Assembly (NCBI RefSeq): GCF_900111745.1
Contig: NZ_FOIJ01000008.1
Coordinates: 310,001 to 374,000 of the forward strand
DNA: 64,000 nt
Direction: 5' to 3'
From: Stigmatella erecta
GTDB lineage: Bacteria; Myxococcota; Myxococcia; Myxococcales; Myxococcaceae
Shown here: piece by piece, positions 1 through 64,000 of the stretch
Layout of the letters: each line of letters begins with the position of its first letter
Position numbering within the stretch: position 1 is the first letter of the stretch
Made by a program: the position numbers and the translations under genes
Notes under the pieces: model-generated
Databases searched by the model: none
Seen by the model: the letters and a program-made list of their open reading frames with translations, nothing else
What the model was told of the DNA's origin: nothing

Positions 1-395
1 AGCTCTACAAGTCGTTCGCCGAGTGCCGGGAGCACCTCAAGGGGCGGGGCTTCTCGCTGTATGCCTCGGCCATCCGGGAGGGCGCCACGAGCCTCTACTC
101 GATGCGCTTCGACGCGAAGGTCGCCATCGTGTTCGGCAACGAGCGCTTCGGGGTGAGCGAGGAGGTGCTCGCAGGCGTGGATGGCACCTTCTGGATTCCC
201 ATGCGGGGCTTCAGCCAGAGCATCAACATCTCGGCGGCCGCCTCCGCGTGCGTGAGCCGCGTCATGGCCTGGCGCGAGGAGCACCTGGGCAAGGTGGGAG
301 ACCTCTCCCCCGAGGAAGCCCAGGAACTCCGGGAGCGCTTCTATGTGCTGGCTGTCAAACAGAGGAAGCGGATTTTCAAGGCCCAGCAGCCGTGA
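1..395 (+). CDS. TrmH/SpoU-family RNA 2'-O-methyltransferase, C-terminal part (start outside window)
   Basis: The reading frame is open from base 3 to the TGA at 393-395, so the 5' part of the gene lies before the window. The visible 130 residues carry the SpoU motifs that form the deep trefoil knot and bind S-adenosylmethionine: NERFGVS (motif 2) and IPMRGFSQSINIS (motif 3). The basic tail (KQRKRIFK) is typical of the tRNA Gm18 methyltransferase TrmH, but without the N-terminus the RNA target cannot be fixed. The family transfers a methyl group to a ribose 2'-OH in tRNA or 23S rRNA in the cytoplasm. Family assignment is firm; TrmH itself is an inference. Confidence 0.85.
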   Translation, partial: LYKSFAECREHLKGRGFSLYASAIREGATSLYSMRFDAKVAIVFGNERFGVSEEVLAGVDGTFWIPMRGFSQSINISAAASACVSRVMAWREEHLGKVGDLSPEEAQELRERFYVLAVKQRKRIFKAQQP

Positions 396-451
396 ATGAG
401 GCGTTCCAGGCCGCGTCATGAAGGGATAGACGCCCCCTTCTTGGAGACCCC

Positions 452-1150
452 ATGCTGATCGAGACCTTGCTCGTGTCCTTGCTGTCCGCACAAGCAGTCC
501 CCCCGGCGGCGCCGGCTGCTCCCAAGCCCGCCCCCGCGGCGGCCAAGGGCAGCGTGGCCCCCGAGGTGAAGACGCTCGTCGAGCGGATGCAGGCCTTCTA
601 CGAGAAGACCGAGGACTTCCAGTCCAGCTTCAAGCAGGACTACAAGTACAAGACGTTCCGCCGCACGCAGACCTCCACGGGCACGGTGACGTACAAGAAG
701 CCCGGGTTGATGCGCTGGGAGTACGAGAAGCCCTCGCCCCGGACGTTCGTCCTCGCGGGTAGCAAGGTGTACGCGTACGATCCCGGGGCGCAGAGCCTCA
801 CCGTGGGCAGCGTGGACACCAACACGCTCTCCGCCTCGGTGACGTTCCTCTTCGGGCAGGGCCGCCTGGCCGATGAGTTCAACATCACCCGGGGCCCCTG
901 CGCCGACTGCAAGGGCACGCTGCTGGTGCTGGACCCCGCGCAGGCCGACCCGCGCTTCAAGCAGGTCCGCCTGGAGGTGGACCCCAAAACGGCACAGGTG
1001 CTCAAGAGCACCGTGATTGACCCGGACGGCAGTGAGAACGCCATCTCCTTCCTGAACCTGAAGACGAACGTGGGCATCTCGAAGGACAGCTTCCGGCTGG
1101 ATCCCCCCGAGGGCACCCGCATCGACGACTTCACCAAGCAGGGAAAGTAG
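452..1150 (+). CDS. lolA: LolA-type periplasmic outer-membrane lipoprotein carrier
   Basis: The 232-residue protein starts with a hydrophobic signal-like segment (LLVSLLSAQA) and a Pro/Ala-rich linker. The LolA fold follows: an N-terminal helix (VKTLVERMQAFYEKTEDFQSSF) and the typical strand sequence KKPGLMRWEYEKP. LolA receives lipoproteins from the LolCDE ABC transporter at the inner membrane and ferries them across the periplasm to the outer membrane. Two cysteines (CADC) near residue 150 are not a usual LolA feature and may form a disulphide. It is followed after 6 bases by a lipoprotein gene, which suggests co-transcription. Length and motifs fit the family. Confidence 0.88.
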   Translation: MLIETLLVSLLSAQAVPPAAPAAPKPAPAAAKGSVAPEVKTLVERMQAFYEKTEDFQSSFKQDYKYKTFRRTQTSTGTVTYKKPGLMRWEYEKPSPRTFVLAGSKVYAYDPGAQSLTVGSVDTNTLSASVTFLFGQGRLADEFNITRGPCADCKGTLLVLDPAQADPRFKQVRLEVDPKTAQVLKSTVIDPDGSENAISFLNLKTNVGISKDSFRLDPPEGTRIDDFTKQGK

Positions 1151-1156
1151 CCCGGC

Positions 1157-2572
1157 GTGCGTGGCCTGCTCCTCGTGGCGGTGCTGGGGCTCACGGGCTG
1201 CCTCCGGGGGGCCGCCGCCCCCGCGCCCGAGAAGCCCCACTTCACCGGCCGGACCTTTCCGCTGCTGTCCAGCCCCGCGCTGCGCCTGTCCGTGCCGGGC
1301 AAGCTGGGGGACCGGCCCATTCCCATCCTGCTCGACGTGGCCCGGCCGCTCTCGCTGGTGGCCACGGCGTGCTTCGCGGGGGGCCCTCCGCGGCCGGAAG
1401 GCAAGGTGCGCGCCCCCGAGCCCAACGGCATGCGGGAGTGGGCCATGGTGCCGCTGCCCGGCCTGCTCGTGGGAGAGGTGCCCCTGGCCGGGTTCTCGGC
1501 GGGGCTCACGGGGGAGAAGTTCTGCGCGGTGACGCTGGGGGCGGATGTCCTGGCGCCGTATGCCCTCACCGTGGATGCCCTGCGCCGCGAGGTCTCCTTC
1601 GCCGCTTCCCGTTCGCGCGAGGCTTACACCGCCGAGCTGGCCGCCCTTCAGGAGGATCCCGCCTGGGAGGGGCACCTGCTGGAGCTGAGCCGCGAGCCCA
1701 TCGGCGATTGGCCCCTGCTGGCCGCCCGGGTGGGGCAGGGCGAGGCCCGCCTCACCGGCCCCCTGGTGCTCTCCACGCGGGATCCATTCTCGCGGCTGGC
1801 CCTGGGGCCCGCCGAGGCCCAGGGGCTGCGCCCGCTGGAGACGGCCGCGGGGCTGCCCCCGCGCGCCATCCTGGTGGACTCCGTGGAGGTGGCGGTGGGG
1901 CTGGGCGTTCACCCCCTGGTGGTCGAGACGGGAGGGTGGGCCTCCGCAAGCTCGCTGGGCCGCCTGGGGCCGGATGTCTGGGGCCACTTCCTCGCCACCG
2001 TGGACGTGCAGGGCGGGGTGCTGCTGCTGCGAAGGCCGCGGGTACAGGCCTCGGGGAGCCGCCAGCGCTGTGCCCGGACCGGCCACAAGGGCTTCGACGA
2101 GGAGTTCTGCTACGCGCTCCACACGCGGACGGAGCCCGATGGGGTGCTGGCCCTCTCCGTGGCGGTGTACCGCGACCTGCCCGAGGGAGGCCGTCTCCAC
2201 CTCGAGCCGCTGGGCGAGGATGGCACCCCGCTTCAGACGGGCTGCCGCGTGGGCGTCACCTTCGCGCAGACGAGCCGCGGGGCGACGACCCAGCACCGGC
2301 TGCCCTGGCCGTCCCTGGCCCAGTCCATGCCCGAGTGCCACGCGGAGCTCGCTTCCGGAAAGGGCTACGCGCTGGCCCTCTTCGAGGAGGGCAGCCTGCC
2401 GGAGTGCGCGTTGACCTGTGCCTTCGTACACGAGACGCGCACCCGGAGGACGCTGTGTGAGTGCCCGCCGACGCCCCTGGGCGAAGGGGTGCTCGCGGCC
2501 CCGCGCAGGTCCAGCTCCTCGCGGCTTCCGCCCCCCGAGGAGCGGCGCCTGGAGCCCGAGGATCCGAAGTAA
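1157..2572 (+). CDS. Lipoprotein with retropepsin-like (aspartyl protease-like) folds lacking the catalytic DTG
   Basis: A GTG start six bases after lolA gives 471 residues beginning with a lipoprotein signal peptide (lipobox LTGC, acylated Cys15). The body has two copies of a pattern typical of the retropepsin fold: an N-terminal strand pair ending PIPILLDVARPLSL near residue 60, and the closing LGADVLAPYALTVDALRREVSF-like strand. Around residues 250-290 the second copy reads GPDVWGHFLATVDVQ. In active enzymes the first loop is D-T/S-G; here it is D-V-A, so peptidase activity is doubtful. A Cys-rich C-terminal region (seven Cys after residue 300) is probably extracytoplasmic and disulphide bonded. 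Position after lolA fits an outer-membrane lipoprotein. Fold assignment is inference by pattern; function unknown. Confidence 0.6.
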   Translation: MRGLLLVAVLGLTGCLRGAAAPAPEKPHFTGRTFPLLSSPALRLSVPGKLGDRPIPILLDVARPLSLVATACFAGGPPRPEGKVRAPEPNGMREWAMVPLPGLLVGEVPLAGFSAGLTGEKFCAVTLGADVLAPYALTVDALRREVSFAASRSREAYTAELAALQEDPAWEGHLLELSREPIGDWPLLAARVGQGEARLTGPLVLSTRDPFSRLALGPAEAQGLRPLETAAGLPPRAILVDSVEVAVGLGVHPLVVETGGWASASSLGRLGPDVWGHFLATVDVQGGVLLLRRPRVQASGSRQRCARTGHKGFDEEFCYALHTRTEPDGVLALSVAVYRDLPEGGRLHLEPLGEDGTPLQTGCRVGVTFAQTSRGATTQHRLPWPSLAQSMPECHAELASGKGYALALFEEGSLPECALTCAFVHETRTRRTLCECPPTPLGEGVLAAPRRSSSSRLPPPEERRLEPEDPK

Positions 2573-2581
2573 CGGCCGGCC

Positions 2582-3307
2582 TCAGGCCACGGCCGGGCGG
2601 CTGCCGTTCAGGACGAACTCGGTCAACAGCATGGGGTGATCCGTCAGGCCGGGAAACCGCTCCAGGGTGTGCTTCAGCACCTGGAGGTGGGGCCCCCGGT
2701 AGAGGATGAAGTCAATGAAGTCTCCGGGCTCGCCGCTGTTGTGAAGCCCCTCGGCCATCACCCGCTGAAGCTCGGCGGTGTCCTGGTGGGTGTTGAAGTC
2801 CCCGCCACACAGGATGACGCTGGCGCTGGGCACGCGGCTCAGCCGGCCCGCGGTGGCCGCAGCGGCCGTCTTCCGGTTGATGAGCTGGCGGTTGTCCCAG
2901 TGGTGGGACGACACGTGAAAGCGCGTCCCGTGGTGCTGGAACGCGGCCATGCAGAAGTACACGTCCCGGCGATTGAGCAGCTGCCGGATGGGCGTCAGGG
3001 AGGGCTTTCGCGGCAGCTCCGGGGCCTCGAAGTCCGTGAGCTCGAACCGGGAGAGGATGGCCACATCCCCCGCCCAGACCCCATAGGGAAGCCCGGAGCC
3101 CTTCTGGAAGCGCTCGAACTGGGCCTTGGAGCCCTCCATCTCCTGGAGCAGCACGACGTCCAGGTTCCGCTCGCGCAGCACCGCGGCGAGCCCCTGGTTG
3201 CGCTGCACCTTGTCAGGGCCGGGATTCCAGATGTTCAGCGAGACAACCCGGAGCGCGTACGTCAGGCGTCCGGGGAGGGTACTGCTGTCCGGAATCGGTG
3301 GGCTCAC
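2582..3307 (-). CDS. Endonuclease/exonuclease/phosphatase (EEP) family protein
   Basis: The 241-residue protein (GTG start) shows the EEP superfamily motifs in order: SLNIWN near residue 25, the metal-binding Glu in LLQEM, SSHHWDN, the catalytic GGDFNTH, and the terminal TDHPML. This is the DNase I/exonuclease III/sphingomyelinase fold, which cleaves phosphodiester or phosphoester bonds with Mg2+. The substrate cannot be told. There is no signal peptide, so it should be cytoplasmic. It is the last gene of the leftward run that begins at 10922 and converges on the lipoprotein gene with a 9-base gap. A second, exported member of the superfamily lies at 17955. Confidence 0.8.
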   Translation of the reverse strand: MSPPIPDSSTLPGRLTYALRVVSLNIWNPGPDKVQRNQGLAAVLRERNLDVVLLQEMEGSKAQFERFQKGSGLPYGVWAGDVAILSRFELTDFEAPELPRKPSLTPIRQLLNRRDVYFCMAAFQHHGTRFHVSSHHWDNRQLINRKTAAAATAGRLSRVPSASVILCGGDFNTHQDTAELQRVMAEGLHNSGEPGDFIDFILYRGPHLQVLKHTLERFPGLTDHPMLLTEFVLNGSRPAVA

Positions 3308-3340
3308 GGGGAAGGCCTCCCGGCAAGGTTCCCCTCGAAC

Positions 3341-4750
3341 CTATCGCGGAGAGGCGCTCATGGCCATGGGGGGCGGCACCGCGTCACGGGCCTTCAGCGT
3401 GCGCTGCTTCGGGTCGGGCCGCTCCACCACCCGGCCCACCAAGTCGTAGTCGTGCGCCTCCGTCACCTCCAGGGTGACGAACTCGCCCGGGTAGGCCAGA
3501 CCGTCGTTGATGTAGACCTGACCGTCGATTTCGGGCGCCTGGCCCTCGTGGCGGCCCACCAGCAGGTGCTCGGTCTCCGGGCTCGTGCCCTCCACCAGCA
3601 CCTCGATGCGCTTGCCCACGAGCTTCTTGTTCTGCTCGCGGTTGATGCGCTTCTGGATGGCCATCACCTCGCGCCACCGGCGCTCGATGGTCTTCTGGGG
3701 AATCTTGTTGGGCATGTCGTATGCCGCGGTCCCCTCTTCATCCGAGTACTGGAAGACCCCCAGCCGCTCGAAGCGCTGCGTCTTCACGAACTCCTTCAAG
3801 AGCTCGAAGTCCTCCTCCGTCTCGCCCGGCAGGCCCACGATGAGCGAGGTGCGCATCACCAGGCCCGGCACCCGGGCGCGCAGCTTGGCCAGCAGGTCCG
3901 TGAGGAACTGCGAGTTGCGGCCGCGCTTCATGGACATGAGCAGCTTGTCGCTGGCGTGCTGCAGCGGCATGTCCAGGTACTTGGCGATCTTCTTCTCCGT
4001 CGCCATCACCTCGATGAGCTCGTCCGGGAAGATGCGCGGGTAGGCGTAGTGCAGGCGGATCCACCGCACGTCCACCTTGACCAGCTCCTTGAGCAAGTCG
4101 TGCAGCTTGGGCTTGCCGGGCAAGTCGTGCCCGTAGGCCGTCAGGTCCTGCGCCACCAGGTTCAGCTCCTGCACGCCCTGGTCCGCCAGCCGCGTGGCCT
4201 CCGCGACGACGTCCGCGATGGGACGCGAGCGCTGGCCGCCGCGCAGCGTGGGGATGATGCAGAACGCGCACGCGTTGTCACAGCCCTCGGACACCTTGAG
4301 GTAGGCGGTGTACGACGGCATCGAGTTCTCGCGGGGCGTCTCCGCGTTGTGGATGTAGTCCGGATCCGGGATGACCTGGCGGGGCGAGGCCTCGGCGGCG
4401 AGCAGGTCGCCAATCTGGGCGTAGGCGCTGGTGCCCAGGAAGTGGTCCACCTCGGGCATCTCCTGCGCCAGCTCGCTGCCGTGGCGCTGGGACAGGCAGC
4501 CCGTCACCACGAGCGTGCTGCACGCCCCCGACTTCTTGAACTCGGCCATCTCCAGGATGGAGTCCACGGACTCCTGCTTCGCCGGGCCGATGAAGGCGCA
4601 GGTGTTGACGACGATGACCTGGGCCTCGGCGGGCTCCTGCACGAGCCGGTAGCCGCGCTGCTTGAGGGTTCCCAGCATCACCTCGGAGTCCACCCGGTTC
4701 TTCGGGCATCCGAGGGTCATCATGTAAAGGCTCTTGGTGTCTGGCTGCAC
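3341..4750 (-). CDS. rimO: Ribosomal protein S12 Asp-88 methylthiotransferase RimO
   Basis: The protein has 469 residues. The N-terminal MTTase domain has the three Cys of its auxiliary 4Fe-4S cluster (Cys15 in LGCPKN, Cys51 in NTCAF, Cys85 in TGCLS). The radical-SAM core has CDNACAFC (Cys157/161/164), and a TRAM domain lies at the C-terminus. The LGCPKN start and [11 protein letters not shown] sequence distinguish RimO from MiaB. It adds a methylthio group to the conserved Asp of ribosomal protein S12, using two SAM molecules. The start codon is GTG (4748-4750). Six bases separate it from the preceding gene, so it is very likely co-transcribed with the CBM9-like gene and yajQ. Confidence 0.95.
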
Positions 4751-4756
4751 TCGCGT

Positions 4757-5860
4757 CTACCGCTTTCCGAGTTCGGTTCGATCGAAGTGGTCCGCACTCC
4801 AAACGAAGTTGATGGTCGCGCCGTTCGAGTAACCGATGGTCAATGCACCCTCTTCATCGAGGCTCACCGAGAGGGCCCTGCCCAGCGCGCAGCTAGCCGC
4901 CGGCCAATCGAGCACACGCTGTGCCGTCTTGCCCTTTCCGATGACCAGATAAAGTCCCAGCCTCAACTCCCGGTCTCCGTCACATTTTCCCTCGGTGGCA
5001 TAGGGATTCTGCCCCGAGACGACGGAGAGGATCGCCCGCCCGCCGGGCAGGGTGAGGGTCTCGGGCACGTTGACCCCCACCTGCGGCGGGTCCACCGAGT
5101 CCTGGGCCACCAGCACCCGGAGCGACCGGGTGCTCAGGGGCTCGTCCGCCTCCACCCAGGCCGGGTGGTGCATCACGCCCCAGCCGAGCCAGCCGCCCTG
5201 GACGGCCTCCAGCGAGAGGATGTCCGGCGGCGGCTTGAGCTTGAGCCCCTTGCGGAACTCGTCGGGCAGCTTCAGCGCCTCGCCCAGCATGCCCCCGCCC
5301 TTGCAGTTGGAGAGGAGCGCGGGCGTCTGGCCCACCGCGTCCTGGTCCTCGTAGGTGAGGCAGAGATCGAACACGAGCGGGTCCACGGCCGGGAAGCGCG
5401 GGAAGGCCTGGATGGGGAGCGCCACCTCCAGGTTCAGCTTGGTGTCCTGGCGCTGCACGCCCGCCTCCACCTGGGCCTGGGCGAAGGCGGAGGTGCCCGC
5501 TTCGGGCCCCGAGGTCCGCTTGCCGTCGAGGGCGAAGCGGAAGGTGTTACCCGGGGCGGTGGGGCCCGCGCCCGGAAAGAAGAGCGTGAGGGTGAGCAGG
5601 TCACCGGCCAGGAGCTGGTCGTCCGTCACCTCCACGCCCACGTAGAGCGTCTCCTTGCGCCAGGCCACCCGGGCGGTGAAGGACGCCGAGGCATCCACGG
5701 CGGCCGGCGGCCGCAGCGTCAGGGGCGAGGCGAAGTCCTTGAGGGCGCCGTCCAGCTTGGGGGCCTTGGCCAGCGCGGGCACGGCCTTGCTCGGGCGCTC
5801 CTGGGCGCCGGCCGCCAGGGGCACGAAGAGCAGGCACAGCGGGAGGAGGGCGGCGCGCAT
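4757..5860 (-). CDS. Exported protein with CBM9-like (carbohydrate-binding family 9-like) domain, function unknown
   Basis: The 367-residue protein has a clear Sec signal peptide (LLPLCLLFVPLAAGAQ). Residues about 30-180 match the DOMON/CBM9-like pattern: APKLDGALKDF, a beta-rich stretch with ARVAWRKETLYVGVEVTDDQL, and then RFALDGKR. This module usually binds sugars or haem in secreted proteins. The C-terminal half is unrecognised and has paired Cys. Only two bases separate it from yajQ and six from rimO, so it sits inside a housekeeping operon. No catalytic motif is visible. The domain call is by pattern only. Confidence 0.6.
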   Translation of the reverse strand: MRAALLPLCLLFVPLAAGAQERPSKAVPALAKAPKLDGALKDFASPLTLRPPAAVDASASFTARVAWRKETLYVGVEVTDDQLLAGDLLTLTLFFPGAGPTAPGNTFRFALDGKRTSGPEAGTSAFAQAQVEAGVQRQDTKLNLEVALPIQAFPRFPAVDPLVFDLCLTYEDQDAVGQTPALLSNCKGGGMLGEALKLPDEFRKGLKLKPPPDILSLEAVQGGWLGWGVMHHPAWVEADEPLSTRSLRVLVAQDSVDPPQVGVNVPETLTLPGGRAILSVVSGQNPYATEGKCDGDRELRLGLYLVIGKGKTAQRVLDWPAASCALGRALSVSLDEEGALTIGYSNGATINFVWSADHFDRTELGKR

Positions 5861-5862
5861 GG

Positions 5863-6360
5863 CTAGTCCCGGAAGTTGGTGAACTGCATGTCCAGCTTCA
5901 GCCGGTCCTGTTCCTTGCGGAACAAAGCGATGGCCGCCTGCAGGTCATCCCGGTTCTTGCCGGTGACGCGGAGCTGGTCCGCCTGGATGGAGCCCTGGAC
6001 TTTCAGCTTGGAGTCCTTGAGGAGCCGGGTGAGCTCCTTGGCCTTGTCCACGGGGATGCCCTGCTGGAGCTTGATGTTCTGCTTGACGTTGTGCAGGCCC
6101 GTCTTCTCGATGTCGAGGAACTCCAGGGCGCGCAGGGAGATGTTGCGCTTGGCGAGCTTGGCCAGGAGGACTTCCTTGGCGGCCTGGACGCGCTCCTCGC
6201 TGTGGGCCTTCACGGTGATGACGGTCTGGTCCGGGGAGACGACGACATCCGCCTGGGTCCCCTGGAAGTCATACCGGGTGGAGAGCTCCTTCTTGGTCTG
6301 GTTGACCGCGTTGTCGAGCTCGGCCAGATCGATCTTGGAGACGACGTCAAAGGAAGGCAT
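5863..6360 (-). CDS. yajQ: YajQ family nucleotide/cyclic-di-GMP-binding protein
   Basis: The 165-residue protein matches YajQ end to end: MPSFDVVSKID start, VNQTKKELSTRYDFQG, the central KTGLHNVKQNI, and the terminal DDLQAAIALFRKEQD followed by LQFTNFRD-like residues. YajQ is a small two-ferredoxin-fold protein reported to bind c-di-GMP in Xanthomonas, and nucleotides or tRNA in other hosts. It lies 18 bases after the RNase J gene and 2 bases before the CBM9-like gene. Together with the GGDEF protein at 29332 it suggests c-di-GMP signalling in this organism, but a direct link is not shown. Confidence 0.93.
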   Translation of the reverse strand: MPSFDVVSKIDLAELDNAVNQTKKELSTRYDFQGTQADVVVSPDQTVITVKAHSEERVQAAKEVLLAKLAKRNISLRALEFLDIEKTGLHNVKQNIKLQQGIPVDKAKELTRLLKDSKLKVQGSIQADQLRVTGKNRDDLQAAIALFRKEQDRLKLDMQFTNFRD

Positions 6361-6378
6361 GGACGGTCAGGGCCCTTA

Positions 6379-8019
6379 TCACACCTTGACGACCATGGGC
6401 ACCACCAGGGGCCGCTTGTTCGTGAACAGCTTGAACGCCCGGCGCACCGAGCGGGTCAGCTCCTCTCGCACCAGGGCGTCGTCCCCGCGCAGCTGTGGGG
6501 AGAGCTGGAGAAACAGGGCGCGGGCCTCCTCGGCCACCCGGGGCAGCAGGGCCTGCTCGTCCAGGGAGAGCCCCTGGCCGGTGAGCTGGGGCCCCGCCAT
6601 GAGGGCCAGGGAGGCCCGGTCGATGACGGCCACGGCCACCACCATGCCGGTCTCGGCCAGCCGGGTGCGCTCCTGGAGCGCCTCGGGCGTCACCACCCCG
6701 CCGCTGTAGAGGTCCTTGTGGATGCGGCCGGTGGGCACCTGGCCGGCGAAGCGGCCCCGGCCCTCCTCGAAGGTGATGAGGTCCCCGTCCCGCGCGAGCA
6801 GGAGCTGCTCGGGGCCCATGCCCGACTCGCGCGCCGTGGCCAGGTGGCGGTGCAGGTGGCGCATCTCCCCGTGCACGGGGATGAAGTGCTGGGGGCGCAC
6901 CAGGTCCAGGACGCGGCGCTGCTGGGGCTGGCTGGCGTGCCCGGAGACGTGGATGTCGGGCTCCACCTGGGCGTAGACGAGGCGGGCCCCGGTCCACTGG
7001 AGCTGGTCCAGCAGCGCCCCCACGGAGCGCTCGTTGCCGGGGATGGGCCGGGCGCTCAGGATGACCATGTCCCCGGGGCCCAGCCGCACGGCGCCCTTGC
7101 CGGCGGCGAGCTGGGCGAGCCCCGCGCGCGCCTCGCCCTGGGCTCCCGTGGAGAGCAGCACCACGCGGCCCGGGGCCAGGCTGGGCACGGCCTCCAGGGG
7201 AACGAAGAGGGACTCGGGCACATCCAGGTAGCCCAGCTGCCGCGCCATCTCCACGTTGCGCGTCATGCTGCGGCCCTGGAGCGCCACGCGGCGCCCGAGC
7301 TGCTCGGCCAGCTTCAGCACGGTGCGGACGCGGTGGAGGTTGGAGGCGAAGAGCGCCACGACGATGCGGCCCTGGGCCTCGCGGAACAGCCGCTCGAAGG
7401 CGTGCTCCACCACGCGCTCGCTGCCCGTCTCCTGGGTGACTTCCGCGTTGGTGGAGTCCGACAGGAGGCACAGCACGCCCTGCTCACCCGCCTCGCCCCA
7501 GCGCTCCAGGTCCGTGCGCAGCCCGTCGATGGGGTCCGGGTCCAGCTTGAAGTCGCCCGTGTGGATGACGGTCCCCTCGGGGGTCCGGATGATGTAGCCC
7601 ACCGCGTCGGGCACGGTGTGGGTGACGCGGCTGGCCTCCACCTTGAACATGGAGCCGACGGGGAAGGGCGTCCGCGGCTCGATTTCCCGCAGGTCGGCGA
7701 TGACGCCCAGCTCGTCCAGCCGGTTGCGCGCCATGGCCAGCGTGTACTTGGTGCCGTAGACGGGCACGGGCAGGTCATCGAGCAGGTAGGGCAGCGCGCC
7801 CATGTGGTCCTCGTGCCCGTGGGTGAGGACGATGCCCCGGAACTGGGAGGCGTTCTGCTTCAGGTGGCGGAAGTCCGGGATGACGATGTCGATGCCGGGG
7901 GCCTCCACCGTGGGGAACATCAAGCCCGCGTCGATGAGGAGCATCTCCCCGCGGCAGGCGAGCACCATCGCATTGAGGCCAATCTCACCCAACCCGCCCA
8001 GCGGAATGACATGAAGCAT
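6379..8019 (-). CDS. rnj: Ribonuclease J (metallo-beta-lactamase/beta-CASP RNase)
   Basis: The 546-residue protein has the RNase J signature: IPLGGLGEIGLNAMV at the start, the Zn-binding HGHEDH (His67-His72) in LTHGHEDHMGALPYL, and YIIRTPEGTVIHTGDFKLD. The beta-CASP insertion and the motif VSGHASQPQQ lead to HFIPVHGEMRH, then the C-terminal domain. RNase J combines 5'-3' exonuclease and endonuclease activities in mRNA decay and rRNA maturation. The family C-terminal domain is present, so the gene is complete. A 4-base SD-like sequence is not strong; ATG at 8019 is the first Met and matches family N-termini. Confidence 0.95.
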   Translation of the reverse strand: MLHVIPLGGLGEIGLNAMVLACRGEMLLIDAGLMFPTVEAPGIDIVIPDFRHLKQNASQFRGIVLTHGHEDHMGALPYLLDDLPVPVYGTKYTLAMARNRLDELGVIADLREIEPRTPFPVGSMFKVEASRVTHTVPDAVGYIIRTPEGTVIHTGDFKLDPDPIDGLRTDLERWGEAGEQGVLCLLSDSTNAEVTQETGSERVVEHAFERLFREAQGRIVVALFASNLHRVRTVLKLAEQLGRRVALQGRSMTRNVEMARQLGYLDVPESLFVPLEAVPSLAPGRVVLLSTGAQGEARAGLAQLAAGKGAVRLGPGDMVILSARPIPGNERSVGALLDQLQWTGARLVYAQVEPDIHVSGHASQPQQRRVLDLVRPQHFIPVHGEMRHLHRHLATARESGMGPEQLLLARDGDLITFEEGRGRFAGQVPTGRIHKDLYSGGVVTPEALQERTRLAETGMVVAVAVIDRASLALMAGPQLTGQGLSLDEQALLPRVAEEARALFLQLSPQLRGDDALVREELTRSVRRAFKLFTNKRPLVVPMVVKV

Positions 8020-8102
8020 GTCTACTCATTATGGATGGAAGGATGGCGCCGCCCGAGCTTTTTGAGCGGACGCCCGCTCTACCGCCTGCTCCCCCCAGTC
8101 CG

Positions 8103-10922
8103 TCAAGAGGGGGCGACGGCATCGGCGGGGGGGCGGGAAATCCAGGCCGCGATGAACAGGTCCATGTCGCCGCGCAGGACGTCCTTGACGCGGGGCGTTC
8201 CCGCGCCGGTGCGCGGGTCCTCCACGCGCGCGCCGCGGCCCAGGTAGTAGCGTCGGGCCTCGTCCGTGCTGGTGCCCTGGCCCGAGACGACCCGCGAGGC
8301 AATGTCCTTCAGCTCCTCCATGTCTCCGGGGCCTGTCAGGGTCAACACCCGGCCCGTGGCGGAGTCCTTCACCGTGACTTCGGTGCGGACGCGCTCCAGG
8401 AAGGTGCCCTCGTGCTGCCTCACTGGGCGGCCCTCGATGGCCAGCGCCAGGTCCTCCAGGGTGCCGGGAGAGCCCCCCCGGTGCACCCGGACGTAGGCGC
8501 GCTGCCGCTTCTCCTCCTCGATGCGCCGGTGCAGCCCGGCCTCGCCGGCGAGGAAGCCGTAGGCCCCAGGCCCCGCGATGCGCACCACCACCCGGGCCGG
8601 GTGCTCCGCCTCGGCCACCAGCATGGCCTCGTAGCCGCGCTTCTGGGCCCACCCCAGGTACATGGTGGCCAGCTCCTGAATCCACGCGTCCTGGGCTTCC
8701 GCCGAGTCGCTGGCGCAGATGTCCACCAGGGCCTCGACGTCGTTGGCGGTGGCGCCCGCGGCGTGCAGCGCCTCGGACATCTGCACCTCGCGGGCGACCT
8801 CTTCGACCTGCTTGGCCGCGGAGGTCAGCTGCACCTCGTTCTTGGCCTCGCGCACCAGGCGCCGGGCGAAGGTGACGGCCTGCTCCACCCGCTCCAGCTC
8901 GTTGATCTGCGCCTCGATGGTGCGGAAGGCGCGCAGGGTAGCGGCGGCGCGCGCCGGGTCATCCCAGAGGTTGGGCGCCTGGGTCTCGGACAGGAGCTGG
9001 TTGCGCTTCTCCTCCAGCAAGGGCCGCTCGGAGGACACCGACAGCGCCCGGGCCCGCCCCACGAGCCGGTCCATCTCGAGCAGGAGCGACTTGCGGTCCA
9101 GCCGGCGCTTGACGGAGGCCGCCTTCGGGGTGGGCAGGGAGAGCTGGGCGGTGGCCTCGCGCGGCAGGGGCAGGGGCTCGGCCACGGCCATGACCTTGCC
9201 GCCGGGACGGGCCTCCACGCGCACCGGGGTGCCCGGCCGCAGCGGCTTGCGGGCAATCTCCACGGCGAGCGCGGCGGTGAGCGTCTTCTCGATTTCCCGC
9301 TGAAGGAACCGCGCGCCGAACTGGGGCGAGTAGCCCCGCTCCACGAGCAGGTCCACCACCTCGGGGGTGACCTCCACGTCCAGGGCCCGGGCCCGGATGC
9401 CCTCGCGCTCCAGCACGCGGCCCACCTCGCGCTGGGCAATCTTGCGGATCTCCACCTTCGTGAGCGGCCGGAAGTGGCAGATGGCATCGAAGCGGTTGAG
9501 GAACTCGGGCCGGAAGGCCTCGGCGATGCGCCGGTCCACCTCGGTGACGAGCTCCTGGTCCCGCCGGTTGCCGGCGAAGCCCAGCGCGGGCTCCCGGTAC
9601 ACCTCGGCGCCCACGTTGGAGGTGGCCACGATGAGCGTGTTGTTGCAGGAGACCGTCTCGCCCGCGCCGTTGACGAACGTCCCCTCGTCGAAGAGCTGGA
9701 GGAAGCGGTCGTGCACGCTGCGCGCTGCCTTCTCGAACTCATCGAGCAGCAGCACGGTGAACACCTTGCCGTCGAGCAGGGCGGTCAGCTCGCCACGCCG
9801 GGTCTCCAGGGCGGGGGCCCAGGAGGCGCCGAAGGGGACGTTCTCATCCCCATCGTTGGGAAAGTCCGCCATGTTGAGGCGCACCAGCCGGTCCGCGGAG
9901 CCGAAGAGGTACTCGGCCAGCAGCTTGGCGAGCTGCGTCTTGCCCACGCCCGTGGGGCCCGCGAAGAGGAAGACGCCCAGCGGCCGGCGCGGATCATTCA
10001 GGCCCGCCTTGAGCAGGGCCACGGAGCGCAGCACCGCGCCCACCGCATCCGTCTGGCCGAGCAGCCGCTCCCCGAAGAAGCGCTCCGTCTCGTCCAGGTC
10101 CAGCGGCATCGCGTCGTCCACCACGAAGCGGGGCAGGCGCGTGGCGGAGCAGAAGCGGGTCAGCACGTCCTCGGGGCCCACGCGGTCGCGGGCCGCGCTG
10201 CCCGCCTCGGCGGCGGTCTCCTTGAGCAGCTCGATGGCCTTGCGCGGCATGCGCTGGGCCAGCAGGAACTTGGCGGACAGGCGCAGGGCCAAGTCACACG
10301 CGGCCGGGTCGATGGGCAGGCGCAGCTCGCGCTCCAGCTCCTCGGCGACGCGGCCCAGAATCCACCGCGAGCGCTCCAGGGGCGGCTCCTGGAGCGGAAT
10401 GAGGTGAAGCCGCTCGGCGAGCGCCTCGTCCGCGCGCAGCAACTCCTGCACGCGCTTGGGCTCGGTCTCGAAGATGAAGCGCAGGCCGCCGGTGCGCAGC
10501 GCGCGGATGGCCACGGGGGCCAGGGGGCCTCCGAGCACCAGGTGCAGGTCCCGGATGTAGACGATGGGGCAGGGCTGCCGGCCCAGGTGGCCGAGCAGCT
10601 CCTCGAAGCGCTCCGCGGCCTGCCGGTCCGTGCTGCGGGCCAGGATGTTGGCGGTGGAGATCTCCACCAGGCGCGCCGGGGCCAGCTCCGCGTCCACCCG
10701 GCCCTCGGCGATGCGGCGGGCCACTTCCTGGATGAGGGCGCTCTTGCCCACCCCGGGCTCTCCGGCCAGCAGGGGGTGCTTGCCCCCCCGGGTGAGCAGC
10801 CCGAGCACTTCGGCCACCCCCGCATCCGCCCCGTGCGCGGGGGGGAGCTTGCCTTCACGCGCGGCCGCCGTGAGGTCGCGATCGATGAGCCTCTCGTTGT
10901 CCTCGCCTTTGCGCGTCGCCAT
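8103..10922 (-). CDS. Clp/Hsp100-type AAA+ ATPase fused to a release-factor-2-like C-terminal module lacking GGQ
   Basis: The 939-residue protein has two parts. Residues 1-585 are a two-ring Clp ATPase without Clp N-domain or coiled-coil M-domain. D1 has Walker A GEPGVGKS near residue 55, but its Walker B reads IVYIRDLH with no catalytic Glu. D2 has Walker A GPTGVGKT near 322, Walker B LLLDEFEK, sensor ATSNVG, and the C-terminal YSPQFGARFLQREIE. Residues about 605-930 resemble peptide chain release factor RF2: NLWDDPARA (PCRF domain), MYLGWAQKRGYEA, GPGAYGFLAGEAGLHR, then the RF2 tail VEDPRTG and VLRGDMDLFIAAW. The peptidyl-hydrolysis motif GGQ and the stop-codon motif SPF are both absent. 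The ATG at 10922 is preferred over the GTG at 10952 because an AGGGG site precedes it. Function unknown; a ribosome-linked unfoldase is inference. Confidence 0.85.
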   Translation of the reverse strand: MATRKGEDNERLIDRDLTAAAREGKLPPAHGADAGVAEVLGLLTRGGKHPLLAGEPGVGKSALIQEVARRIAEGRVDAELAPARLVEISTANILARSTDRQAAERFEELLGHLGRQPCPIVYIRDLHLVLGGPLAPVAIRALRTGGLRFIFETEPKRVQELLRADEALAERLHLIPLQEPPLERSRWILGRVAEELERELRLPIDPAACDLALRLSAKFLLAQRMPRKAIELLKETAAEAGSAARDRVGPEDVLTRFCSATRLPRFVVDDAMPLDLDETERFFGERLLGQTDAVGAVLRSVALLKAGLNDPRRPLGVFLFAGPTGVGKTQLAKLLAEYLFGSADRLVRLNMADFPNDGDENVPFGASWAPALETRRGELTALLDGKVFTVLLLDEFEKAARSVHDRFLQLFDEGTFVNGAGETVSCNNTLIVATSNVGAEVYREPALGFAGNRRDQELVTEVDRRIAEAFRPEFLNRFDAICHFRPLTKVEIRKIAQREVGRVLEREGIRARALDVEVTPEVVDLLVERGYSPQFGARFLQREIEKTLTAALAVEIARKPLRPGTPVRVEARPGGKVMAVAEPLPLPREATAQLSLPTPKAASVKRRLDRKSLLLEMDRLVGRARALSVSSERPLLEEKRNQLLSETQAPNLWDDPARAAATLRAFRTIEAQINELERVEQAVTFARRLVREAKNEVQLTSAAKQVEEVAREVQMSEALHAAGATANDVEALVDICASDSAEAQDAWIQELATMYLGWAQKRGYEAMLVAEAEHPARVVVRIAGPGAYGFLAGEAGLHRRIEEEKRQRAYVRVHRGGSPGTLEDLALAIEGRPVRQHEGTFLERVRTEVTVKDSATGRVLTLTGPGDMEELKDIASRVVSGQGTSTDEARRYYLGRGARVEDPRTGAGTPRVKDVLRGDMDLFIAAWISRPPADAVAPS

Positions 10923-10988
10923 GATGAACCGCCCCTGGAGGAGGTGCGGCACTCTAACGGAAGTCCTGCCCCAGGGGGTTGGCCGTGC

Positions 10989-11285
10989 TCACGCGACCGC
11001 GCGGCAGAGGGAGATCTCCGCGGGTGCGGCCAGCAGGGCCTGCAGCTCCGAGAAGACCTTTTCCATGTGCGGCAGCGCCAGGTGCGTGTTCAGGACGGTC
11101 TCGCTGGCCCACTCTTCCATCAGGAAGAACAGGGTCGGGTCCTGCTGGCTCTGGACGGGCTCGTAGCGGATGACGCCTTCTTCTTGAAGGGTCTGCTCCT
11201 TCAGCATCCGCATCAGCTGAAGCAGGGACTCCTCTCCTCCAGACTTCGTCTGCATCCGCACGACGACACAAACCTTATGAGTCAT
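10989..11285 (-). CDS. Small ABM-fold (quinol monooxygenase/YgiN-like) protein
   Basis: The 98-residue protein shows the antibiotic-biosynthesis-monooxygenase fold pattern: VCVVVRMQTKSGGEESLL, MLKEQTLQEEGVIRYE, FFLMEEWASETVLNTHLALPHM. These dimeric ferredoxin-fold proteins oxidise quinols or act as haem or heat-stress associated factors; the substrate is not predictable. The ATG at 11285 follows GGGAGGGG at a 4-base spacing and is preferred over the upstream in-frame start at 11315. The gene is transcribed away from nfi and lies 66 bases upstream of the Clp-RF fusion gene, in the same direction. Confidence 0.8.
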   Translation of the reverse strand: MTHKVCVVVRMQTKSGGEESLLQLMRMLKEQTLQEEGVIRYEPVQSQQDPTLFFLMEEWASETVLNTHLALPHMEKVFSELQALLAAPAEISLCRAVA

Positions 11286-11454
11286 GGTTCCCCTCCCAAT
11301 ACGCCAGTGCAGCATAGCGCACGGCGCAAGATGCCGTGTTCAGGCCCGGGCATTCAGGCTGTCCGGAGATGAACAGTGTTCTGGAACTCAGCAGGTAGGG
11401 CGATTCCGGTGCAACCCCTGAGGTCATAGCCTCCCTGGAAACGTGGGGAGAGCC

Positions 11455-12180
11455 ATGGGTGAAAGCGCCGAAACGTTGCATGGATGGGGAGTCACTCCCC
11501 AGGAAGCCGTCGCGCTGCAGAACGCGCTCCGGGAGCGGTTGGTGTTGCAGCCACCGGCCTCCCTGCGGGTCTCCCGTGTCGCGGGGGCGGATATCTCCAC
11601 CGAGAATGGCAACGCGCTGGGATACGGCGGCTTCGTGGTGCTCGATGCGGTCTCCTTGCGGCCGGTGGAGCAGGCGGGGGCCGCCGTCGCGTTGAGCTTT
11701 CCCTATGTCCCGGGGCTGCTCTCGTTTCGCGAGCTGCCCGTGCTGCTGGCCGCGTGGAACCGGCTCGCGCACAAGCCCGACCTGGTCATCTTCGATGGGC
11801 AGGGCATCGCGCACCCGCGCCGGTTTGGAATCGCCTGCCACGGTGGGCTGCTGCTGGGCGTGCCTTCCATCGGGTGTGCCAAGTCCTTGCTGGTGGGCAA
11901 GGTGGGCCCCCTGGGCGAGGCCCGCGGCGAGACGGCGGAGATTCGGCACCGGGGCGAGGTGGTGGGCATGGCGGTCCGCACCCGGCGGGGCGTGAGCCCG
12001 GTCTACGTCTCGCCAGGGCATCTGATGGACCTGCCCACGGCGGTGGAGTGGGTGCTGCGCGTGAGCCCGCGCTACCGCGAGCCGGAGACGACCCGCCATG
12101 CGCACCGCTTCGTCAACGCGTTGCGCACGGCGGGGGGAGGGGACCGCGAGGCTCAGGAGAAGACCGAGACCTCTCCATGA
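11455..12180 (+). CDS. nfi: Endonuclease V (deoxyinosine 3'-endonuclease)
   Basis: The 241-residue protein has the endonuclease V motifs: VAGADIST with the first metal Asp, YGGFVVLD, FPYVPGLLSFRELPVL with the active-site Glu, and IFDGQGIAHPRRFGIACHGG with the second Asp. The YVSPGHLMDLPTAVEWV helix and HRFVNALR tail complete the fold. The enzyme nicks DNA one base 3' of deoxyinosine and starts repair of deaminated adenine. The ATG at 11455 has a GGGGAGA ribosome site; the in-frame GTG at 11443 is less likely. The 3' end meets the broken phosphoesterase on the other strand at about 12172-12180. Confidence 0.93.
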   Translation: MGESAETLHGWGVTPQEAVALQNALRERLVLQPPASLRVSRVAGADISTENGNALGYGGFVVLDAVSLRPVEQAGAAVALSFPYVPGLLSFRELPVLLAAWNRLAHKPDLVIFDGQGIAHPRRFGIACHGGLLLGVPSIGCAKSLLVGKVGPLGEARGETAEIRHRGEVVGMAVRTRRGVSPVYVSPGHLMDLPTAVEWVLRVSPRYREPETTRHAHRFVNALRTAGGGDREAQEKTETSP

Positions 12181-12484
12181 ACGGCAGCCGGGCCAGGTAG
12201 TCGAAGTGCTCGGGCGCCAGGGCGCGGCGTGTCGCCAGATGGTCTGGCGTCAGCCGCTCGCCGGCGCGGTAGCGTTGCTGCAGGTGCTTCTCCTCGTGGT
12301 GGCCCTGAATGGCCTCGTGGCGCATGGCCAGCTCGACGCACTCGCGGGGCTTGGGCCCCCGGTCTACGAGATCTCCCGCGAACACAATCCGGTCGCTGGA
12401 GGTGGCGCCCACGGCGTCGAGCAGCTCGAGGGCCTCGTCGTAACAGCCGTGAAGGTCGCCAATAACAAGGGTACGGTTCGGCAT
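12113..12484 (-). pseudogene. 3'-truncated metallophosphoesterase (PPP-like) remnant
   Basis: Translation from the ATG at 12484 (AAGGAG site just upstream) gives a convincing calcineurin-like phosphoesterase N-terminus: VIGDLHGCYDEALELLD with the metal motif GDxHG, then FAGDLVDRGPKP with GDxxDRG. After about residue 104 (position 12172, LARLPFME) the similarity stops and a low-complexity 19-residue tail runs antisense into the end of nfi. The C-terminal half with the GHxH metal-binding histidines is missing. The third motif GNHE reads GHHEEK, an Asn-to-His change at the residue that supports catalysis. Loss of half the domain plus a changed active-site residue argues for a decaying gene. A 286-base gap upstream is shared with the divergent ECF sigma gene. 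Confidence 0.6.
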
Positions 12485-12716
12485 GACATCACTCCTTGCG
12501 CCCCCAGACGCGGCGGCCTCCGGGGGCTGACAAGGCCTGGGCCTCCTGGCCTCTCTTCGGGGCGGGCAGGCAGGCATCCCGGGAGGTGCGGCCGGTGAGG
12601 GGCTTTCTTGTCAGGGGATTTCGAGACCCCGCGTCGCATGGAGTGGAACGACGTCCTTTCGTTGGAGGATGCCTGCGGATGCCATCGTGGTACCTTGCCA
12701 CGCCGTGGTTGAGGCC

Positions 12717-12737
12717 CCTACCGATGCACTGGGTAGG
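12717..12737 (+). promoter_or_regulatory. Inverted repeat upstream of the ECF sigma gene
   Basis: CCTACC and GGTAGG form a perfect 6-bp inverted repeat with a 9-base spacer, followed by TTTT, about 34 bases before the GTG start at 12771. A second, weaker repeat (CGTGG/CCACG) lies near 12696-12712. The site could be an operator, an attenuator or part of a promoter. The T run is too short for a strong terminator. Low confidence. Confidence 0.3.
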
Positions 12738-12770
12738 TTTTGACCCTCTCGGCGCAATCAGGTCCCTTCG

Positions 12771-13475
12771 GTGTACGACCAACGCACGGATGAAGAGTTG
12801 TTCGCGGAAGTGGCTCAGCGCCGCGCCGCGGGCCAGGCCTTCGGAGGGCCCCTCGGGGCACTCGTGGAGCGGTGGGGACGCCCCGCCCGCTACGTCGTCA
12901 GTAAAATCCAAGCCAGCTATGGCCGGGGCTCGCCGGCGGATGCGGACGAGCTGTTCCAGGACGCGGTGGGCAAGTTCATCGACCGCGGGCTGGACCAGTT
13001 CCGGGGCATCTCCGAGCAGATGCCCGGCAAGAGCGCCTCGCCCAAGACGTTCTTCCTGCGCATCGTCAAGCACGTCGCAATCGACTTCTACCGGCGTCAG
13101 CGCGAGGACCTGGCCCCCGCGCCCCGGGATCCGGAGGACGCACCGGAGGAGTCTCCCGTGCAGACCGCCCGCGCCGTGGAGTCCGCGCGGCGCGGCGAGG
13201 AGCGCTCCGAGGCCCAGGAGTTCTACTGGGCCGCGTTCGCCCGCCTCCAGCGGGAACACCCCAAGGAGGCAGGCGCATGGGAGCTGTACCACCACCTGGA
13301 TGTGGAGGATCACGTGGAATGTGCTCGCCGGCTGGAGATCACCGTGGCCAATTCCTACAAGCGCGTCAGCCGCGCCCAGGCGTACTTGAAGCTGTACCTG
13401 CTCGAAGCGCGGCAGACGGCCGAGGCCGAGGCCGCGCCCCGCTCCTCCATTGCCGGAAAGGTGTCCGATGAGTGA
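12771..13475 (+). CDS. ECF-type RNA polymerase sigma factor
   Basis: The 234-residue protein (GTG start) has a sigma region 2 core: DADELFQDAVGKFIDRG, then FFLRIVKHVAIDFYRRQRED, the recognised RIxxHxxIDxxRR pattern of ECF sigma factors. An acidic linker follows, then a region-4-like helix-turn-helix (ECARRLEITVANSYKRVSRAQAYLKLYL). It would direct RNA polymerase to a specific promoter class. The stop overlaps the next gene in ATGAGTGA, so the two proteins are translationally coupled; the partner carries zinc-finger-like motifs and is the likely anti-sigma factor. Region 4 is divergent, so the exact ECF group is unknown. Confidence 0.82.
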   Translation: MYDQRTDEELFAEVAQRRAAGQAFGGPLGALVERWGRPARYVVSKIQASYGRGSPADADELFQDAVGKFIDRGLDQFRGISEQMPGKSASPKTFFLRIVKHVAIDFYRRQREDLAPAPRDPEDAPEESPVQTARAVESARRGEERSEAQEFYWAAFARLQREHPKEAGAWELYHHLDVEDHVECARRLEITVANSYKRVSRAQAYLKLYLLEARQTAEAEAAPRSSIAGKVSDE

Positions 13476-14634
13476 AGCACTCTCGCGTTATCAGTCGCGG
13501 CGCCAGCAGCTCACGGGGGCTTCCCTGTCCGTGGGAAGCACGCTGGAGATCGCCGGGGAGCTCCTTCGCCGGAGCGAGGCCCTGGGCACCGAAGGGGTCA
13601 AGCCCGCGCTGCTCGCCCTGAGCCCCTCCCAGCTTGAGACCTGGCTGAGCGGCCTGAAGCCGGGGGACTTGCGGTCCACCCTGCTGCGCGCCGCGGAAGA
13701 GGCGATCGAGGTGGCGCTGGGGGACGGCGAGGAGGCGGAGCTGTGGCGCGCTTCGGCGATGGAGGGCCTGGGGGCGCGGGATCGCGTGGCCTCCGCGCTC
13801 CGGGCGCTGCGGGAGTGGGAGGGGCTTCATGGGGAGCTTCAGGGCGAGGCCGCGCGGCTCAAGGCCCACTTTCTCCAGGCCATTGGCAACATCGACACCG
13901 CGCTCCTGCCCAGGGCCCGCTGGTTCATCCCCTTGAACCCGTACCGCCGCGAGGAGCGTGGCCTGCTCGATGAGGCGGAGCGGAACCGGGCCTGGTGGTT
14001 CTCCGCGCGCGCGCACTGCGATGACCTGGTGGCCTCCTGGGTGGCGCCGGCCGCCGCGCGCTCCCCGCACCTGGAGAGCTGCTCCGAGTGCCGTGAGGAC
14101 CTGGAAGAGGCCGCCACCGTCGACAGCCCCCCGAGCCGCCACCTGAGCGAGGAGGACCTCTGGCGGTTCGACATGGGCACGCTCTCGGGCAGTGAGCGCG
14201 CCCGGATCGATGCCCACGCGGGGCAGTGTGAGGAATGTGCTCAGGCCCTCCTGGCGCTCGACGCGGGGGATGCGGCCATCGAGGAGGCGCTGGGCCAGGA
14301 GGCGGGAGCCTCCAGCGCGCGGACCTCGCGTGCGGCCCTTCCTCCCCGGCCGGGTGCCCGCCATCCCGAGCAGCGCGAGGTGCTCGAGGAGCGGCGCGAG
14401 TTTCGCGTGCTCCTGGTGCGGGATCGGCAACGGGTGAGGCTGCTGGTGTCCCCCTTGGAGGACCGCACCCTGACCGCCGCGGTGTTTCTCAGCCCGGGCA
14501 AGCCGTCGCTCAAGCCCATCCCGGGGCCCGAGGGGCTGTCCTTCGAGCTAGGCGAGAGCACGGGCGGCCTGCGCTCCGCCCACCTCTCGGTGAAGGCGGG
14601 GACCGTCACGCTGGAGCGGGACTTCTCGTTCTGA
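13468..14634 (+). CDS. Putative soluble zinc-motif anti-sigma factor for the adjacent ECF sigma
   Basis: The 388-residue protein starts at the ATG at 13468 inside the end of the sigma gene (8-base overlap), which favours a fixed ratio between both products. It carries two HxxxCxxC motifs (His201/Cys205/Cys208 and His250/Cys254/Cys257), the pattern of zinc-binding anti-sigma (ZAS) domains. The N-terminal 190 residues are helical and unrecognised, and the C-terminal 80 residues look beta-rich. No transmembrane segment is visible, unlike most ECF anti-sigma factors, so a cytoplasmic sensor is likely. The anti-sigma role is inferred from gene order and motifs. Confidence 0.6.
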   Translation: MSEALSRYQSRRQQLTGASLSVGSTLEIAGELLRRSEALGTEGVKPALLALSPSQLETWLSGLKPGDLRSTLLRAAEEAIEVALGDGEEAELWRASAMEGLGARDRVASALRALREWEGLHGELQGEAARLKAHFLQAIGNIDTALLPRARWFIPLNPYRREERGLLDEAERNRAWWFSARAHCDDLVASWVAPAAARSPHLESCSECREDLEEAATVDSPPSRHLSEEDLWRFDMGTLSGSERARIDAHAGQCEECAQALLALDAGDAAIEEALGQEAGASSARTSRAALPPRPGARHPEQREVLEERREFRVLLVRDRQRVRLLVSPLEDRTLTAAVFLSPGKPSLKPIPGPEGLSFELGESTGGLRSAHLSVKAGTVTLERDFSF

Positions 14635-14635
14635 G

Positions 14636-15106
14636 TCAGTTGACCGCGGGGCTCTCGCCAGAGGCCCACGGGAGGGTGGAGATGCGCACCACCCCCTGGG
14701 CGCGGGCGCAGATGTTGCCCTGATCATCCCGGATGCGGGCGGAGGCGAAGAGGGTGCTCTTCCCATGGGAGTCGATCTCGGCTTCCGCCTCGATGGACTT
14801 GCCCACCAGCGGGCGCTGGAAGCTGACGGAGATCTGCAAGGTGGCGCAGCGCCGGGTGGGATCCACCAGCGCGGGCGTGCAGCCGATGGCCAGGTCGAAC
14901 AGGGCGGAGATGATGGCGCCGTTGACGGCCGTGGTGCCCAGGCCTCCCAGGTGCTCGGGGCGCACCTCGGGCATGGTGATGACGGCCTTGCGGCCCTCCG
15001 GGAAGGAGAGCCGGACGCCCAGGTAACGCAGGGTCTGGCTCTGGGTGAACTGTTCTGCGAAGCGGTCCAGCTGCTCCTGGGTGGGCCGGGCGGGGGGAGT
15101 GGACAT
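14636..15106 (-). CDS. PaaI-type hotdog-fold thioesterase
   Basis: The 156-residue single-domain protein has the hotdog motifs of the PaaI/YdiI group: HLGGLGTTAVNGAIISALFDLAIGC (the helix with the catalytic loop), ISVSFQRPLVGKSIEAEAEI, and a final strand ending ARAQGVVRI. Such enzymes hydrolyse acyl-CoA thioesters, often aromatic ones. The substrate is unknown. The gene converges with the anti-sigma gene with a 1-base gap and is transcribed away from pcrA. Confidence 0.82.
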   Translation of the reverse strand: MSTPPARPTQEQLDRFAEQFTQSQTLRYLGVRLSFPEGRKAVITMPEVRPEHLGGLGTTAVNGAIISALFDLAIGCTPALVDPTRRCATLQISVSFQRPLVGKSIEAEAEIDSHGKSTLFASARIRDDQGNICARAQGVVRISTLPWASGESPAVN

Positions 15107-15217
15107 GGCTGCACTCTATCGATCCGGGCGGCCAAGGGGGCGCAAGTCCCCTGCGGATCCTCCTTCTCCAGGACGCGAAAGGCGTTAGAAGAGAGGGTTG
15201 CTGCTCCTGGATCCGCC

Positions 15218-17542
15218 TTGAATACCCACGAACAAGCCCTCCTCGAAGACCTGAATCCCCCCCAGAAGGAGGCCGTCCTGCATGGGGACGGTCCCCTGCT
15301 CGTCCTGTCGGGGGCAGGCAGCGGAAAGACCCGCGTCATCACCCGCCGCGTGGCCCACCTGGTGAAGGTCCGCCGCGTCTTCCCGTGGCGCATCCTGGCG
15401 GTGACGTTCACCAACAAGGCCGCGCGGGAGATGCGCGAGCGCCTCGTCCAGCTGCTGGGGGCGCAAGCCCATGAGCTGGTCGTCAGCACCTTCCACTCCT
15501 CGGCGGCGATGATTCTTCGCCGGGAGGCGGAGGCGGTGGGGCTCACCCGCAGCTTCGTCATCTACGACGACGGGGACCAGCTCAACATCGTCAAGCGCGC
15601 CATGCGCGAGGCCCGCGTGGAGCCCATCATGCAGCCGCGCGAGATTCTCCACCGCATCGACCAGGAGAAGAACGCCGCCCGCCTGCCCGAGGACATGCAG
15701 GTGGATGTGGATGACATGCGCGGCATGGTGGTGAAGCGGACCTACCAGACCTACCAGCGGCTGCTGCGGGCGGCGAACGCGGTGGACTTCGGAGACCTGC
15801 TCTTGCTGCTCGTCTCGCTGTTCCGCAAGCGCCCGGATGTGCTGGCCAACTACCAGCGGCGCTTCCACCACGTGCTGGTGGACGAGTTCCAGGACACCAA
15901 CCCGGTGCAGTACGAGCTGCTGCGGCTGCTGGCCCCGCCCCCGGGCGCCAACCTGGTGGTGGTGGGTGACGACGACCAGTCCATCTACCGCTGGCGCGGG
16001 GCCAGCGTGGACAACATCCTGAACTTCCCGGGCATCTACCCCGGCGCCAAGGTGGTGAAGCTGGAGCAGAACTACCGCTCCGACCAGGCCATCCTGGAGG
16101 CGGCGCACGCGGTCATCTCCAAGAACCGCCGCCGCATGGCGAAGAAGCTCTGGAGCGAGCGGCCCCGGGGCGAGCACCTCCAACTGCTCATCCTTCGTGA
16201 CGAGCGCGCCGAGGCGCAGGAGGTGGCCCGGCAGATCCACGCCCTGCAGCGCGAGGGGTTCATCAAGTACTCGGGGATGGCGGTCTTCTACCGGGTGAAC
16301 GCCCAGAGCCGCGTGCTGGAAGAGGCGCTGCGGCTGGCACGGGTGCCGTACACGCTGGTCAGTGGGCGCAGCTTCTACGACCGGGCCGAGGTGCGGGATG
16401 CGGCGGCCTATCTGCGCCTCATGGTCAATCCCCGCTCGGATGCGGACCTGCTGCGCATCATCAACACGCCTGCCCGGGGCATCGGCGATACCACGGTGGA
16501 GCGGCTGACCACCCATGCGGACCATCAGGGCATCAGCCTCTATGAGGCGATTGCCCAGCCGGAGCAGATCCCCGCCATCAACAGCGCCGCGGTACGCCGG
16601 TTGGCGGGGGTTCACACGCTGCTCGCCACCCTGAACGGTTTCGCGCAAGGGGCCAAGGACGCGGCGAGCGCGGTGGACGAGATGCTCCGGGAGACCCGGT
16701 TGGTGGAGTCCCTCACCGCCGAGGGCAGCGACGAGTCGCTCACCCGCGCGGAGAACTTGCGCGAGTTCCTCGGTGCGGCCCAGGAGTTCGATCTGAACCG
16801 TGCGGCGGCGGCGGTGGCGGCGGCGACCGCCGCGCCTGCCGAGCCCGAGGAGCCTCCTCCGGCGGACCTGGATGCAGCGCCCCTCACGGCGGACGTTCCG
16901 CCGCTTCAGTCGTTCCTGGAGCAGATCAGCCTGGTGGGGGATGCGGACGCGGAGGTGGGGGAGGGGAAGGTGGCGTTGATGACGCTCCACGCGGCCAAGG
17001 GCCTGGAGTTCGACGCCGTGTTCCTGACGGGCATGGAGGACAACGTCTTCCCGCACTCGCGTGCGCTGGCGGGCGAGGAGCCGGAAGAAGGGGAGGAGAT
17101 GGCCGAGGAGCGGCGGCTTTGCTACGTGGGGTTCACCCGCGCCCGCAAGCGGCTCTTCGTGAGCCTCGCCCAGTGCCGGTCTCTCTTCGGAGAGCTGCGC
17201 TACAACCCGCCTTCCCGGTTCCTGCGGGATGTGCCGCCGCCGCTCTTCGGCATTGATCCGTCCATGCAGGAGGTCCCGCGCCCGGTGGCGGCTCCGGTGG
17301 CTCCTCGCCGCCGCTCCTACGACGAGGACGACGGGCCTCGGATTGACCGCTCCTATTCACAGGCATCGGACATGGACGGTGTGAGCGGAGACGTCCGGGG
17401 GATGCGCGTCCGTCACGAGCAGTTCGGTGTGGGGCGCGTCGTCTCCACGGATGGCTCGGGACCCAATGCGAAGGTGACGGTGGAGTTTGGCGCGGGCGTG
17501 GGCCTCAAGCGCGTCATCGCCCGCTTCCTGCTGCCCGGCTGA
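15218..17542 (+). CDS. pcrA: PcrA/UvrD-type superfamily 1 DNA helicase
   Basis: The protein has about 774 residues and all SF1A helicase motifs: motif I GAGSGKT, Ia VTFTNKAA, II VDEFQDTN, III VGDDDQSIYRWRGA, IV LEQNYRS, V MTLHAAKGLEFDAVFL and VI EERRLCYVGFTRARKRL. The C-terminus has the Tudor-like domain of PcrA (VRHEQFGVGRVV). It unwinds DNA 3'-5' in repair and removes RecA filaments. The start is uncertain: the best family fit is a TTG at 15218 (reading Met-Asn-Thr-His-Glu). The frame is open further upstream over the thioesterase gene, where it is only a shadow. An Ala/Pro-rich insert lies near residues 525-555. Confidence 0.93.
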   Translation: MNTHEQALLEDLNPPQKEAVLHGDGPLLVLSGAGSGKTRVITRRVAHLVKVRRVFPWRILAVTFTNKAAREMRERLVQLLGAQAHELVVSTFHSSAAMILRREAEAVGLTRSFVIYDDGDQLNIVKRAMREARVEPIMQPREILHRIDQEKNAARLPEDMQVDVDDMRGMVVKRTYQTYQRLLRAANAVDFGDLLLLLVSLFRKRPDVLANYQRRFHHVLVDEFQDTNPVQYELLRLLAPPPGANLVVVGDDDQSIYRWRGASVDNILNFPGIYPGAKVVKLEQNYRSDQAILEAAHAVISKNRRRMAKKLWSERPRGEHLQLLILRDERAEAQEVARQIHALQREGFIKYSGMAVFYRVNAQSRVLEEALRLARVPYTLVSGRSFYDRAEVRDAAAYLRLMVNPRSDADLLRIINTPARGIGDTTVERLTTHADHQGISLYEAIAQPEQIPAINSAAVRRLAGVHTLLATLNGFAQGAKDAASAVDEMLRETRLVESLTAEGSDESLTRAENLREFLGAAQEFDLNRAAAAVAAATAAPAEPEEPPPADLDAAPLTADVPPLQSFLEQISLVGDADAEVGEGKVALMTLHAAKGLEFDAVFLTGMEDNVFPHSRALAGEEPEEGEEMAEERRLCYVGFTRARKRLFVSLAQCRSLFGELRYNPPSRFLRDVPPPLFGIDPSMQEVPRPVAAPVAPRRRSYDEDDGPRIDRSYSQASDMDGVSGDVRGMRVRHEQFGVGRVVSTDGSGPNAKVTVEFGAGVGLKRVIARFLLPG

Positions 17543-17598
17543 GGCCGTCTGGAGCGGGGGACACCTGGAGTACGCTGAAGCCTTCACGGAGGACTGCC

Positions 17599-17871
17599 AT
17601 GTGCCGGAGCATCAAGACGCTGTTCAACTTCGAGCCCCCCGCGTCGGACGCGGAGATCCGCGCGGCCGCCTTGCAGTTCGTGCGCAAATTGAGCGGCACC
17701 AGTGGCCCCTCCAAGATGAATGAGGAGGTCTTCAACCGGGCCGTCGAGGAAGTCACGGACGCGGCGCGCCGGTTGGTGAACTCCCTGGTGACCACGGCCC
17801 CTCCGCGCAACCGTGACGTCGAAGCCCTCAAGGCGAAGTTGCGGTCGGCGAAGCGCTTCGAGCCGCGCTGA
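17599..17871 (+). CDS. DUF2277 family protein
   Basis: The 90-residue protein fits the DUF2277 family over its whole length: MCRSIKTLFNFEPPASDAEI, ALQFVRKLSG, and DAARRLVNSLVTTAPP. The family is cytoplasmic and of unknown function. The gene lies 56 bases after pcrA and has a plausible GGAGGA ribosome site. It is followed by an AT-rich gap with possible promoter elements for the next gene. Confidence 0.85.
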   Translation: MCRSIKTLFNFEPPASDAEIRAAALQFVRKLSGTSGPSKMNEEVFNRAVEEVTDAARRLVNSLVTTAPPRNRDVEALKAKLRSAKRFEPR

Positions 17872-17889
17872 AGGGTATTGGGTTTAATC

Positions 17890-17935
17890 TTGAAATTCTT
17901 GACTTACTGGGAGATGCAAAGCAGGCTGTAGGCTC
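17890..17935 (+). promoter_or_regulatory. Possible promoter before the secreted EEP gene
   Basis: The 83-base gap is much more AT-rich than its surroundings. It contains TTGAAA at 17890 and TTGACT at 17899, either of which could be a -35 element, but no good TATAAT-like -10 follows at 16-18 bases. The call rests on composition and the -35-like words, so confidence is low. The downstream gene has a good GAGGAG ribosome site. Confidence 0.3.
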
Positions 17936-17954
17936 ACGAAGAGGAGCGACGAGC

Positions 17955-18767
17955 ATGAGCCCCCGTCCTGCGCCACTGATCCAACGAGCCGGTACCCTTG
18001 CGGTGGCGGTCCTTGCCGTGGTGGCTGCCTCCAGCGCGGCGATCGCCAGCGTTCAATCGGTGGACGTGCCGAAGGCCGCCGCTGCGGCCCACGAGCAGCT
18101 GCGCGTGGTGACGGCCAACCTCGCTTTTCGCGGCCCCGATGCGGTTCGCAACGACTGGAGCACGATTGGCCCCAACGCGGACATCATGTTCGTGCAGGAG
18201 GCCAAGAACGTCCGGCTGCGCGACATCCTGGGGGATGCCTGGGCCGTGCGTCAGGACACGTCCTCCGAGGACCGGCAGGGCAGCGCCGTGGTGATCCGCA
18301 AGTCGGCGGTGAAGAGCATCGGGGACCTCCTGCTGGTGAAGGGGACCGATGCCAGCAGCTGCAACAATGCCGCGGAGGGCGGCATCATGACCCGCTGGAT
18401 TGCCCGGGTGGATGTCCAGCTGAACAACGGCCGGTGGATCCGCGCCGCCTCGCTGCACATGCCTCCGCCGCGCTGCCAGTACGGTCTGGGCAGCCCTTTC
18501 GCCGTCATGGCCGACAACGTCGTGGCGTTCGCCCAACGCAGCGACCGACTGCTCGTTCTGGGCGCGGACTGGAACAAGGTGGTCGATGCCGACCCGAATG
18601 AGATCGGCGCCCGCACCGGCCTGAAGCCGCGGGGCCCCGATACCGGTTCGCGCATCGACGGCTTCTTCGTGTCGCCCGCGATTACCACCGACGATTTGCA
18701 CTACCTCGCCCAGACGGGCAGCGACCACCGCCCGGTGCAGATGACGATCGGGGTGCCCGCCCCTTAG
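17955..18767 (+). CDS. Secreted endonuclease/exonuclease/phosphatase-family protein
   Basis: The 270-residue protein has a signal peptide (TLAVAVLAVVAASSAAIAS) and the EEP fold motifs: VVTANLAFRG, MFVQEAKN with the metal Glu, SLHMPP, LVLGADWNK (catalytic Asp/Asn) and GSDHRPVQM at the end. It is probably an extracellular or periplasmic phosphodiesterase or nuclease. The substrate cannot be told. Cys residues (CNN, PPRCQYG) may form a disulphide. It is distinct from the cytoplasmic EEP protein at 2582. Confidence 0.82.
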   Translation: MSPRPAPLIQRAGTLAVAVLAVVAASSAAIASVQSVDVPKAAAAAHEQLRVVTANLAFRGPDAVRNDWSTIGPNADIMFVQEAKNVRLRDILGDAWAVRQDTSSEDRQGSAVVIRKSAVKSIGDLLLVKGTDASSCNNAAEGGIMTRWIARVDVQLNNGRWIRAASLHMPPPRCQYGLGSPFAVMADNVVAFAQRSDRLLVLGADWNKVVDADPNEIGARTGLKPRGPDTGSRIDGFFVSPAITTDDLHYLAQTGSDHRPVQMTIGVPAP

Positions 18768-18801
18768 CCCGAAGTTTGTAACCCCGCAGCGGCCGCCCCG
18801 C

Positions 18802-19881
18802 TCATCGCTTGGGGGCGCGCAGGGTCCAGGAGAGCACCCGCCCGTCCAGGCCCAGCACGAAGAGCTGATCGCCGAGCAGCACCGGCTCCGTGCGCAGGGG
18901 TGTGTCCGCCTGAAGGGAGAAAAGGGGCACCATGCCGTCCGGGTTCAGGACGAGCAGCTGTCCATGGCTGCCACGGGTAGGAATGAGCAGGCGCTCCTGC
19001 CAAATGGCGGGTCGCGTCACCAGCGGGGCGGGCAGGTTCAGGCTGGAGAGCGTCTCTCCTGTCTCCGGTGAGAGCGCGAGGAGCTGAGGAGGCTCGGTCC
19101 CCGTTCCCACCCAGAGCTTGCCCAGGGCCACCGCCGGTGGGCTCGTGAGCAGGGCGGTGGGCTGCTTTTCCCAGCGAAGGGCCCCGTCCGAGGCGTTCAG
19201 GGCCACCACGCGGCCGTCCCTTGCCGTGGCGTAGAGCGTTTCAGCGTCCAGGGCCAGTCCCAGCACCTGCTCCATGGGGTGGAGCCACCGCTGGGTGCCG
19301 TCCTGGGTGGAGAGCGCCACCAGGCCCGTCGCACCCACCGCGACCACCAGGGTGTCGCCGACGAGAAGCGGGGAGGGCAGCCGGGACGCGGTCGCGGCAG
19401 GGGAGGCCTCTTGCTTGGGGGACGGCCGGCTCCATCGCACCTGCCCCGTGTCCAGCGCATGGGCGCGGACGCCACCCTCCGCATCCAGGACATAAACGGA
19501 GGACGCATCCGCCGTGAGGTCCGTGAGGATGGGCGGCTGGCCGGTGAGGTGCCAGTGCTCCTGGCCCGTGGGAACCGCCAGGCCCACCAGCTCTCCCCCC
19601 GTTGTTCCAACAACCACCGTATTGCCGGACTTCACGGGCCGTGCCGCCACCTCCTGCGCGAACCGGAGCCTCCAGCTGGGTTTGCCCGTCCGGTCCAGCC
19701 GGAGCAAGGCGCCGGTCTCGGTTCCCCAAAGGACGCCATCCTCCAGGGCCAGCAGCCCCGAGCGGGACGAGGCGTTGGCGGAGAACTCGAAGCGCCGCTC
19801 CGCCGGGCGCTGGCAGCCCGCTGTCCCTGTCACCAGGAGCACGAGCCACAAGAGGGTGCATGGACAGGCGCGCGGCAGCAT
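18802..19881 (-). CDS. PQQ/BamB-like beta-propeller lipoprotein
   Basis: The 359-residue lipoprotein has a signal peptide with lipobox TAGC. Repeated blades follow, each with Gly-rich strands and a closing Trp, such as GTGALLRLDRTGKPSWRLRF, LVGLAVPTGQEHWHL and LVALSTQDGTQRWLHP. This is the PQQ-like beta-propeller of BamB-type proteins, a scaffold for protein contacts at the outer membrane. There is no enzyme motif. The ATG at 19881 is chosen because the lipoprotein signal starts there; an upstream extension would add 46 uncharacteristic residues. The gene is divergent from adenosine deaminase with a 59-base gap. Confidence 0.75.
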   Translation of the reverse strand: MLPRACPCTLLWLVLLVTGTAGCQRPAERRFEFSANASSRSGLLALEDGVLWGTETGALLRLDRTGKPSWRLRFAQEVAARPVKSGNTVVVGTTGGELVGLAVPTGQEHWHLTGQPPILTDLTADASSVYVLDAEGGVRAHALDTGQVRWSRPSPKQEASPAATASRLPSPLLVGDTLVVAVGATGLVALSTQDGTQRWLHPMEQVLGLALDAETLYATARDGRVVALNASDGALRWEKQPTALLTSPPAVALGKLWVGTGTEPPQLLALSPETGETLSSLNLPAPLVTRPAIWQERLLIPTRGSHGQLLVLNPDGMVPLFSLQADTPLRTEPVLLGDQLFVLGLDGRVLSWTLRAPKR

Positions 19882-19940
19882 GGTTTGAGGGAATGCATCT
19901 TCCAGCCCTCCATCGGGTTGGCAAGCAAGGAACTGTGACC

Positions 19941-21101
19941 ATGGCCTCCATTCGTGACGACGAGCTGCCCAACGCCACGGGCATTCCTTCCGCCGCACGG
20001 CGCACCGATATCTCCCCACCTCCCACCCTGGAGGTCACCGAGGAGCTGCTCCACGCGCTGCCCAAGACGGACCTGCACTGCCACCTCGATGGCTCCATGC
20101 GCCTGAAGACCATCCTGGAGCTGGCCGAGCAGCAGAAGGTGAAGCTGCTGGCGGACACCGAGGACGGCCTGGCCAAGGCCATCCACATGGGGGAGGTGTG
20201 CAAGAGCCTCGAGGAGTACCTCGTGGCCTTCGACGTCACCCTGTCGGTGCTGCAGACCGCCGAGGCGCTCTACCGCTCCGCCTACGAGCTGGCGGTGGAC
20301 GCGGCGGCCGAGAACGTGCGCTACCTGGAGGTGCGCTACTCGCCCGCGCTGCACCTGCAGAAGGGGCTGAAGATGACCACGGTCATCGACTCGGTGCTCG
20401 AGGGGCTGCGCACGGCGAAGCGTGAGACGGGCATCAAGTACGGCGTCATCGTCTGCGGCATCCGCCACATCAACCCGCAGACGTCCATGCGGCTGGCGGA
20501 GCTGAGCGTCGCCTACAAGAACCGGGGCGTCATCGGCTTCGACCTGGCCGGCGCCGAGGCGAGCTTCCCCGCCAAGGACCACAAGGACGCCTTCCAGCTC
20601 ATCCTCAAGAACAACGTCAACTGCACCGCGCACGCCGGCGAGGCGTTCGGTCCCGAGTCCATCTCCCAGGCCATTCACTACCTGGGCGCGCACCGCATCG
20701 GCCACGGCACGCGGCTGCGCGAGGACGGCGACCTGCTCAACTACGTGAACGACCACCGCATCCCGCTGGAGGTCTGCCCGACGTCCAACGTGCAGACCGG
20801 CGCGGTGTCGAGCCTCGCGGCCCACCCGCTGAAGTTCTACTTCGACTACGGCCTGCGGGTGACCATCAACACCGACAACCGGCTCATCACCGACACCACC
20901 GTGACGAAGGAGCTGTGGGTCGCGCACAAGGAGCTGGGGCTGTCGCTGGAGGACCTCACCACCATCCTCGTCTCCGGCTTCAAGAGCGCCTTCCTGCCGT
21001 TCCGCGAGAAGCAGGACCTGCTGCGCAGCGTGAACCAGGAGATCTCCACCACCCTGGCCGCGTTCGAGACCCGGCCGAAGATGGTGCGTCAGCCCGCCTG
21101 A
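19941..21101 (+). CDS. add: Adenosine deaminase
   Basis: The 386-residue protein has the ADA motifs: KTDLHCHLDGS with zinc ligands His46 and His48, HAGE with the catalytic Glu, HRIGHGTRL, CPTSNVQTG, and NTDNR, where many family members have NTDDP. It converts adenosine and deoxyadenosine to inosine forms in purine salvage. The NTDNR variant is known in other bacterial members. The ATG at 19941 has an AAGGA site 10 bases upstream. The N-terminal 38 residues before the barrel are unusually long. Confidence 0.92.
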   Translation: MASIRDDELPNATGIPSAARRTDISPPPTLEVTEELLHALPKTDLHCHLDGSMRLKTILELAEQQKVKLLADTEDGLAKAIHMGEVCKSLEEYLVAFDVTLSVLQTAEALYRSAYELAVDAAAENVRYLEVRYSPALHLQKGLKMTTVIDSVLEGLRTAKRETGIKYGVIVCGIRHINPQTSMRLAELSVAYKNRGVIGFDLAGAEASFPAKDHKDAFQLILKNNVNCTAHAGEAFGPESISQAIHYLGAHRIGHGTRLREDGDLLNYVNDHRIPLEVCPTSNVQTGAVSSLAAHPLKFYFDYGLRVTINTDNRLITDTTVTKELWVAHKELGLSLEDLTTILVSGFKSAFLPFREKQDLLRSVNQEISTTLAAFETRPKMVRQPA

Positions 21102-21109
21102 GCGGCTCC

Positions 21110-21889
21110 ATGGACCTGGAACTCGCTGGGAAGGTGGTGCTCGTCACGGGCGGCTCCGAGGGGCTGGGGGCCGCCGTGTGCGCCCGGCTCGTCCGGGAGG
21201 GAGCCCGCGTGGCGCTGTGTGCCCGGAACGCGCAGCGGCTGGAGGCCACCGCCGCCGCCTTGCGCACCCAGGGCGGCGACGTGCTGGCCCTGCCCACGGA
21301 CGTGACCCGGCCCGAATCGCTGGAGCGCTTCATCGAGGCGGCCCACGCGCGCTGGGGGCGGGTGGATGCGCTGGTGAACAACGCGGGCTCTTCCGCGGCG
21401 GGTCCTTTCAGCGCGGTGAGTGACGCTCAGTGGGAGGAGGATCTCCAGCTCAAGCTGTTCGCCGCGGTGCGGGCCGCCCGGCTGACCGTGCCGCACCTTC
21501 GCGCGGCCGGGGGCGGGTCCATCCTCAACGTGCTGTCCATCCGGGCCAAGGCCCCGGGCGCCCAGTCCATGCCCTCGTCGGTGACGCGGGCGGCGGGCAT
21601 GGCGCTCATGAAGGCCCTCTCCAAGGAGCTGGGGCCCAACGGGATCCGGGTGAACGCGGTGCTCGTGGGGATGATCGAGAGCGGCCAGTGGGCGCGCCGC
21701 GCCGAGGCCTCCGGCAAGCCCCCGGAGGAGCTGTATGCCCAGATGAGCCGGGACGCGGGGGTTCCCCTGGGCCGCATCGGACGGGCCGAGGAGTTCGCCG
21801 ACGCGGTGGCCTTTCTCCTCTCGCCCCGGGCGTCCTACATCAGCGGGACGGCCCTCAACGTGGATGGGGGCCTGTCCCCGGTGGTCTGA
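21110..21889 (+). CDS. Short-chain dehydrogenase/reductase with replaced catalytic Tyr/Lys
   Basis: The 259-residue protein has the SDR fold: TGGSEGLG nucleotide motif, NNAG near residue 91, Ser143 in NVLSI and the terminal ISGTALNVDGG. At the place of the catalytic YxxxK it reads S-S-V-T-R (residues 156-160), so Tyr is Ser and Lys is Arg. It lies 8 bases after add, suggesting co-transcription. Fold confidence is high. Reductase activity is uncertain because of the missing Tyr/Lys, although some SDR subfamilies with this pattern are annotated as reductases. Confidence 0.85.
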   Translation: MDLELAGKVVLVTGGSEGLGAAVCARLVREGARVALCARNAQRLEATAAALRTQGGDVLALPTDVTRPESLERFIEAAHARWGRVDALVNNAGSSAAGPFSAVSDAQWEEDLQLKLFAAVRAARLTVPHLRAAGGGSILNVLSIRAKAPGAQSMPSSVTRAAGMALMKALSKELGPNGIRVNAVLVGMIESGQWARRAEASGKPPEELYAQMSRDAGVPLGRIGRAEEFADAVAFLLSPRASYISGTALNVDGGLSPVV

Positions 21890-21897
21890 GCGCGGGG

Positions 21898-23091
21898 CTA
21901 GGGCGTTCGCGGGGCCCGGGGGACGAGGAAGAGTAGCCGTCCCTTTTGCTTCATCAGGCCCGCGGCCAGCTCCGCTTCGGCGCCCCGGCCCCAGAAGACA
22001 TCCACCCGCCCCGCGCCGCGGATGGCACCGCCCGTGTCCTGGTTGAGGACGAACCGGCCCAGGGGCTGCCACGCCACCTGGCCGTCCGCCGTGGCCGCAG
22101 GCCGCTCGGTCTGGATGTAGGCCAGCGCGCCGCGTGGGAACAGCCGCGCATCCGTGGCGATGGACCGGCCCGGGGTCACCGGCCGCCCGAGCGAGCCCAC
22201 CGCGGCGCCCTCCAGGAAGCGGAAGAACACGTAGGACTCGTTGAAGTCGAGCACGCGGTGGCACTGGGCCGGGTTCAGGGCCAGCCAGCCGCGCAGGGCC
22301 TGCATCGACATGGTCTCGCGGGCAATGGCGCCCTCCTGGATGAGGAGCGAGCCGATGCTCCGGTAGGGCCGTCCATTGGAGGCGGCATAGCCGATGCGCC
22401 GCTCCGTCCCATCCGGTAGCCGCAGCAGCCCGCTGCCCTGGACTTCCAGGAAGAAGAGCGCCACGGGATCCTTCGCCCAGGCCAGCTCCAGCTTCTGGTT
22501 CCCCAGCTTGCCGCCCCGAATCTCCGACCGGGTCCAGTAAGGCACCACGCGCCGTCCGTCGAGCCGGCCAAAGAGGCGCTCTGCCTTGAACCGTTCGGCG
22601 AACGATTCGAGCGGAATCTCCAGCAGGTCACCGGGGGGGCCGTGGATGGGCGTGGCGTACTCGCGGGAGGGGCTCAAGCTCGCCTCGATCAGGGGCTCGT
22701 AGTAGCCCGTGAAGAGCACCGTGCCGTCCTCACCGCCCGCGGCCTCCATCCACTCGAAGTCTTCGAGCACGCGCCGGGTCAGCTCCGCGGGCGTCAGCCC
22801 CGGGGTGACGCGCGCACTCAACCGCTCCAGGGCTTCCCGGAGCTGCCCGGCGGTGACGGTGCGCGGGCCGAAGACGAAGTCTTGACCGGCGGGTTGGACC
22901 CGGAGCCAGGCCAGGCTCTGGGAAATCGCCGTCCGGAGTGACTCGGCATCGCCATCGTCGCTCAGCTCCAGGGGATGCGAGACGGGGACGAGCGCCTCTT
23001 CGGGGCGGGTGATGGGGGCCCGGGCCGCGCGGGCGCACGCCGTGGCGAGCAGCAGGCACGCGGCCCACCCGAGGGCATGAGACAGTCGCAT
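21898..23091 (-). CDS. mltA: Membrane-bound lytic murein transglycosylase A (MltA)
   Basis: The 397-residue protein starts with a signal peptide ending in LLATAC, a lipobox-like site. The MltA domain is clear: VLFTGYYEPLIEASLSP near residue 140, PYWTRSEIRGGKL, ALFFLEVQGSG, RIGYAASNGRPY, then the 3D domain with LNQDTGGAIRGAGRVDVFWG, whose three Asp include the catalytic one. It cleaves peptidoglycan between MurNAc and GlcNAc with formation of 1,6-anhydroMurNAc. It is transcribed leftward from the MltA start at 23091, 9 bases downstream of the disordered membrane protein gene. Confidence 0.93.
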   Translation of the reverse strand: MRLSHALGWAACLLLATACARAARAPITRPEEALVPVSHPLELSDDGDAESLRTAISQSLAWLRVQPAGQDFVFGPRTVTAGQLREALERLSARVTPGLTPAELTRRVLEDFEWMEAAGGEDGTVLFTGYYEPLIEASLSPSREYATPIHGPPGDLLEIPLESFAERFKAERLFGRLDGRRVVPYWTRSEIRGGKLGNQKLELAWAKDPVALFFLEVQGSGLLRLPDGTERRIGYAASNGRPYRSIGSLLIQEGAIARETMSMQALRGWLALNPAQCHRVLDFNESYVFFRFLEGAAVGSLGRPVTPGRSIATDARLFPRGALAYIQTERPAATADGQVAWQPLGRFVLNQDTGGAIRGAGRVDVFWGRGAEAELAAGLMKQKGRLLFLVPRAPRTP

Positions 23092-23100
23092 GCGCAGGGT

Positions 23101-24186
23101 CTATCGCGTACCGGCCTGGGCTGGCGCAAGCGCGGGAAACACGCGGCCCGCATTCAGTCCCGCGCCCACCCCCAGGGCGAAGGCCAGCACCACCCACAGG
23201 ACGGTGCCCAGCCGGGAGCGGGACGGGGCCTGCCGGGGGGGCGCCTGGACCGGGGGCGTCTCCTGTTCATCCGGGATGAGCACCAGGACCTTGATGCCGC
23301 CGTAGAAGAGGGTGTCCACCAGCTCGTGGAAGAACCGCTCGTACTCTTCCTCGGTGAGGTCCAACCCCCGGCCATAGCGGCTCCGGTGGCGCTTGAGCAC
23401 TGCGGCGTGGTTGCGCAGCTGGGCTTCCTTCTTCGACACATCCACCCAGCCACAGGGAATCGCGGGGGCCCACTCCTGCGTCGATACGAGGGAGATGGGC
23501 TGCCGGGCCAGCAGGCCCCCCGCGGTGCTGGGCCCATCCGGCTCGTCGATGCGCAGCCGGTAGGCGGCCGTCCCGTAGCTCTTCCGGGAGAACGCGGCCC
23601 GGACAAGGTCGGCGATCACCGCGGCCTTGTTCGCGAACGCCGTGCGCAGCTTGTCCCCCGTCTGCTGGGGGCTCCCAGAGGTGGCGGTGGCCGCGGTGAT
23701 GACGGAGGCCGGGTCGAGGGGCGCCTCCAGCCGGTAGTCGGGCTGGGTGACGGTGGGAATCGGCGAGTGCAGGCTCCCGGCGGAGGGCTTGGCGGCGGGC
23801 GTGTCCGGAATCTCCAGGGGGGGCAGGGTGTAGGGCGCGGTGGCTGGGACGGGGGCCGCGTCCTTCGAGGCATCCCAGGGCACGGCAGGCGCATCCAAGG
23901 CCCGGCGGGCGCCGGTGTTCCGGCGGATGGGCCGGGTGGCATCGTCGCTGGGAGGAGGCGTGACCGGGCCGCGCATGGGCGGCACCGGGGGCGTCACCTC
24001 CTCCGGTTCCGGCTCCTCCCAGGTGGGCTGGGGGGGCGAGGTGTTCAGCACGAGGCGGGTGGAGTCCTCCGGGGCTTCCCAGGACTCCTCCTCGTCAGCA
24101 GGCGGCGCCTCTTCCTCCAGCGGACGGATGCGCGTCTCCTCGGTGGACACCACGGGGGGCCGGGGCTCCCGGTGTTTGCTCGCCAT
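23101..24186 (-). CDS. Pro/Glu-rich protein with one C-terminal transmembrane segment, unknown function
   Basis: The 361-residue protein has a long disordered, Pro- and Glu-rich N-terminus (residues 1-180) and a folded region at about 180-310 with no recognised motif. A single transmembrane helix (LGTVLWVVLAFALGVGAGL) lies near the end, followed by a short tail. This is a tail-anchored, type II-like layout. The ribosome site GGGGAGGAAC directly before ATG at 24186 supports the start. It is sandwiched between mltA and a sensor kinase on the same strand. I do not recognise the family. Confidence 0.7.
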   Translation of the reverse strand: MASKHREPRPPVVSTEETRIRPLEEEAPPADEEESWEAPEDSTRLVLNTSPPQPTWEEPEPEEVTPPVPPMRGPVTPPPSDDATRPIRRNTGARRALDAPAVPWDASKDAAPVPATAPYTLPPLEIPDTPAAKPSAGSLHSPIPTVTQPDYRLEAPLDPASVITAATATSGSPQQTGDKLRTAFANKAAVIADLVRAAFSRKSYGTAAYRLRIDEPDGPSTAGGLLARQPISLVSTQEWAPAIPCGWVDVSKKEAQLRNHAAVLKRHRSRYGRGLDLTEEEYERFFHELVDTLFYGGIKVLVLIPDEQETPPVQAPPRQAPSRSRLGTVLWVVLAFALGVGAGLNAGRVFPALAPAQAGTR

Positions 24187-24231
24187 GTTCCTCCCCTTTC
24201 GTCATGGACATCCGCGCGGGTTCTATCCTGT

Positions 24232-26754
24232 TCACGGCGTGTCCTGGGAGTCGATAGGCAAGGACACCGAGAAGTGCGTTCCCTGCCCGGGGCCGGCGCT
24301 CGTGGCCTGGATGGTCCCCCCGTGGCGCTCGACGATTTCCCGGCAGATGGCCAGGCCCAGGCCCAGGCCCCCCGCGTAGTGCTGGGCCGCGTTCCGGGCC
24401 CGGTAGAAGGGGGTGAACAGGCTCGCCAGGCTCTCGGCGGGGATGCCGATGCCCTGGTCCTCCACCTCGAGGTGGACCTGGGGCGGCTCGGCGCGGAGGC
24501 GCACCTGAATGGAGGCGTCCGGAGGCGAGTAACGCGCCGCGTTCTCCACCAGGTTGGTCAACAGCTGATCGAGGCGCTGCTCGTCCCACCGGCCCACCAG
24601 GGGGGTCTCGGGGAGTTCGAGCTGGATGGGCGTGTGCCGCTCGCGGCTGGCGTGCTGGATGCGGTCGACCACCTCCCGGGCCAGCGCGGACAGGTCCATG
24701 GGCGCGCGCTTCAGGGACAGGCGCCCTCCCTGGAGCCGGGCGACATCCAGCATGTCCGAGACGAGCCGGGTGAGGCGGTCCACCTGCCGCCGCAACCGCT
24801 CCAGCGTGGAGCGCTGCCGCTCCAGGGGGATCACCGGGTTCTCCTGGGCCTGCCGGAGCAGCAGCTCGAGGGTGGCCTTCAGGGGCGTCAGCGGGGTGCG
24901 AAGCTCATGGCTGGCCATCGACAGGAATTGATCCCGGATGGAGACCGCCTCGCGCAGCTCCTGCTGGGTCTGCTCGATGCGGGCCGCCATCTCGTTGAAG
25001 CCCGCCGTGAGCTGAGCGACTTCGTCGTCTCCCCGGGCGGGAATGGGCTGCTTGAGCGACAGCGTCTTGAGCGCGGAGAACCCATCGCGCAGGGCGTCCA
25101 GCCGCTGCGCCACATCCCGGCCGACCCACTGGGACAGCAGGAGCGCGACCGCGCCTGCCAGCAGGGCGACCGCCACGACGATGGCGCTCAGCCGCGTCAC
25201 GGGCGCGAACGCCTGGCGCAGGCGCGAAATCACCACCACCGTCCAGGGGGTGCCCGGCACCTGGGCGTGGGCGATGAGGAGCCGTTGCCCCGAGGCATTG
25301 AAGGTCTCGAGCAGGCCCTCGGACACGGAAAGCTCTTCCTCCTTCACGAAGGAGAGCACGGGCGCACGCGTGAGGACTTCGCCCCGCTCGGTCTCCCGCA
25401 GGAGGCGGCCGTCCCTCCGGTCGAAGATCTCGACGTGGTAGCTCTGGGAGGCCAGCGTCGCCTGATTGCCCAGCCGGAGCAGCGAGACCCCTCCCACGAA
25501 GACATCCGGGGCCGGCAGGCCCGTGTCCACCTGCGCGGAGAACGCCACGGCGGGGATTCCCGCCGCGTTGAGGAAGGGCCGGGACAGGTACACCCCGGCC
25601 GAGGCCCGGGCCTCCTGGAAGTAGTCCCGGTGCGCGAAGTTGCCCTGGATGGGGCTGCTCCGGGGGGAGGCCACGGCCACATTCCCGTGGCCATCCAGCA
25701 TCCAGACTTCATCGAACTGGCCGGAGACCCGTTCGAGAAGGGAAAACCGCGTCCGCAGGGAGGCCTCATCCCGGTCGCGGATCCATCCCCGCAGCGAAGG
25801 GTCCTGCACCTGGGTGGACAGCAGGGCACGGGACATCGACGCGCTCTGCTCCAGCCAGGCCGCCTCGGCCAGGGCCGCCTGTTGGGCCTTGCCGCGCAGC
25901 TCGCGCTCGATGGCTTTCTGCGCGAGGACCGAGGCCAGGGCCCCCACGGCGATGATGGGCAGCACCGACGCGAAGGCCATGCCGCGGAACAGCCGCCACC
26001 GGACCCCGGAGGGCTGGGGCTGCCGCGTCACGGTGGCCAGCAGCAGGCAGCCCAGGGACAGGACCATGTAGAGCTCCATTCCCGTCCAGGAGTTGGCGGC
26101 GGCCAGCACCACGGCCATGACCGCGAACAGGACACAGAGCACCCCCGCCCCGGCCCGGCACAGGTGCCGGTGGCCGCGCAGCCCGCCCACGGTGAGCAGG
26201 ACACTGGAGCCCAGGAAGAGCAGGGCCATGGGAAAGGCCATGGGGGCGATTCCCCGGCTGATGGTGGGCCCCGCCTGGCTGGGACTGACCAGCAACAGCA
26301 CCCCGAACGACACGGACACCGCCGCCAGAAACCACGGCAGCAAGGTGCGCTCACGCCAGCGGGGAAGCTGCTCCAGGACGAGGCCCACCGCCATCAGGGG
26401 GTAGAGGATGCCCCCCGTCAGGCCGCGAAAGATGACGGACGCGGTCCACCAGTAGATCGCCAGCGGCACGAGGAACAGCGCCCAGCCGGACCAGCGGATC
26501 CACGCGGGCCAGTGGCTGTAGAGCATGGAGGCGATCATCATCGCCGAGCCCACGAGGAACGCCGAGCCCAGCAGCCGGATGTACGGGTAGATGGGCTGGA
26601 AGATCCGCGAGCCGAACTCGTAGGGCACGTAGACCATCGTGATGCCCACCAGCAGTCCGAAGGCAGCCGCGACTTGCTCGACACGAACGCGAATCAAAGG
26701 GGGAGGTTTCCGGAACCAGGGGCCAAGGCCGTGCCAACGCAACCAGGATTGCAA
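24232..26754 (-). CDS. Membrane sensor histidine kinase with multi-helix N-terminus, Cache-like sensor, HAMP
   Basis: The 840-residue kinase has about nine transmembrane helices in residues 25-275. An extracytoplasmic region (about 275-515) follows with the dCache-like pattern FDEVWMLDGHGNVAVASP and HRDYFQEA, then a tenth helix, HAMP (RLDALRDGFSALKTL), HisKA with SMASHELRTPL (phosphoacceptor His near 613), and HATPase_c with NLVENAARYS, DQGIGIP and GGLGLGLAI. It probably senses a small ligand outside the membrane and phosphorylates an unlinked response regulator. The start is TTG (26752-26754) and uncertain because no strong ribosome site is visible. Confidence 0.88.
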   Translation of the reverse strand: MQSWLRWHGLGPWFRKPPPLIRVRVEQVAAAFGLLVGITMVYVPYEFGSRIFQPIYPYIRLLGSAFLVGSAMMIASMLYSHWPAWIRWSGWALFLVPLAIYWWTASVIFRGLTGGILYPLMAVGLVLEQLPRWRERTLLPWFLAAVSVSFGVLLLVSPSQAGPTISRGIAPMAFPMALLFLGSSVLLTVGGLRGHRHLCRAGAGVLCVLFAVMAVVLAAANSWTGMELYMVLSLGCLLLATVTRQPQPSGVRWRLFRGMAFASVLPIIAVGALASVLAQKAIERELRGKAQQAALAEAAWLEQSASMSRALLSTQVQDPSLRGWIRDRDEASLRTRFSLLERVSGQFDEVWMLDGHGNVAVASPRSSPIQGNFAHRDYFQEARASAGVYLSRPFLNAAGIPAVAFSAQVDTGLPAPDVFVGGVSLLRLGNQATLASQSYHVEIFDRRDGRLLRETERGEVLTRAPVLSFVKEEELSVSEGLLETFNASGQRLLIAHAQVPGTPWTVVVISRLRQAFAPVTRLSAIVVAVALLAGAVALLLSQWVGRDVAQRLDALRDGFSALKTLSLKQPIPARGDDEVAQLTAGFNEMAARIEQTQQELREAVSIRDQFLSMASHELRTPLTPLKATLELLLRQAQENPVIPLERQRSTLERLRRQVDRLTRLVSDMLDVARLQGGRLSLKRAPMDLSALAREVVDRIQHASRERHTPIQLELPETPLVGRWDEQRLDQLLTNLVENAARYSPPDASIQVRLRAEPPQVHLEVEDQGIGIPAESLASLFTPFYRARNAAQHYAGGLGLGLAICREIVERHGGTIQATSAGPGQGTHFSVSLPIDSQDTP

Positions 26755-26914
26755 GCCAGCCCAGTGGAGTCCAACGAGAAGAGGCTCCGCGTGCGGCCCG
26801 GCGCGTGAGGGTGTGCTAAGTCCTGGCGCCCAGCGCGCCCTGCGGGTGGAATCGCGCTGAACCCGGGCCGTGCGTCCGGAACGAAGCTCACGCCAATCAT
26901 TTCAGGGAGGGAAG

Positions 26915-27361
26915 ATGGAAGACATGTCTGGAGCGCCGGGGCCGATGGGCGGCGATGCCCGGGAGAAGGTGAACGTGCCCGCGATTCTGCTGATGGTCAG
27001 CGGCGGCATCGGAATCGCCTTCGCGTTGCTGGGGGCCGTGCAGTCCCTGACCGGGGGCAGCGCCGCGCAGATGGAGCAGATCCTCAGCGATCCGAACCTT
27101 CCCGAGGGCGTGAAGACCTTCGCGACGGCGTCGACCAAGGGCGGCATCTTCGTCAACCTGCTCAGCCTGGCCCTCAACGGCCTGGTCTTCTTCGGCGGGC
27201 TGAAGATGAAGAGCCTGGAGAACTACAAGCTGGCGATGGCCGCTTCCATCATCGCCCTCATCCCGTGCTTCGGGTGCTACTGCATCGGCATCCCGGTGGG
27301 CATCTGGTCGCTCATCACGCTCAACAAGCCCGAGGTGAAGTCCGCCTTCCGGACCGCCTAG
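26915..27361 (+). CDS. Small membrane protein, DUF4190-like layout
   Basis: The 148-residue protein has a first transmembrane segment (AILLMVSGGIGIAFALLGAV), a soluble loop, and a second helix (GIFVNLLSLALNGLVFFGGLKM). A third (AMAASIIALIPCFGCYCIGIPVGIWSLITL) has the CFGCYC cysteine cluster. The last segment resembles small membrane proteins that end in IPxGIWxLxxL. The AGGGAGGGAAG site just before ATG at 26915 fixes the start. Its stop overlaps the GNAT gene on the other strand by 4 bases. Function unknown. Confidence 0.7.
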   Translation: MEDMSGAPGPMGGDAREKVNVPAILLMVSGGIGIAFALLGAVQSLTGGSAAQMEQILSDPNLPEGVKTFATASTKGGIFVNLLSLALNGLVFFGGLKMKSLENYKLAMAASIIALIPCFGCYCIGIPVGIWSLITLNKPEVKSAFRTA

Positions 27362-27906
27362 CGCCGCGCGGCGCCGGGCCTGGGGGCCGCTGCTTCTCCC
27401 ATGCCCGCGCCGGTGGGGTGCAGCCTCCCGGGCCCGCGCTTCTGCATCCGCGTGCACACCAGCTGCACCTCCGGCGTGAGCACACGCCGGGCCGCATGCA
27501 GGGGCACGTAGCCCCGCGCCCGGTAGAAGGACTCCGCGTTGAGGCTGGCATCCAGGTTCAGGGTGCGCGCCTGGGCGCCCCAGGCCAGCGCCTCCAGCGC
27601 GCAGAGCAGCGCGGAGCCCACGCCATGGCCCACCGTCTCCGGGGAGACGTAGAGCGCCTCCAGCTCCCCGCGCACCGGGTCGAGCTGCCCGAAGCCCACC
27701 AGCTCGTCCTCCCACTCGGCGACGAGCACCGTCCGGGGCGGGTCCACGGGCATGTACGCCTCCGGCCGCAGGAGGTCCACCCAGGTGCTCACCTCCTGGG
27801 CGCTGTAGGCCCCCCGGCAGAGCGAGGAGATGGAGCGGGTGTGGAGCCGCCACAGGCCGTGGCGGTCCCCCGTGTCTGCTTCGCGCATGCTCAGGCGGCG
27901 GGCCAT
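27358..27906 (-). CDS. GNAT-family N-acetyltransferase
   Basis: The 182-residue protein shows the GNAT core: LVAEWEDELVGFGQLDP, GELEALYVSPETVGHGVGSALL (the acetyl-CoA-binding Q/RxxGxG/A-like loop as GHGVGSA), and NAESFYRARGYVP. It transfers an acetyl group to an unknown amine. The C-terminal 25 residues are Pro/Gly-rich and probably unstructured. It lies 7 bases after glgC on the same strand. Confidence 0.85.
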   Translation of the reverse strand: MARRLSMREADTGDRHGLWRLHTRSISSLCRGAYSAQEVSTWVDLLRPEAYMPVDPPRTVLVAEWEDELVGFGQLDPVRGELEALYVSPETVGHGVGSALLCALEALAWGAQARTLNLDASLNAESFYRARGYVPLHAARRVLTPEVQLVCTRMQKRGPGRLHPTGAGMGEAAAPRPGAARR

Positions 27907-27913
27907 GCGGCGC

Positions 27914-29143
27914 TCAGGTCACCTTCATGCCCTTGGGGATGACGACGACTCCCCCCGAGGTGACGTGGAAGCGGCGGCGGTCCTCGTCCAGGTCGTACCC
28001 GATGGTCATCCCGGGAGGAATCTCCACGTTCTTGTCGATGATGGCGCGGCGGATGCGGCAGCGCCGCCCGATGGTGACGTTCTCGAAGAGGATGGAGTCC
28101 TCGACCTCCGAGTAGGAGTTGACGCGCACCTTGGGCGAGAGCACCGAGCGCTTCACCCCGCCGCCCGAGATGATGCAGCCCTCGGACACCAGCGAGTCCA
28201 TGGCCTTGCCCACGCGGCTGTTGGGCTCGTCGGCGAAGACGAACTTGGCGGGGGGCAGGTTGTTGGGCTGGGTGTAGATGGGCCAGCGGTCGTTGTAGAG
28301 GTTGAAGGTGGGGTCCACCTCCACCAGGTCCATGTTGGACTGGTAGTACACGTCGATGTTCCCCACGTCGCGCCAGTACCCGTGCTCCTTCTCCTCCTGG
28401 CCCGCGACGCGGTTCTGCGCGAAGTCGTACACGTACACCGGGGCGTGCTTGTACAGCTCGCTGATGATGGACTTGCCGAAGTCGTGCGCGCTCGTCTCGT
28501 CGGCCGCGTCCCGGACCACCTCCTGCACCAGCACGTCGGTGGAGAAGAGGTAGTTGCCCATGGAGGCCAGGCACATCTTCGGGTTGCCCGGCATGGGCGG
28601 CGGGTCCTTGGGCTTCTCCAGGAACTGGCGCATCTGCCCGTCGGGCCCCACGTCGATGATGCCGAACTCCCGGCCCTGCTCGATGGGCACCGGGATGGCG
28701 GCCACCGTGCACGCGGCCTTCTTGGCCACGTGGAAGCTCAACATCTCCCGCGTGTCCATCCGGTACACGTGGTCCGCGCCGAAGACGAAGATGTAGTCCG
28801 GCTCCTCGTCCGTGATGATGTTGAGGTTCTGGTAGATGGCGTCCGCGCTGCCCTTGTACCAGTCGAGCCCGGTGCGCATCTGCGCCGGCACCGCCTCCAC
28901 GTAGTGGCCCAGGAAGGCCGTCATCCGCCACGTGCGCGACAGGTGGTTGTTCAGCGAGTCGCTCTTGTACTGCGTGAGGACCTTCATCCGGTACACGCCG
29001 GAGTTCGCGAAATTGGAGAGAACGAAATCGATGATGCGATACCGGCCTCCGAACGGCACCGCCGGCTTCGCGCGCTCGCGCGTGAGCGGCTCGAGCCGGG
29101 TCCCCGCACCACCTGCCAAAATCATCGCCAACAGCTTTGCCAT
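27914..29143 (-). CDS. glgC: Glucose-1-phosphate adenylyltransferase (ADP-glucose pyrophosphorylase)
   Basis: The 409-residue enzyme has the nucleotidyltransferase motif [12 protein letters not shown], substrate motifs GSADAIYQN and [32 protein letters not shown], and a C-terminal left-handed beta-helix ([21 protein letters not shown]). It makes ADP-glucose, the precursor for glycogen. Together with treY and glgX at 40-46 kb it places glycogen/trehalose metabolism in this window, although not in one operon. The family length (about 400-430) agrees. Confidence 0.95.
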
Positions 29144-29331
29144 AGGCGCGGCACGTTAGCCTCGCCGCCTCCTCCGACAAGGGCACTTGCGTCAAGTCCA
29201 CCCGGTTCGTTGAGTTGACAACCGCCCAGGGGGGGGCCTCGGGAGGCAACCCTCCGCGCCTGCTCGATGGGGACAGCGCAGTGTTACCTACATGGCTTCC
29301 GCTCCCCGAAGCGTGCTAATTCTGGGTCTCG

Positions 29332-30213
29332 ATGGCTGCCGATGAAACTCGGGTCACCAAGATCTCCACGATTACCGTCGGAAAGGCAGCCAATCGGGAT
29401 TGCTGCCTCGTCCAGATCCACGGTCCGGAGCTAGGTAAGAAGTATGTCCTGGAGAGCGAGGAGTACACGCTCGGCCGCGATGAGGGGAACCACATCGTCG
29501 TGGACCTGGACAACGTCTCGCGCCGGCACGCGCGCATCCTCGTGCGGCAAGGCCGCATGTTCGTCGAGGACCTGGGGTCCACCAACGGCACCTACCTGAA
29601 TGACGAGGAGGTGCGCCAGCCCCAGCCGCTGCGCAGCGGAGACCTCGTCAAGGTGGGCGGCTCCATCTTCAAGTTCCTCGATGGCGACAACATCGAGACC
29701 CAGTACCACGAGACCATCTACACGCTGACCATCTCGGATGGCCTCACCGGGGTGAGCAACAAGCGCTACTTCCTCGAGTACCTCGAGCGGGAGATGGGGC
29801 GCTCGCACCGCTACCACCGGGCGCTGTCGCTGATGATCTTCGACATCGATCACTTCAAGAAGATCAACGACGTGCACGGGCACCTGGCCGGGGACCACGT
29901 GCTGCGCGAGCTGGCGCAGTCGGTCAAGCGCTTGGTGCGCCGCGAGCAGTGCTTCGCGCGCTACGGCGGCGAGGAGTTCGCGCTGGTGATGCCCGAGGAC
30001 GGGCCGGACAAGGCGCGGCTGTTCGCGGAGAAGATCCGCAAGCTCATCGAAGAGAAGACGTTCATGTTCGAGGACAAGGAAATCCCCGTCACCATCTCCA
30101 TCGGCGTGGCCGACATGACGGCGGACATGACCGAGCCCTCGCAGTTCATCAAGGTCTCGGACGCGAACCTGTACAAGGCGAAGAAGTCCGGGCGGAACCG
30201 GGTCATCGGGTAG
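29332..30213 (+). CDS. FHA-GGDEF diguanylate cyclase
   Basis: The 293-residue protein has an N-terminal FHA domain (residues about 25-115; YTLGRD, VSRRHARI, DLGSTNGTYLN) that binds phosphothreonine peptides. A GGDEF domain follows with SDGLTGVSNKRYF, FDIDHFKKINDVHGHLAGD and the active-site RYGGEEF (GGEEF at 212-216). It should make c-di-GMP when recruited by a phosphorylated partner. The inhibitory I-site RxxD five residues before GGEEF is RREQ (203-206), so feedback inhibition is probably lost. The MBL-fold gene follows after 6 bases. Confidence 0.93.
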   Translation: MAADETRVTKISTITVGKAANRDCCLVQIHGPELGKKYVLESEEYTLGRDEGNHIVVDLDNVSRRHARILVRQGRMFVEDLGSTNGTYLNDEEVRQPQPLRSGDLVKVGGSIFKFLDGDNIETQYHETIYTLTISDGLTGVSNKRYFLEYLEREMGRSHRYHRALSLMIFDIDHFKKINDVHGHLAGDHVLRELAQSVKRLVRREQCFARYGGEEFALVMPEDGPDKARLFAEKIRKLIEEKTFMFEDKEIPVTISIGVADMTADMTEPSQFIKVSDANLYKAKKSGRNRVIG

Positions 30214-30219
30214 GCACGG

Positions 30220-30975
30220 GTGGCGGACGGCGGTCCATCGAAGTGGCTGCGGGCCGTGTTCGTCCTGGGCGGCCTGGCGCTGCTGGGGCTGGCCGCCGCG
30301 TGGCCCTCGCTGCCCAAGCGGGGCCCTGCCCGGGTCGAGGTGGGCGAGGCGCTGACCGGGGTGAACACCGGCCAGTCCTACGCCTGGGTGCTCAGGACCG
30401 GTGCCGGCGCGGTGCTCGTGGATGCGGGCGGGGACGCGGAGGGCCAGGCGCTGCTGAAGGAGCTGTCCGCGCAGGGGCTCGGCCCCGAGGACGTGCACGG
30501 CATCCTCATCACCCATGGCCACATCGACCACTGGGCGGGGGCGCACCTGTTCCCCAACGCGCGGGTGTGGGTGGGGCCGGGCGAGGCCGCCATCCTCCGG
30601 GGGCAGCTTCCCCTGAAGAGCCCCGTGGGCCGGTTGACGGGCCTGCTGCCCCGGCCCCCGGTGCCCGCCCAGCTGGAAGCGGCGCGGGACGGGGAGGTGC
30701 TGGACCTGGACGGGGAGAAGGTGCTCGCCCTCCACGTGCCGGGGCATACCCCGGGCAGCATGATGTACCTGTGGCGGGACGTCCTCTTCACCGGGGACTC
30801 GCTCGTGCACAGCAACAGCGGCCTGGCCCCCGCGCCCTTCCTCATGTCGGAGAGCCGGTCCCAGAACGTCGCGTCCCTGCGCAAGCTGCCCGAGCTGCCC
30901 TTCACGCGCACGGCGGATGGGCACGCGGGCGTCACGGACAACGCCCGCGAGGCGCTGCGCGGGCTGCTGCGCTAG
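30220..30975 (+). CDS. Metallo-beta-lactamase-fold hydrolase with N-terminal membrane segment
   Basis: The 251-residue protein (GTG start) has a signal-anchor (AVFVLGGLALLGLAAAWPS) and the MBL metal motifs LITHGHIDHWAGA (HxHxDH), GHTPGSMMYL, FTGDSL and a final His region (TADGHAG). It is likely a periplasmic or membrane-attached hydrolase of unknown substrate. Only 6 bases separate it from the diguanylate cyclase gene. It converges on the epimerase gene with a 1-base gap. Confidence 0.85.
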   Translation: MADGGPSKWLRAVFVLGGLALLGLAAAWPSLPKRGPARVEVGEALTGVNTGQSYAWVLRTGAGAVLVDAGGDAEGQALLKELSAQGLGPEDVHGILITHGHIDHWAGAHLFPNARVWVGPGEAAILRGQLPLKSPVGRLTGLLPRPPVPAQLEAARDGEVLDLDGEKVLALHVPGHTPGSMMYLWRDVLFTGDSLVHSNSGLAPAPFLMSESRSQNVASLRKLPELPFTRTADGHAGVTDNAREALRGLLR

Positions 30976-30976
30976 G

Positions 30977-32005
30977 TCAGGTGCCCTCGCGCTTCTCCGC
31001 GAGGCGGCCCTTGATGCCCGGCAGGCTCTTGGGCGGCATCTTCGTGTAGATATACTGGACGGTGTCGTGCAGCGTCTGCTGCGGGTCTCTCGCCACGAAG
31101 CCCAGCTCGCGCTCCGCCTTCGTGGCGTCCAGGTAGAAGTAGTGCTCGCCGATGTCCACTTCCTGGGGATCCAGGACGGCCTCCGAGCCCCGCATCTTCG
31201 CCCAGCGCTCCAGCACGTGCGCCCCCAGGACGTTGAGCTGGGAGGGCAGACGGAGCCGGGGCGCCGCCACGCCGGTGAGCCGCTCCAGCCGGTCGAAGAA
31301 GTCCGTCATGGACATGTTCACGCCCATCAGGTGGCGGCCGTAGAGCTCTCCGCGCGTCAGCGCCTGGAAGAAGCCTTCGGCCGCGTCCCGGGCGTCCACG
31401 AAGGACATGCCACCGCCGGGCATGGCGGGCAGCTCCCGGTTGAGGAACTTCACCACCGTCCACGTGGAGGAGAGCCGGTCATCCCCGGGCCCCATCAGCA
31501 GGCTCGGGTTGAGCACCACCAGGGGGATGGCGTGCTTGCGGCAGAACTCAAGCGTCAGCTTCTCCTCGTAAATCTTCGAGAGGTAGTACGGCCAGCGCCC
31601 CACCACGGTGATGGGGTAGTCATCCGCCTCGGTGCCGACGCGCTCGTCCTTGGAGACGGCGACGGTGCCGGAGGTGGAGGCGAGGATGAAGCGCTTCACC
31701 CCGGCCTCGCGCACGTCCTTGAGCAGCTCGCGCGTGGCGTCCACGTGCAGCGCGTACATCTGCCGCGCGTCCCGGTCCCGGAAGGAGACGAGCCCCGCCA
31801 GGTGGTAGACGGCCTCCACGCCCTGCAGCGCGCGGCGCACCGCCTCGCGGTCCTTCAGGTCGCCGGGGATGTACTCCGCCCGGGCCAGGCTGGGCAGGGT
31901 GGGCTTGGAGCGCCCAATGAGGCGGACTTCATGGCCCGCGTCGAGCAGCTTGGGCACCAGGTGGATGCCCAGGAAACCGGTGCCTCCCGTCACGAGCAGC
32001 TTCAC
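30977..32005 (-). CDS. NAD(P)-dependent epimerase/3-beta-HSD-like SDR, last gene of the elb-type cluster
   Basis: The 342-residue extended SDR has the TGGTGFLG nucleotide motif at the start, YHLAGL, STSGT, and the catalytic YYLSK (YxxxK). It resembles 3-beta-hydroxysteroid dehydrogenase/isomerase-like enzymes. The GTG start at 32005 overlaps the ElbD stop by 4 bases (GTGA), so both are translationally coupled. In the ether-lipid cluster of myxobacteria an SDR of this kind is expected beside ElbD; its exact reaction is not known to me. It may correspond to elbE. Confidence 0.8.
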   Translation of the reverse strand: MKLLVTGGTGFLGIHLVPKLLDAGHEVRLIGRSKPTLPSLARAEYIPGDLKDREAVRRALQGVEAVYHLAGLVSFRDRDARQMYALHVDATRELLKDVREAGVKRFILASTSGTVAVSKDERVGTEADDYPITVVGRWPYYLSKIYEEKLTLEFCRKHAIPLVVLNPSLLMGPGDDRLSSTWTVVKFLNRELPAMPGGGMSFVDARDAAEGFFQALTRGELYGRHLMGVNMSMTDFFDRLERLTGVAAPRLRLPSQLNVLGAHVLERWAKMRGSEAVLDPQEVDIGEHYFYLDATKAERELGFVARDPQQTLHDTVQYIYTKMPPKSLPGIKGRLAEKREGT

Positions 32006-35000
32006 GCGTCATGTCCTCCGCTGGGCCTGAGGGCCTTGCGCTGCTCCTGCGGCGTGGCCTGGGCGTCGATGTTCAGCACATGGCCCTCCTTGAGGGCCTT
32101 CACGGAGTCCTCCGCCAGCCGCGTGGCGTAGCGGTAGCTCTCCGAGCGCGACATGCCCTGCGTCAGGTTGCGCAGGTCCGTGTGCTTCAGCGCGGGGCCA
32201 ATGTGGACCTCGAGCTTCTTCGACTTCGGGAAGATCGTGCCCTTGGGGAGCGCCTCGTAGGTGCCCCGCAGGTAGAGCGGCAGCACGTCCACCTCATACG
32301 TGAGCGCCAGGTAGCCCAGGGTGGGCTTGAACTCCAGCAGCTCGCCGGAGGGCGAGCGCGTGCCCTCCGGGAAGATGAGCAGGTTGTAGCCCAGCCGGAG
32401 CGACTCCCCGGCGAGCCGCAGCGACTCGCGCAGGCTGCCGTGCCGGTCCATGGGGATGAGGTCCGTGAAGTTCTCGAAGTAGGCGCGCTTGAGCGGCGTG
32501 TCGAAGAAGTAGTCCCGGGCCGCCAGGGCCACCAGCTTCTTGCCCTGCTCCTGGAGCACCGTGCGGATGAGCCCCGCGTCCAGGTGGCTCACGTGGTTGG
32601 CGATGACGAGGAAGTTGCGGTTCTGCGGCACGAACGGCCGGCCCGTCACCTTCACGTCGAACACGCCGCCGTAGAGCACCTGCTGGCCGAAGGTGAGCAG
32701 CTGCCGGCCCAGATCCGCCGCGAGCTGGGGCACCGGAATCTCCACCTCCTCGGAGCGCTTGTTCTCCTCGGAGATCTCCTTCGCCCGGGTCTCCGCCGCG
32801 GGCCGCTTGCCCGAGGCGACGATGAGCTTGCGCAGGTCCTCCACGGTGTTCACCTGCGTCAAGTCGTTCACCGCGGGCAGGGGCACCCCCGCCTGCTCCA
32901 GCGCCACGGACAGCTCGGTGAGCATGAGCGAGTCGAAGCCCAGGTCTCCGGCCAGGTGCGCCTCGGGGCGCACGTCCGACAGCGGGCGGTTCACCACCTC
33001 GGCGACGAGCGGGTAGAGCCAGTCGCTCACGCCGCCCGTGGTGGGGTGGGCCACCTTGTCGCGGGCCTTCTCGCCGCTGGAGGCCAGCCGCTCCAGGCGC
33101 TTGAGCTCCTCCACCACCAGCTTGCGCTTCACCTTGCGCGTGGAGGTGCGCGGCAGCTCGCCGTCCCAGAAGCGCAGGACCTTCACGCGCCGGTAGAAGG
33201 GCATCTCCGCGCTCGCCTGCCGGAAGTGGGCCTCCAGCTCGCGGCGCACTTCCTCGCGCGGCCGGTCCTTGTAGTCCGGCACGCACAGGCAGGCGACCTT
33301 CTCGCCCCCGGCCTCGTCCGGCAGGCCGACGATGGACAGCTCCTTGATGTGCTCGTGGGGGCTGTACTGCTCCTCGAGCTCGTCCGGGTAGACGTTCTTC
33401 CCGTTGGCATCGATGATGACGTCCTTCTTGCGGCCCATCAGGTACAGCCGCCCCTCGTCATCCAGCCGTCCCAGGTCCCCCGTGTAGAGCCAGCCCTCCT
33501 TGAGGACGGCCTCGGTGGCCTCGCGGTCCCCGAAGTAGCCCGCCATGATGTTGGGGCCCTTGGCCAGCACCTCGCCAATGCCGTCGTTGTCCGGCTGGTC
33601 GATGCGGAACTCGATACCGGGCAGGGCCTTGCCCACCGTGCCGGGCTGGCGCTTGTTGGTGCCCTCCGCCACGGACAGCACGGGCGCCGCCTCGGTCAGG
33701 CCGTAGCCCTCGGTGATGTTGAAGCCGAAGGCGTGGAAGGCCTTGTGCACATCGTCCGGCAGCGCCGAGCCGCCTGACACCAGGAACTTGATGCGCCCGC
33801 CGAACTTGCGGTGCACCGGCCAGAACAGCAGCTTGCCCAGGTTGATGGAGCTGCGGTTGCGCAGCTCCCCGTGCGTCGCCTGGAGCGCCTTGATGGCCTG
33901 CTCGACGAGGGGGGGACGGGAGGAGAGCTCCTGGGTGATTTTGCGGTGCAGCAGCTGCCACACGGCCGGCACGCCGATCATCGCCGTCACCCGGCCGGTC
34001 TCGAACACGTCGCCCAGCCGGTCCGCGGTCAGCTCGTCGATGTAGGAGATCTCCGCGCCCCGGGAGAACGGGGTGAGGAAGCCGGCGGAGAACTCGAAGG
34101 TGTGGTGCAGCGGGAGGATGGACAGCAGCCCATCGCCCACGCCGATGGAGAACGCCCCGGCCAGCTTCGCCACCAGCGAGGCGAAGTTGCGGTGCGTGAG
34201 CATCACGCCCTTGGGGTTGCCCGTGGTGCCCGAGGTGAAGATGAGGCTCGCCACGTCGTCCGCCGCGGCCGACTTGCGCACCGGCCCGATGCCATCCGGG
34301 TAGGCGGGGTCGCCGCTCATGGCCTCGGCGAGGCTGAGCACCTGGCTGGGGTTCTCCCCCGAGGTGAGCGCGGCGGCCAGGCCGGGGTACTCCTCGAAGG
34401 ACTGGTCCGACAGCAGGCACACGCGCGCCTGGGAGCGGCGGGCGATGTTGAGCACCTCCGCCTCGGTGAGCGCCGGGTCCACGGGCACCACGGTGGCGCC
34501 CGCGCGCAGGATGCCGAAGTACGCCGTGCCCCACTCGGGCCGGTTCTCCGACACCAGGAGCACCCGGTCCCCGTGCTTCACGCCCGCGCGCAAGAGCGCG
34601 CTGCCGATGCGGCCCGCGTAGCGGTGCACCTCGCCGTAGGTGAGGCGCTCCTCGCGCTCGCCGGAGACCATGCGGAAGGCCACCCGGTGCCGCCACGCGT
34701 GCACGGATGCATCGAAGAGCTCCAGCAGGTCGCGGTGCGCGGAGATGACGGTGCGCCGCTTCGTCTCCTCCTCCAGGCCGGGGAAGACGAACTTCTCCAG
34801 GCCGGGAAGGTGCGTCTCCATCCAGTACTCGCGCCAGTCGATGTTCGCCGGATCCCAGGGAATCTTCGCCCGGTCCGAGGGCAACATCCGCGTGTAGACG
34901 GAGCGCGTGTTGTCACAGCGGAAGACGTAGCGGTTCTCCCAGAGGAAGGGCATGAACAGCTCGATGAGCTGGCTGAGGCTGGAGGCCTGATCCTCCACGT

Positions 35001-36414
35001 CGTCCAGCTTCACCTTCGCCCGGTCCAGCAGGGCCTGCACGGCGGGGGCGCCCCAGGTGGGCCGCATCTCGTCGATGGCTTGCTTGAGCAGGCGCGCGCC
35101 CTTCACGAAGGCGGGCGCGCTGAGGTTCTCGAAGTGCTGGCGCGTGACGGGCTGCGGCTCGATGCGCGCGCGCACCGCGTTGAGCAGCGCGTTGCCGCCT
35201 TCCTTGCGGCGGTAATAGCGGCGGCGGTAGAGCCCCACCAGCTCCACGGAGCGGCTGGCGTAGAACGGGTTCTCGTCGCCGGAGGCCAGGTGGTAGACGC
35301 GCCGCTCGTGCACCGTGAGGGCGTGCGCGGTGATGCCCAGGGTGGCGCCGGCCACCTGGTCCACCGGGATGATGTCCAGGATGGTCTTGAACCCGGCGGG
35401 GATGCCGCGCTGGCCCTTGATGCCGGCGAAGGCCAGGGGCGCCGAGGTGGTGAAGCCCTCGTTCCACCCCGGGAAGGGGAAGTGGCGCGAGGTCTCCACG
35501 ATGGAGGGCCGGACGATGGAGTAGCGCAGGCCCGGCGTGGCGGCCATGACCTGCTCGCCCAGGCTCTTGGTGTACGTGTACGTGTTGGGCCAGCCCCAGT
35601 GCTGGGCGCGCTCCATGCCGGCGCGCACCAGCTCGGTGGTGAGCCACAGCTTGCGCTCGCGGCCCACCGCCAGGCGCAGCGTCTTCTCGTCCCGGCTGTC
35701 GCGGCCTTCCTCGGCCAGCCGGTCCAGCGCCTTCTTGCGGAACAGCGAGGTGAGGGCCTTGTCGTCGGCCTGCTCGCGCAGCCGCGCCACGATGCGCTCG
35801 GCGTCCTTCAGCTCCTGCTCCAGGCTGAAGTCGCGCCCATCCAGCTCGTCCTTCTTCGGGAAGTAGCCGGCCACCTCCTCGTCCTCGAACACCAGGCCGC
35901 TGCGGTTGCCCGCCACGAAGGCGGTGGACATGTGGATGAGCGGGGCGCTCCACTGGAGCGCCAGGTCCACCGAGTACTTCACCCCGTGGGTGTTGACGTT
36001 GAGCCCCACCTCCAGCGAGGGGTTGAAGGACACCAGGCCCGCGCAGTTGACGATGGCGGCGACCTTGCCGGTCAGCTCCTCCGCCTGCGCCTCGGTGAGG
36101 CCCATGCGCGGATCGGTGATGTCGCCATCCAGCACCTGGCACTTCTGCCGGATGAACGCCATCGCGGCCTCGTCGCCGAGCGCGTCCCGGAGCGGCTGGA
36201 ACGGCTCGCTGGGGGCCACCTTGTCGAAGAAGCGGCGCTCGGCGGACGCGGCGCTGCCCTTGCGGACGAGCACGTAGACCTTGTCCAGCGCCTGCCCGTA
36301 GTGGGTCAGGAGCATGGAGAGGGTCACCTTGCCCACGAAGCCGGTGGAGCCGGCGAACAGCAGGCGCTTACCGGAGAAGGCTTGAGAGACGTTCAGTTCG
36401 GGCAGCTGGCTCAT
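32002..36414 (-). CDS. elbD: Multifunctional ether-lipid enzyme: fatty-acyl reductase, acyl-AMP ligase, ACP, PlsC acyltransferase (ElbD)
   Basis: The protein has about 1470 residues. Domain order is clear: an NAD-binding fatty-acyl-CoA reductase-like domain (GSTGFVG near 23, catalytic YTYTK near 278), then an unassigned linker to about 600. The adenylate-forming domain has FTSGTTGNPKG near 723. An acyl carrier protein has the phosphopantetheine Ser in LGFDSLML near 1158, and a PlsC acyltransferase has NHVSHLD near 1271 and FPEGTRS near 1345. This layout matches the myxobacterial ElbD that makes ether lipids needed for fruiting-body formation. It can activate a fatty acid, load it on the carrier, reduce it and acylate a glycerol phosphate; the exact step order is inference. 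ATG at 36414 is preferred over the TTG at 36420. Confidence 0.88.
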   Translation of the reverse strand: MSQLPELNVSQAFSGKRLLFAGSTGFVGKVTLSMLLTHYGQALDKVYVLVRKGSAASAERRFFDKVAPSEPFQPLRDALGDEAAMAFIRQKCQVLDGDITDPRMGLTEAQAEELTGKVAAIVNCAGLVSFNPSLEVGLNVNTHGVKYSVDLALQWSAPLIHMSTAFVAGNRSGLVFEDEEVAGYFPKKDELDGRDFSLEQELKDAERIVARLREQADDKALTSLFRKKALDRLAEEGRDSRDEKTLRLAVGRERKLWLTTELVRAGMERAQHWGWPNTYTYTKSLGEQVMAATPGLRYSIVRPSIVETSRHFPFPGWNEGFTTSAPLAFAGIKGQRGIPAGFKTILDIIPVDQVAGATLGITAHALTVHERRVYHLASGDENPFYASRSVELVGLYRRRYYRRKEGGNALLNAVRARIEPQPVTRQHFENLSAPAFVKGARLLKQAIDEMRPTWGAPAVQALLDRAKVKLDDVEDQASSLSQLIELFMPFLWENRYVFRCDNTRSVYTRMLPSDRAKIPWDPANIDWREYWMETHLPGLEKFVFPGLEEETKRRTVISAHRDLLELFDASVHAWRHRVAFRMVSGEREERLTYGEVHRYAGRIGSALLRAGVKHGDRVLLVSENRPEWGTAYFGILRAGATVVPVDPALTEAEVLNIARRSQARVCLLSDQSFEEYPGLAAALTSGENPSQVLSLAEAMSGDPAYPDGIGPVRKSAAADDVASLIFTSGTTGNPKGVMLTHRNFASLVAKLAGAFSIGVGDGLLSILPLHHTFEFSAGFLTPFSRGAEISYIDELTADRLGDVFETGRVTAMIGVPAVWQLLHRKITQELSSRPPLVEQAIKALQATHGELRNRSSINLGKLLFWPVHRKFGGRIKFLVSGGSALPDDVHKAFHAFGFNITEGYGLTEAAPVLSVAEGTNKRQPGTVGKALPGIEFRIDQPDNDGIGEVLAKGPNIMAGYFGDREATEAVLKEGWLYTGDLGRLDDEGRLYLMGRKKDVIIDANGKNVYPDELEEQYSPHEHIKELSIVGLPDEAGGEKVACLCVPDYKDRPREEVRRELEAHFRQASAEMPFYRRVKVLRFWDGELPRTSTRKVKRKLVVEELKRLERLASSGEKARDKVAHPTTGGVSDWLYPLVAEVVNRPLSDVRPEAHLAGDLGFDSLMLTELSVALEQAGVPLPAVNDLTQVNTVEDLRKLIVASGKRPAAETRAKEISEENKRSEEVEIPVPQLAADLGRQLLTFGQQVLYGGVFDVKVTGRPFVPQNRNFLVIANHVSHLDAGLIRTVLQEQGKKLVALAARDYFFDTPLKRAYFENFTDLIPMDRHGSLRESLRLAGESLRLGYNLLIFPEGTRSPSGELLEFKPTLGYLALTYEVDVLPLYLRGTYEALPKGTIFPKSKKLEVHIGPALKHTDLRNLTQGMSRSESYRYATRLAEDSVKALKEGHVLNIDAQATPQEQRKALRPSGGHDA

Positions 36415-36442
36415 GTCCAACTCGGGGCGCCGGGGGCGCGGT

Positions 36443-38071
36443 TCAGAGCTTCACATCCGCCAGCAAGGTGGGCGCGATGCGCAGCAGGCTGATGGTGGCC
36501 GAGCGGCCCATGAAGCCGCGGGCCTCCTCGATGGCCTCGGTGAGGGTGTCGGTCCGGTCCCAGCCGAGCAGGGCGGGCACGTGGTTGTTCTCCGCGCCGG
36601 CGACGATGACCTTGCCCACGTGCTGGCGGCCGTTCTCGCCCCAGTACCACATGTAGAAGGGGTGCACGCCGTGGTAGGCATTGCCCTTGCGGTACAGGTG
36701 CACGTAGCTGGGGTTCTCCGCGAACTCGCGCTCGTACTTGTGCTGCAGCTTCATCGAGTCCCGCGTCTCCGGGAGGATGCGGTTGAAGAACTCGATGTAG
36801 CTGGGGTGGTGCTCGGGATCGAACTCGTCGTAGGCCGGGTGCAAGAGGATGAGCACGCCGCCCTTCTTCACCAGCGGAATGCCGCGGTTGAGGTTGAAGA
36901 AGTAGCCCAGCCCCATCACCTGCACGAGCAGCGGGTTGAGGATGGAGTTGACGCTGTAGGGCGAGATGAACGGGATGGGGAAGATGACGATGTCGCTCTG
37001 CCCCTGCACCGGCACCGAGTACTGCTTCCAGCTCGTCTCCAGCGTCTTGACGTGCACGGGCTCGGTGGCCCCGGCGTACACGCCCGTGACGTCATAGGGC
37101 GCGGGGATGGCGTTGAGCACCTTGCGCGCCGCCGCGCGCGGCATCTTCCCCAGCGCGAAGCGCATCGCCTGGAACTTCAGCCGGTCCGCCTCGGTGTAGT
37201 CCTCTTCCTTCTTGGCCAGGAAGTCCGTGGGGGCGCCGAACATGCGGTTGTTCAGCGTGGTCTCGATGTGGAAGACCTTCAGGTGCTTGTCGATGACCGT
37301 GCCGATGCGCGAGTTGCTCTTGTAGAGCGCGCTCGCCTTGGGCTCCATGTAGCTGTCGGAGTCCCGGATGGTCTTCGGGTTGTGGTGCGCCTGGAGCGAG
37401 GCGTAGTTCGTCACGCCGGTGCCCATGGACTTGTGCCCGCCGTTCATGGGCACGAAGTTCACGTTCACGTAGACGATGAGGTCGCTCTCGGCCACGCGCC
37501 GGTTGACGGCCACCACCTCGTTGTGGGCGGTGCGCTCCAGCTCGGTGATGCCGTCGGGGTCCTCGGCGTCGTGGTTGTAGTAGCGGTCCGGGTAGTAGGC
37601 GTCGAAGATCTTCGTGCCCACCATGCGCCGCATCTCGCCCTCGGTCATGCGGCGGTGCAGGGCGTTGGCGATGAGCAGGTGGATGTCGTCCACGCCGCTG
37701 TCGGCCGCCAGCTCCAGGACGATCTCCAGGATGCTCTGCCGCACGTCCGGGGTGACCATGGGCGGCAGCGGCACCGAGATGTCGTCGATGACGCAGGTGA
37801 GCTTCATGCCCGGGCGCAGCAGGGCGTGCAGCGGGTCCATGCCCTCCGGGTGGTTGATGGCCCAGCGGATGGCGGCCTTGACGTTGGGCACCCCCTCCAT
37901 GGGGGGGCGGGGGAAGATGACCCGCGTGCCGACCGGCAGGTCCTCGAGCAGGAAGTTTTCCCCGGAGAACAGGGCGCGCGGGGGGCTGCCCTTCTCGGTG
38001 ATGACGACCTGGCTTTCCTCGTCGTAGAGCTTCTGGAGCGTCTTGATGGGGCGCATGGGAGGGCTTTTCAC
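36443..38071 (-). CDS. LarA-like (DUF2088, lactate racemase fold) protein in the ether-lipid cluster
   Basis: The 542-residue protein carries LarA-fold motifs: DDISVPLPP (the Asp-containing substrate motif), NALHRRMTEGEMRRMVG (compare HR...EMVG) and GHKSMGTGVTNY. LarA uses a nickel-pincer nucleotide to racemise lactate and relatives; no Lar accessory genes (larB, C, E) are visible here. The GTG at 38071 overlaps the HAD gene by 4 bases; ATG at 38056 is the alternative. Its location inside the ether-lipid operon suggests a hydroxyacid-type intermediate, but this is inference. The family name is secure; its substrate is unknown. Confidence 0.75.
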   Translation of the reverse strand: MKSPPMRPIKTLQKLYDEESQVVITEKGSPPRALFSGENFLLEDLPVGTRVIFPRPPMEGVPNVKAAIRWAINHPEGMDPLHALLRPGMKLTCVIDDISVPLPPMVTPDVRQSILEIVLELAADSGVDDIHLLIANALHRRMTEGEMRRMVGTKIFDAYYPDRYYNHDAEDPDGITELERTAHNEVVAVNRRVAESDLIVYVNVNFVPMNGGHKSMGTGVTNYASLQAHHNPKTIRDSDSYMEPKASALYKSNSRIGTVIDKHLKVFHIETTLNNRMFGAPTDFLAKKEEDYTEADRLKFQAMRFALGKMPRAAARKVLNAIPAPYDVTGVYAGATEPVHVKTLETSWKQYSVPVQGQSDIVIFPIPFISPYSVNSILNPLLVQVMGLGYFFNLNRGIPLVKKGGVLILLHPAYDEFDPEHHPSYIEFFNRILPETRDSMKLQHKYEREFAENPSYVHLYRKGNAYHGVHPFYMWYWGENGRQHVGKVIVAGAENNHVPALLGWDRTDTLTEAIEEARGFMGRSATISLLRIAPTLLADVKL

Positions 38072-38733
38072 TTCAGATCGAGGATGGGCCAGTTGTAGGC
38101 CCGGGCGATGGAGCGCAGGCGCATGTCGGGGTTGACCGCCGTGGGTCTGCCGACGATGGCCAGCATGGCGTAGTCCGAGGAGCTGTCCGAATAGCCGTGG
38201 CAGTGGGCCAGCGACAAGCTCTCGCGGGCGCAGTAGTCGCGGATGGCGTTGGCCTTGTTGGCGCCCTCGATGATGGGCGGAATCACCTTGCCGGTGGCCT
38301 TGCCGCCCACGAACTGCATCTTGTTGGCGATGAGTTCGTCGGCGCCCAGGTAGCGGGCAAGCGGGCGCATGGCGAAGTCCAGCGCCCCGGTGACGAGCAC
38401 GATGCGGCAGCCGGAGCGGCGCGCCTCGGCGATGAGGTCCTTGGACTGCTCGTAGAGGGCCGGCTTGAGCACGTCCTCGAACATGTCCTCGGCGACCGTC
38501 AGGAGCCGGTCCTCGCTGAGCCCCTCGTAGTACCGGTAGAAGAACTCGTTGAAGACCTTGCGGTTGAAGGCGTCCAGGGCGCCGAACAACGGCAGGCTGG
38601 CGACGGTGCCGAGGGTGCGCCCGGCCATGCCCAGGAGCGAGCCGCGGTTCATCGCGTAATAGGCGTACACGTGAACGACATTCGTCTTCACGAGCGTCCC
38701 GTCGACATCATAGAAGGCAGCTTTGGCGGGCAT
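38068..38733 (-). CDS. HAD-IB family phosphatase (phosphoserine phosphatase-like)
   Basis: The 221-residue protein has HAD motifs: motif I FYDVDGTLV (nucleophile Asp), motif II VTGA, a conserved Lys region (ANKMQF) and motif IV in YSDSSSDYAML. It is in the subfamily that includes SerB and 1-acylglycerol-phosphate-related phosphatases, and would remove a phosphate from a small molecule or lipid precursor. The 4-base overlap with the LarA-like gene supports one operon. A role in dephosphorylating a glycerol-phosphate lipid is inferred from context. Confidence 0.85.
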   Translation of the reverse strand: MPAKAAFYDVDGTLVKTNVVHVYAYYAMNRGSLLGMAGRTLGTVASLPLFGALDAFNRKVFNEFFYRYYEGLSEDRLLTVAEDMFEDVLKPALYEQSKDLIAEARRSGCRIVLVTGALDFAMRPLARYLGADELIANKMQFVGGKATGKVIPPIIEGANKANAIRDYCARESLSLAHCHGYSDSSSDYAMLAIVGRPTAVNPDMRLRSIARAYNWPILDLK

Positions 38734-38796
38734 GTGGCTGGCGGCTTCCTGACATTCCTGTCCGGGAGTGTCAACGGCGCCGGAAGGGGGGGATTT

Positions 38797-39774
38797 CTAT
38801 AGCCAGCCCTGCTCTTGGTACCAGCGCGCGCTGCGGCGGATGGAATCCGCCAAATCCCGGCGAGGCCGGAAGCCCAGCAGCCGCTCCGCCTTGGCGCCCG
38901 AGCACGTCCAGGCCGGGGCCAGGAGTTGACGCGCCAGCTTCCGGTTCAGGGGCAGTTTGCGGCCGGTGGCCTGGGTGACGAGGTCCGCCCCCGCCCCCAG
39001 CGCCCGGAGCAGCCAGGGGGGCAGGTGGACCGTGCGGGGGTGGAGGCCCAGCGCCTGGGCGCCGATGTCCTGCAGCGCCTCCAGCGAGAGGTACTGGGAC
39101 CCGGCCACGAAGAACGCCTGGCCCAGGGCCTCGGGCCGCTCGGCCACCAGGAGCATCAGGTCCACCACGTCCTCCACGTCCACCAGCGTCAGGGGCCGGG
39201 GGCCGCCGCCAATCTCCAGCCGGATGCCGCGGTGCACCAGCTTGAAGAAGCTGAGGTTCTCGTGGTCGCCCGGGCCCAGGATGCGCGGGGGGCGCACCAC
39301 CGTCACCGGCAGCCGGTCCGCGTAGGACAGGACAATGCGCTCGGCCTCGGCCTTGCTCTCGCCGTACCACTCGGCCGGGTGGAAGGGGTCCTCCTCCACG
39401 TGGGGCCGCTCCAGCGAGGAGGGGCCCGAGGCGGACAGGGAGCCGCAGAGCACCAGCCGGGCCTGGCTGCCCGCCTGCACGAGCGCCTCGCACACATGGC
39501 GCGTGCCCTCGGCGTTGACGCGCATGAAGTCCTCGCGCACCGCGGCACGCCGGATGCCCGCCAGGTGGAACACCACGCCACAGCCCGCTACAGCCTGCTT
39601 CAGCGAGGCGGGGTCCGTGACATCTCCGTCCACCCGGCGGTAGGGCAGCCCGGCGAGCCCCGTCACGTCGCTGGTGCGCCGCAGCAGACACGTCACGGAG
39701 TCGCCTCGCGCCACCAGCGCGCGGGCCAGCCAAGTTCCCAGGAATCCATTTCCACCAGTGATGAGGGCATGCAT
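38797..39774 (-). CDS. NAD-dependent epimerase/dehydratase-like extended SDR, first gene of the elb-type cluster
   Basis: The 325-residue extended SDR has TGGNGFLG at the N-terminus, FHLAGI, and the YGESK (YxxxK) catalytic motif. The C-terminal part resembles dihydroflavonol-4-reductase/epimerase-type enzymes. It starts a run of five leftward genes (39774 to 30977) with short gaps or overlaps, a structure that fits one operon. The promoter should lie in the 258-base divergent gap to the SWIB gene. Its substrate is unknown. Confidence 0.8.
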   Translation of the reverse strand: MHALITGGNGFLGTWLARALVARGDSVTCLLRRTSDVTGLAGLPYRRVDGDVTDPASLKQAVAGCGVVFHLAGIRRAAVREDFMRVNAEGTRHVCEALVQAGSQARLVLCGSLSASGPSSLERPHVEEDPFHPAEWYGESKAEAERIVLSYADRLPVTVVRPPRILGPGDHENLSFFKLVHRGIRLEIGGGPRPLTLVDVEDVVDLMLLVAERPEALGQAFFVAGSQYLSLEALQDIGAQALGLHPRTVHLPPWLLRALGAGADLVTQATGRKLPLNRKLARQLLAPAWTCSGAKAERLLGFRPRRDLADSIRRSARWYQEQGWL

Positions 39775-40002
39775 GTGCGGCTGTTTTCAAAACCAAATAC
39801 ATCACGGCGGCAAGGGAAAATCCGGCCGGGGAATTACTTGCGCGCGGGCGGAAACCCGAGGATCAACGAGGCTCGTGCCGAGGGGGCCGATGCGATTCGG
39901 AGGTCCGTTCTCCGAGGGAAAAACGCACGGGAGGGCTGTTTTTCGGCCTCGGGCGTGCTACTACGCCCCCACGGCTCTAGATTGTTCATGCCGTAATCAA
40001 CG

Positions 40003-40018
40003 TCCCCTTCGGAGGGGA
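40003..40018 (+). promoter_or_regulatory. Hairpin overlapping the ribosome-binding site of the SWIB gene
   Basis: TCCCCT and AGGGGA form a perfect 6-bp stem with a TCGG loop. Its 3' arm overlaps the Shine-Dalgarno sequence GGAGG (40016-40020) that precedes the ATG at 40033. Folding would hide the ribosome site, a layout seen in thermosensors and translational repressors. Structure is read directly; function is inference. Confidence 0.4.
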
Positions 40019-40032
40019 GGAGACAGAACCGA

Positions 40033-40110
40033 ATGGCCGCAAAGAAGGCTGCTGCGAAGAAGACCGCTGCGAAGAAGGCTGCTCCCGCCGCGAAGAAGGC
40101 CGCCGGCGCC
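40033..40110 (+). repeat. Low-complexity GCTGC-GAAGAAG repeats coding the Lys/Ala tail
   Basis: The first 78 bases of the SWIB gene are built from alternating blocks like GCTGCGAAGAAG and GCCGCGAAGAAG. They encode the AAKK repeats and form a clear low-complexity tract. They are a coding repeat, not an independent element. Confidence 0.7.
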
Positions 40111-40353
40111 AAGAAGCCGAACGCCGCGTTCATGAAGGAGTTCAACCCCACGCCCGAACTCGCCGCCGTCGTCGGGGACAAGCCGCTTCCTCGCACCGCG
40201 GTCATCAAGAAGCTGTGGGACTACTTCAAGAAGAACGGTCTCAACCAGGGCCAGCTCATCAACCTGGATGACAACCTGAAGAAGGTCTACGGCAACAAGA
40301 AGCAGATCAAGATGACCGAGGTCGCCGGCGCCTTCAAGCACCTGAAGGAGTAG
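40033..40353 (+). CDS. SWIB/MDM2-domain protein with Lys/Ala-rich histone-H1-like tail
   Basis: The 106-residue protein has a 30-residue Lys/Ala tail (repeats of AAKK) similar to bacterial histone-H1-like proteins and a SWIB domain in residues 34-105 (LAAVVGDKPLPRTAVIKKLWDYFKKNGL, then the LDDNLKKVYG region). SWIB is common in eukaryotic chromatin remodelers; in bacteria it occurs in chlamydiae and some other groups. DNA or nucleoid binding is likely, from the basic tail. The Shine-Dalgarno site lies in a hairpin, and a good terminator follows the gene, so it is monocistronic. Confidence 0.9.
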   Translation: MAAKKAAAKKTAAKKAAPAAKKAAGAKKPNAAFMKEFNPTPELAAVVGDKPLPRTAVIKKLWDYFKKNGLNQGQLINLDDNLKKVYGNKKQIKMTEVAGAFKHLKE

Positions 40354-40397
40354 CCCGCTTCCGCAGCGGGTCCTTCTCGAGGGCACGCGGCATTCCG

Positions 40398-40431
40398 AGG
40401 GCTCGCCGGGTACGGCGGGCCCTCTTCTTTT
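40398..40431 (+). terminator. Rho-independent terminator after the SWIB gene
   Basis: AGGGCTCGCCG and CGGCGGGCCCT form an 11-bp stem with one G-T wobble and a GGTA loop, followed by CTTCTTTT. The strong GC stem and the T-rich tail give a plausible intrinsic terminator 45 bases after the SWIB stop. It separates the gene from treY. Confidence 0.85.
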
Positions 40432-40525
40432 GGCCCCCCCGCGGGCGCCGAGCGTTGGATAGAGGGCGGACGGGCATCTGCGCACTGGCCAACGGCCCTG
40501 GGAGGTTCTACCTCTCAGCCCCAAA

Positions 40526-43500
40526 ATGCTCGACGGATCGAAAGAGGCGAAGGCCGCGACGCCGCAGCAGGTGGAGCGGGAGGTGGCCCAGGTGGCCGAG
40601 GGGCTGTATGCGCGGCTCCGCGAGGAACTGCTGGAGAACGCCCGCGGGACGCCGCTGTCCACGTACCGGGTTCAATTGCATCAAGGCTTCCGGTTCGAGG
40701 ATGCGCGCAAGGTGGTGCCGTACCTGGCCCGGCTGGGGGTGAGCGAGCTGTATGCCTCCCCGTACCTGAAGGCCACCCCGGGCAGCACCCACGGCTATGA
40801 CTGCGTGGACCACCAGCAGATCAACCCCGAGGTGGGCTCGCCGCAGGAGCACCAGGCGCTCTGCCAGACGCTGAAGGAGCACCGCCTGGGGCACGTGGTG
40901 GACGTGGTGCCCAACCACATGGGCATCGAGCGGCTCAACCCCCTGTGGTTCGACGTGCTGGAGAACGGCCCGTCCTCGCTGTACGCGAAGCACTTCGACA
41001 TCGACTGGGCCCCGGTCAAGGCCGAGCTGCGCGACAAGGTGCTCCTGCCCATCCTGGGAGACCAGTACGGCATCGTCCTGGAGCGGGGCGAGCTGAAGCT
41101 GACCTTCCGTGAGGGCGCCTTCTTCATCCAGTACTACGAGCACTTCCTGCCGCTGGCCCCGCGCCAGTATGGCTATGTGCTGAACCAGGAGCTGGAGGCG
41201 CTGTCGGCGAAGCTGGGGGCCACGAGCCCTCACCTCATCGAGCTCCAGTCCATCCTCACCGCCATCGAGCACCTGCCCTCGCGCACCGAGACGGAGCGCT
41301 CCAAGGTCATCGAGCGCAACCGCGAGAAGGAGGTCATCAAGCGGCGGCTCGCGGCGCTGGTGGAGGCGAGCCCCGAGGTGGCCGCCTTCGTGGAGGCCCG
41401 CGTGAGCGCCATCAACGGCACCCCCGGCAACCCCCGCTCCTTCGATCAGCTGGACACGCTGCTGTCCCACTGCTGCTACCGGCTGGCGCACTGGCGCGTG
41501 GCGGGCGAGGAGATCAACTACCGGCGCTTCTTCGACATCAACGGGCTGGCGGCCATCCGCGTGGAGGACCCGGACGTCTTCGACGAGGCCCATGCCCTCA
41601 TCTTCGACTGGCTGCGCGACGGCTGCGTCACGGGGCTGCGCATCGACCACCCGGACGGGCTGTTCGATCCGACGGCCTACTTCCTAAGGCTCCAGGAGCG
41701 CTTCTTCCTGGAGCGGGCGAAGAAGCACTTCCAGGCCGAGCACGGCACGCAGGATGCGAGCTGGGCCGCGGTGGAGCAGCGCCTGTCGCAGCGGTGGCAG
41801 GAGGAGGCGGGGCAGGATCCGGCCTCGCCGCTGCGCAAGGCGCTCTTCGTGTCGGTGGAGAAGATTCAAGGGGGCAAGGAGCGCATCCCCGAGGTGTGGG
41901 CCGTGCACGGCACCACCGGCTACCGCTTCGCCAACGCGGTGGGCGGCCTGTTCGTTCAGCCCGAGGCGGAGAAGCCGCTGACGGAGACGTACCACCGCTT
42001 CATCGGCGAGGCGCCCGACTTCGAGCAGCTCGTCTACCAGAAGAAGCAGTTCATCATGCGCACGGCCATGTCGAGCGAGATCAACATGCTCGCCCATGAG
42101 CTCAACCGCATCTCGGAGATCAACCGCCGCACCCGCGACTTCACGCTCAACAGCTTGCGACGGGCGCTCGTGGAGTTCATCGCGCTGTTCCCCGTGTACC
42201 GCACCTACGTGGACGGGTGGCGCCCCGAGCTGGATGCCCGGGACGTGCAGTACATCGAGTGGACCATCGCCCGGGTCAAGTCGGCCAACACCAACACCAA
42301 CGCCAGCATCTTCGACTTCCTGAGCGACATCCTCCTGCGCCGCTACCCGGAGCACCTCAACGAGGACGAGCGGGCGCAGATGCTGCGCTTCGCCATGAAG
42401 CTGCAGCAGGTGACGGGCCCCGTGATGGCCAAGGGCCTGGAGGACACCGCCTTCTACATCTACAACCGGCTCGTCTCGCTCAACGAGGTGGGCGGCGAGC
42501 CCGAGCACTTCGGCATCAGCACCGCCACCTTCCACCAGCGCAACCAGGAGCGCGCCGAGCACTGGCCCGCGAGCATGCTCACCACGAGCACGCACGACAC
42601 CAAGCGCAGCGAGGACGTGCGCGCCCGGCTCAACGTGCTCACCGAGCTGCCCGAGGTGTGGCGCCAGAAGGTCCAGCACTGGGCGCAGCTCAACGCCCGG
42701 CACGTCACCTTGCTGCCCTCGGGCCCCGCCCCCTCGCGCAACGACGAGTACCTGCTGTACCAGACCCTCGTGGGCGCCTGGCCCATGGGCGAGAGCGTCT
42801 CCGCCCAGGAGTTCGAGGCCTTCCACCTCCGGGTGCGCGACTACATGGCCAAGGCCCTGAAGGAGGCCAAGGTCCGCACCTCGTGGACCAACCCGGACGC
42901 CGACTACGACGCCGCGGTGGCCCGCTTCGTGGACGCTTGCTTCGATGCGAAGCAGTCCTCGGCCTTCCTGGACGACGTGCGTCAATTCAAGCGCCACATC
43001 GAGCGGGCAGGCCAGCTCAACGCCGTGGGGCAGCTGGTGCTCAAGCTGGGCTCTCCGGGCGTGGTGGACACCTACCAGGGGTGCGAGCTGTGGGACCTGT
43101 CCCTGGTGGATCCGGACAACCGCCGGCCGGTGGACTACGCCCTGCGTGCCCAGCTCTTGGAGACGCTGGACGCGCAGTCCGCGAAGGACCGCGCGGCGCT
43201 GTGCGCCCGCCTGGTGAGCGACATGGACGACGGGCACGTGAAGCTCTACGTGCTCACCGAGGGCCTGAGGCTGCGCCAGCGCCAGGCGAGCCTGTTCCGC
43301 TCGGGCGCGTACCGGGCGCTGGAGCTCTCTGGCCCCCGGGCCCAGGCGGCCGTGGCGTTCGCCCGGGAGCAGGGGGAGGCCACCGTGCTGGTGGTGGTGC
43401 CGCGCTTCACCCTGAATGCGATGGACAAGGCCGGCGGGCTTTCCAGCGCCTACGAAGGCACTTTCGTGGACCTTCCGGAGGCGTATGGAGGCATGATGTT

Positions 43501-43620
43501 CCGGGATGTGTTCACCGGACGACAGGTGCGGCCCGAGCGTGGAATCACCGGCGGCGTGGTGCTGCCCGTGGCGCCGTTGCTCGCGGGCTTCCCGGTGGTC
43601 CTGCTCGAGAGGAGTACTGG

Positions 43621-43624
<4 letters not shown>
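40526..43624 (+). CDS. treY: Malto-oligosyltrehalose synthase (TreY)
   Basis: The 1032-residue enzyme shows the GH13 subfamily of TreY: TYRVQLHQGF (N-terminal beta strand), LGVSELYASPYLKATPGSTHGYD, region I DVVPNHMG, region II GLRIDHPDGLFDP, and region IV TSTHDTKRSEDVR. The C-terminus contains LLKLGSPGVVDTYQGCEL-like residues. It converts the reducing-end glucose of maltodextrins to a trehalosyl unit. TreZ, which releases trehalose, is not in this window. The stop overlaps glgX by 4 bases, so both are coupled. The length is somewhat above average for the family. Confidence 0.95.
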
Positions 43625-45774
<2,150 letters not shown>

Positions 45775-45867
45775 CCAGCGGGCCGGGGACGCGTTAGGCA
45801 GGGGGACTGGAGAACGTCCGATGCATCTGGGTAGCGTTCACCCTTTCGCACCACTCGGGATCCGCAC

Positions 45868-46818
45868 GTGAACACGCAAGTCGCGCTCTGGGTAGGCTTC
45901 AACCTCTTCGTCGTCGCGATGCTGGCGATCGATCTGGGCCTCTTCCACCGCAAGGACCATGCGGTGTCGCCGAAGGAGGCAGGCATCTGGACGGCGGTCT
46001 GGATCAGCATCAGCCTGCTGTTCTGCGCGGGCATCTGGTACTTCTCGGGGCCCACCCCGGCGCTGCAGTGGTTCACCGCCTACGTCGTCGAGTACTCGCT
46101 GTCGGTCGACAACCTGTTCGTCTTCCTGATGGTGTTCAGCTACTTCCGGGTGGCGGCGGAGCACCAGCACCGGGTGCTGTTCTGGGGTATCGTCGGCGCG
46201 TTCATCATGCGCGCGGTGCTCATCATCGCCGGCGCGGCGCTGGTGTCGCGCTTCCACTGGATCATCTACGTCTTCGGCGCCTTCCTGGTCTTCACCGCGG
46301 TGAAGATGCTGGTGTCCAAGGACGAGGAGGTGGACCCGGAGCAGAAGTGGATCGTCAAGATGGCCCGCCGCACGCTGCCCGTGGCGCACCTGGGCGAGGG
46401 CAGCCGGTTCTTCGTGATGGAGCATGGGCGGCGCAAGGTGACGCCGCTGTTCGTGGTGCTGCTGGTGGTGGAGGCCACGGACCTGCTGTTCGCCCTGGAC
46501 TCCATCCCCGCGGTGCTGGGCATCAGCCAGGACGCGTTCATCATCTACACGTCCAACGTGTGCGCCATCCTCGGGCTGCGCTCGCTGTTCTTCGTGGTGG
46601 CCAGCCTCATGGACAAGTTCCACTTCCTCAAGGTGGGCCTGTCGGGAATCCTGGGCTTCGTGGGCGTGAAGATGTTGGTCACCTACTTCGACTTCCACGT
46701 CCCCATTGGCATCTCGCTGGGCGTGATTGCCGGCATCCTGGTGGCCAGCATCGTCGCCTCGCTCATCTGGCCGAAGGCGCCGGATCCGGGCCACGACCGC
46801 GAGAGCGCGAAGACTTAA
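45868..46818 (+). CDS. TerC/Alx-family integral membrane protein
   Basis: The 316-residue protein (GTG start) has nine or so hydrophobic helices and the TerC signatures EYSLSVDNLFVFLMVFSYF and VVEATDLLFALDSIPAVLGI, with conserved acidic residues in the membrane. Relatives (Alx/MeeF/TerC) export manganese or protect against tellurite. The upstream 93 bases contain no evident yybP-ykoY manganese riboswitch. ApaG follows after 12 bases. Confidence 0.92.
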   Translation: MNTQVALWVGFNLFVVAMLAIDLGLFHRKDHAVSPKEAGIWTAVWISISLLFCAGIWYFSGPTPALQWFTAYVVEYSLSVDNLFVFLMVFSYFRVAAEHQHRVLFWGIVGAFIMRAVLIIAGAALVSRFHWIIYVFGAFLVFTAVKMLVSKDEEVDPEQKWIVKMARRTLPVAHLGEGSRFFVMEHGRRKVTPLFVVLLVVEATDLLFALDSIPAVLGISQDAFIIYTSNVCAILGLRSLFFVVASLMDKFHFLKVGLSGILGFVGVKMLVTYFDFHVPIGISLGVIAGILVASIVASLIWPKAPDPGHDRESAKT

Positions 46819-46830
46819 AAGGTAAAACCC

Positions 46831-47214
46831 ATGTCCACGACGACCACGGAGGGCATCCGCATCACCGTGAAGCCCGCCTACTGGCCCGAGCGCAGCGCTC
46901 CGGAGTCCGGGCACTATGCGTTCATGTACACGGTGGAGATCGCCAATGTGGGCAACCTCCCCGCCCAGCTGCGCAGCCGCCACTGGATCATCACCGACGC
47001 CAACGGTCGCATCGAAGAGGTGAAGGGCGAGGGCGTGGTGGGCAAGCAGCCCCGCCTGGAGCCCGGCGAGCGCTTCGAGTACACGAGCTGGGCCATGCTG
47101 CGCACCTCCTTTGGCTCCATGCGCGGCAGCTATGCGCTGGTGCGCCCGAATGGCTTGCAGTTCGACGCCCAGATTGGCGAGTTCGCCCTGACGTTGCCCC
47201 ACGCGCTGCACTGA
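46831..47214 (+). CDS. apaG: ApaG domain protein
   Basis: The 127-residue protein fits ApaG end to end: GIRITVKPAYWPERS, YTVEIANVGNLPAQLRSRHWIITDANG, VVGKQPRLEPGERFEYTSW and the GSMRGSY segment. ApaG is a small immunoglobulin-like fold; in Salmonella corA-related work it was linked to Co2+/Mg2+ efflux, and in other hosts it binds pyrophosphates. Gene order (TerC-apaG-hemH) suggests one operon; hemH starts 5 bases after the stop. Confidence 0.93.
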   Translation: MSTTTTEGIRITVKPAYWPERSAPESGHYAFMYTVEIANVGNLPAQLRSRHWIITDANGRIEEVKGEGVVGKQPRLEPGERFEYTSWAMLRTSFGSMRGSYALVRPNGLQFDAQIGEFALTLPHALH

Positions 47215-47219
47215 GCCCC

Positions 47220-48314
47220 ATGCCCACCGTGAAGAGAGGGTTGTTGCTCGTCAACCTGGGCACGCCGGATGCGCCCGAGGCGGGGCCGGTGCGCCGCTAC
47301 CTGCGCGAGTTCCTGAGCGACCCCCGGGTGCTGGACATCCACCCCGTGGGCCGCTGGATGCTGCTCCACCTGGTCATCCTGCCGTTCCGGCCCGCCCGGA
47401 GCGCCGAGGCCTACCAGAAGGTGTGGACGAAGGAGGGCTCGCCCCTGCTCGTGCACGGCCGGGCGCTGGCCGCGGCCGTGGCCGGGCGCCTGGCGGGCGA
47501 GTACGAGGTGGAGCTGGCCATGCGCTATGGCAACCCCTCGCTCCCGGACGCGGTGCGGGCGCTCCGGGCCCGCGGGGTGTCCGAGTTCATCGTCCTGCCG
47601 CTCTATCCGCAGGAGGCCACGTCGAGCTCCAGCTCCACCCGCGCGCGCATCTACGAGGTGCTGGAGGAGGCCTGGGACGTGTCGCCGGTGAAGACGCTGC
47701 CAGCGTTTCACGATGACGCGGGCTTCCTGGATGCCTTCGCGGCGGTGGCGCGGCCCGTCATCGCCGAGGCGCGCGCGGACCATGTGCTGTTCAGCTACCA
47801 CGGGCTGCCCGAGCGCCACATGCGCAAGAGCGACCCCTCCGGGCAGCACTGTCTGGCCTCCGCCGGCTGCTGCGATGTGCTCACCGCGGTGAACCGCAAC
47901 TGCTACCGCGCCCAGTGCTTCGCCACCACGCGGGCCCTGGTGGAGCGGCTGGGCCTGCCGGCGGGCGGCTACACCACCTCGTTCCAGTCCCGGCTGGGCC
48001 GGACGCCGTGGGTGAAGCCCTACACGGACTTGGTGCTCCCGGAGCTGGCGCAGAAGGGTGTGAAGCGGCTGGCGGTGATGTGTCCGGCCTTCGTGGCCGA
48101 CTGCCTGGAGACGCTGGAGGAGATTGGCCTCCGGGCCCGGGAGCAGTTCCTGGGCTGCGGGGGCGAGTCCCTCACGCTCGTTCCGTCGCTGAACGCCCAC
48201 CCCGCGTGGGTGGACGCCGTGTGCAACCTGGTGCGGCGCGCGGATGGCACCGCGCCCGCCGCTACTTCAGCGCTTCGAGCTTCAGCCCTGCCGGGACCGC
48301 ATCCAGCGGGGTGA
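47220..48314 (+). CDS. hemH: Ferrochelatase with internal cysteine cluster
   Basis: The 364-residue enzyme has the ferrochelatase motifs LLLVNLGTPDAPE, MRYGNPSLPDAVRAL, LPLYPQEATSSSSSTRAR, FSYHGLPERHM and, at the end, CPAFVADCLETLEEI. It inserts Fe2+ into protoporphyrin IX. Cys211, 217, 218, 228 and 233 form an internal cluster; such clusters were shown to hold a 2Fe-2S centre in myxobacterial ferrochelatase. The 3' end overlaps the lipoprotein gene on the other strand by 53 bases. Confidence 0.95.
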   Translation: MPTVKRGLLLVNLGTPDAPEAGPVRRYLREFLSDPRVLDIHPVGRWMLLHLVILPFRPARSAEAYQKVWTKEGSPLLVHGRALAAAVAGRLAGEYEVELAMRYGNPSLPDAVRALRARGVSEFIVLPLYPQEATSSSSSTRARIYEVLEEAWDVSPVKTLPAFHDDAGFLDAFAAVARPVIAEARADHVLFSYHGLPERHMRKSDPSGQHCLASAGCCDVLTAVNRNCYRAQCFATTRALVERLGLPAGGYTTSFQSRLGRTPWVKPYTDLVLPELAQKGVKRLAVMCPAFVADCLETLEEIGLRAREQFLGCGGESLTLVPSLNAHPAWVDAVCNLVRRADGTAPAATSALRASALPGPHPAG

Positions 48315-49281
48315 GCCGCAGCGCGTACTTCCCCTCCGGCACCTGGGACGTGGCGCTGGTGGGGACCTTCGGGCTGTAGCCTTCCGTCTTCGCCGAGAGC
48401 GAGCCCTGCCAGGAGCGCCAGCGGCCCGCCTTCACCAGGAACTCCCCGCGCCCCGTCACCGTCACCGTGGTGCTCACGTCACGGGCGGTCCCGCTGGGCG
48501 TCTCCTCCTCGTGCTCGTGGTCATGGTTCTCTTCCGCCTTCTTCTTCGCGAGGGGGGACTTGCCGTGGCCGTGCGGGTGGACGCGGGAGGGGCCCTGCGG
48601 CGGGGTGAGCACGCCGTCGATGCTCTCGTGGAGATCGTACTCGAGCGTGGCCACCTGCTCGTCGCCCTCGGGGGTCAGGGCGGTGAGCTTCACGCTGTTG
48701 CGCAGGTGGGACTTCTTCGTGGCGAAGCCCGGTCCCAGCGGGGCCGTGTCCACGAGGTCCGCGCCCAGCGCCCACTTGTCCCCGGGGCCGACCCGGTCCC
48801 GGGGCAGCTCCATCATCAGGGCCGCCAGGGTGCGCGTGGTGCTGTCGAGGCCATCCAGCACGAAGCCCCGCTCGCTGACGGTTCCCAGGTCCGGTGTTCC
48901 ACCCTCGGGGATGACGCGCAGGCGGAGGTCTCCCGTCTCGGGCTGCTGGAGGACATAGACGATGTTCAGGGCCGTGGAGGAGGAAGGGCCCGGCTCCGGG
49001 GCGGTCTTGGCCCCCTTGCCCTTCTTCTTGGCGGGGGCCGGGGCGGACGCCGCGCCCTTCTCGGGCGTGCCCTCCAACTGCAAGGCGAGCGGGGAGTCCA
49101 CGGCGAGCTTCCAGCGCAGCAGCACCTTGCTGGGGTCCACGGGCTCGGGGGGCCGTTTCACCTCGGGCTGGGGCGCGGGCTCCTGGTACCCGGCGGGGCG
49201 GGGGAGGGGTTCCATCTCGCCGCGCGGCGAGTCCTTGCACGCGCAGAGGATGCTCAGAACGAGGAAGAGGCTGCGCTTCAC
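48262..49281 (-). CDS. Putative lipoprotein with His-rich segment, unknown function
   Basis: The GTG at 49281 follows AAGGAG at 11 bases and gives a 339-residue protein with a lipoprotein-like signal (SLFLVLSILCAC). Upstream in-frame residues are probably not translated. Residues 50-110 are Pro/Lys-rich, the middle is beta-rich, and a His/Asp/Glu-rich stretch (HGHGKSP to NHDHEHEEE) near 250-275 could bind metals. The 3' end overlaps hemH antisense. The family is not recognised. Confidence 0.65.
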   Translation of the reverse strand: MKRSLFLVLSILCACKDSPRGEMEPLPRPAGYQEPAPQPEVKRPPEPVDPSKVLLRWKLAVDSPLALQLEGTPEKGAASAPAPAKKKGKGAKTAPEPGPSSSTALNIVYVLQQPETGDLRLRVIPEGGTPDLGTVSERGFVLDGLDSTTRTLAALMMELPRDRVGPGDKWALGADLVDTAPLGPGFATKKSHLRNSVKLTALTPEGDEQVATLEYDLHESIDGVLTPPQGPSRVHPHGHGKSPLAKKKAEENHDHEHEEETPSGTARDVSTTVTVTGRGEFLVKAGRWRSWQGSLSAKTEGYSPKVPTSATSQVPEGKYALRLTPLDAVPAGLKLEALK

Positions 49282-49337
49282 GAAGGCACACTCCTTGGGA
49301 GAAGCGGAGAGCGGGATATCGGAGTGGGGGCGGTGCT

Positions 49338-50309
49338 TCAAGTGCCAGGGGTCCTCGGGGCGGCGGCCCGGGCCAGGCGATCCCTCACGGCGAGGCCCAG
49401 GCCCTGGGCGGGGGGAAGACAGGCCAGGAGCAGGTCCAGGCCCGCGAGGTCCGCCTCGCGCAGGCGCAGGTACAGGTCATGGGCCGCCCCCGCGGGGTCC
49501 TCGGGCAGCTCGAAGCGGGGCACGCCCGGCGGCAGCGCCAGGGTGGCGGGGCCGAGCACCCCCACCCGCACGCCCTGGCCGAGCAGGGCCTGGGCCCGGG
49601 CGCTGGCCTCCGGGGGCTCCACGAGCGTCACCCCCGCCCGGGGAGCGTAGTGCGAGGCGAGCGAGCCGGAGACGCGCACGGAGGAGGCGGTGCGGACTGG
49701 CACAGGGCGCCCGAGGACGCGCTCCAGCTCCTCGGCGGCGAGGCCCCCGGGCCGGAGGATGGCGGGCTCCCCGGCGCTGAGGTCCACGATGGTGGACTCC
49801 ACGCCCACCGTGCACGGGCCCCCATCGAGGAGGAGGTCCACGTCATCCCCCAGGTCCTCGCGCACGTGGCCCGCCGTGGTGGGGCTGACCCGGCCGAAGC
49901 GGTTGGCGCTGGGGGCCGCCAGGCCGCCTCCCAGGGCGGAGAGGACCGCGAGCGCCACGGGGTGCTGGGGCACGCGCAGGGCCACGGTGTCCTGGCCGCC
50001 CGTGACGGCGTCGGTGGCGCGCGCGGTGCGGCGCAGCACCAGCGTGAGCGGCCCCGGCCAGAAGGCGGCGGCCAGCGCCCAGGCCTCGGGGGGAATGGCC
50101 TGGGCCCAGTCCGGCAGGGCCTCGGCCTGGGGCAGGTGGACGATGAGGGGGTGGGTGGCGGGGCGGCCCTTGATGGCGAAGACGCGGCGCACGGCCAGCT
50201 CGTCCTCGGCGTTGGCGGCCAGGCCGTACACCGTCTCCGTGGGCAGGGCGATGACGCCCCCGTGCCTCAGGATTTCCACTGCGCGGTCAATGCGGTCCGG
50301 GTTAAGCAT
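49338..50309 (-). CDS. tsaC: Threonylcarbamoyl-AMP synthase (TsaC/Sua5 type with C-terminal Sua5 domain)
   Basis: The 323-residue protein has the YrdC/Sua5 signatures GGVIALPTETVYGLAANA, KGRPATHPLIVHL, SANRFGRVSPTTA and ESTIVDLS. The longer C-terminal Sua5 part is marked by GSLASHYAP. It makes the threonylcarbamoyl-AMP used for the t6A modification at tRNA position 37. At this length it belongs to the Sua5-type with an extra domain. ATG at 50309 matches the family start. Confidence 0.95.
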   Translation of the reverse strand: MLNPDRIDRAVEILRHGGVIALPTETVYGLAANAEDELAVRRVFAIKGRPATHPLIVHLPQAEALPDWAQAIPPEAWALAAAFWPGPLTLVLRRTARATDAVTGGQDTVALRVPQHPVALAVLSALGGGLAAPSANRFGRVSPTTAGHVREDLGDDVDLLLDGGPCTVGVESTIVDLSAGEPAILRPGGLAAEELERVLGRPVPVRTASSVRVSGSLASHYAPRAGVTLVEPPEASARAQALLGQGVRVGVLGPATLALPPGVPRFELPEDPAGAAHDLYLRLREADLAGLDLLLACLPPAQGLGLAVRDRLARAAAPRTPGT

Positions 50310-50341
50310 GCGCGGCCTGCACTGTTGCGCTGGGAGGGGTC

Positions 50342-51772
50342 ATGGGCAAGTCACGGGTGTTCGATGCGCGCAGTCAGATGCCGGTTTCCGCCCCGGAGCT
50401 GTTCGCCTGGCACACCCGGGAGGGGGCCTTCGAGCGGCTGACCCCCCCGTGGGAAACCATGGAAGTCCTGGAGCGCCGCGGGGAGGGGATTCGCGAGGGC
50501 GCCCAGGCGGTGATGCGGATGCGCCTGGGGCCGGTCCCCCGGAAGTGGGTCGCCCGTCACACGCGCTACGAGGAGGGCTTTCTCTTCCAGGACGAGCAGG
50601 TGTCGGGCCCCTTCGCGCGCTGGGTGCACACCCACCGGATGCTGCCCGAGTCGCACACGGCCTCGGTGATGGAGGACGCGGTGGAGTACGCCCTGCCCCT
50701 GGGGGCCCTGGGGCAGGGGGTGGGCGGAGGGTTCGCGCGCCGGACGCTGGAGCGGATGTTCTCGTACCGGCACACCCTGCTGCGCGCGGACCTTCAGAGG
50801 CATGCGGCCTTCGCGGAGGCGGGGCCCCTCACGGTGGCGGTGAGTGGCGCCTCGGGGCTGGTGGGGGCGGCGCTCGTGCCCTTTCTCACCACGGGCGGCC
50901 ACCGGGTGCGGCGGCTCGTCCGGGGGCGGGCGGAGGCGGCCCGGGGGGATGTGGCCTGGAACCCCTCGCGGGGAGAAATCGACACCGCCGCGCTGGAGGG
51001 CGTGGACGCGGTGGTGCACCTGGCCGGTGAGAACGTGGCGCAGCGCTGGACGCCCGCCGCCCAGGAGCGCATCCGCCGCAGCCGCACGGAGGGCACCCGG
51101 GTGCTGTGCGAGGCGCTGGCGCGGCTCCCGCGCAAGCCGCGCGTCCTGGTGTGCGCCTCGGCCATTGGCTTCTACGGGGACCGGGGGGAGGAGCGCCTCA
51201 CGGAGGCGAGCGGCTCGGGCGAGGGGTTCCTGGCCAGCGTCGTCCGGGACTGGGAGGCGGCGGCGGCCCCGGCGCGGGAGGCGGGCATCCGGGTGGTGCA
51301 CCTGCGCATCGGCGTGGTGCTGGACGCGCGCGGGGGGGCGCTGGCGAAGCTGGTGCCCGCCTTTCTCCTGGGCGGAGGCGGGCGCGTGGGCAGCGGCCAG
51401 CAGTGGTTGAGCTGGGTGTCGCTCGAGGATGTGCTGGGGCTGATGCACTTCGCCCTGATGACGCCCGGGCTGAGCGGCCCCGTCAACGCGGTGGCGCCCC
51501 AGGCCGTGCGTCAGGAGGCGTTCGCCCGGACCCTGGGCCGGGTGCTCTCGCGGCCCTCGGTGTTTCCCCTGCCCGCGGTGGCGGTTCGCACCCTGTTCGG
51601 CCAGATGGGCCAGGAGGCGCTGCTGGACGGCGCCCACGTGCTGCCCGAGGCCGCCCAGCGCCAGGGCTTTTCCTTCCTCCACCCGGAGCTGGAGGGGGCC
51701 CTTCGCTTCACGCTCGGGCGCACCACCACGGGGGCCCGGTTCGTGCACGGCCCCGCGTCCAAAGGGCCTTGA
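50342..51772 (+). CDS. TIGR01777 family protein: SRPBCC ligand-binding domain fused to SDR epimerase
   Basis: The 476-residue protein has an N-terminal START/SRPBCC domain (RSQMPVSAPELFAWHTREGAFERLTPPW) and an extended SDR domain beginning VAVSGASGLVGAALVPFL (TGxxGxxG-type). The catalytic-type segment SAIGFYGDRGEE follows. The C-terminus has GGGGRVGSGQQWLSWVSLEDV, typical for TIGR01777. The substrate is unknown; nucleotide binding is likely. It is divergent from tsaC with a 32-base gap and upstream of an ABC exporter. Confidence 0.88.
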   Translation: MGKSRVFDARSQMPVSAPELFAWHTREGAFERLTPPWETMEVLERRGEGIREGAQAVMRMRLGPVPRKWVARHTRYEEGFLFQDEQVSGPFARWVHTHRMLPESHTASVMEDAVEYALPLGALGQGVGGGFARRTLERMFSYRHTLLRADLQRHAAFAEAGPLTVAVSGASGLVGAALVPFLTTGGHRVRRLVRGRAEAARGDVAWNPSRGEIDTAALEGVDAVVHLAGENVAQRWTPAAQERIRRSRTEGTRVLCEALARLPRKPRVLVCASAIGFYGDRGEERLTEASGSGEGFLASVVRDWEAAAAPAREAGIRVVHLRIGVVLDARGGALAKLVPAFLLGGGGRVGSGQQWLSWVSLEDVLGLMHFALMTPGLSGPVNAVAPQAVRQEAFARTLGRVLSRPSVFPLPAVAVRTLFGQMGQEALLDGAHVLPEAAQRQGFSFLHPELEGALRFTLGRTTTGARFVHGPASKGP

Positions 51773-51833
51773 CAATCATGCCGGCTGCGCCATTTAGGAC
51801 GCGCGTTTTTCCGCACGGTACAGAGGGTCCCCG

Positions 51834-52775
51834 ATGATTCAGGTGGAAGGGCTCAGCAAGTACTACGGCGAGCATGCGGCGGTGCGAGACCTCTCCTTCT
51901 CCATCGGCAAGGGCGAGGTCATCGGCTTTCTGGGGCTCAATGGCGCCGGGAAGACGACGACGCTGAAGATCCTGGGGTGCGTGTTGCTGCCCACCTCGGG
52001 CCGGGTCGTCATCGACGGGTTCGACGTGGTGAAGGATCCCCACGCGGTCCGCCAGCGCATTGGCTTCCTGCCGGACACCCCGCCGCTGTACGACGAGATG
52101 ACGGTGGGCGAGTACCTGGCCTTCGTGGCCCAGCTGCGCGGGGTGGCGGCCAAGGACACGCCGGCCCACGTCGCCGAGGCGGAGGCGAAGACGGGCCTGC
52201 GCGAGGTGGACGGGGCGCTCATCTCCACGCTCAGCCACGGGTACCGGCAGCGCGTGGGGGTGGCGCAGGCGCTGGTGCACCGGCCCGCGTTCCTCATCCT
52301 GGATGAGCCCACCAGCGGGCTCGACCCGGCGCAGATTCGCGGCATGCGCGAGCTCATCCGGGGGCTCAAGGGCTCGCACACGGTGCTCGTGTCCAGCCAC
52401 ATCCTGCCGGAGATCAGCGAGACGTGTGACCGGCTGCTCATCGTCCACGGCGGACAGCTCGTGGCGCAGGGCGCGGAGGAGGAGCTGGCGCGCAAGCTGG
52501 GCGGTGGCTCCATCGAGGTGGAGGTGCGTGGGGACAAGGCCCGGGCGCTCGCGGCGCTCCAGGACGTGGGGCCGGTGAGCGTGACGCACGAGGAGGGGGG
52601 GGTGGTGGGGTTGCGCGTGGAGGCCTCGCCGGAGCTGCGGCCGAGGGTGGCGCAGGCACTGGTGGGCGCGGGGCTGGAGCTGCTGCGGCTGGACCGCGGC
52701 GCCGAGCGGCTGGAGTCCATCTTCCTGCGGCTGACGCAGAGCGGAGGGGCCCTGCCCCGGGAGGTGGCCTCGTGA
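51834..52775 (+). CDS. ABC transporter ATP-binding protein (GldA-type)
   Basis: The 313-residue ATPase has Walker A GLNGAGKTT, signature LSHGYRQRV in place of LSGGQ, Walker B FLILDEPTSGLDP, and the switch His in VSSHILPEI. The C-terminal 80 residues (EVEVRGDKARALAAL) form the accessory domain seen in drug and Gld-type exporters. The gene overlaps the permease gene by 4 bases. Partner genes identify the type as Gld-like. Confidence 0.93.
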   Translation: MIQVEGLSKYYGEHAAVRDLSFSIGKGEVIGFLGLNGAGKTTTLKILGCVLLPTSGRVVIDGFDVVKDPHAVRQRIGFLPDTPPLYDEMTVGEYLAFVAQLRGVAAKDTPAHVAEAEAKTGLREVDGALISTLSHGYRQRVGVAQALVHRPAFLILDEPTSGLDPAQIRGMRELIRGLKGSHTVLVSSHILPEISETCDRLLIVHGGQLVAQGAEEELARKLGGGSIEVEVRGDKARALAALQDVGPVSVTHEEGGVVGLRVEASPELRPRVAQALVGAGLELLRLDRGAERLESIFLRLTQSGGALPREVAS

Positions 52776-53494
52776 AAGCCCTGCTCATCGCCCGCCGCGA
52801 GCTCGCGGGCTACCTGCGCACGCTCAGCGGCTACCTCATCATCGCGGTCATCCTCGCGTTGAACGGGCTGTTCTTCAACGCGTTCGCCCTGGGCAAGGCG
52901 GCGGAGCGCTCCGCCACGGTGCTGTCCAACTTCTTCTATTACTCGAGCGGCTTCACCATCGTGGCCTCCGTGTTCATCTCCATGCGCCTGCTGGCCGAGG
53001 AGCGCCAGGCGGGCACGCTGCCGCTGCTGTACTCCTCGCCGGTGCGGGACCGGGACATCGTGCTGGGCAAGTACCTGGCGGGCCTGGTGTTCCTCGCGCT
53101 GTACCTCGTGTGCACGGTGTACATGCCGCTGATGGTGATGGTGAACGGCAAGGTGTCCGCCGGGCACATCGCCGCGGGCTATCTGGGGCTGCTGCTGCTG
53201 GGCAGTGCGTCCCTGGCGGTGGGAACGTTCGGCTCGGCGCTGGCGCGCAACCAGCTCCTGGCCGCCATCCTCACCGCGTGCATTCTGGTGGGGCTCATCG
53301 TCTGCTGGCTGCTGGCGCGCATCACCGCCCAGCCGCTGTCGGATGTGTTCAGCGCGCTGTCACTGTGGAACCAGCACTTCCCGCCCTTCCAGGCCGGGCT
53401 GGTGCACGCCCGGGACGTCGCCTACTACCTCCTCGTCACCTATGTGGCGCTCTTCGGGGCCACGCGGGTGCTGGAAGCGCGGAGGTGGCGATGA
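52772..53494 (+). CDS. ABC-2 type permease (GldF-like)
   Basis: The 240-residue protein has six hydrophobic segments, starting ELAGYLRTLSGYLIIAVIL, with the conserved cytoplasmic motif PLLYSSPVRDRDIVLGKYLAG of ABC-2 permeases. The last transmembrane helix (DVAYYLLVTYVALFGATRVLE) is typical. It overlaps the ATPase and the GldG-like genes by 4 bases each, so three subunits are coupled. Confidence 0.92.
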   Translation: MKALLIARRELAGYLRTLSGYLIIAVILALNGLFFNAFALGKAAERSATVLSNFFYYSSGFTIVASVFISMRLLAEERQAGTLPLLYSSPVRDRDIVLGKYLAGLVFLALYLVCTVYMPLMVMVNGKVSAGHIAAGYLGLLLLGSASLAVGTFGSALARNQLLAAILTACILVGLIVCWLLARITAQPLSDVFSALSLWNQHFPPFQAGLVHARDVAYYLLVTYVALFGATRVLEARRWR

Positions 53495-55350
53495 ACCCGC
53501 GCGCCAGCAGTCTTCCCTCGACGGTGCTGTTCGTGGCCGTGCTGGTGGGCGGCCTCATCGCCGAGCGCCTCGCCGGGGCGGGGGGCTCGCTTACCGCCGT
53601 GATGGTGCTGCGCCTCCTGGTGCTCCTGGGCATCATCGCCTGGGGCGCGGTGCGCCTGATGCGGGTGGGCGGGGAGCGCCGGGTGCTGTGGCGCTGGACG
53701 CTCATCTGCTACGCGGTGGCCTTCACGGGGCTGGTGCTCTACACCGCCCAGACGGAGCTGGGGACGCGCCTGTTCGGCACGCCCCTGGCCCAGGCCGCGC
53801 CGAAGCTGGCCGTGGCTTTCCAGGTGCTCTTCCCGGCGCTGCTCGTCCTGGGGCTGGTGCCGCTGGCGCTGCTAGAAGTCTCCGCCGCGGCCATGGTGCG
53901 CGCGCCGGTGCTGGAGACCGACCGGGCCCGGGGCGCCCTGTTCGCGGGGTTGGGCACGGCCTTCGTGCTCATCTTCGCCTTCTCGGCCATGTACGTGGCC
54001 ACCCAGCTCGATACGACGTGGGACCTGTCCTACTTCCGCACCGCCCGGCCCGGCGAGTCCACGCGCAAGGTGGTGCGCGGCCTCAACGAGCCGCTCCAGG
54101 TGACGTCCTTCTTCCCCCCGGCCAATGACGTGGGCAGCCAGGTGGAGCAGTACTTCCGGGAGCTGGCTGGGGAGTCGTCCCAGCTCCAGGTGGAACGGCT
54201 GGACCAGGCCGTGGAGCCGGCGCGGGCGCGGGCGCTGGGGGTGACCACCAACGGCGTGGTCGTCTTCTCCAAGGGGGAGAAGCGCGAAGTGTACACGGTG
54301 GGGCTGGAGCTGGACCGGGCCCGTGGGCAGCTCCAGCGGTTGGATCAGGAGGTCCAGCGGCGGCTGCTGACGGTGGCCCGTCCCCGGCGGGCCGTCTACT
54401 TCACCACGGGCCACGGGGAGCGCTCGGATGGGCGCGCCGCGCCGGGAGAGGCGGCCCGGGCGGGCATCAACCAGCTCAAGGAGCTGCTCCGGGCGCAGAA
54501 CGTGGAGCTGCAGAACCTGGGCGCATCCGAGGGCCTGGGCTCGGAGGTGCCGCGCGATGCGGCGGTGGTGGTGCTCATGGGGCCCACGAAGGACTTCCTT
54601 CCGGAGGAGGTGGCCGTCCTTCGCGAGTATGCGGAGCGGGGCGGACGGCTGTGGATCGCCTTGGATCCCGAGGGGCCTTCGTATGATGCGCTCCTGGAGC
54701 CGCTGGGCCTGCGCTACCTCAACACGCCACTGGCCAATGACCAGGTGTTCTTCCGCGCCACGCGTCAGCCGAGCGACCGGGGCAACCTGGGCACCTCGAC
54801 GTTCTCCTCGCACCCCTCCGTGTCCACGCTCTCCTCGCTGGGCACCCAGGCGCCGGTGGCCTTCCTGAGCGCGGGCGCGCTGGAGCCGCGCAATCCGCTG
54901 CCCCCCGGGCTGGGGCAGGACATCACGGTGAAGGCCCACGAGGCGACGTTCCTCGACAAGGACCGCGACTTCACGGAGGACCCCGGCGAGGAGCGCCGGA
55001 GCTGGCCGCTCGTGGTGGCCGTGGAGAAGTCCCCCGGGCCCGGCAAGGAGCTCATGCGGGCCGTGGTGATGGGGGACTCGGACGCGCTGTCGGACGGCGT
55101 GGTGCCGAACCTGGCCAACGCCTACCTGGTGATGGACACGCTGCGCTGGCTCACCGGCGAGGAGGCCATCTCCGGGGCCGTGTCCAGTGAGGAGGATGTG
55201 CCCATCCAGCATACGCGCGAGCAGGACGTCGCCTGGTTCTACGCGACCGTCTTCCTGGGACCCGTGCTGGTGCTGGCGGTGGGCTTCTTCGTGACGCGGC
55301 GGCGCGGCAAGCGCGCGCCGCGGGATGTGGCGGAAGGGGGTGCGCGATGA
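53491..55350 (+). CDS. GldG-like ABC transporter-associated protein
   Basis: The 619-residue protein has four N-terminal transmembrane helices (residues 1-175) and a large extracytoplasmic region with the Gld/ABC-type uncharacterised pattern: RTARPGESTRKVVRGLNEPLQV, the VTTNGVVVFSKGEKREV segment and YFTTGHGERSDG. A C-terminal helix (FYATVFLGPVLVLAVGFFVTRR) closes it. It is the substrate-facing subunit in the GldAFG-type transporter. Bacteroidetes homologues act in gliding motility; in myxobacteria the role is not established here. Confidence 0.88.
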   Translation: MNPRASSLPSTVLFVAVLVGGLIAERLAGAGGSLTAVMVLRLLVLLGIIAWGAVRLMRVGGERRVLWRWTLICYAVAFTGLVLYTAQTELGTRLFGTPLAQAAPKLAVAFQVLFPALLVLGLVPLALLEVSAAAMVRAPVLETDRARGALFAGLGTAFVLIFAFSAMYVATQLDTTWDLSYFRTARPGESTRKVVRGLNEPLQVTSFFPPANDVGSQVEQYFRELAGESSQLQVERLDQAVEPARARALGVTTNGVVVFSKGEKREVYTVGLELDRARGQLQRLDQEVQRRLLTVARPRRAVYFTTGHGERSDGRAAPGEAARAGINQLKELLRAQNVELQNLGASEGLGSEVPRDAAVVVLMGPTKDFLPEEVAVLREYAERGGRLWIALDPEGPSYDALLEPLGLRYLNTPLANDQVFFRATRQPSDRGNLGTSTFSSHPSVSTLSSLGTQAPVAFLSAGALEPRNPLPPGLGQDITVKAHEATFLDKDRDFTEDPGEERRSWPLVVAVEKSPGPGKELMRAVVMGDSDALSDGVVPNLANAYLVMDTLRWLTGEEAISGAVSSEEDVPIQHTREQDVAWFYATVFLGPVLVLAVGFFVTRRRGKRAPRDVAEGGAR

Positions 55351-56366
55351 ACGCGCGAGGGGTGGCCATTCAAGGCGCGCTCGCGGTAGCAGGGCTGGTG
55401 GCGGCCTTTCTCGTCTGGCAGCGAGAGCCCGAGGGGATGCCCGGCGAAGTCACCGTCCTGGAGGTGTCCCCGCGCTCGCTCCAGCGGGTGCGGTACGCGG
55501 ATGCCTCCCGGGCCGCGGAGCTGTTCCGGGATCCGAACGACGAGGAGACGGTCTGGCTGCGGCTCGAGACCCAGCCGCCACCGGCCGGGGCCCCCGCGGA
55601 TGGAGGCGTGGCGGACGGGGGAGGGGCCGATGCGGGCGGGGTGCCTCCGCCCCCGCCGCCCCGGGAGCTGCGTGGCAACGAGACGGCGAAGGGCTTGTGG
55701 AAGCGCCTGGCGCCCTTGAAGGCCACGCGGGCCCTGGGAGAACTCGATGCGAAGAAGCTGGAGGAGCTGGGGCTGACGAACAGCCCCCGGAAGCTGACGC
55801 TGACGGTGGACGGGCGCGAGCAGACCTTCACCGTGGCATCTCCCTCGGGGACGTCCTGGGGCAGCCCGTACCTGCGCCGCGAGGATGGCCGGGTTTTCCT
55901 GCTGGGGCCCGCGCTCCTGCCGGACCTGGAGAATGCGTCGAGCCGGCTCGTGGACCGCCGCAAGCACACCTTCGAGATGGGGGGCTTCGATGCCTTCACG
56001 GTCTTCCAGGGGAAGAACGCGCGCGCCTTCGTGGTGAACGGCAAGCCGCCGTCCCCCGTGACGGTGGCCCCGCAGAACGCCCCGGACAAGCAGGATGAGT
56101 TCGTCCGCAACTGGTTCGACCGGGTATGGCGGCTCGTGCCGACGGATCTGCTCGGCAAGGGCGAGGAACCGGCGGGCGGCGCACCGGAGGAGGTGTTCCG
56201 CGTGGAGTTCCGCCAAGGCGGCAAGCCGGTGGGCTTCGTCATCGTGGCCCGGGGACTCCAGGGCGGCTTCTTCCTGAAGACCGAGCACCTGCCGGGCTGG
56301 GCGAAGCTTCCCTCCGGCGTGGACACGCTCGCTTCGGAGGCCGTCAAAGTCAGCCAGGCGGACTGA
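55347..56366 (+). CDS. DUF4340 domain protein in the Gld-type ABC operon
   Basis: The 339-residue protein has a single N-terminal transmembrane segment (GALAVAGLVAAFLVWQRE). The DUF4340-like body contains a Gly/Ala/Asp-rich linker (GGVADGGGADAGG), KLEELGLTNSPRKLTLTVDGRE and YLRREDGRVFLLG. It overlaps the GldG-like gene by 4 bases and closes the coupled operon. DUF4340 is regularly found next to GldG-like genes. No enzymatic motif. Confidence 0.82.
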   Translation: MNARGVAIQGALAVAGLVAAFLVWQREPEGMPGEVTVLEVSPRSLQRVRYADASRAAELFRDPNDEETVWLRLETQPPPAGAPADGGVADGGGADAGGVPPPPPPRELRGNETAKGLWKRLAPLKATRALGELDAKKLEELGLTNSPRKLTLTVDGREQTFTVASPSGTSWGSPYLRREDGRVFLLGPALLPDLENASSRLVDRRKHTFEMGGFDAFTVFQGKNARAFVVNGKPPSPVTVAPQNAPDKQDEFVRNWFDRVWRLVPTDLLGKGEEPAGGAPEEVFRVEFRQGGKPVGFVIVARGLQGGFFLKTEHLPGWAKLPSGVDTLASEAVKVSQAD

Positions 56367-56463
56367 GCACGCTTTCGGGGAAAAGTGCGGGTTGGGCCGC
56401 AACTCTCTTCCTCATGATTCGAGAATCAATTCGAAATCACCTGCTCGACCGAAGGGGCCTCCC

Positions 56464-57201
56464 ATGAGCACCGCCGCCATCCGCAGCCAGCCGTCTTCCG
56501 GAAACTACAAGATCCAGTACGGGGACACGCTGTCGGGGATTGCCAAGGCGAGGGGCACGACGGTCAGCGCGCTGATGAAGGCGAACCCGCAGATCAAGGA
56601 CGCCAACAAGATCTACGCGGGCCGCAGCCTGAACATCCCCGGGCAGCGCGACAGCTTCGAGGCCGCCAAGCCCTCGCGGCCGGGCTCCAGCCGGCCTTCT
56701 TCCCCCAGCACCCAGGCCCCTGGCGCCCAGGCCCCCAGCACCACGGGCCCGGCCTCGCAGGGCCCCAAGGGGAGCCCCTTCGAGATCGCCAAGAACCAGC
56801 TCGGCAAGAACGCCGGCAGCCTCAAGCTGGAGAAGGGCGGCGTGGGCTCGGACATGGATGACTGGGTCCCCAACAACGTCAACTGCGCCAACTTCGTCTC
56901 CGCGTGCCTGGAGCAGGCCGGACAGATCAAGAACGGCCAGCACCACAACGCGGTGACGGGCCTGCAGGCCAACCTGGACAAGGATCCGAACTTCAAGCGC
57001 GTCCCGCTGTCCCAGGCGAAGCCGGGCGACGTGGTGAGCATGAAGACGCCGGGGGGCCACCACGTGGTGATGTTCGCCGGGATGAAGAACGGCAAGCCCC
57101 AGTTCATCGGCTCCAACAACGTGAACGCGGATGGCTCGCAGCGCATCTCGATGACGTCGATGAACTACCCCATCCTGTCGGTCCACCAGTACCGCGGCTG
57201 A
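56464..57201 (+). CDS. LysM-NlpC/P60-like peptidoglycan hydrolase
   Basis: The 245-residue protein has a LysM domain (residues about 14-59, KIQYGDTLSGIAKARGTTVSALMKANP), a Pro/Ser/Ala-rich linker (65-105) and a Cys peptidase-like domain with Cys141 in NCANFVS and His199/His200 in GGHHVVMFAG. There is no signal peptide; such proteins in myxobacteria may leave by another route or act on lysis. The 97-base gap upstream may hold a promoter. Domain call is firm in outline; the peptidase subtype (NlpC/P60 or CHAP) is uncertain. Confidence 0.82.
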   Translation: MSTAAIRSQPSSGNYKIQYGDTLSGIAKARGTTVSALMKANPQIKDANKIYAGRSLNIPGQRDSFEAAKPSRPGSSRPSSPSTQAPGAQAPSTTGPASQGPKGSPFEIAKNQLGKNAGSLKLEKGGVGSDMDDWVPNNVNCANFVSACLEQAGQIKNGQHHNAVTGLQANLDKDPNFKRVPLSQAKPGDVVSMKTPGGHHVVMFAGMKNGKPQFIGSNNVNADGSQRISMTSMNYPILSVHQYRG

Positions 57202-57226
57202 GCGGCGCCCCCCCCGCCATCGCCCG

Positions 57227-57652
57227 TCACGCCAGTGCCGGGCTCACGCGCCGCAGTCCGGCGTACTGAAGTCCCGCGAAGGCCGCGACCGCCAGGGCCT
57301 GGCCCAGGGTGAAGAGGATGCCCAGGGCCGTGGGGTCCGCCCATCCGGTCACCAGCAGCAGCACGCTGTCGAGCGCCCACAGCAGGTTGTAGCCCACGAT
57401 GGCCCAGACGAGCCGGTGGGAGACGGACGCCCGGGAGGCCAGGAACACCAGCAGGGCGGCGAAGGGCAGCAGGCTGAGGCCCGCCACCCGGAGCAGGGTC
57501 TCGTTGAGCCCGAGCAGGCCGCCCAGGGGACTGGCGGCCGCCAGCATGAGGGCCCCGGTGGCCCCACTGACGAGCCCATCGGCCAGCAGCGCCCGGCGCA
57601 GCAGGTTCCACGAGGCCGTCATCGAAGCCGTCACCGAGTTCATCGCATTCAT
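57227..57652 (-). CDS. Small four-helix membrane protein, unknown function
   Basis: The 141-residue protein has four hydrophobic helices (LLADGLVSGATGALMLAAA, LLRVAGLSLLPFAALLVFLA, LVWAIVGYNLLWALDSVLLL, LGILFTLGQALAVAAFAGLQ). The AGGAG site precedes ATG at 57652 by 9 bases; the upstream Met at 57661 sits directly on that site and is less likely. It is divergent from the XRE regulator gene, which may control it. The family is unrecognised. Confidence 0.65.
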   Translation of the reverse strand: MNAMNSVTASMTASWNLLRRALLADGLVSGATGALMLAAASPLGGLLGLNETLLRVAGLSLLPFAALLVFLASRASVSHRLVWAIVGYNLLWALDSVLLLVTGWADPTALGILFTLGQALAVAAFAGLQYAGLRRVSPALA

Positions 57653-57793
57653 CGCACGCATCTCCTGAGAAAGGGGGCCGCCGCGGTGGGACACACCCCC
57701 GTGGGTTCAGGCACAAAATGCGTGGCCGGGGTTCCGGAGTCGATTACCTCGGAGGGAATTGGCGCGATGACGCCGGGCCCCTATCGTCGGGCC

Positions 57794-58624
57794 ATGGCAA
57801 CCCCGAGTCCTTCCACCGGACGTCCCGTGGGCGCGCTGCTGCGCCAGTGGCGTGAGCGCCGTGGCCTCAGCCAGCTTCACCTGGCCTGCCGCGCGGAGGT
57901 CTCCAGCCGGCACGTCAGCTTCCTGGAGACGGGCCGCTCTCAGCCCAGCCGGGAGATGCTGCTCCACCTCGCCGAGGAGCTGGAGGTGCCGCTGCGCGAG
58001 CGCAATGCCCTGTTGATGGCCGCCGGGTATGCCCCCGTCTATGCGGAGAGGAGCCTGGAGGATCCGGCCCTCCAGGCCACCCGGGACGCGGTGGAGCTCG
58101 TCCTCAAGGGCCACGAGCCCTATCCTGCGCTCGCCGTGGACCGGCACTGGCACCTGGTCTCGGCCAACCGCGCCCTGGGGGCCCTGCTGACGGGCATCGC
58201 GCCCGAGCTGCTCCAGCCCCCGGTCAATGTCCTGAGGCTCAGCCTGCATCCCGCCGGGCTCGCGCCGCGCATCCTCAACCTGGCGCAGTGGCGGGCCCAC
58301 CTGCTCGCGCGGCTCCGGCATCAAGTCGACCTCACCGCCGATCCGGTGCTCTCCGCGCTCCATGACGAGCTCCGGGGCTATCCCGCACCGGAGGGCCCCG
58401 CGCACGGCAAGGGCCGGGAGTCCGAGCCGGTGGGCGTCGTGGTGCCGCTGCGCCTGGAGACGGCCGTGGGGGTGCTCTCGTTCTTCAGCACCATCACCGT
58501 CTTTGGCACCCCCATCGACATCACCCTCTCCGAACTCGCGATCGAGTCCTTTTTCCCCGCGGACCCCGCGACCGCCGAGGCCTTGCGAGGGCTCTCCGAG
58601 AAGGCGGCCCCGCCGGTTTCCTGA
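57794..58624 (+). CDS. XRE-family regulator with MmyB-like ligand-binding domain
   Basis: The 276-residue protein has an N-terminal HTH_3/XRE domain (GALLRQWRERRGLSQLHLACRAEVSSRHVSFLETGRSQPS). The MmyB-type PAS-like C-terminal domain contains PYPALAVDRHWHLVSANRAL and WRAHLLARLRHQ. Such regulators bind DNA and respond to fatty acid-like ligands. It is divergent from a small membrane protein with a 141-base gap and precedes an MFS exporter, both likely targets. Confidence 0.92.
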   Translation: MATPSPSTGRPVGALLRQWRERRGLSQLHLACRAEVSSRHVSFLETGRSQPSREMLLHLAEELEVPLRERNALLMAAGYAPVYAERSLEDPALQATRDAVELVLKGHEPYPALAVDRHWHLVSANRALGALLTGIAPELLQPPVNVLRLSLHPAGLAPRILNLAQWRAHLLARLRHQVDLTADPVLSALHDELRGYPAPEGPAHGKGRESEPVGVVVPLRLETAVGVLSFFSTITVFGTPIDITLSELAIESFFPADPATAEALRGLSEKAAPPVS

Positions 58625-58737
58625 GCTTGGCGGGGTGCGGTGCGTGGAGGCAGCCTGGCGGAGGGAGGCCGCCCTGCCTGAGACGGCCTGCGGTGGCTGG
58701 CGGTCATGAGAGGCTTGGGTTAGAGGCGCATGAACCC

Positions 58738-60024
58738 ATGGCATCTCCCCCTGGCCCTTCCCATCCCCTGTCCGTCTTCCGCCACCGTGACTTCCGGTTC
58801 TACCAGCTGGCGCGGCTGTGCGCGGTGCTGGCCGTCCAGATCGAATCGGTGGCCATCGGCTGGCAAGTCTACGAGATGACCGGGAGCGCCCTGGCGCTGG
58901 GCTACACGGGCCTGGCGCAGTTCGTGCCCTTCTTCACCTTCGCCCTCATCGGTGGCCAGGTGGCGGACCGGGTGGATCGCCGCGCCATCCTGGTGGTGTG
59001 CCAGGCGGTCATGCTGCTGTGCAGCCTGCTGCTGCTGGCCTTCTCGCTGGGCCACATCCAGGACGTGCGCTTCGTCTACGGGGTGCTGATGCTCTTCGGG
59101 ACCGCGCGGGCCTTCTACGCGCCCGCAGGTTCGGCGCTCACCCCCCGCCTGGTGCCCGCCGAGGACCTCACGCGCGCCGTGGCCATCAACTCCACCAGCT
59201 GGCAGGTGGCCACCATCGCCGGCCCCGCGGTGGGCGGGCTCCTCTATGGCTGGGCAGGGGCCGAGGGCGCCTACATTGGCTCCGCGTCGCTGTGCGCGCT
59301 CAGCGTGCTGTGGACGGTGTCCTTGAAGGTAAGGACGGGGCGAGCCTCCAGCTCCGCGTTCTCCGTGGCGTCGGTCCTGGCGGGGTTCCGCTTCCTGCGC
59401 CGCCAGCGGGTGCTCCTGGGCAGCATCACCCTCGACTTGTTCGCGGTGCTGTTCGGCGGTGCGGTGGCGCTCCTGCCCATCTACGCGCGGGACGTGCTGC
59501 ACACCGGGCCCTGGGGCATGGGCCTGCTGCGCAGCGCGCCGGCCCTGGGTGCCGCCGCGGTGGCCGTGGTGCTCGCCTCCCGCCCCCTGGGCCGCCGGGC
59601 CGGATGGAAGATGTTCATCTCGGTGGGCATCTTCGGCGTGGCGACGCTCGCCTTCGGGCTCAGCCGCTGGCTGCCCCTGTCCGTCGTGGCCCTGGCGGTG
59701 GCGGGGGCGGCGGACATGGTGAGCGTGGTGGTGCGAGGCACGCTGGAGATGGTGGCCACGCCGGATGAGATGCGCGGCCGCGTGGGCGCGGTGAACATGA
59801 TGTGCGTGGGCGCCTCCAACGAGCTGGGGGAGTTCCGCGCGGGCGCCTTCGCCGAGCACCTGGGGCCCGTGGCGGCGGTGGTGTCCGGGGCGCTGGGAAC
59901 GCTGGTGGTGGTGGCGCTCTGGGCCACGGCCTTTCCCGAACTGCGGCGGGTGGACGAGCTGGAGCAGGCCGCCCGTGAGCCCCTTCCCGGGGAGGAGCCC
60001 CCGGCGGCCGCTTCCGCGCACTGA
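58738..60024 (+). CDS. MFS transporter (EntS/MFS_3-type exporter)
   Basis: The 428-residue protein has twelve or so hydrophobic helices and the MFS loop motif GGQVADRVDRRAIL. It belongs to the MFS_3-like group with EntS and other exporters, with PAGSALTPRLVPAEDLTRAVA as a second conserved segment. The substrate is unknown. The XRE gene ends 113 bases upstream in the same direction, which may indicate joint regulation. Confidence 0.88.
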   Translation: MASPPGPSHPLSVFRHRDFRFYQLARLCAVLAVQIESVAIGWQVYEMTGSALALGYTGLAQFVPFFTFALIGGQVADRVDRRAILVVCQAVMLLCSLLLLAFSLGHIQDVRFVYGVLMLFGTARAFYAPAGSALTPRLVPAEDLTRAVAINSTSWQVATIAGPAVGGLLYGWAGAEGAYIGSASLCALSVLWTVSLKVRTGRASSSAFSVASVLAGFRFLRRQRVLLGSITLDLFAVLFGGAVALLPIYARDVLHTGPWGMGLLRSAPALGAAAVAVVLASRPLGRRAGWKMFISVGIFGVATLAFGLSRWLPLSVVALAVAGAADMVSVVVRGTLEMVATPDEMRGRVGAVNMMCVGASNELGEFRAGAFAEHLGPVAAVVSGALGTLVVVALWATAFPELRRVDELEQAAREPLPGEEPPAAASAH

Positions 60025-60033
60025 GCCCCGGGC

Positions 60034-60933
60034 TCAGCGGTTCTTCGGCGGCTCTTCCGGCGTCAGCCGCAGCCGGATGTCCGCGAAGTGGTAGGGCGCC
60101 CAGGGGCCGGTGAACTGGAACGTCAGCATCGCGTGGTTCGCGGCGAGCGACTTGACCCGCGCGTCGAAGGCGGCCTCGCGCTCGCGGGCCACGAGGAAGA
60201 CGGCGTTGAGCATCATCCGCTCGCCCACGGGGCTCACCACCCGGGCCGCCGCGGCCACGGGCCGCAGGGCCTCCACCAGCGCCTCGCCTTCCCGCCGCGC
60301 CCGCTCCTGAATCGCCCTCGCCAGCGCGCGCTCGTACTCCAGGCGGCCAGGACTGCCCGGAGGCTGGAGCGCCAGGCGCCCCAGCTCCGCGTCGGCCTGC
60401 TCCAGCTCCCGGGTCACCCGGTCCTGGTCCCAGAGCACCTTGAGCCCCAGCTCGACATGCCCCTCCAGCCGGGCCAGCACGCCGCTGAAGGCGTCATGGG
60501 CCGCGCGCAGCAGCTCCGTGACGTCCTCGGGGGCCGGGAAGGTGAGGCCAAAGGCCGTGGGCAGCAGGGTGTGCTCGCGCATCACCGCCTCCTGGACCCG
60601 GTGGTGCGTCAGCACGTTGTCGCGCGTCGGATCCGGCACCCCCAGGGGGCCCTTCGAGACGACGGCGCCCAGCCCCCGGTATACGAGGGTGCTCACCTCG
60701 GCGGGCGGCACGCCCAGCCCGATGGGGCCAAAGCGCAGCGCCTCCTCCGTGCGCAGCACGCCATAGACGTACACGCCGTGCGCCAGCGTGAGCCCTTCAG
60801 AGGTGGGCAGCGGGACGCGAAGGGGCTCGGGCTCGGGGACGGGGCGGGGGGGCTCGACGGCCGGGGGCGGCTGGCGCTTCGCCGGACGCTTGGCGGTTCG
60901 GGAACTTCCTTTCCGGACGGGGGGCCGGGCCAT
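60034..60933 (-). CDS. GvpL/GvpF-family gas vesicle protein, stand-alone
   Basis: The 299-residue protein has a Pro/Lys-rich, probably disordered N-terminus (1-50) and a full GvpL/F body: VYVYGVLRTEEALRFG, GLGAVVSKGPLGVPDPTRDNVLTHHRVQEAVM, LLPTAFGLTF, VELGLKVLWD, and the terminal FQFTGPWAPYHFADIRL. GvpL/F proteins are accessory gas-vesicle components. There is no complete gvp cluster here. It is the last gene of the operon that also codes a GvpA/J-like protein, a histidine kinase and a receiver. It follows the receiver after 3 bases. Confidence 0.85.
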   Translation of the reverse strand: MARPPVRKGSSRTAKRPAKRQPPPAVEPPRPVPEPEPLRVPLPTSEGLTLAHGVYVYGVLRTEEALRFGPIGLGVPPAEVSTLVYRGLGAVVSKGPLGVPDPTRDNVLTHHRVQEAVMREHTLLPTAFGLTFPAPEDVTELLRAAHDAFSGVLARLEGHVELGLKVLWDQDRVTRELEQADAELGRLALQPPGSPGRLEYERALARAIQERARREGEALVEALRPVAAAARVVSPVGERMMLNAVFLVAREREAAFDARVKSLAANHAMLTFQFTGPWAPYHFADIRLRLTPEEPPKNR

Positions 60934-60936
60934 GTC

Positions 60937-61350
60937 TCACCGTGCCGGAAGCGTCTTGCGCCCTGCCAGCATCCGCTTCACTTCCTCCACCAGCGCATCG
61001 GGCAGACAGGGCTTGATGACGAAGGAGTCGCACCCGGCGTCCTGGGCGCCGCCGGGCTGGCCCGTCAGGGCGTGGCCCGTCAGCGCCACCACGGGGATGG
61101 TCTTCGTGCGCTCGTCGCTCTTGAGCCGGCGCGTGGCCTCCCAGCCGTCGATGACGGGCAGGGACAGGTCCATCAGGATGACGTCCGGCAGCAGCTCGAA
61201 GGCCTTGTCCAGCGCCTCGGCGCCATTCTTCGCCTCGGCCACCCGGAAGCCGGAGAACTCCAGGTACTCCGCATACATCTCGCGGGCATCCTGGTAGTCG
61301 TCGACGACCAGGACGAGCGGCTTGGGTCCTTCCCCAGGGGGATTGCTCAT
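60937..61350 (-). CDS. Single-domain response regulator (receiver)
   Basis: The 137-residue protein has only a receiver domain with acidic pair Asp17/Asp18, phosphoacceptor Asp61 (ILMDLSLP), switch Thr91 (ALTG) and Lys113 (VIKP). No output domain is present, so it passes the signal by protein contact. The start overlaps the kinase stop by 4 bases, so the pair is translationally coupled. Its neighbour GvpL/F-family protein is the most obvious candidate target. Confidence 0.95.
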   Translation of the reverse strand: MSNPPGEGPKPLVLVVDDYQDAREMYAEYLEFSGFRVAEAKNGAEALDKAFELLPDVILMDLSLPVIDGWEATRRLKSDERTKTIPVVALTGHALTGQPGGAQDAGCDSFVIKPCLPDALVEEVKRMLAGRKTLPAR

Positions 61351-63032
61351 GTGCGCCTCGTGCGCCGTGGTAGGTGCAAGGTGAAGGTGGAGCCCTGGCC
61401 CAACGCGCTTTGAACGGTGATGCGGCCTCCCAGCATCGCCGCCAGGCGCCGGCAGATGGACAGGCCCAGGCCTGTGCCGCCATACGCGCGCGTGGGGGAG
61501 CTGTCCACCTGCTGGAAGTCCTCGAAGATTTTCTCTTGGTGTTCCACCGCGATGCCGATGCCCGTGTCCTTCACGGAGATGAGCACCAGGGCCTGCGGCG
61601 CCTGGTACTCGGCCGTCACCTGGATGGAGCCCTCGTGGGTGAACTTGAGCGCGTTGGACAGGAGGTTGAGGACGATCTGCTTCACCTTCTGCCGGTCGCT
61701 GTGCACCTCCGGGAGCTTGGAGGGCAGGGTGGCGTCCACCCCGAGCTTGGTGCGCGCGATGATGGGATCCAGCTCCGCCATCACCTCCTGGAGGAGCTCC
61801 GGCAGCTCGAAGTCCGACAGGTTGAGCGGCATGCGGCCCGCTTCGATGCGGGTGATGTCGAGAATCTCGTTGATGACCTGGAGCAGGTGCCGCCCGTTGG
61901 AGTCGATGCGCTGCAGGTTGCGCTTCTGCGTGGGCATCATCTCCCCGGACACCCCCTGGAGCAGCATGTTGGTGTAGCCGAGGATGGCGTTGAGCGGGGT
62001 GCGGAACTCGTGGGACATGTTGGCCAGGAACTGGGATTTGGCCGCGCTGGCCTGCTCGAGCTGGAGCGCCTGCCGGCGCAGCTTCTCGTTCTGCTCGGCC
62101 AGCTCCGCGGTGGCCGTGTGGACCTTGGCCTCCAGCTCGCTGGAGGCCGTCTTGAGCTGCTCCAGCAGCCGGGCCTTCTCGCGCGTCTCGGTCCGGTCGT
62201 TGAGCAGGGTGACGATGGAGGCCGTCTCGCCCTGGTCCGTGAGCACCTTGCTGGCCACGGCCTCCATGGGCAGGGGCGCGCCCGTGGAGGGCTCCACCAG
62301 CTGAAGCTCGCCGCGCCAGCGCCGGGCGCCCCCCTGGGAGAGCAGGTGGGAGAGGAACGAGGAGAAGTGCGCGTCGTTGGTGCGCACGCGGCGCCGGGCC
62401 GCCTCGCCGCTGCCGGCCGGGGTGGAGAAGAGCCGCTCGGCCGGATCATTCATCAGCACCATGCTCCCGGACGGGTCCGTGAGGATGATGGGGTTGGGCA
62501 CCGAGTCGAGGATGAGGTCCAGGCGCAGCCGCTCCGAGCGGGCCTCCTGCTCCGAGGCGCGCAGCCGCCGGTAGCTCTCGCCAAGCGCCTGCGTGGCGCG
62601 GCCCAGGTCCGTCACGTTGCGCAGCACGCTCATCACCCCCTGCACGCCATCGGCCTCGCGCATGGGGGTGGTGACCAGCTCGAAGAGCAGGTCGGTGCCC
62701 TGTTGCGGGTCCACCAGCGACAGCTCGCGCCGGCGCACGGTGGAGGCCCCCCCGGTGGCGGTGCTGGCGAGCGCGGTGGTGAACAGGCGCTGGTTGAGCT
62801 CCACCGCCCGGCGGCGCCCCTCGCTGGCGCCCGTGTCCGCGATCAGCAGCTCGCGGGCCCGCGCGTTGGCAATGCGCAGGTGCCCCGCCTCGGTGGTGAA
62901 CAGCAGCGGATCGGTGACCGCGTCCAGCAGGCGCATGAGGATGATCTGGTCCGCGGAGGCGGCCGGGGTTCCTGGGGGTGACGGCTCCTCGGGAAGGGGG
63001 CTGGAGGGCATCAGGGGCGCGGAGGAGGACAC
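61347..63032 (-). CDS. Soluble PAS histidine kinase
   Basis: The 561-residue kinase (GTG start) lacks transmembrane segments. Two PAS domains (about 30-150 and 165-290) precede a coiled coil (EQLKTASSELEAKVHTATAE), then HisKA with NMSHEFRTPLNAILGY (His near 340), and HATPase_c with LLSNALKFTHEG, DTGIGIAVEHQEKIFEDF and GGTGLGLSI. It likely senses a cytoplasmic cue and phosphorylates the coupled receiver. Four bases separate it from the GvpA/J-like gene upstream. Confidence 0.95.
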   Translation of the reverse strand: MSSSAPLMPSSPLPEEPSPPGTPAASADQIILMRLLDAVTDPLLFTTEAGHLRIANARARELLIADTGASEGRRRAVELNQRLFTTALASTATGGASTVRRRELSLVDPQQGTDLLFELVTTPMREADGVQGVMSVLRNVTDLGRATQALGESYRRLRASEQEARSERLRLDLILDSVPNPIILTDPSGSMVLMNDPAERLFSTPAGSGEAARRRVRTNDAHFSSFLSHLLSQGGARRWRGELQLVEPSTGAPLPMEAVASKVLTDQGETASIVTLLNDRTETREKARLLEQLKTASSELEAKVHTATAELAEQNEKLRRQALQLEQASAAKSQFLANMSHEFRTPLNAILGYTNMLLQGVSGEMMPTQKRNLQRIDSNGRHLLQVINEILDITRIEAGRMPLNLSDFELPELLQEVMAELDPIIARTKLGVDATLPSKLPEVHSDRQKVKQIVLNLLSNALKFTHEGSIQVTAEYQAPQALVLISVKDTGIGIAVEHQEKIFEDFQQVDSSPTRAYGGTGLGLSICRRLAAMLGGRITVQSALGQGSTFTLHLPRRTRRT

Positions 63033-63036
63033 GGCG

Positions 63037-63246
63037 CTACGCTCCGGTCCCCGTCATGCCGGGAGGCGGGGCGGGCGGCTCCAGGTGGGTGTCCACGGCC
63101 TCCACGGTGAGGTGGAGCCTGTCCGGGCCGGACAGGGGGCCTGTCCGCGGCGCATGGGGGCGCACCTCGAACCGGATGCCCTGATCCAGGACACGGTCCA
63201 GAATGTCGACGAGGCTGGTGACTCCGGGGTTTCGGGCGACAGGCAT
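63037..63246 (-). CDS. GvpA/GvpJ-like small protein
   Basis: The 69-residue protein from ATG at 63246 (GGGAG site) contains SLVDILDRVLDQGIRFEV, which fits the first helix of the GvpA/GvpJ/GvpM gas vesicle family (SL..vLDRvLDkG). It ends with LHLTVEAVDTHLE, compared with the second helix (vasVdtyL). The middle beta-hairpin region is divergent and Pro-rich. An in-frame ATG at 63285 would add 13 basic residues. Being the first gene of an operon with a GvpL/F-family protein strengthens the call. Assignment is by motif and context only. Confidence 0.6.
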   Translation of the reverse strand: MPVARNPGVTSLVDILDRVLDQGIRFEVRPHAPRTGPLSGPDRLHLTVEAVDTHLEPPAPPPGMTGTGA

Positions 63247-63281
63247 CCGGGACTCCCGCGGGAGGTGCCCCCGCGCTCCTT

Positions 63282-63301
63282 TCATAGCGCGTCATAGCGC
63301 G
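63282..63301 (+). repeat. Tandem 10-bp duplication TCATAGCGCG x2
   Basis: Two perfect copies of TCATAGCGCG lie directly at the upstream end of the GvpA/J-like gene, one covering the alternative ATG at 63285. They may be a regulatory site or chance duplication. Repeat is read directly; function unknown. Confidence 0.6.
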
Positions 63302-63476
63302 CCCGGCCCGGGGGACCCCACGGTTTCGGCAAAGGTCCGCAAATGGCCAACACCTGGGAGTCCACTCTGTTGCCTCGAACACACCGCCCCTGGGCCGAGG
63401 CCCGTAGCGAGCAGCCAGGGAAGCAGGCCCCGGCACGCGCCTTACCGGCCTCCGGGGGCATCCCTAGCCTTGGAGC

Positions 63477-64000
63477 ATGAAGGAAGAGCGAATCAACCCC
63501 TCTCTCTGGACAACGACCGCGCACGGCAGACGCTTCCCGGTGCTGCCCGGAGACTTGACGGTCGACGTGGCCGTCATCGGAGGCGGCATCGCGGGCCTCA
63601 CCACCGCGTGGCTGCTGAAAAAGGCGGGCAAGAAGGTCGCGGTCCTGGAGATGAACCGGATTCTCACCGGCCAGACAGGACAGACCACCGCTCACCTCAC
63701 GGAGCTGCTCGACACCCCGTACTCCACGCTGCGCTCGGACTTTGGCGAGCGGGGCGCGCGCATGGCCGCCGCCTCCAGCCGGGCCTCCATCGAGCAGATC
63801 GCCTCGATCGTGAAGGAGCTGAACATCGACTGCGGCTTCCAGCGGGTGCCCCTGTACCGCTACGCGGAGACCGACGCGCAGCTGCGCGAGCTGGAGAAGG
63901 AAATCAACGCGGCGCAGGAGGCGGGGCTGATGGTCCGCTTCACCCGCGACACGCCCTTGCCCCTTCCGGTGAAGGGCGCGCTGCGGCTGGAGGACCAGGC
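63477..64000 (+). CDS. FAD-dependent oxidoreductase, N-terminal part (cut by window end)
   Basis: An open frame from ATG at 63477 runs off the window. The first 174 residues have the FAD-binding Rossmann motif VIGGGIAGLTTAWLL, and GQTTAHLTE shortly after. This pattern fits DAO-type oxidoreductases, some of which end in a Rieske 2Fe-2S domain; that part is not visible. It is divergent from the GvpA/J-kinase operon with about 230 bases between starts. The substrate is unknown. Confidence 0.85.
   Translation, partial: MKEERINPSLWTTTAHGRRFPVLPGDLTVDVAVIGGGIAGLTTAWLLKKAGKKVAVLEMNRILTGQTGQTTAHLTELLDTPYSTLRSDFGERGARMAAASSRASIEQIASIVKELNIDCGFQRVPLYRYAETDAQLRELEKEINAAQEAGLMVRFTRDTPLPLPVKGALRLEDQ

Follow-up and report, generated by a model that had tools for sequence, protein, structure and literature searches.

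The locus at the 5' end of a small SWIB gene in Stigmatella erecta raises the question of what kind of protein the gene encodes, and of what the hairpin that lies against its ribosome-binding site contributes to expression. The window analysed is a whole stretch of 64,000 nucleotides (positions 310,001 to 374,000 of contig NZ_FOIJ01000008.1), and positions are given in window coordinates. The features of the locus, referred to here as swib, are listed in Table 1.

Table 1. Features of the swib locus and what each is based on.
Feature	Position	Strand	Basis
A-tract before the promoter, possible UP element	39919..39923	+	putative function
CTGTTTTTC, -35-like element (conserved T-tract)	39936..39944	+	leader comparison
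Extended -10 box TGC-TACTAC	39956..39964	+	leader comparison
SL1, hairpin ACGGC...GCCGT at the predicted mRNA 5' end	39971..39994	+	covariation; RNAalifold
SL2, hairpin TCCCCT-TCGG-AGGGGA (that of the preliminary description), flush with the Shine-Dalgarno site	40003..40018	+	constant arms, variable loop
Shine-Dalgarno site AGGAG, 10 nt 5' of the ATG	40018..40022	+	sequence
swib gene, ATG start, 106 aa and stop	40033..40353	+	ORF list
Lys/Ala tail, residues 1-27	40033..40113	+	composition; low confidence there in the structure model
SWIB/MDM2 domain, residues 35-100	40135..40332	+	Pfam; Foldseek to 1v31 and 1uhr
Terminator-like stem-loop, then a T-rich tail, before treY	40397..40424	+	one found, shuffles give 1.4 (weak)

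The Pfam profile PF02201 matches the SWIB/MDM2 domain with 61.1 bits (8.4e-17) against a curated cut-off of 25. The tail that precedes it has 14 Ala and 9 Lys among its 27 residues, and the whole protein has a computed mass of 11.5 kDa and a computed pI of 10.2. An AlphaFold2 model made from an alignment of 48 sequences, the window and its relatives (A6), has a mean pLDDT of 74.1 and a pTM of 0.54, with values of 76-89 for the blocks of the domain and of 46-56 for those that span residues 1-30 and so include the tail. Foldseek places this model closest to 1v31 (2.5e-5) and 1uhr (4.8e-5), followed by BAF/RSC subunits and MDM2. Yeast UAF30 is the only solved chain that matches by sequence at E <= 0.01 (E 0.0011). 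Across 54 rows from the family the tail has a median length of 24 aa and is 38% K/R and 38% A. As in H1-motif SWIB proteins of the SWIB-4 type, a Lys/Ala-rich, H1-like stretch adjoins the SWIB domain, a likeness judged from composition.

The open reading frame, the Pfam match and the composition confirm the gene for a Lys/Ala tail linked to a SWIB domain that the preliminary description had recognised. The reading of its product as a nucleoid protein, also made there, is the most likely one from the basic tail, the modelled SWIB fold and the parallels with chloroplast SWIB-4 and Waddlia Wcw_0377; it is a plausible reading, and of a kind already known. The term eukaryote-like was an overstatement, stand-alone bacterial SWIB proteins being common in public records. 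The proposed monocistronic organisation is likely, because the upstream gene is on the opposite strand and a weak terminator-like stem stands before the downstream treY.

No other SWIB gene is present in the same genome. Of 96 genomes of the family, 94 yielded a SWIB gene, among them all 83 of good quality (>=90% complete and <=5% contaminated); the two in which none was found are G008 and G125. In a wider sample 60 of 78 relatives carry SWIB, with none in the 10 genomes of family f5 of the same order. Judged from these genome sequences, swib is a core gene of this myxobacterial family. The relatives named in the records include Hyalangium, Corallococcus, Myxococcus, Pyxidicoccus and Citreicoccus. 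At many loci the neighbours of swib are genes for an epimerase and a HAD phosphatase, upstream on the other strand, and treY downstream; some loci keep just part of this set. At L032, L093 and L098 no epimerase turned up next to swib, in a comparison limited by short loci. Further upstream, the minus strand of the window encodes an NPN-dependent hydroxyacid isomerase of the LarAH14/15/16 family (36443-38071; 835.6 bits against the NCBIfam cut-off of 740). One contig labelled Comamonas sp. KCTC 72670 (L047) carries swib, the leader and myxobacterial neighbours (HAD phosphatase 85%, epimerase 71% and treY 75% identity), and this label is probably wrong.

Within the genus, this genome and three others (L095-L097) share the same protein sequence and a 70-nt leader without any difference; the swib gene differs among them by 0-7 silent changes, and the 130 nt upstream of the leader by 4-15 changes. 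Within the family, the C-terminal half of the SWIB domain (domain at 40135-40332 in the window) occurs in two forms at the same locus. The usual form scores about 85-110 bits to Pfam and the divergent form about 60-80 bits. The divergent form has a shortened loop and a TEV..AF.HLK-type ending in genera g1, g15 and g16, and is without the shortened loop in g20; it was seen at L093, L094, L099-L102, L107, L109, L122 and L142-L144.

Tails were surveyed in 61 loci picked by pattern, a non-exhaustive sample. A Lys/Ala-type tail before SWIB is also present in Sphaerotilus/Leptothrix, in a Burkholderiaceae MAG and in Chitinophagaceae contigs, and the tail-plus-SWIB plan is therefore widespread rather than confined to this genome. 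Little or no tail is present in Verrucomicrobia SWIB copies and in most of the Elusimicrobia and Planctomycetota copies seen. Phage sequences gave no match to the SWIB protein. There are 35 plasmid records that match it, and among the 15 matches listed all are below 60% identity and none covers 80% of the protein.

The stem of SL2 pairs TCCCCT (40003-40008) with AGGGGA (40013-40018) around a TCGG loop, at -8.5 kcal/mol at 37 C. Folding of 39990-40060 in this genome alone puts the hairpin near chance (z-score -0.13), and the hairpin pattern has 8 matches in the genome against 5 for a reversed control and 4 in the window against 1.8 in shuffles. These single-genome tests do not separate SL2 from chance, and it is accepted as real because it is conserved between genomes. 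In the leaders of the fetched loci (at least 110) the hairpin GTCCCC...GGGGAGGAGAC recurs with differing loops, and in most leaders compared a second hairpin, SL1, lies 6-10 nt upstream of SL2. The preliminary description had proposed that its hairpin be given up if it were not conserved among orthologues; it is kept across related genomes.

MAFFT alignments (A1-A3) misplaced SL1, and hence seven hand-picked leaders (A4) were used to seed a model, R1, which gave 50 matches over 59 sources. In the genome of the window R1 gave 10 matches, with E as high as 9, of which swib was the best, at E 0.1. A second model, R2, was built from the R1 matches (A5) and gave 55 matches over 66 sources. These 55 rows served as the covariation set; they are related and fitted to the structure, and the shuffle counts that follow are not probabilities. 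Paired cells make up 92.8%, against 91.1 (sd 0.4) when shuffled and 49-81% when slid, double-change cells number 19 against 10.6 (sd 2.1), and the covariation score is 0.134 against 0.104 (sd 0.006), with none of 500 shuffles reaching any of these values. The number of pairs with a double change (3 against 2.0, with 36 of 500 shuffles as high) and that of further pair types (7 against 7.0, 476 of 500) are unexceptional. RNAalifold predicts both hairpins from the same alignment, with 9 pairs.

Almost all of the covariation is in SL1, where pair 4 is CG in 39 rows, UA in 9, UG in 5, another combination in 1 and a gap in 1. SL2 has a single double-change cell. Its CCCC/GGGG arms are kept in nearly all 55 rows with a variable loop of 4-17 nt in the fitted alignment, in which six rows (g16 and L103) read as 0; the loop of SL1 ranges from 6 to 30 nt with its arms kept. 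As SL2 is nearly without covariation, its support is the combination of constant arms and a changing loop. The conservation of these arms has a second possible cause, since the GGGG arm adjoins the Shine-Dalgarno site. On this comparative evidence, SL1 and SL2 are conserved in the family as a two-hairpin leader.

Upstream of the hairpins, one set of 55 leaders, out of 58 distinct ones, carries both the CTGTTTTTC T-tract and the extended -10 TGNTANNNN by regular expression. The spacing from the TG of the T-tract to the TGN of the -10 is 19 or 20 nt in these 55, the expression failing in the other 3. By eye, an A-rich tract precedes the T-tract in most of 36 upstream regions and is weak in L032 and L033. 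A general sigma-70 scan found no promoter at the extended -10 site of swib. SL1 starts 6-12 nt (median 9) 3' of the -10 in 55 of the 58 leaders, a distance defined by regular expression that misses L002, L103 and L105. Bacterial transcripts usually begin about 7 nt after the -10 box. The 5' end of the mRNA would therefore coincide with SL1 or lie very close to it, and the start of the swib transcript is predicted near 39971. The region also contains an imperfect inverted repeat (39912-39952), with CCGAGG at 39912-39917, CCTCGG at 39947-39952 and the A- and T-tracts inside, which spans the -35-like T-tract; it could be an operator, or simply the UP element and -35.

The R2 model includes the window and its relatives, so that their E-values are by construction, and it is therefore informative through the absence of other copies. 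In the genome of the window the single match at E <= 0.01 is 39970-40023, at swib. The 22-nt stretch from SL2 to the Shine-Dalgarno site has one other copy in this genome at <=3 mismatches, and that copy has 3. Across the family R2 matches 75 of 92 genomes, 70 of the 79 of good quality and 21 of 26 genera, in a search with stricter filters by which weak matches may be lost. When two listings were compared, 74 of 76 matches were beside swib, the exceptions being one at a contig end (G030:C344) and one with E 0.0025 (G032:C22), neither of them beside a listed swib place. The pairing of the leader with swib is thus near-exclusive. Second, divergent SWIB genes are present at L104 (G011) and L108 (G040), with no match to the two-hairpin leader at E 0.01.

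The 17 genomes missed by R2 comprise all four of g12, five of the six of g16, all three of g20, and G007, G008, G009, G079 and G125. By eye, a hairpin can still be made out 5' of the Shine-Dalgarno site in g12 and G009, and the g20 leaders have no SL2-like CCCC/GGGG stem. Among the 66 sources, the 11 without an R2 match are L006, L014, L130 (g12), L107, L109, L122 (g20), L144 (g16), L013, L029, L121 (f7) and L062. A hairpin of another kind, in which the G-rich arm precedes the C-rich one (GGGGAG...CTCCCC), is present a few bases 5' of the swib Shine-Dalgarno site in L013, L029, L120 and L121 (f7) and in the MAG contig L062; in some rows the T-tract that precedes it can pair with an A-rich stretch after the Shine-Dalgarno site. 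Rfam 15 has no match in the window at gathering score and none at E <= 1 for 39900-40100, and the two-hairpin leader is covered by no Rfam family.

The preliminary description had the hairpin covering part of the Shine-Dalgarno site. There is an overlap, which is at the edge only, of 1 base of AGGAG (40018-40022) or 3 of GGAGG (40016-40020); the core GGAG, which most rows of alignment A7 retain, is outside, since the conserved stem ends at the G-run and GGAG lies 3' of it in most rows. In 43 leaders the mean unpaired probability of GGAG is 0.53, against 0.44 with shuffled upstream parts, being higher in 30 and less accessible than the shuffles in 13. Over the same leaders the C-run pairs with the G-run of the stem at a mean of 0.68 and with the Shine-Dalgarno site at 0.06, with outliers for the latter of 0.37 in L099 and 0.40 in L016. 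All rows are kept in these means, including L015 and L140, with a mis-anchored C-run, L016, with a shifted Shine-Dalgarno site, and L020 and L021, whose folds differ (0.02 and 0.16 for the C-run with the stem). In g16 both hairpins are kept with the Shine-Dalgarno site about 40 nt further downstream, a spacing that argues against its occlusion as a conserved role. SL2, as folded from the sequences, would mostly not hide the ribosome site. AGGAG in the window has an accessibility of 0.40 at 15 C and of 0.51 at 42 C, which is not a marked opening over the growth range, and the site is not inside the conserved helix. The temperature-gated occlusion earlier suggested is therefore not upheld.

A core basic protein, a conserved promoter, a 5' hairpin and a mostly exposed Shine-Dalgarno site are together what would be expected for a stable, steadily translated mRNA. 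The explanation preferred, to which about an even chance is given, is that the leader is a stabiliser and presenter of the ompA type on the mRNA of a nucleoid-associated protein. The swib mRNA would start at, or a few bases from, SL1, which would lock the 5' end in a hairpin and so hinder decay that depends on that end. SL2 would tie up the C-rich stretch by the ribosome site and leave GGAG free for the ribosome. The outcome would be steady, high expression, like that from the E. coli ompA leader. The Lys/Ala tail of the protein may bind DNA of any sequence. As in chloroplast SWIB-4, a folded module for contacts with DNA or with a partner may be contributed by the SWIB domain. Both 5'-terminal stem-loops and the ompA leader are described as mRNA stabilisers (PMC7509114, PMC3997798). 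A stem too near the Shine-Dalgarno site lowered the stability of a B. subtilis mRNA in the account of PMC7509114, which argues against SL2 as a stabiliser.

Autogenous control is a lesser possibility. In the manner of ribosomal-protein leaders, SL1 or SL2 would be bound by the basic SWIB protein itself, or by some other factor, and surplus protein would thereby shut the ribosome out of the swib mRNA. The dedication of the leader to one gene is in keeping with this, as are the largely conserved unpaired linker AACG before SL2 and the lack of a leader match at the additional SWIB genes of G011 and G040. However, neither the length nor the sequence of the loops is constant in SL1 or SL2, which makes a protein that reads the loops unlikely, and in g16 the Shine-Dalgarno site is far from SL2. 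The fuller form, in which a nucleoid protein with an H1 tail and a SWIB domain controls its own synthesis through the family-wide leader of its mRNA, with its level following free DNA, is unlikely. It is also quite unlikely that a strong Shine-Dalgarno site and a promoter are all that is conserved, with incidental pairing; the SL2 arms do hardly vary, but the CCCC arm and SL1 belong to no element of either kind, SL1 has double changes, and the covariation score of the leader is reached by none of the shuffles, though the relatedness of the rows inflates this. It is improbable that the inverted repeats act as DNA, in the form of an operator for a transcription factor: they are just 3' of the promoter, but a dimer site of fixed spacing would not tolerate loops that vary so widely between kept arms, and SL1 accepts GU pairs. 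Most improbable is an RNA thermometer or fold switch in which the C-run swaps with temperature between the GGGG arm, leaving the Shine-Dalgarno site free, and the site itself; the minimum-energy fold of an isolated 23-mer does change between 30 and 37 C, the alternative fold that hides the site being the minimum at 20 and 30 C, and that of 39990-40060 hides the site, but on average the C-run strongly prefers the stem, the site in the window opens little with temperature, and the GTC/GAC ends required by the alternative fold are not retained in g8, g12 and others.

The literature searched contained no study of this SWIB protein in myxobacteria. The swib gene is a direct test case, since it encodes a bacterial tail-plus-SWIB protein in a group that has cultivable laboratory strains, and since any influence of its conserved leader on mRNA lifetime and on translation is measurable. 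Should the protein compact DNA, this would bear on the relation of the chloroplast SWIB-4 plan to the bacterial ones.

For the preferred reading of the leader as a stabiliser, the nearest known system is the 5' untranslated region of E. coli ompA. That region has a 5'-terminal stem-loop, the place predicted for SL1, and a ribosome site, and is an mRNA stabiliser (PMC7509114, PMC3997798). The sequences are different and the swib leader has a second hairpin, flush with the Shine-Dalgarno site. For the protein, SWIB domains occur as tails of topoisomerases, as described for C. trachomatis TopA (PMC12445093). Residues 2-103 of the swib product, including the Lys/Ala tail, match the C-terminal end of topoisomerase III PRK14724 (NCBIfam) at 66.4 bits, far under the family cut-off of 1088 bits, and the swib product is stand-alone. 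Small bacterial SWIB proteins are also represented by Waddlia chondrophila Wcw_0377, for which ChIP-seq gave 1920 peaks along the genome, and by the chlamydial stand-alone CT460 (PMC6426960). These are described there as a SWIB domain alone, and as chlamydial proteins also detected in the host nucleus. Chloroplast SWIB-4 of Spinacia and Arabidopsis is reported to compact nucleoids and to complement an E. coli hns mutant (Melonek et al. 2012, as given in the review PMC4154389). Compared by description rather than by sequence, it differs in being an organelle protein from a plant gene, whereas swib is bacterial, a core gene, and the Lys/Ala tail of its product is short. The likeness is in size and charge, at 12 kDa and pI 10 according to the same review against the values computed for swib, and in a SWIB domain that adjoins a histone-H1 motif.
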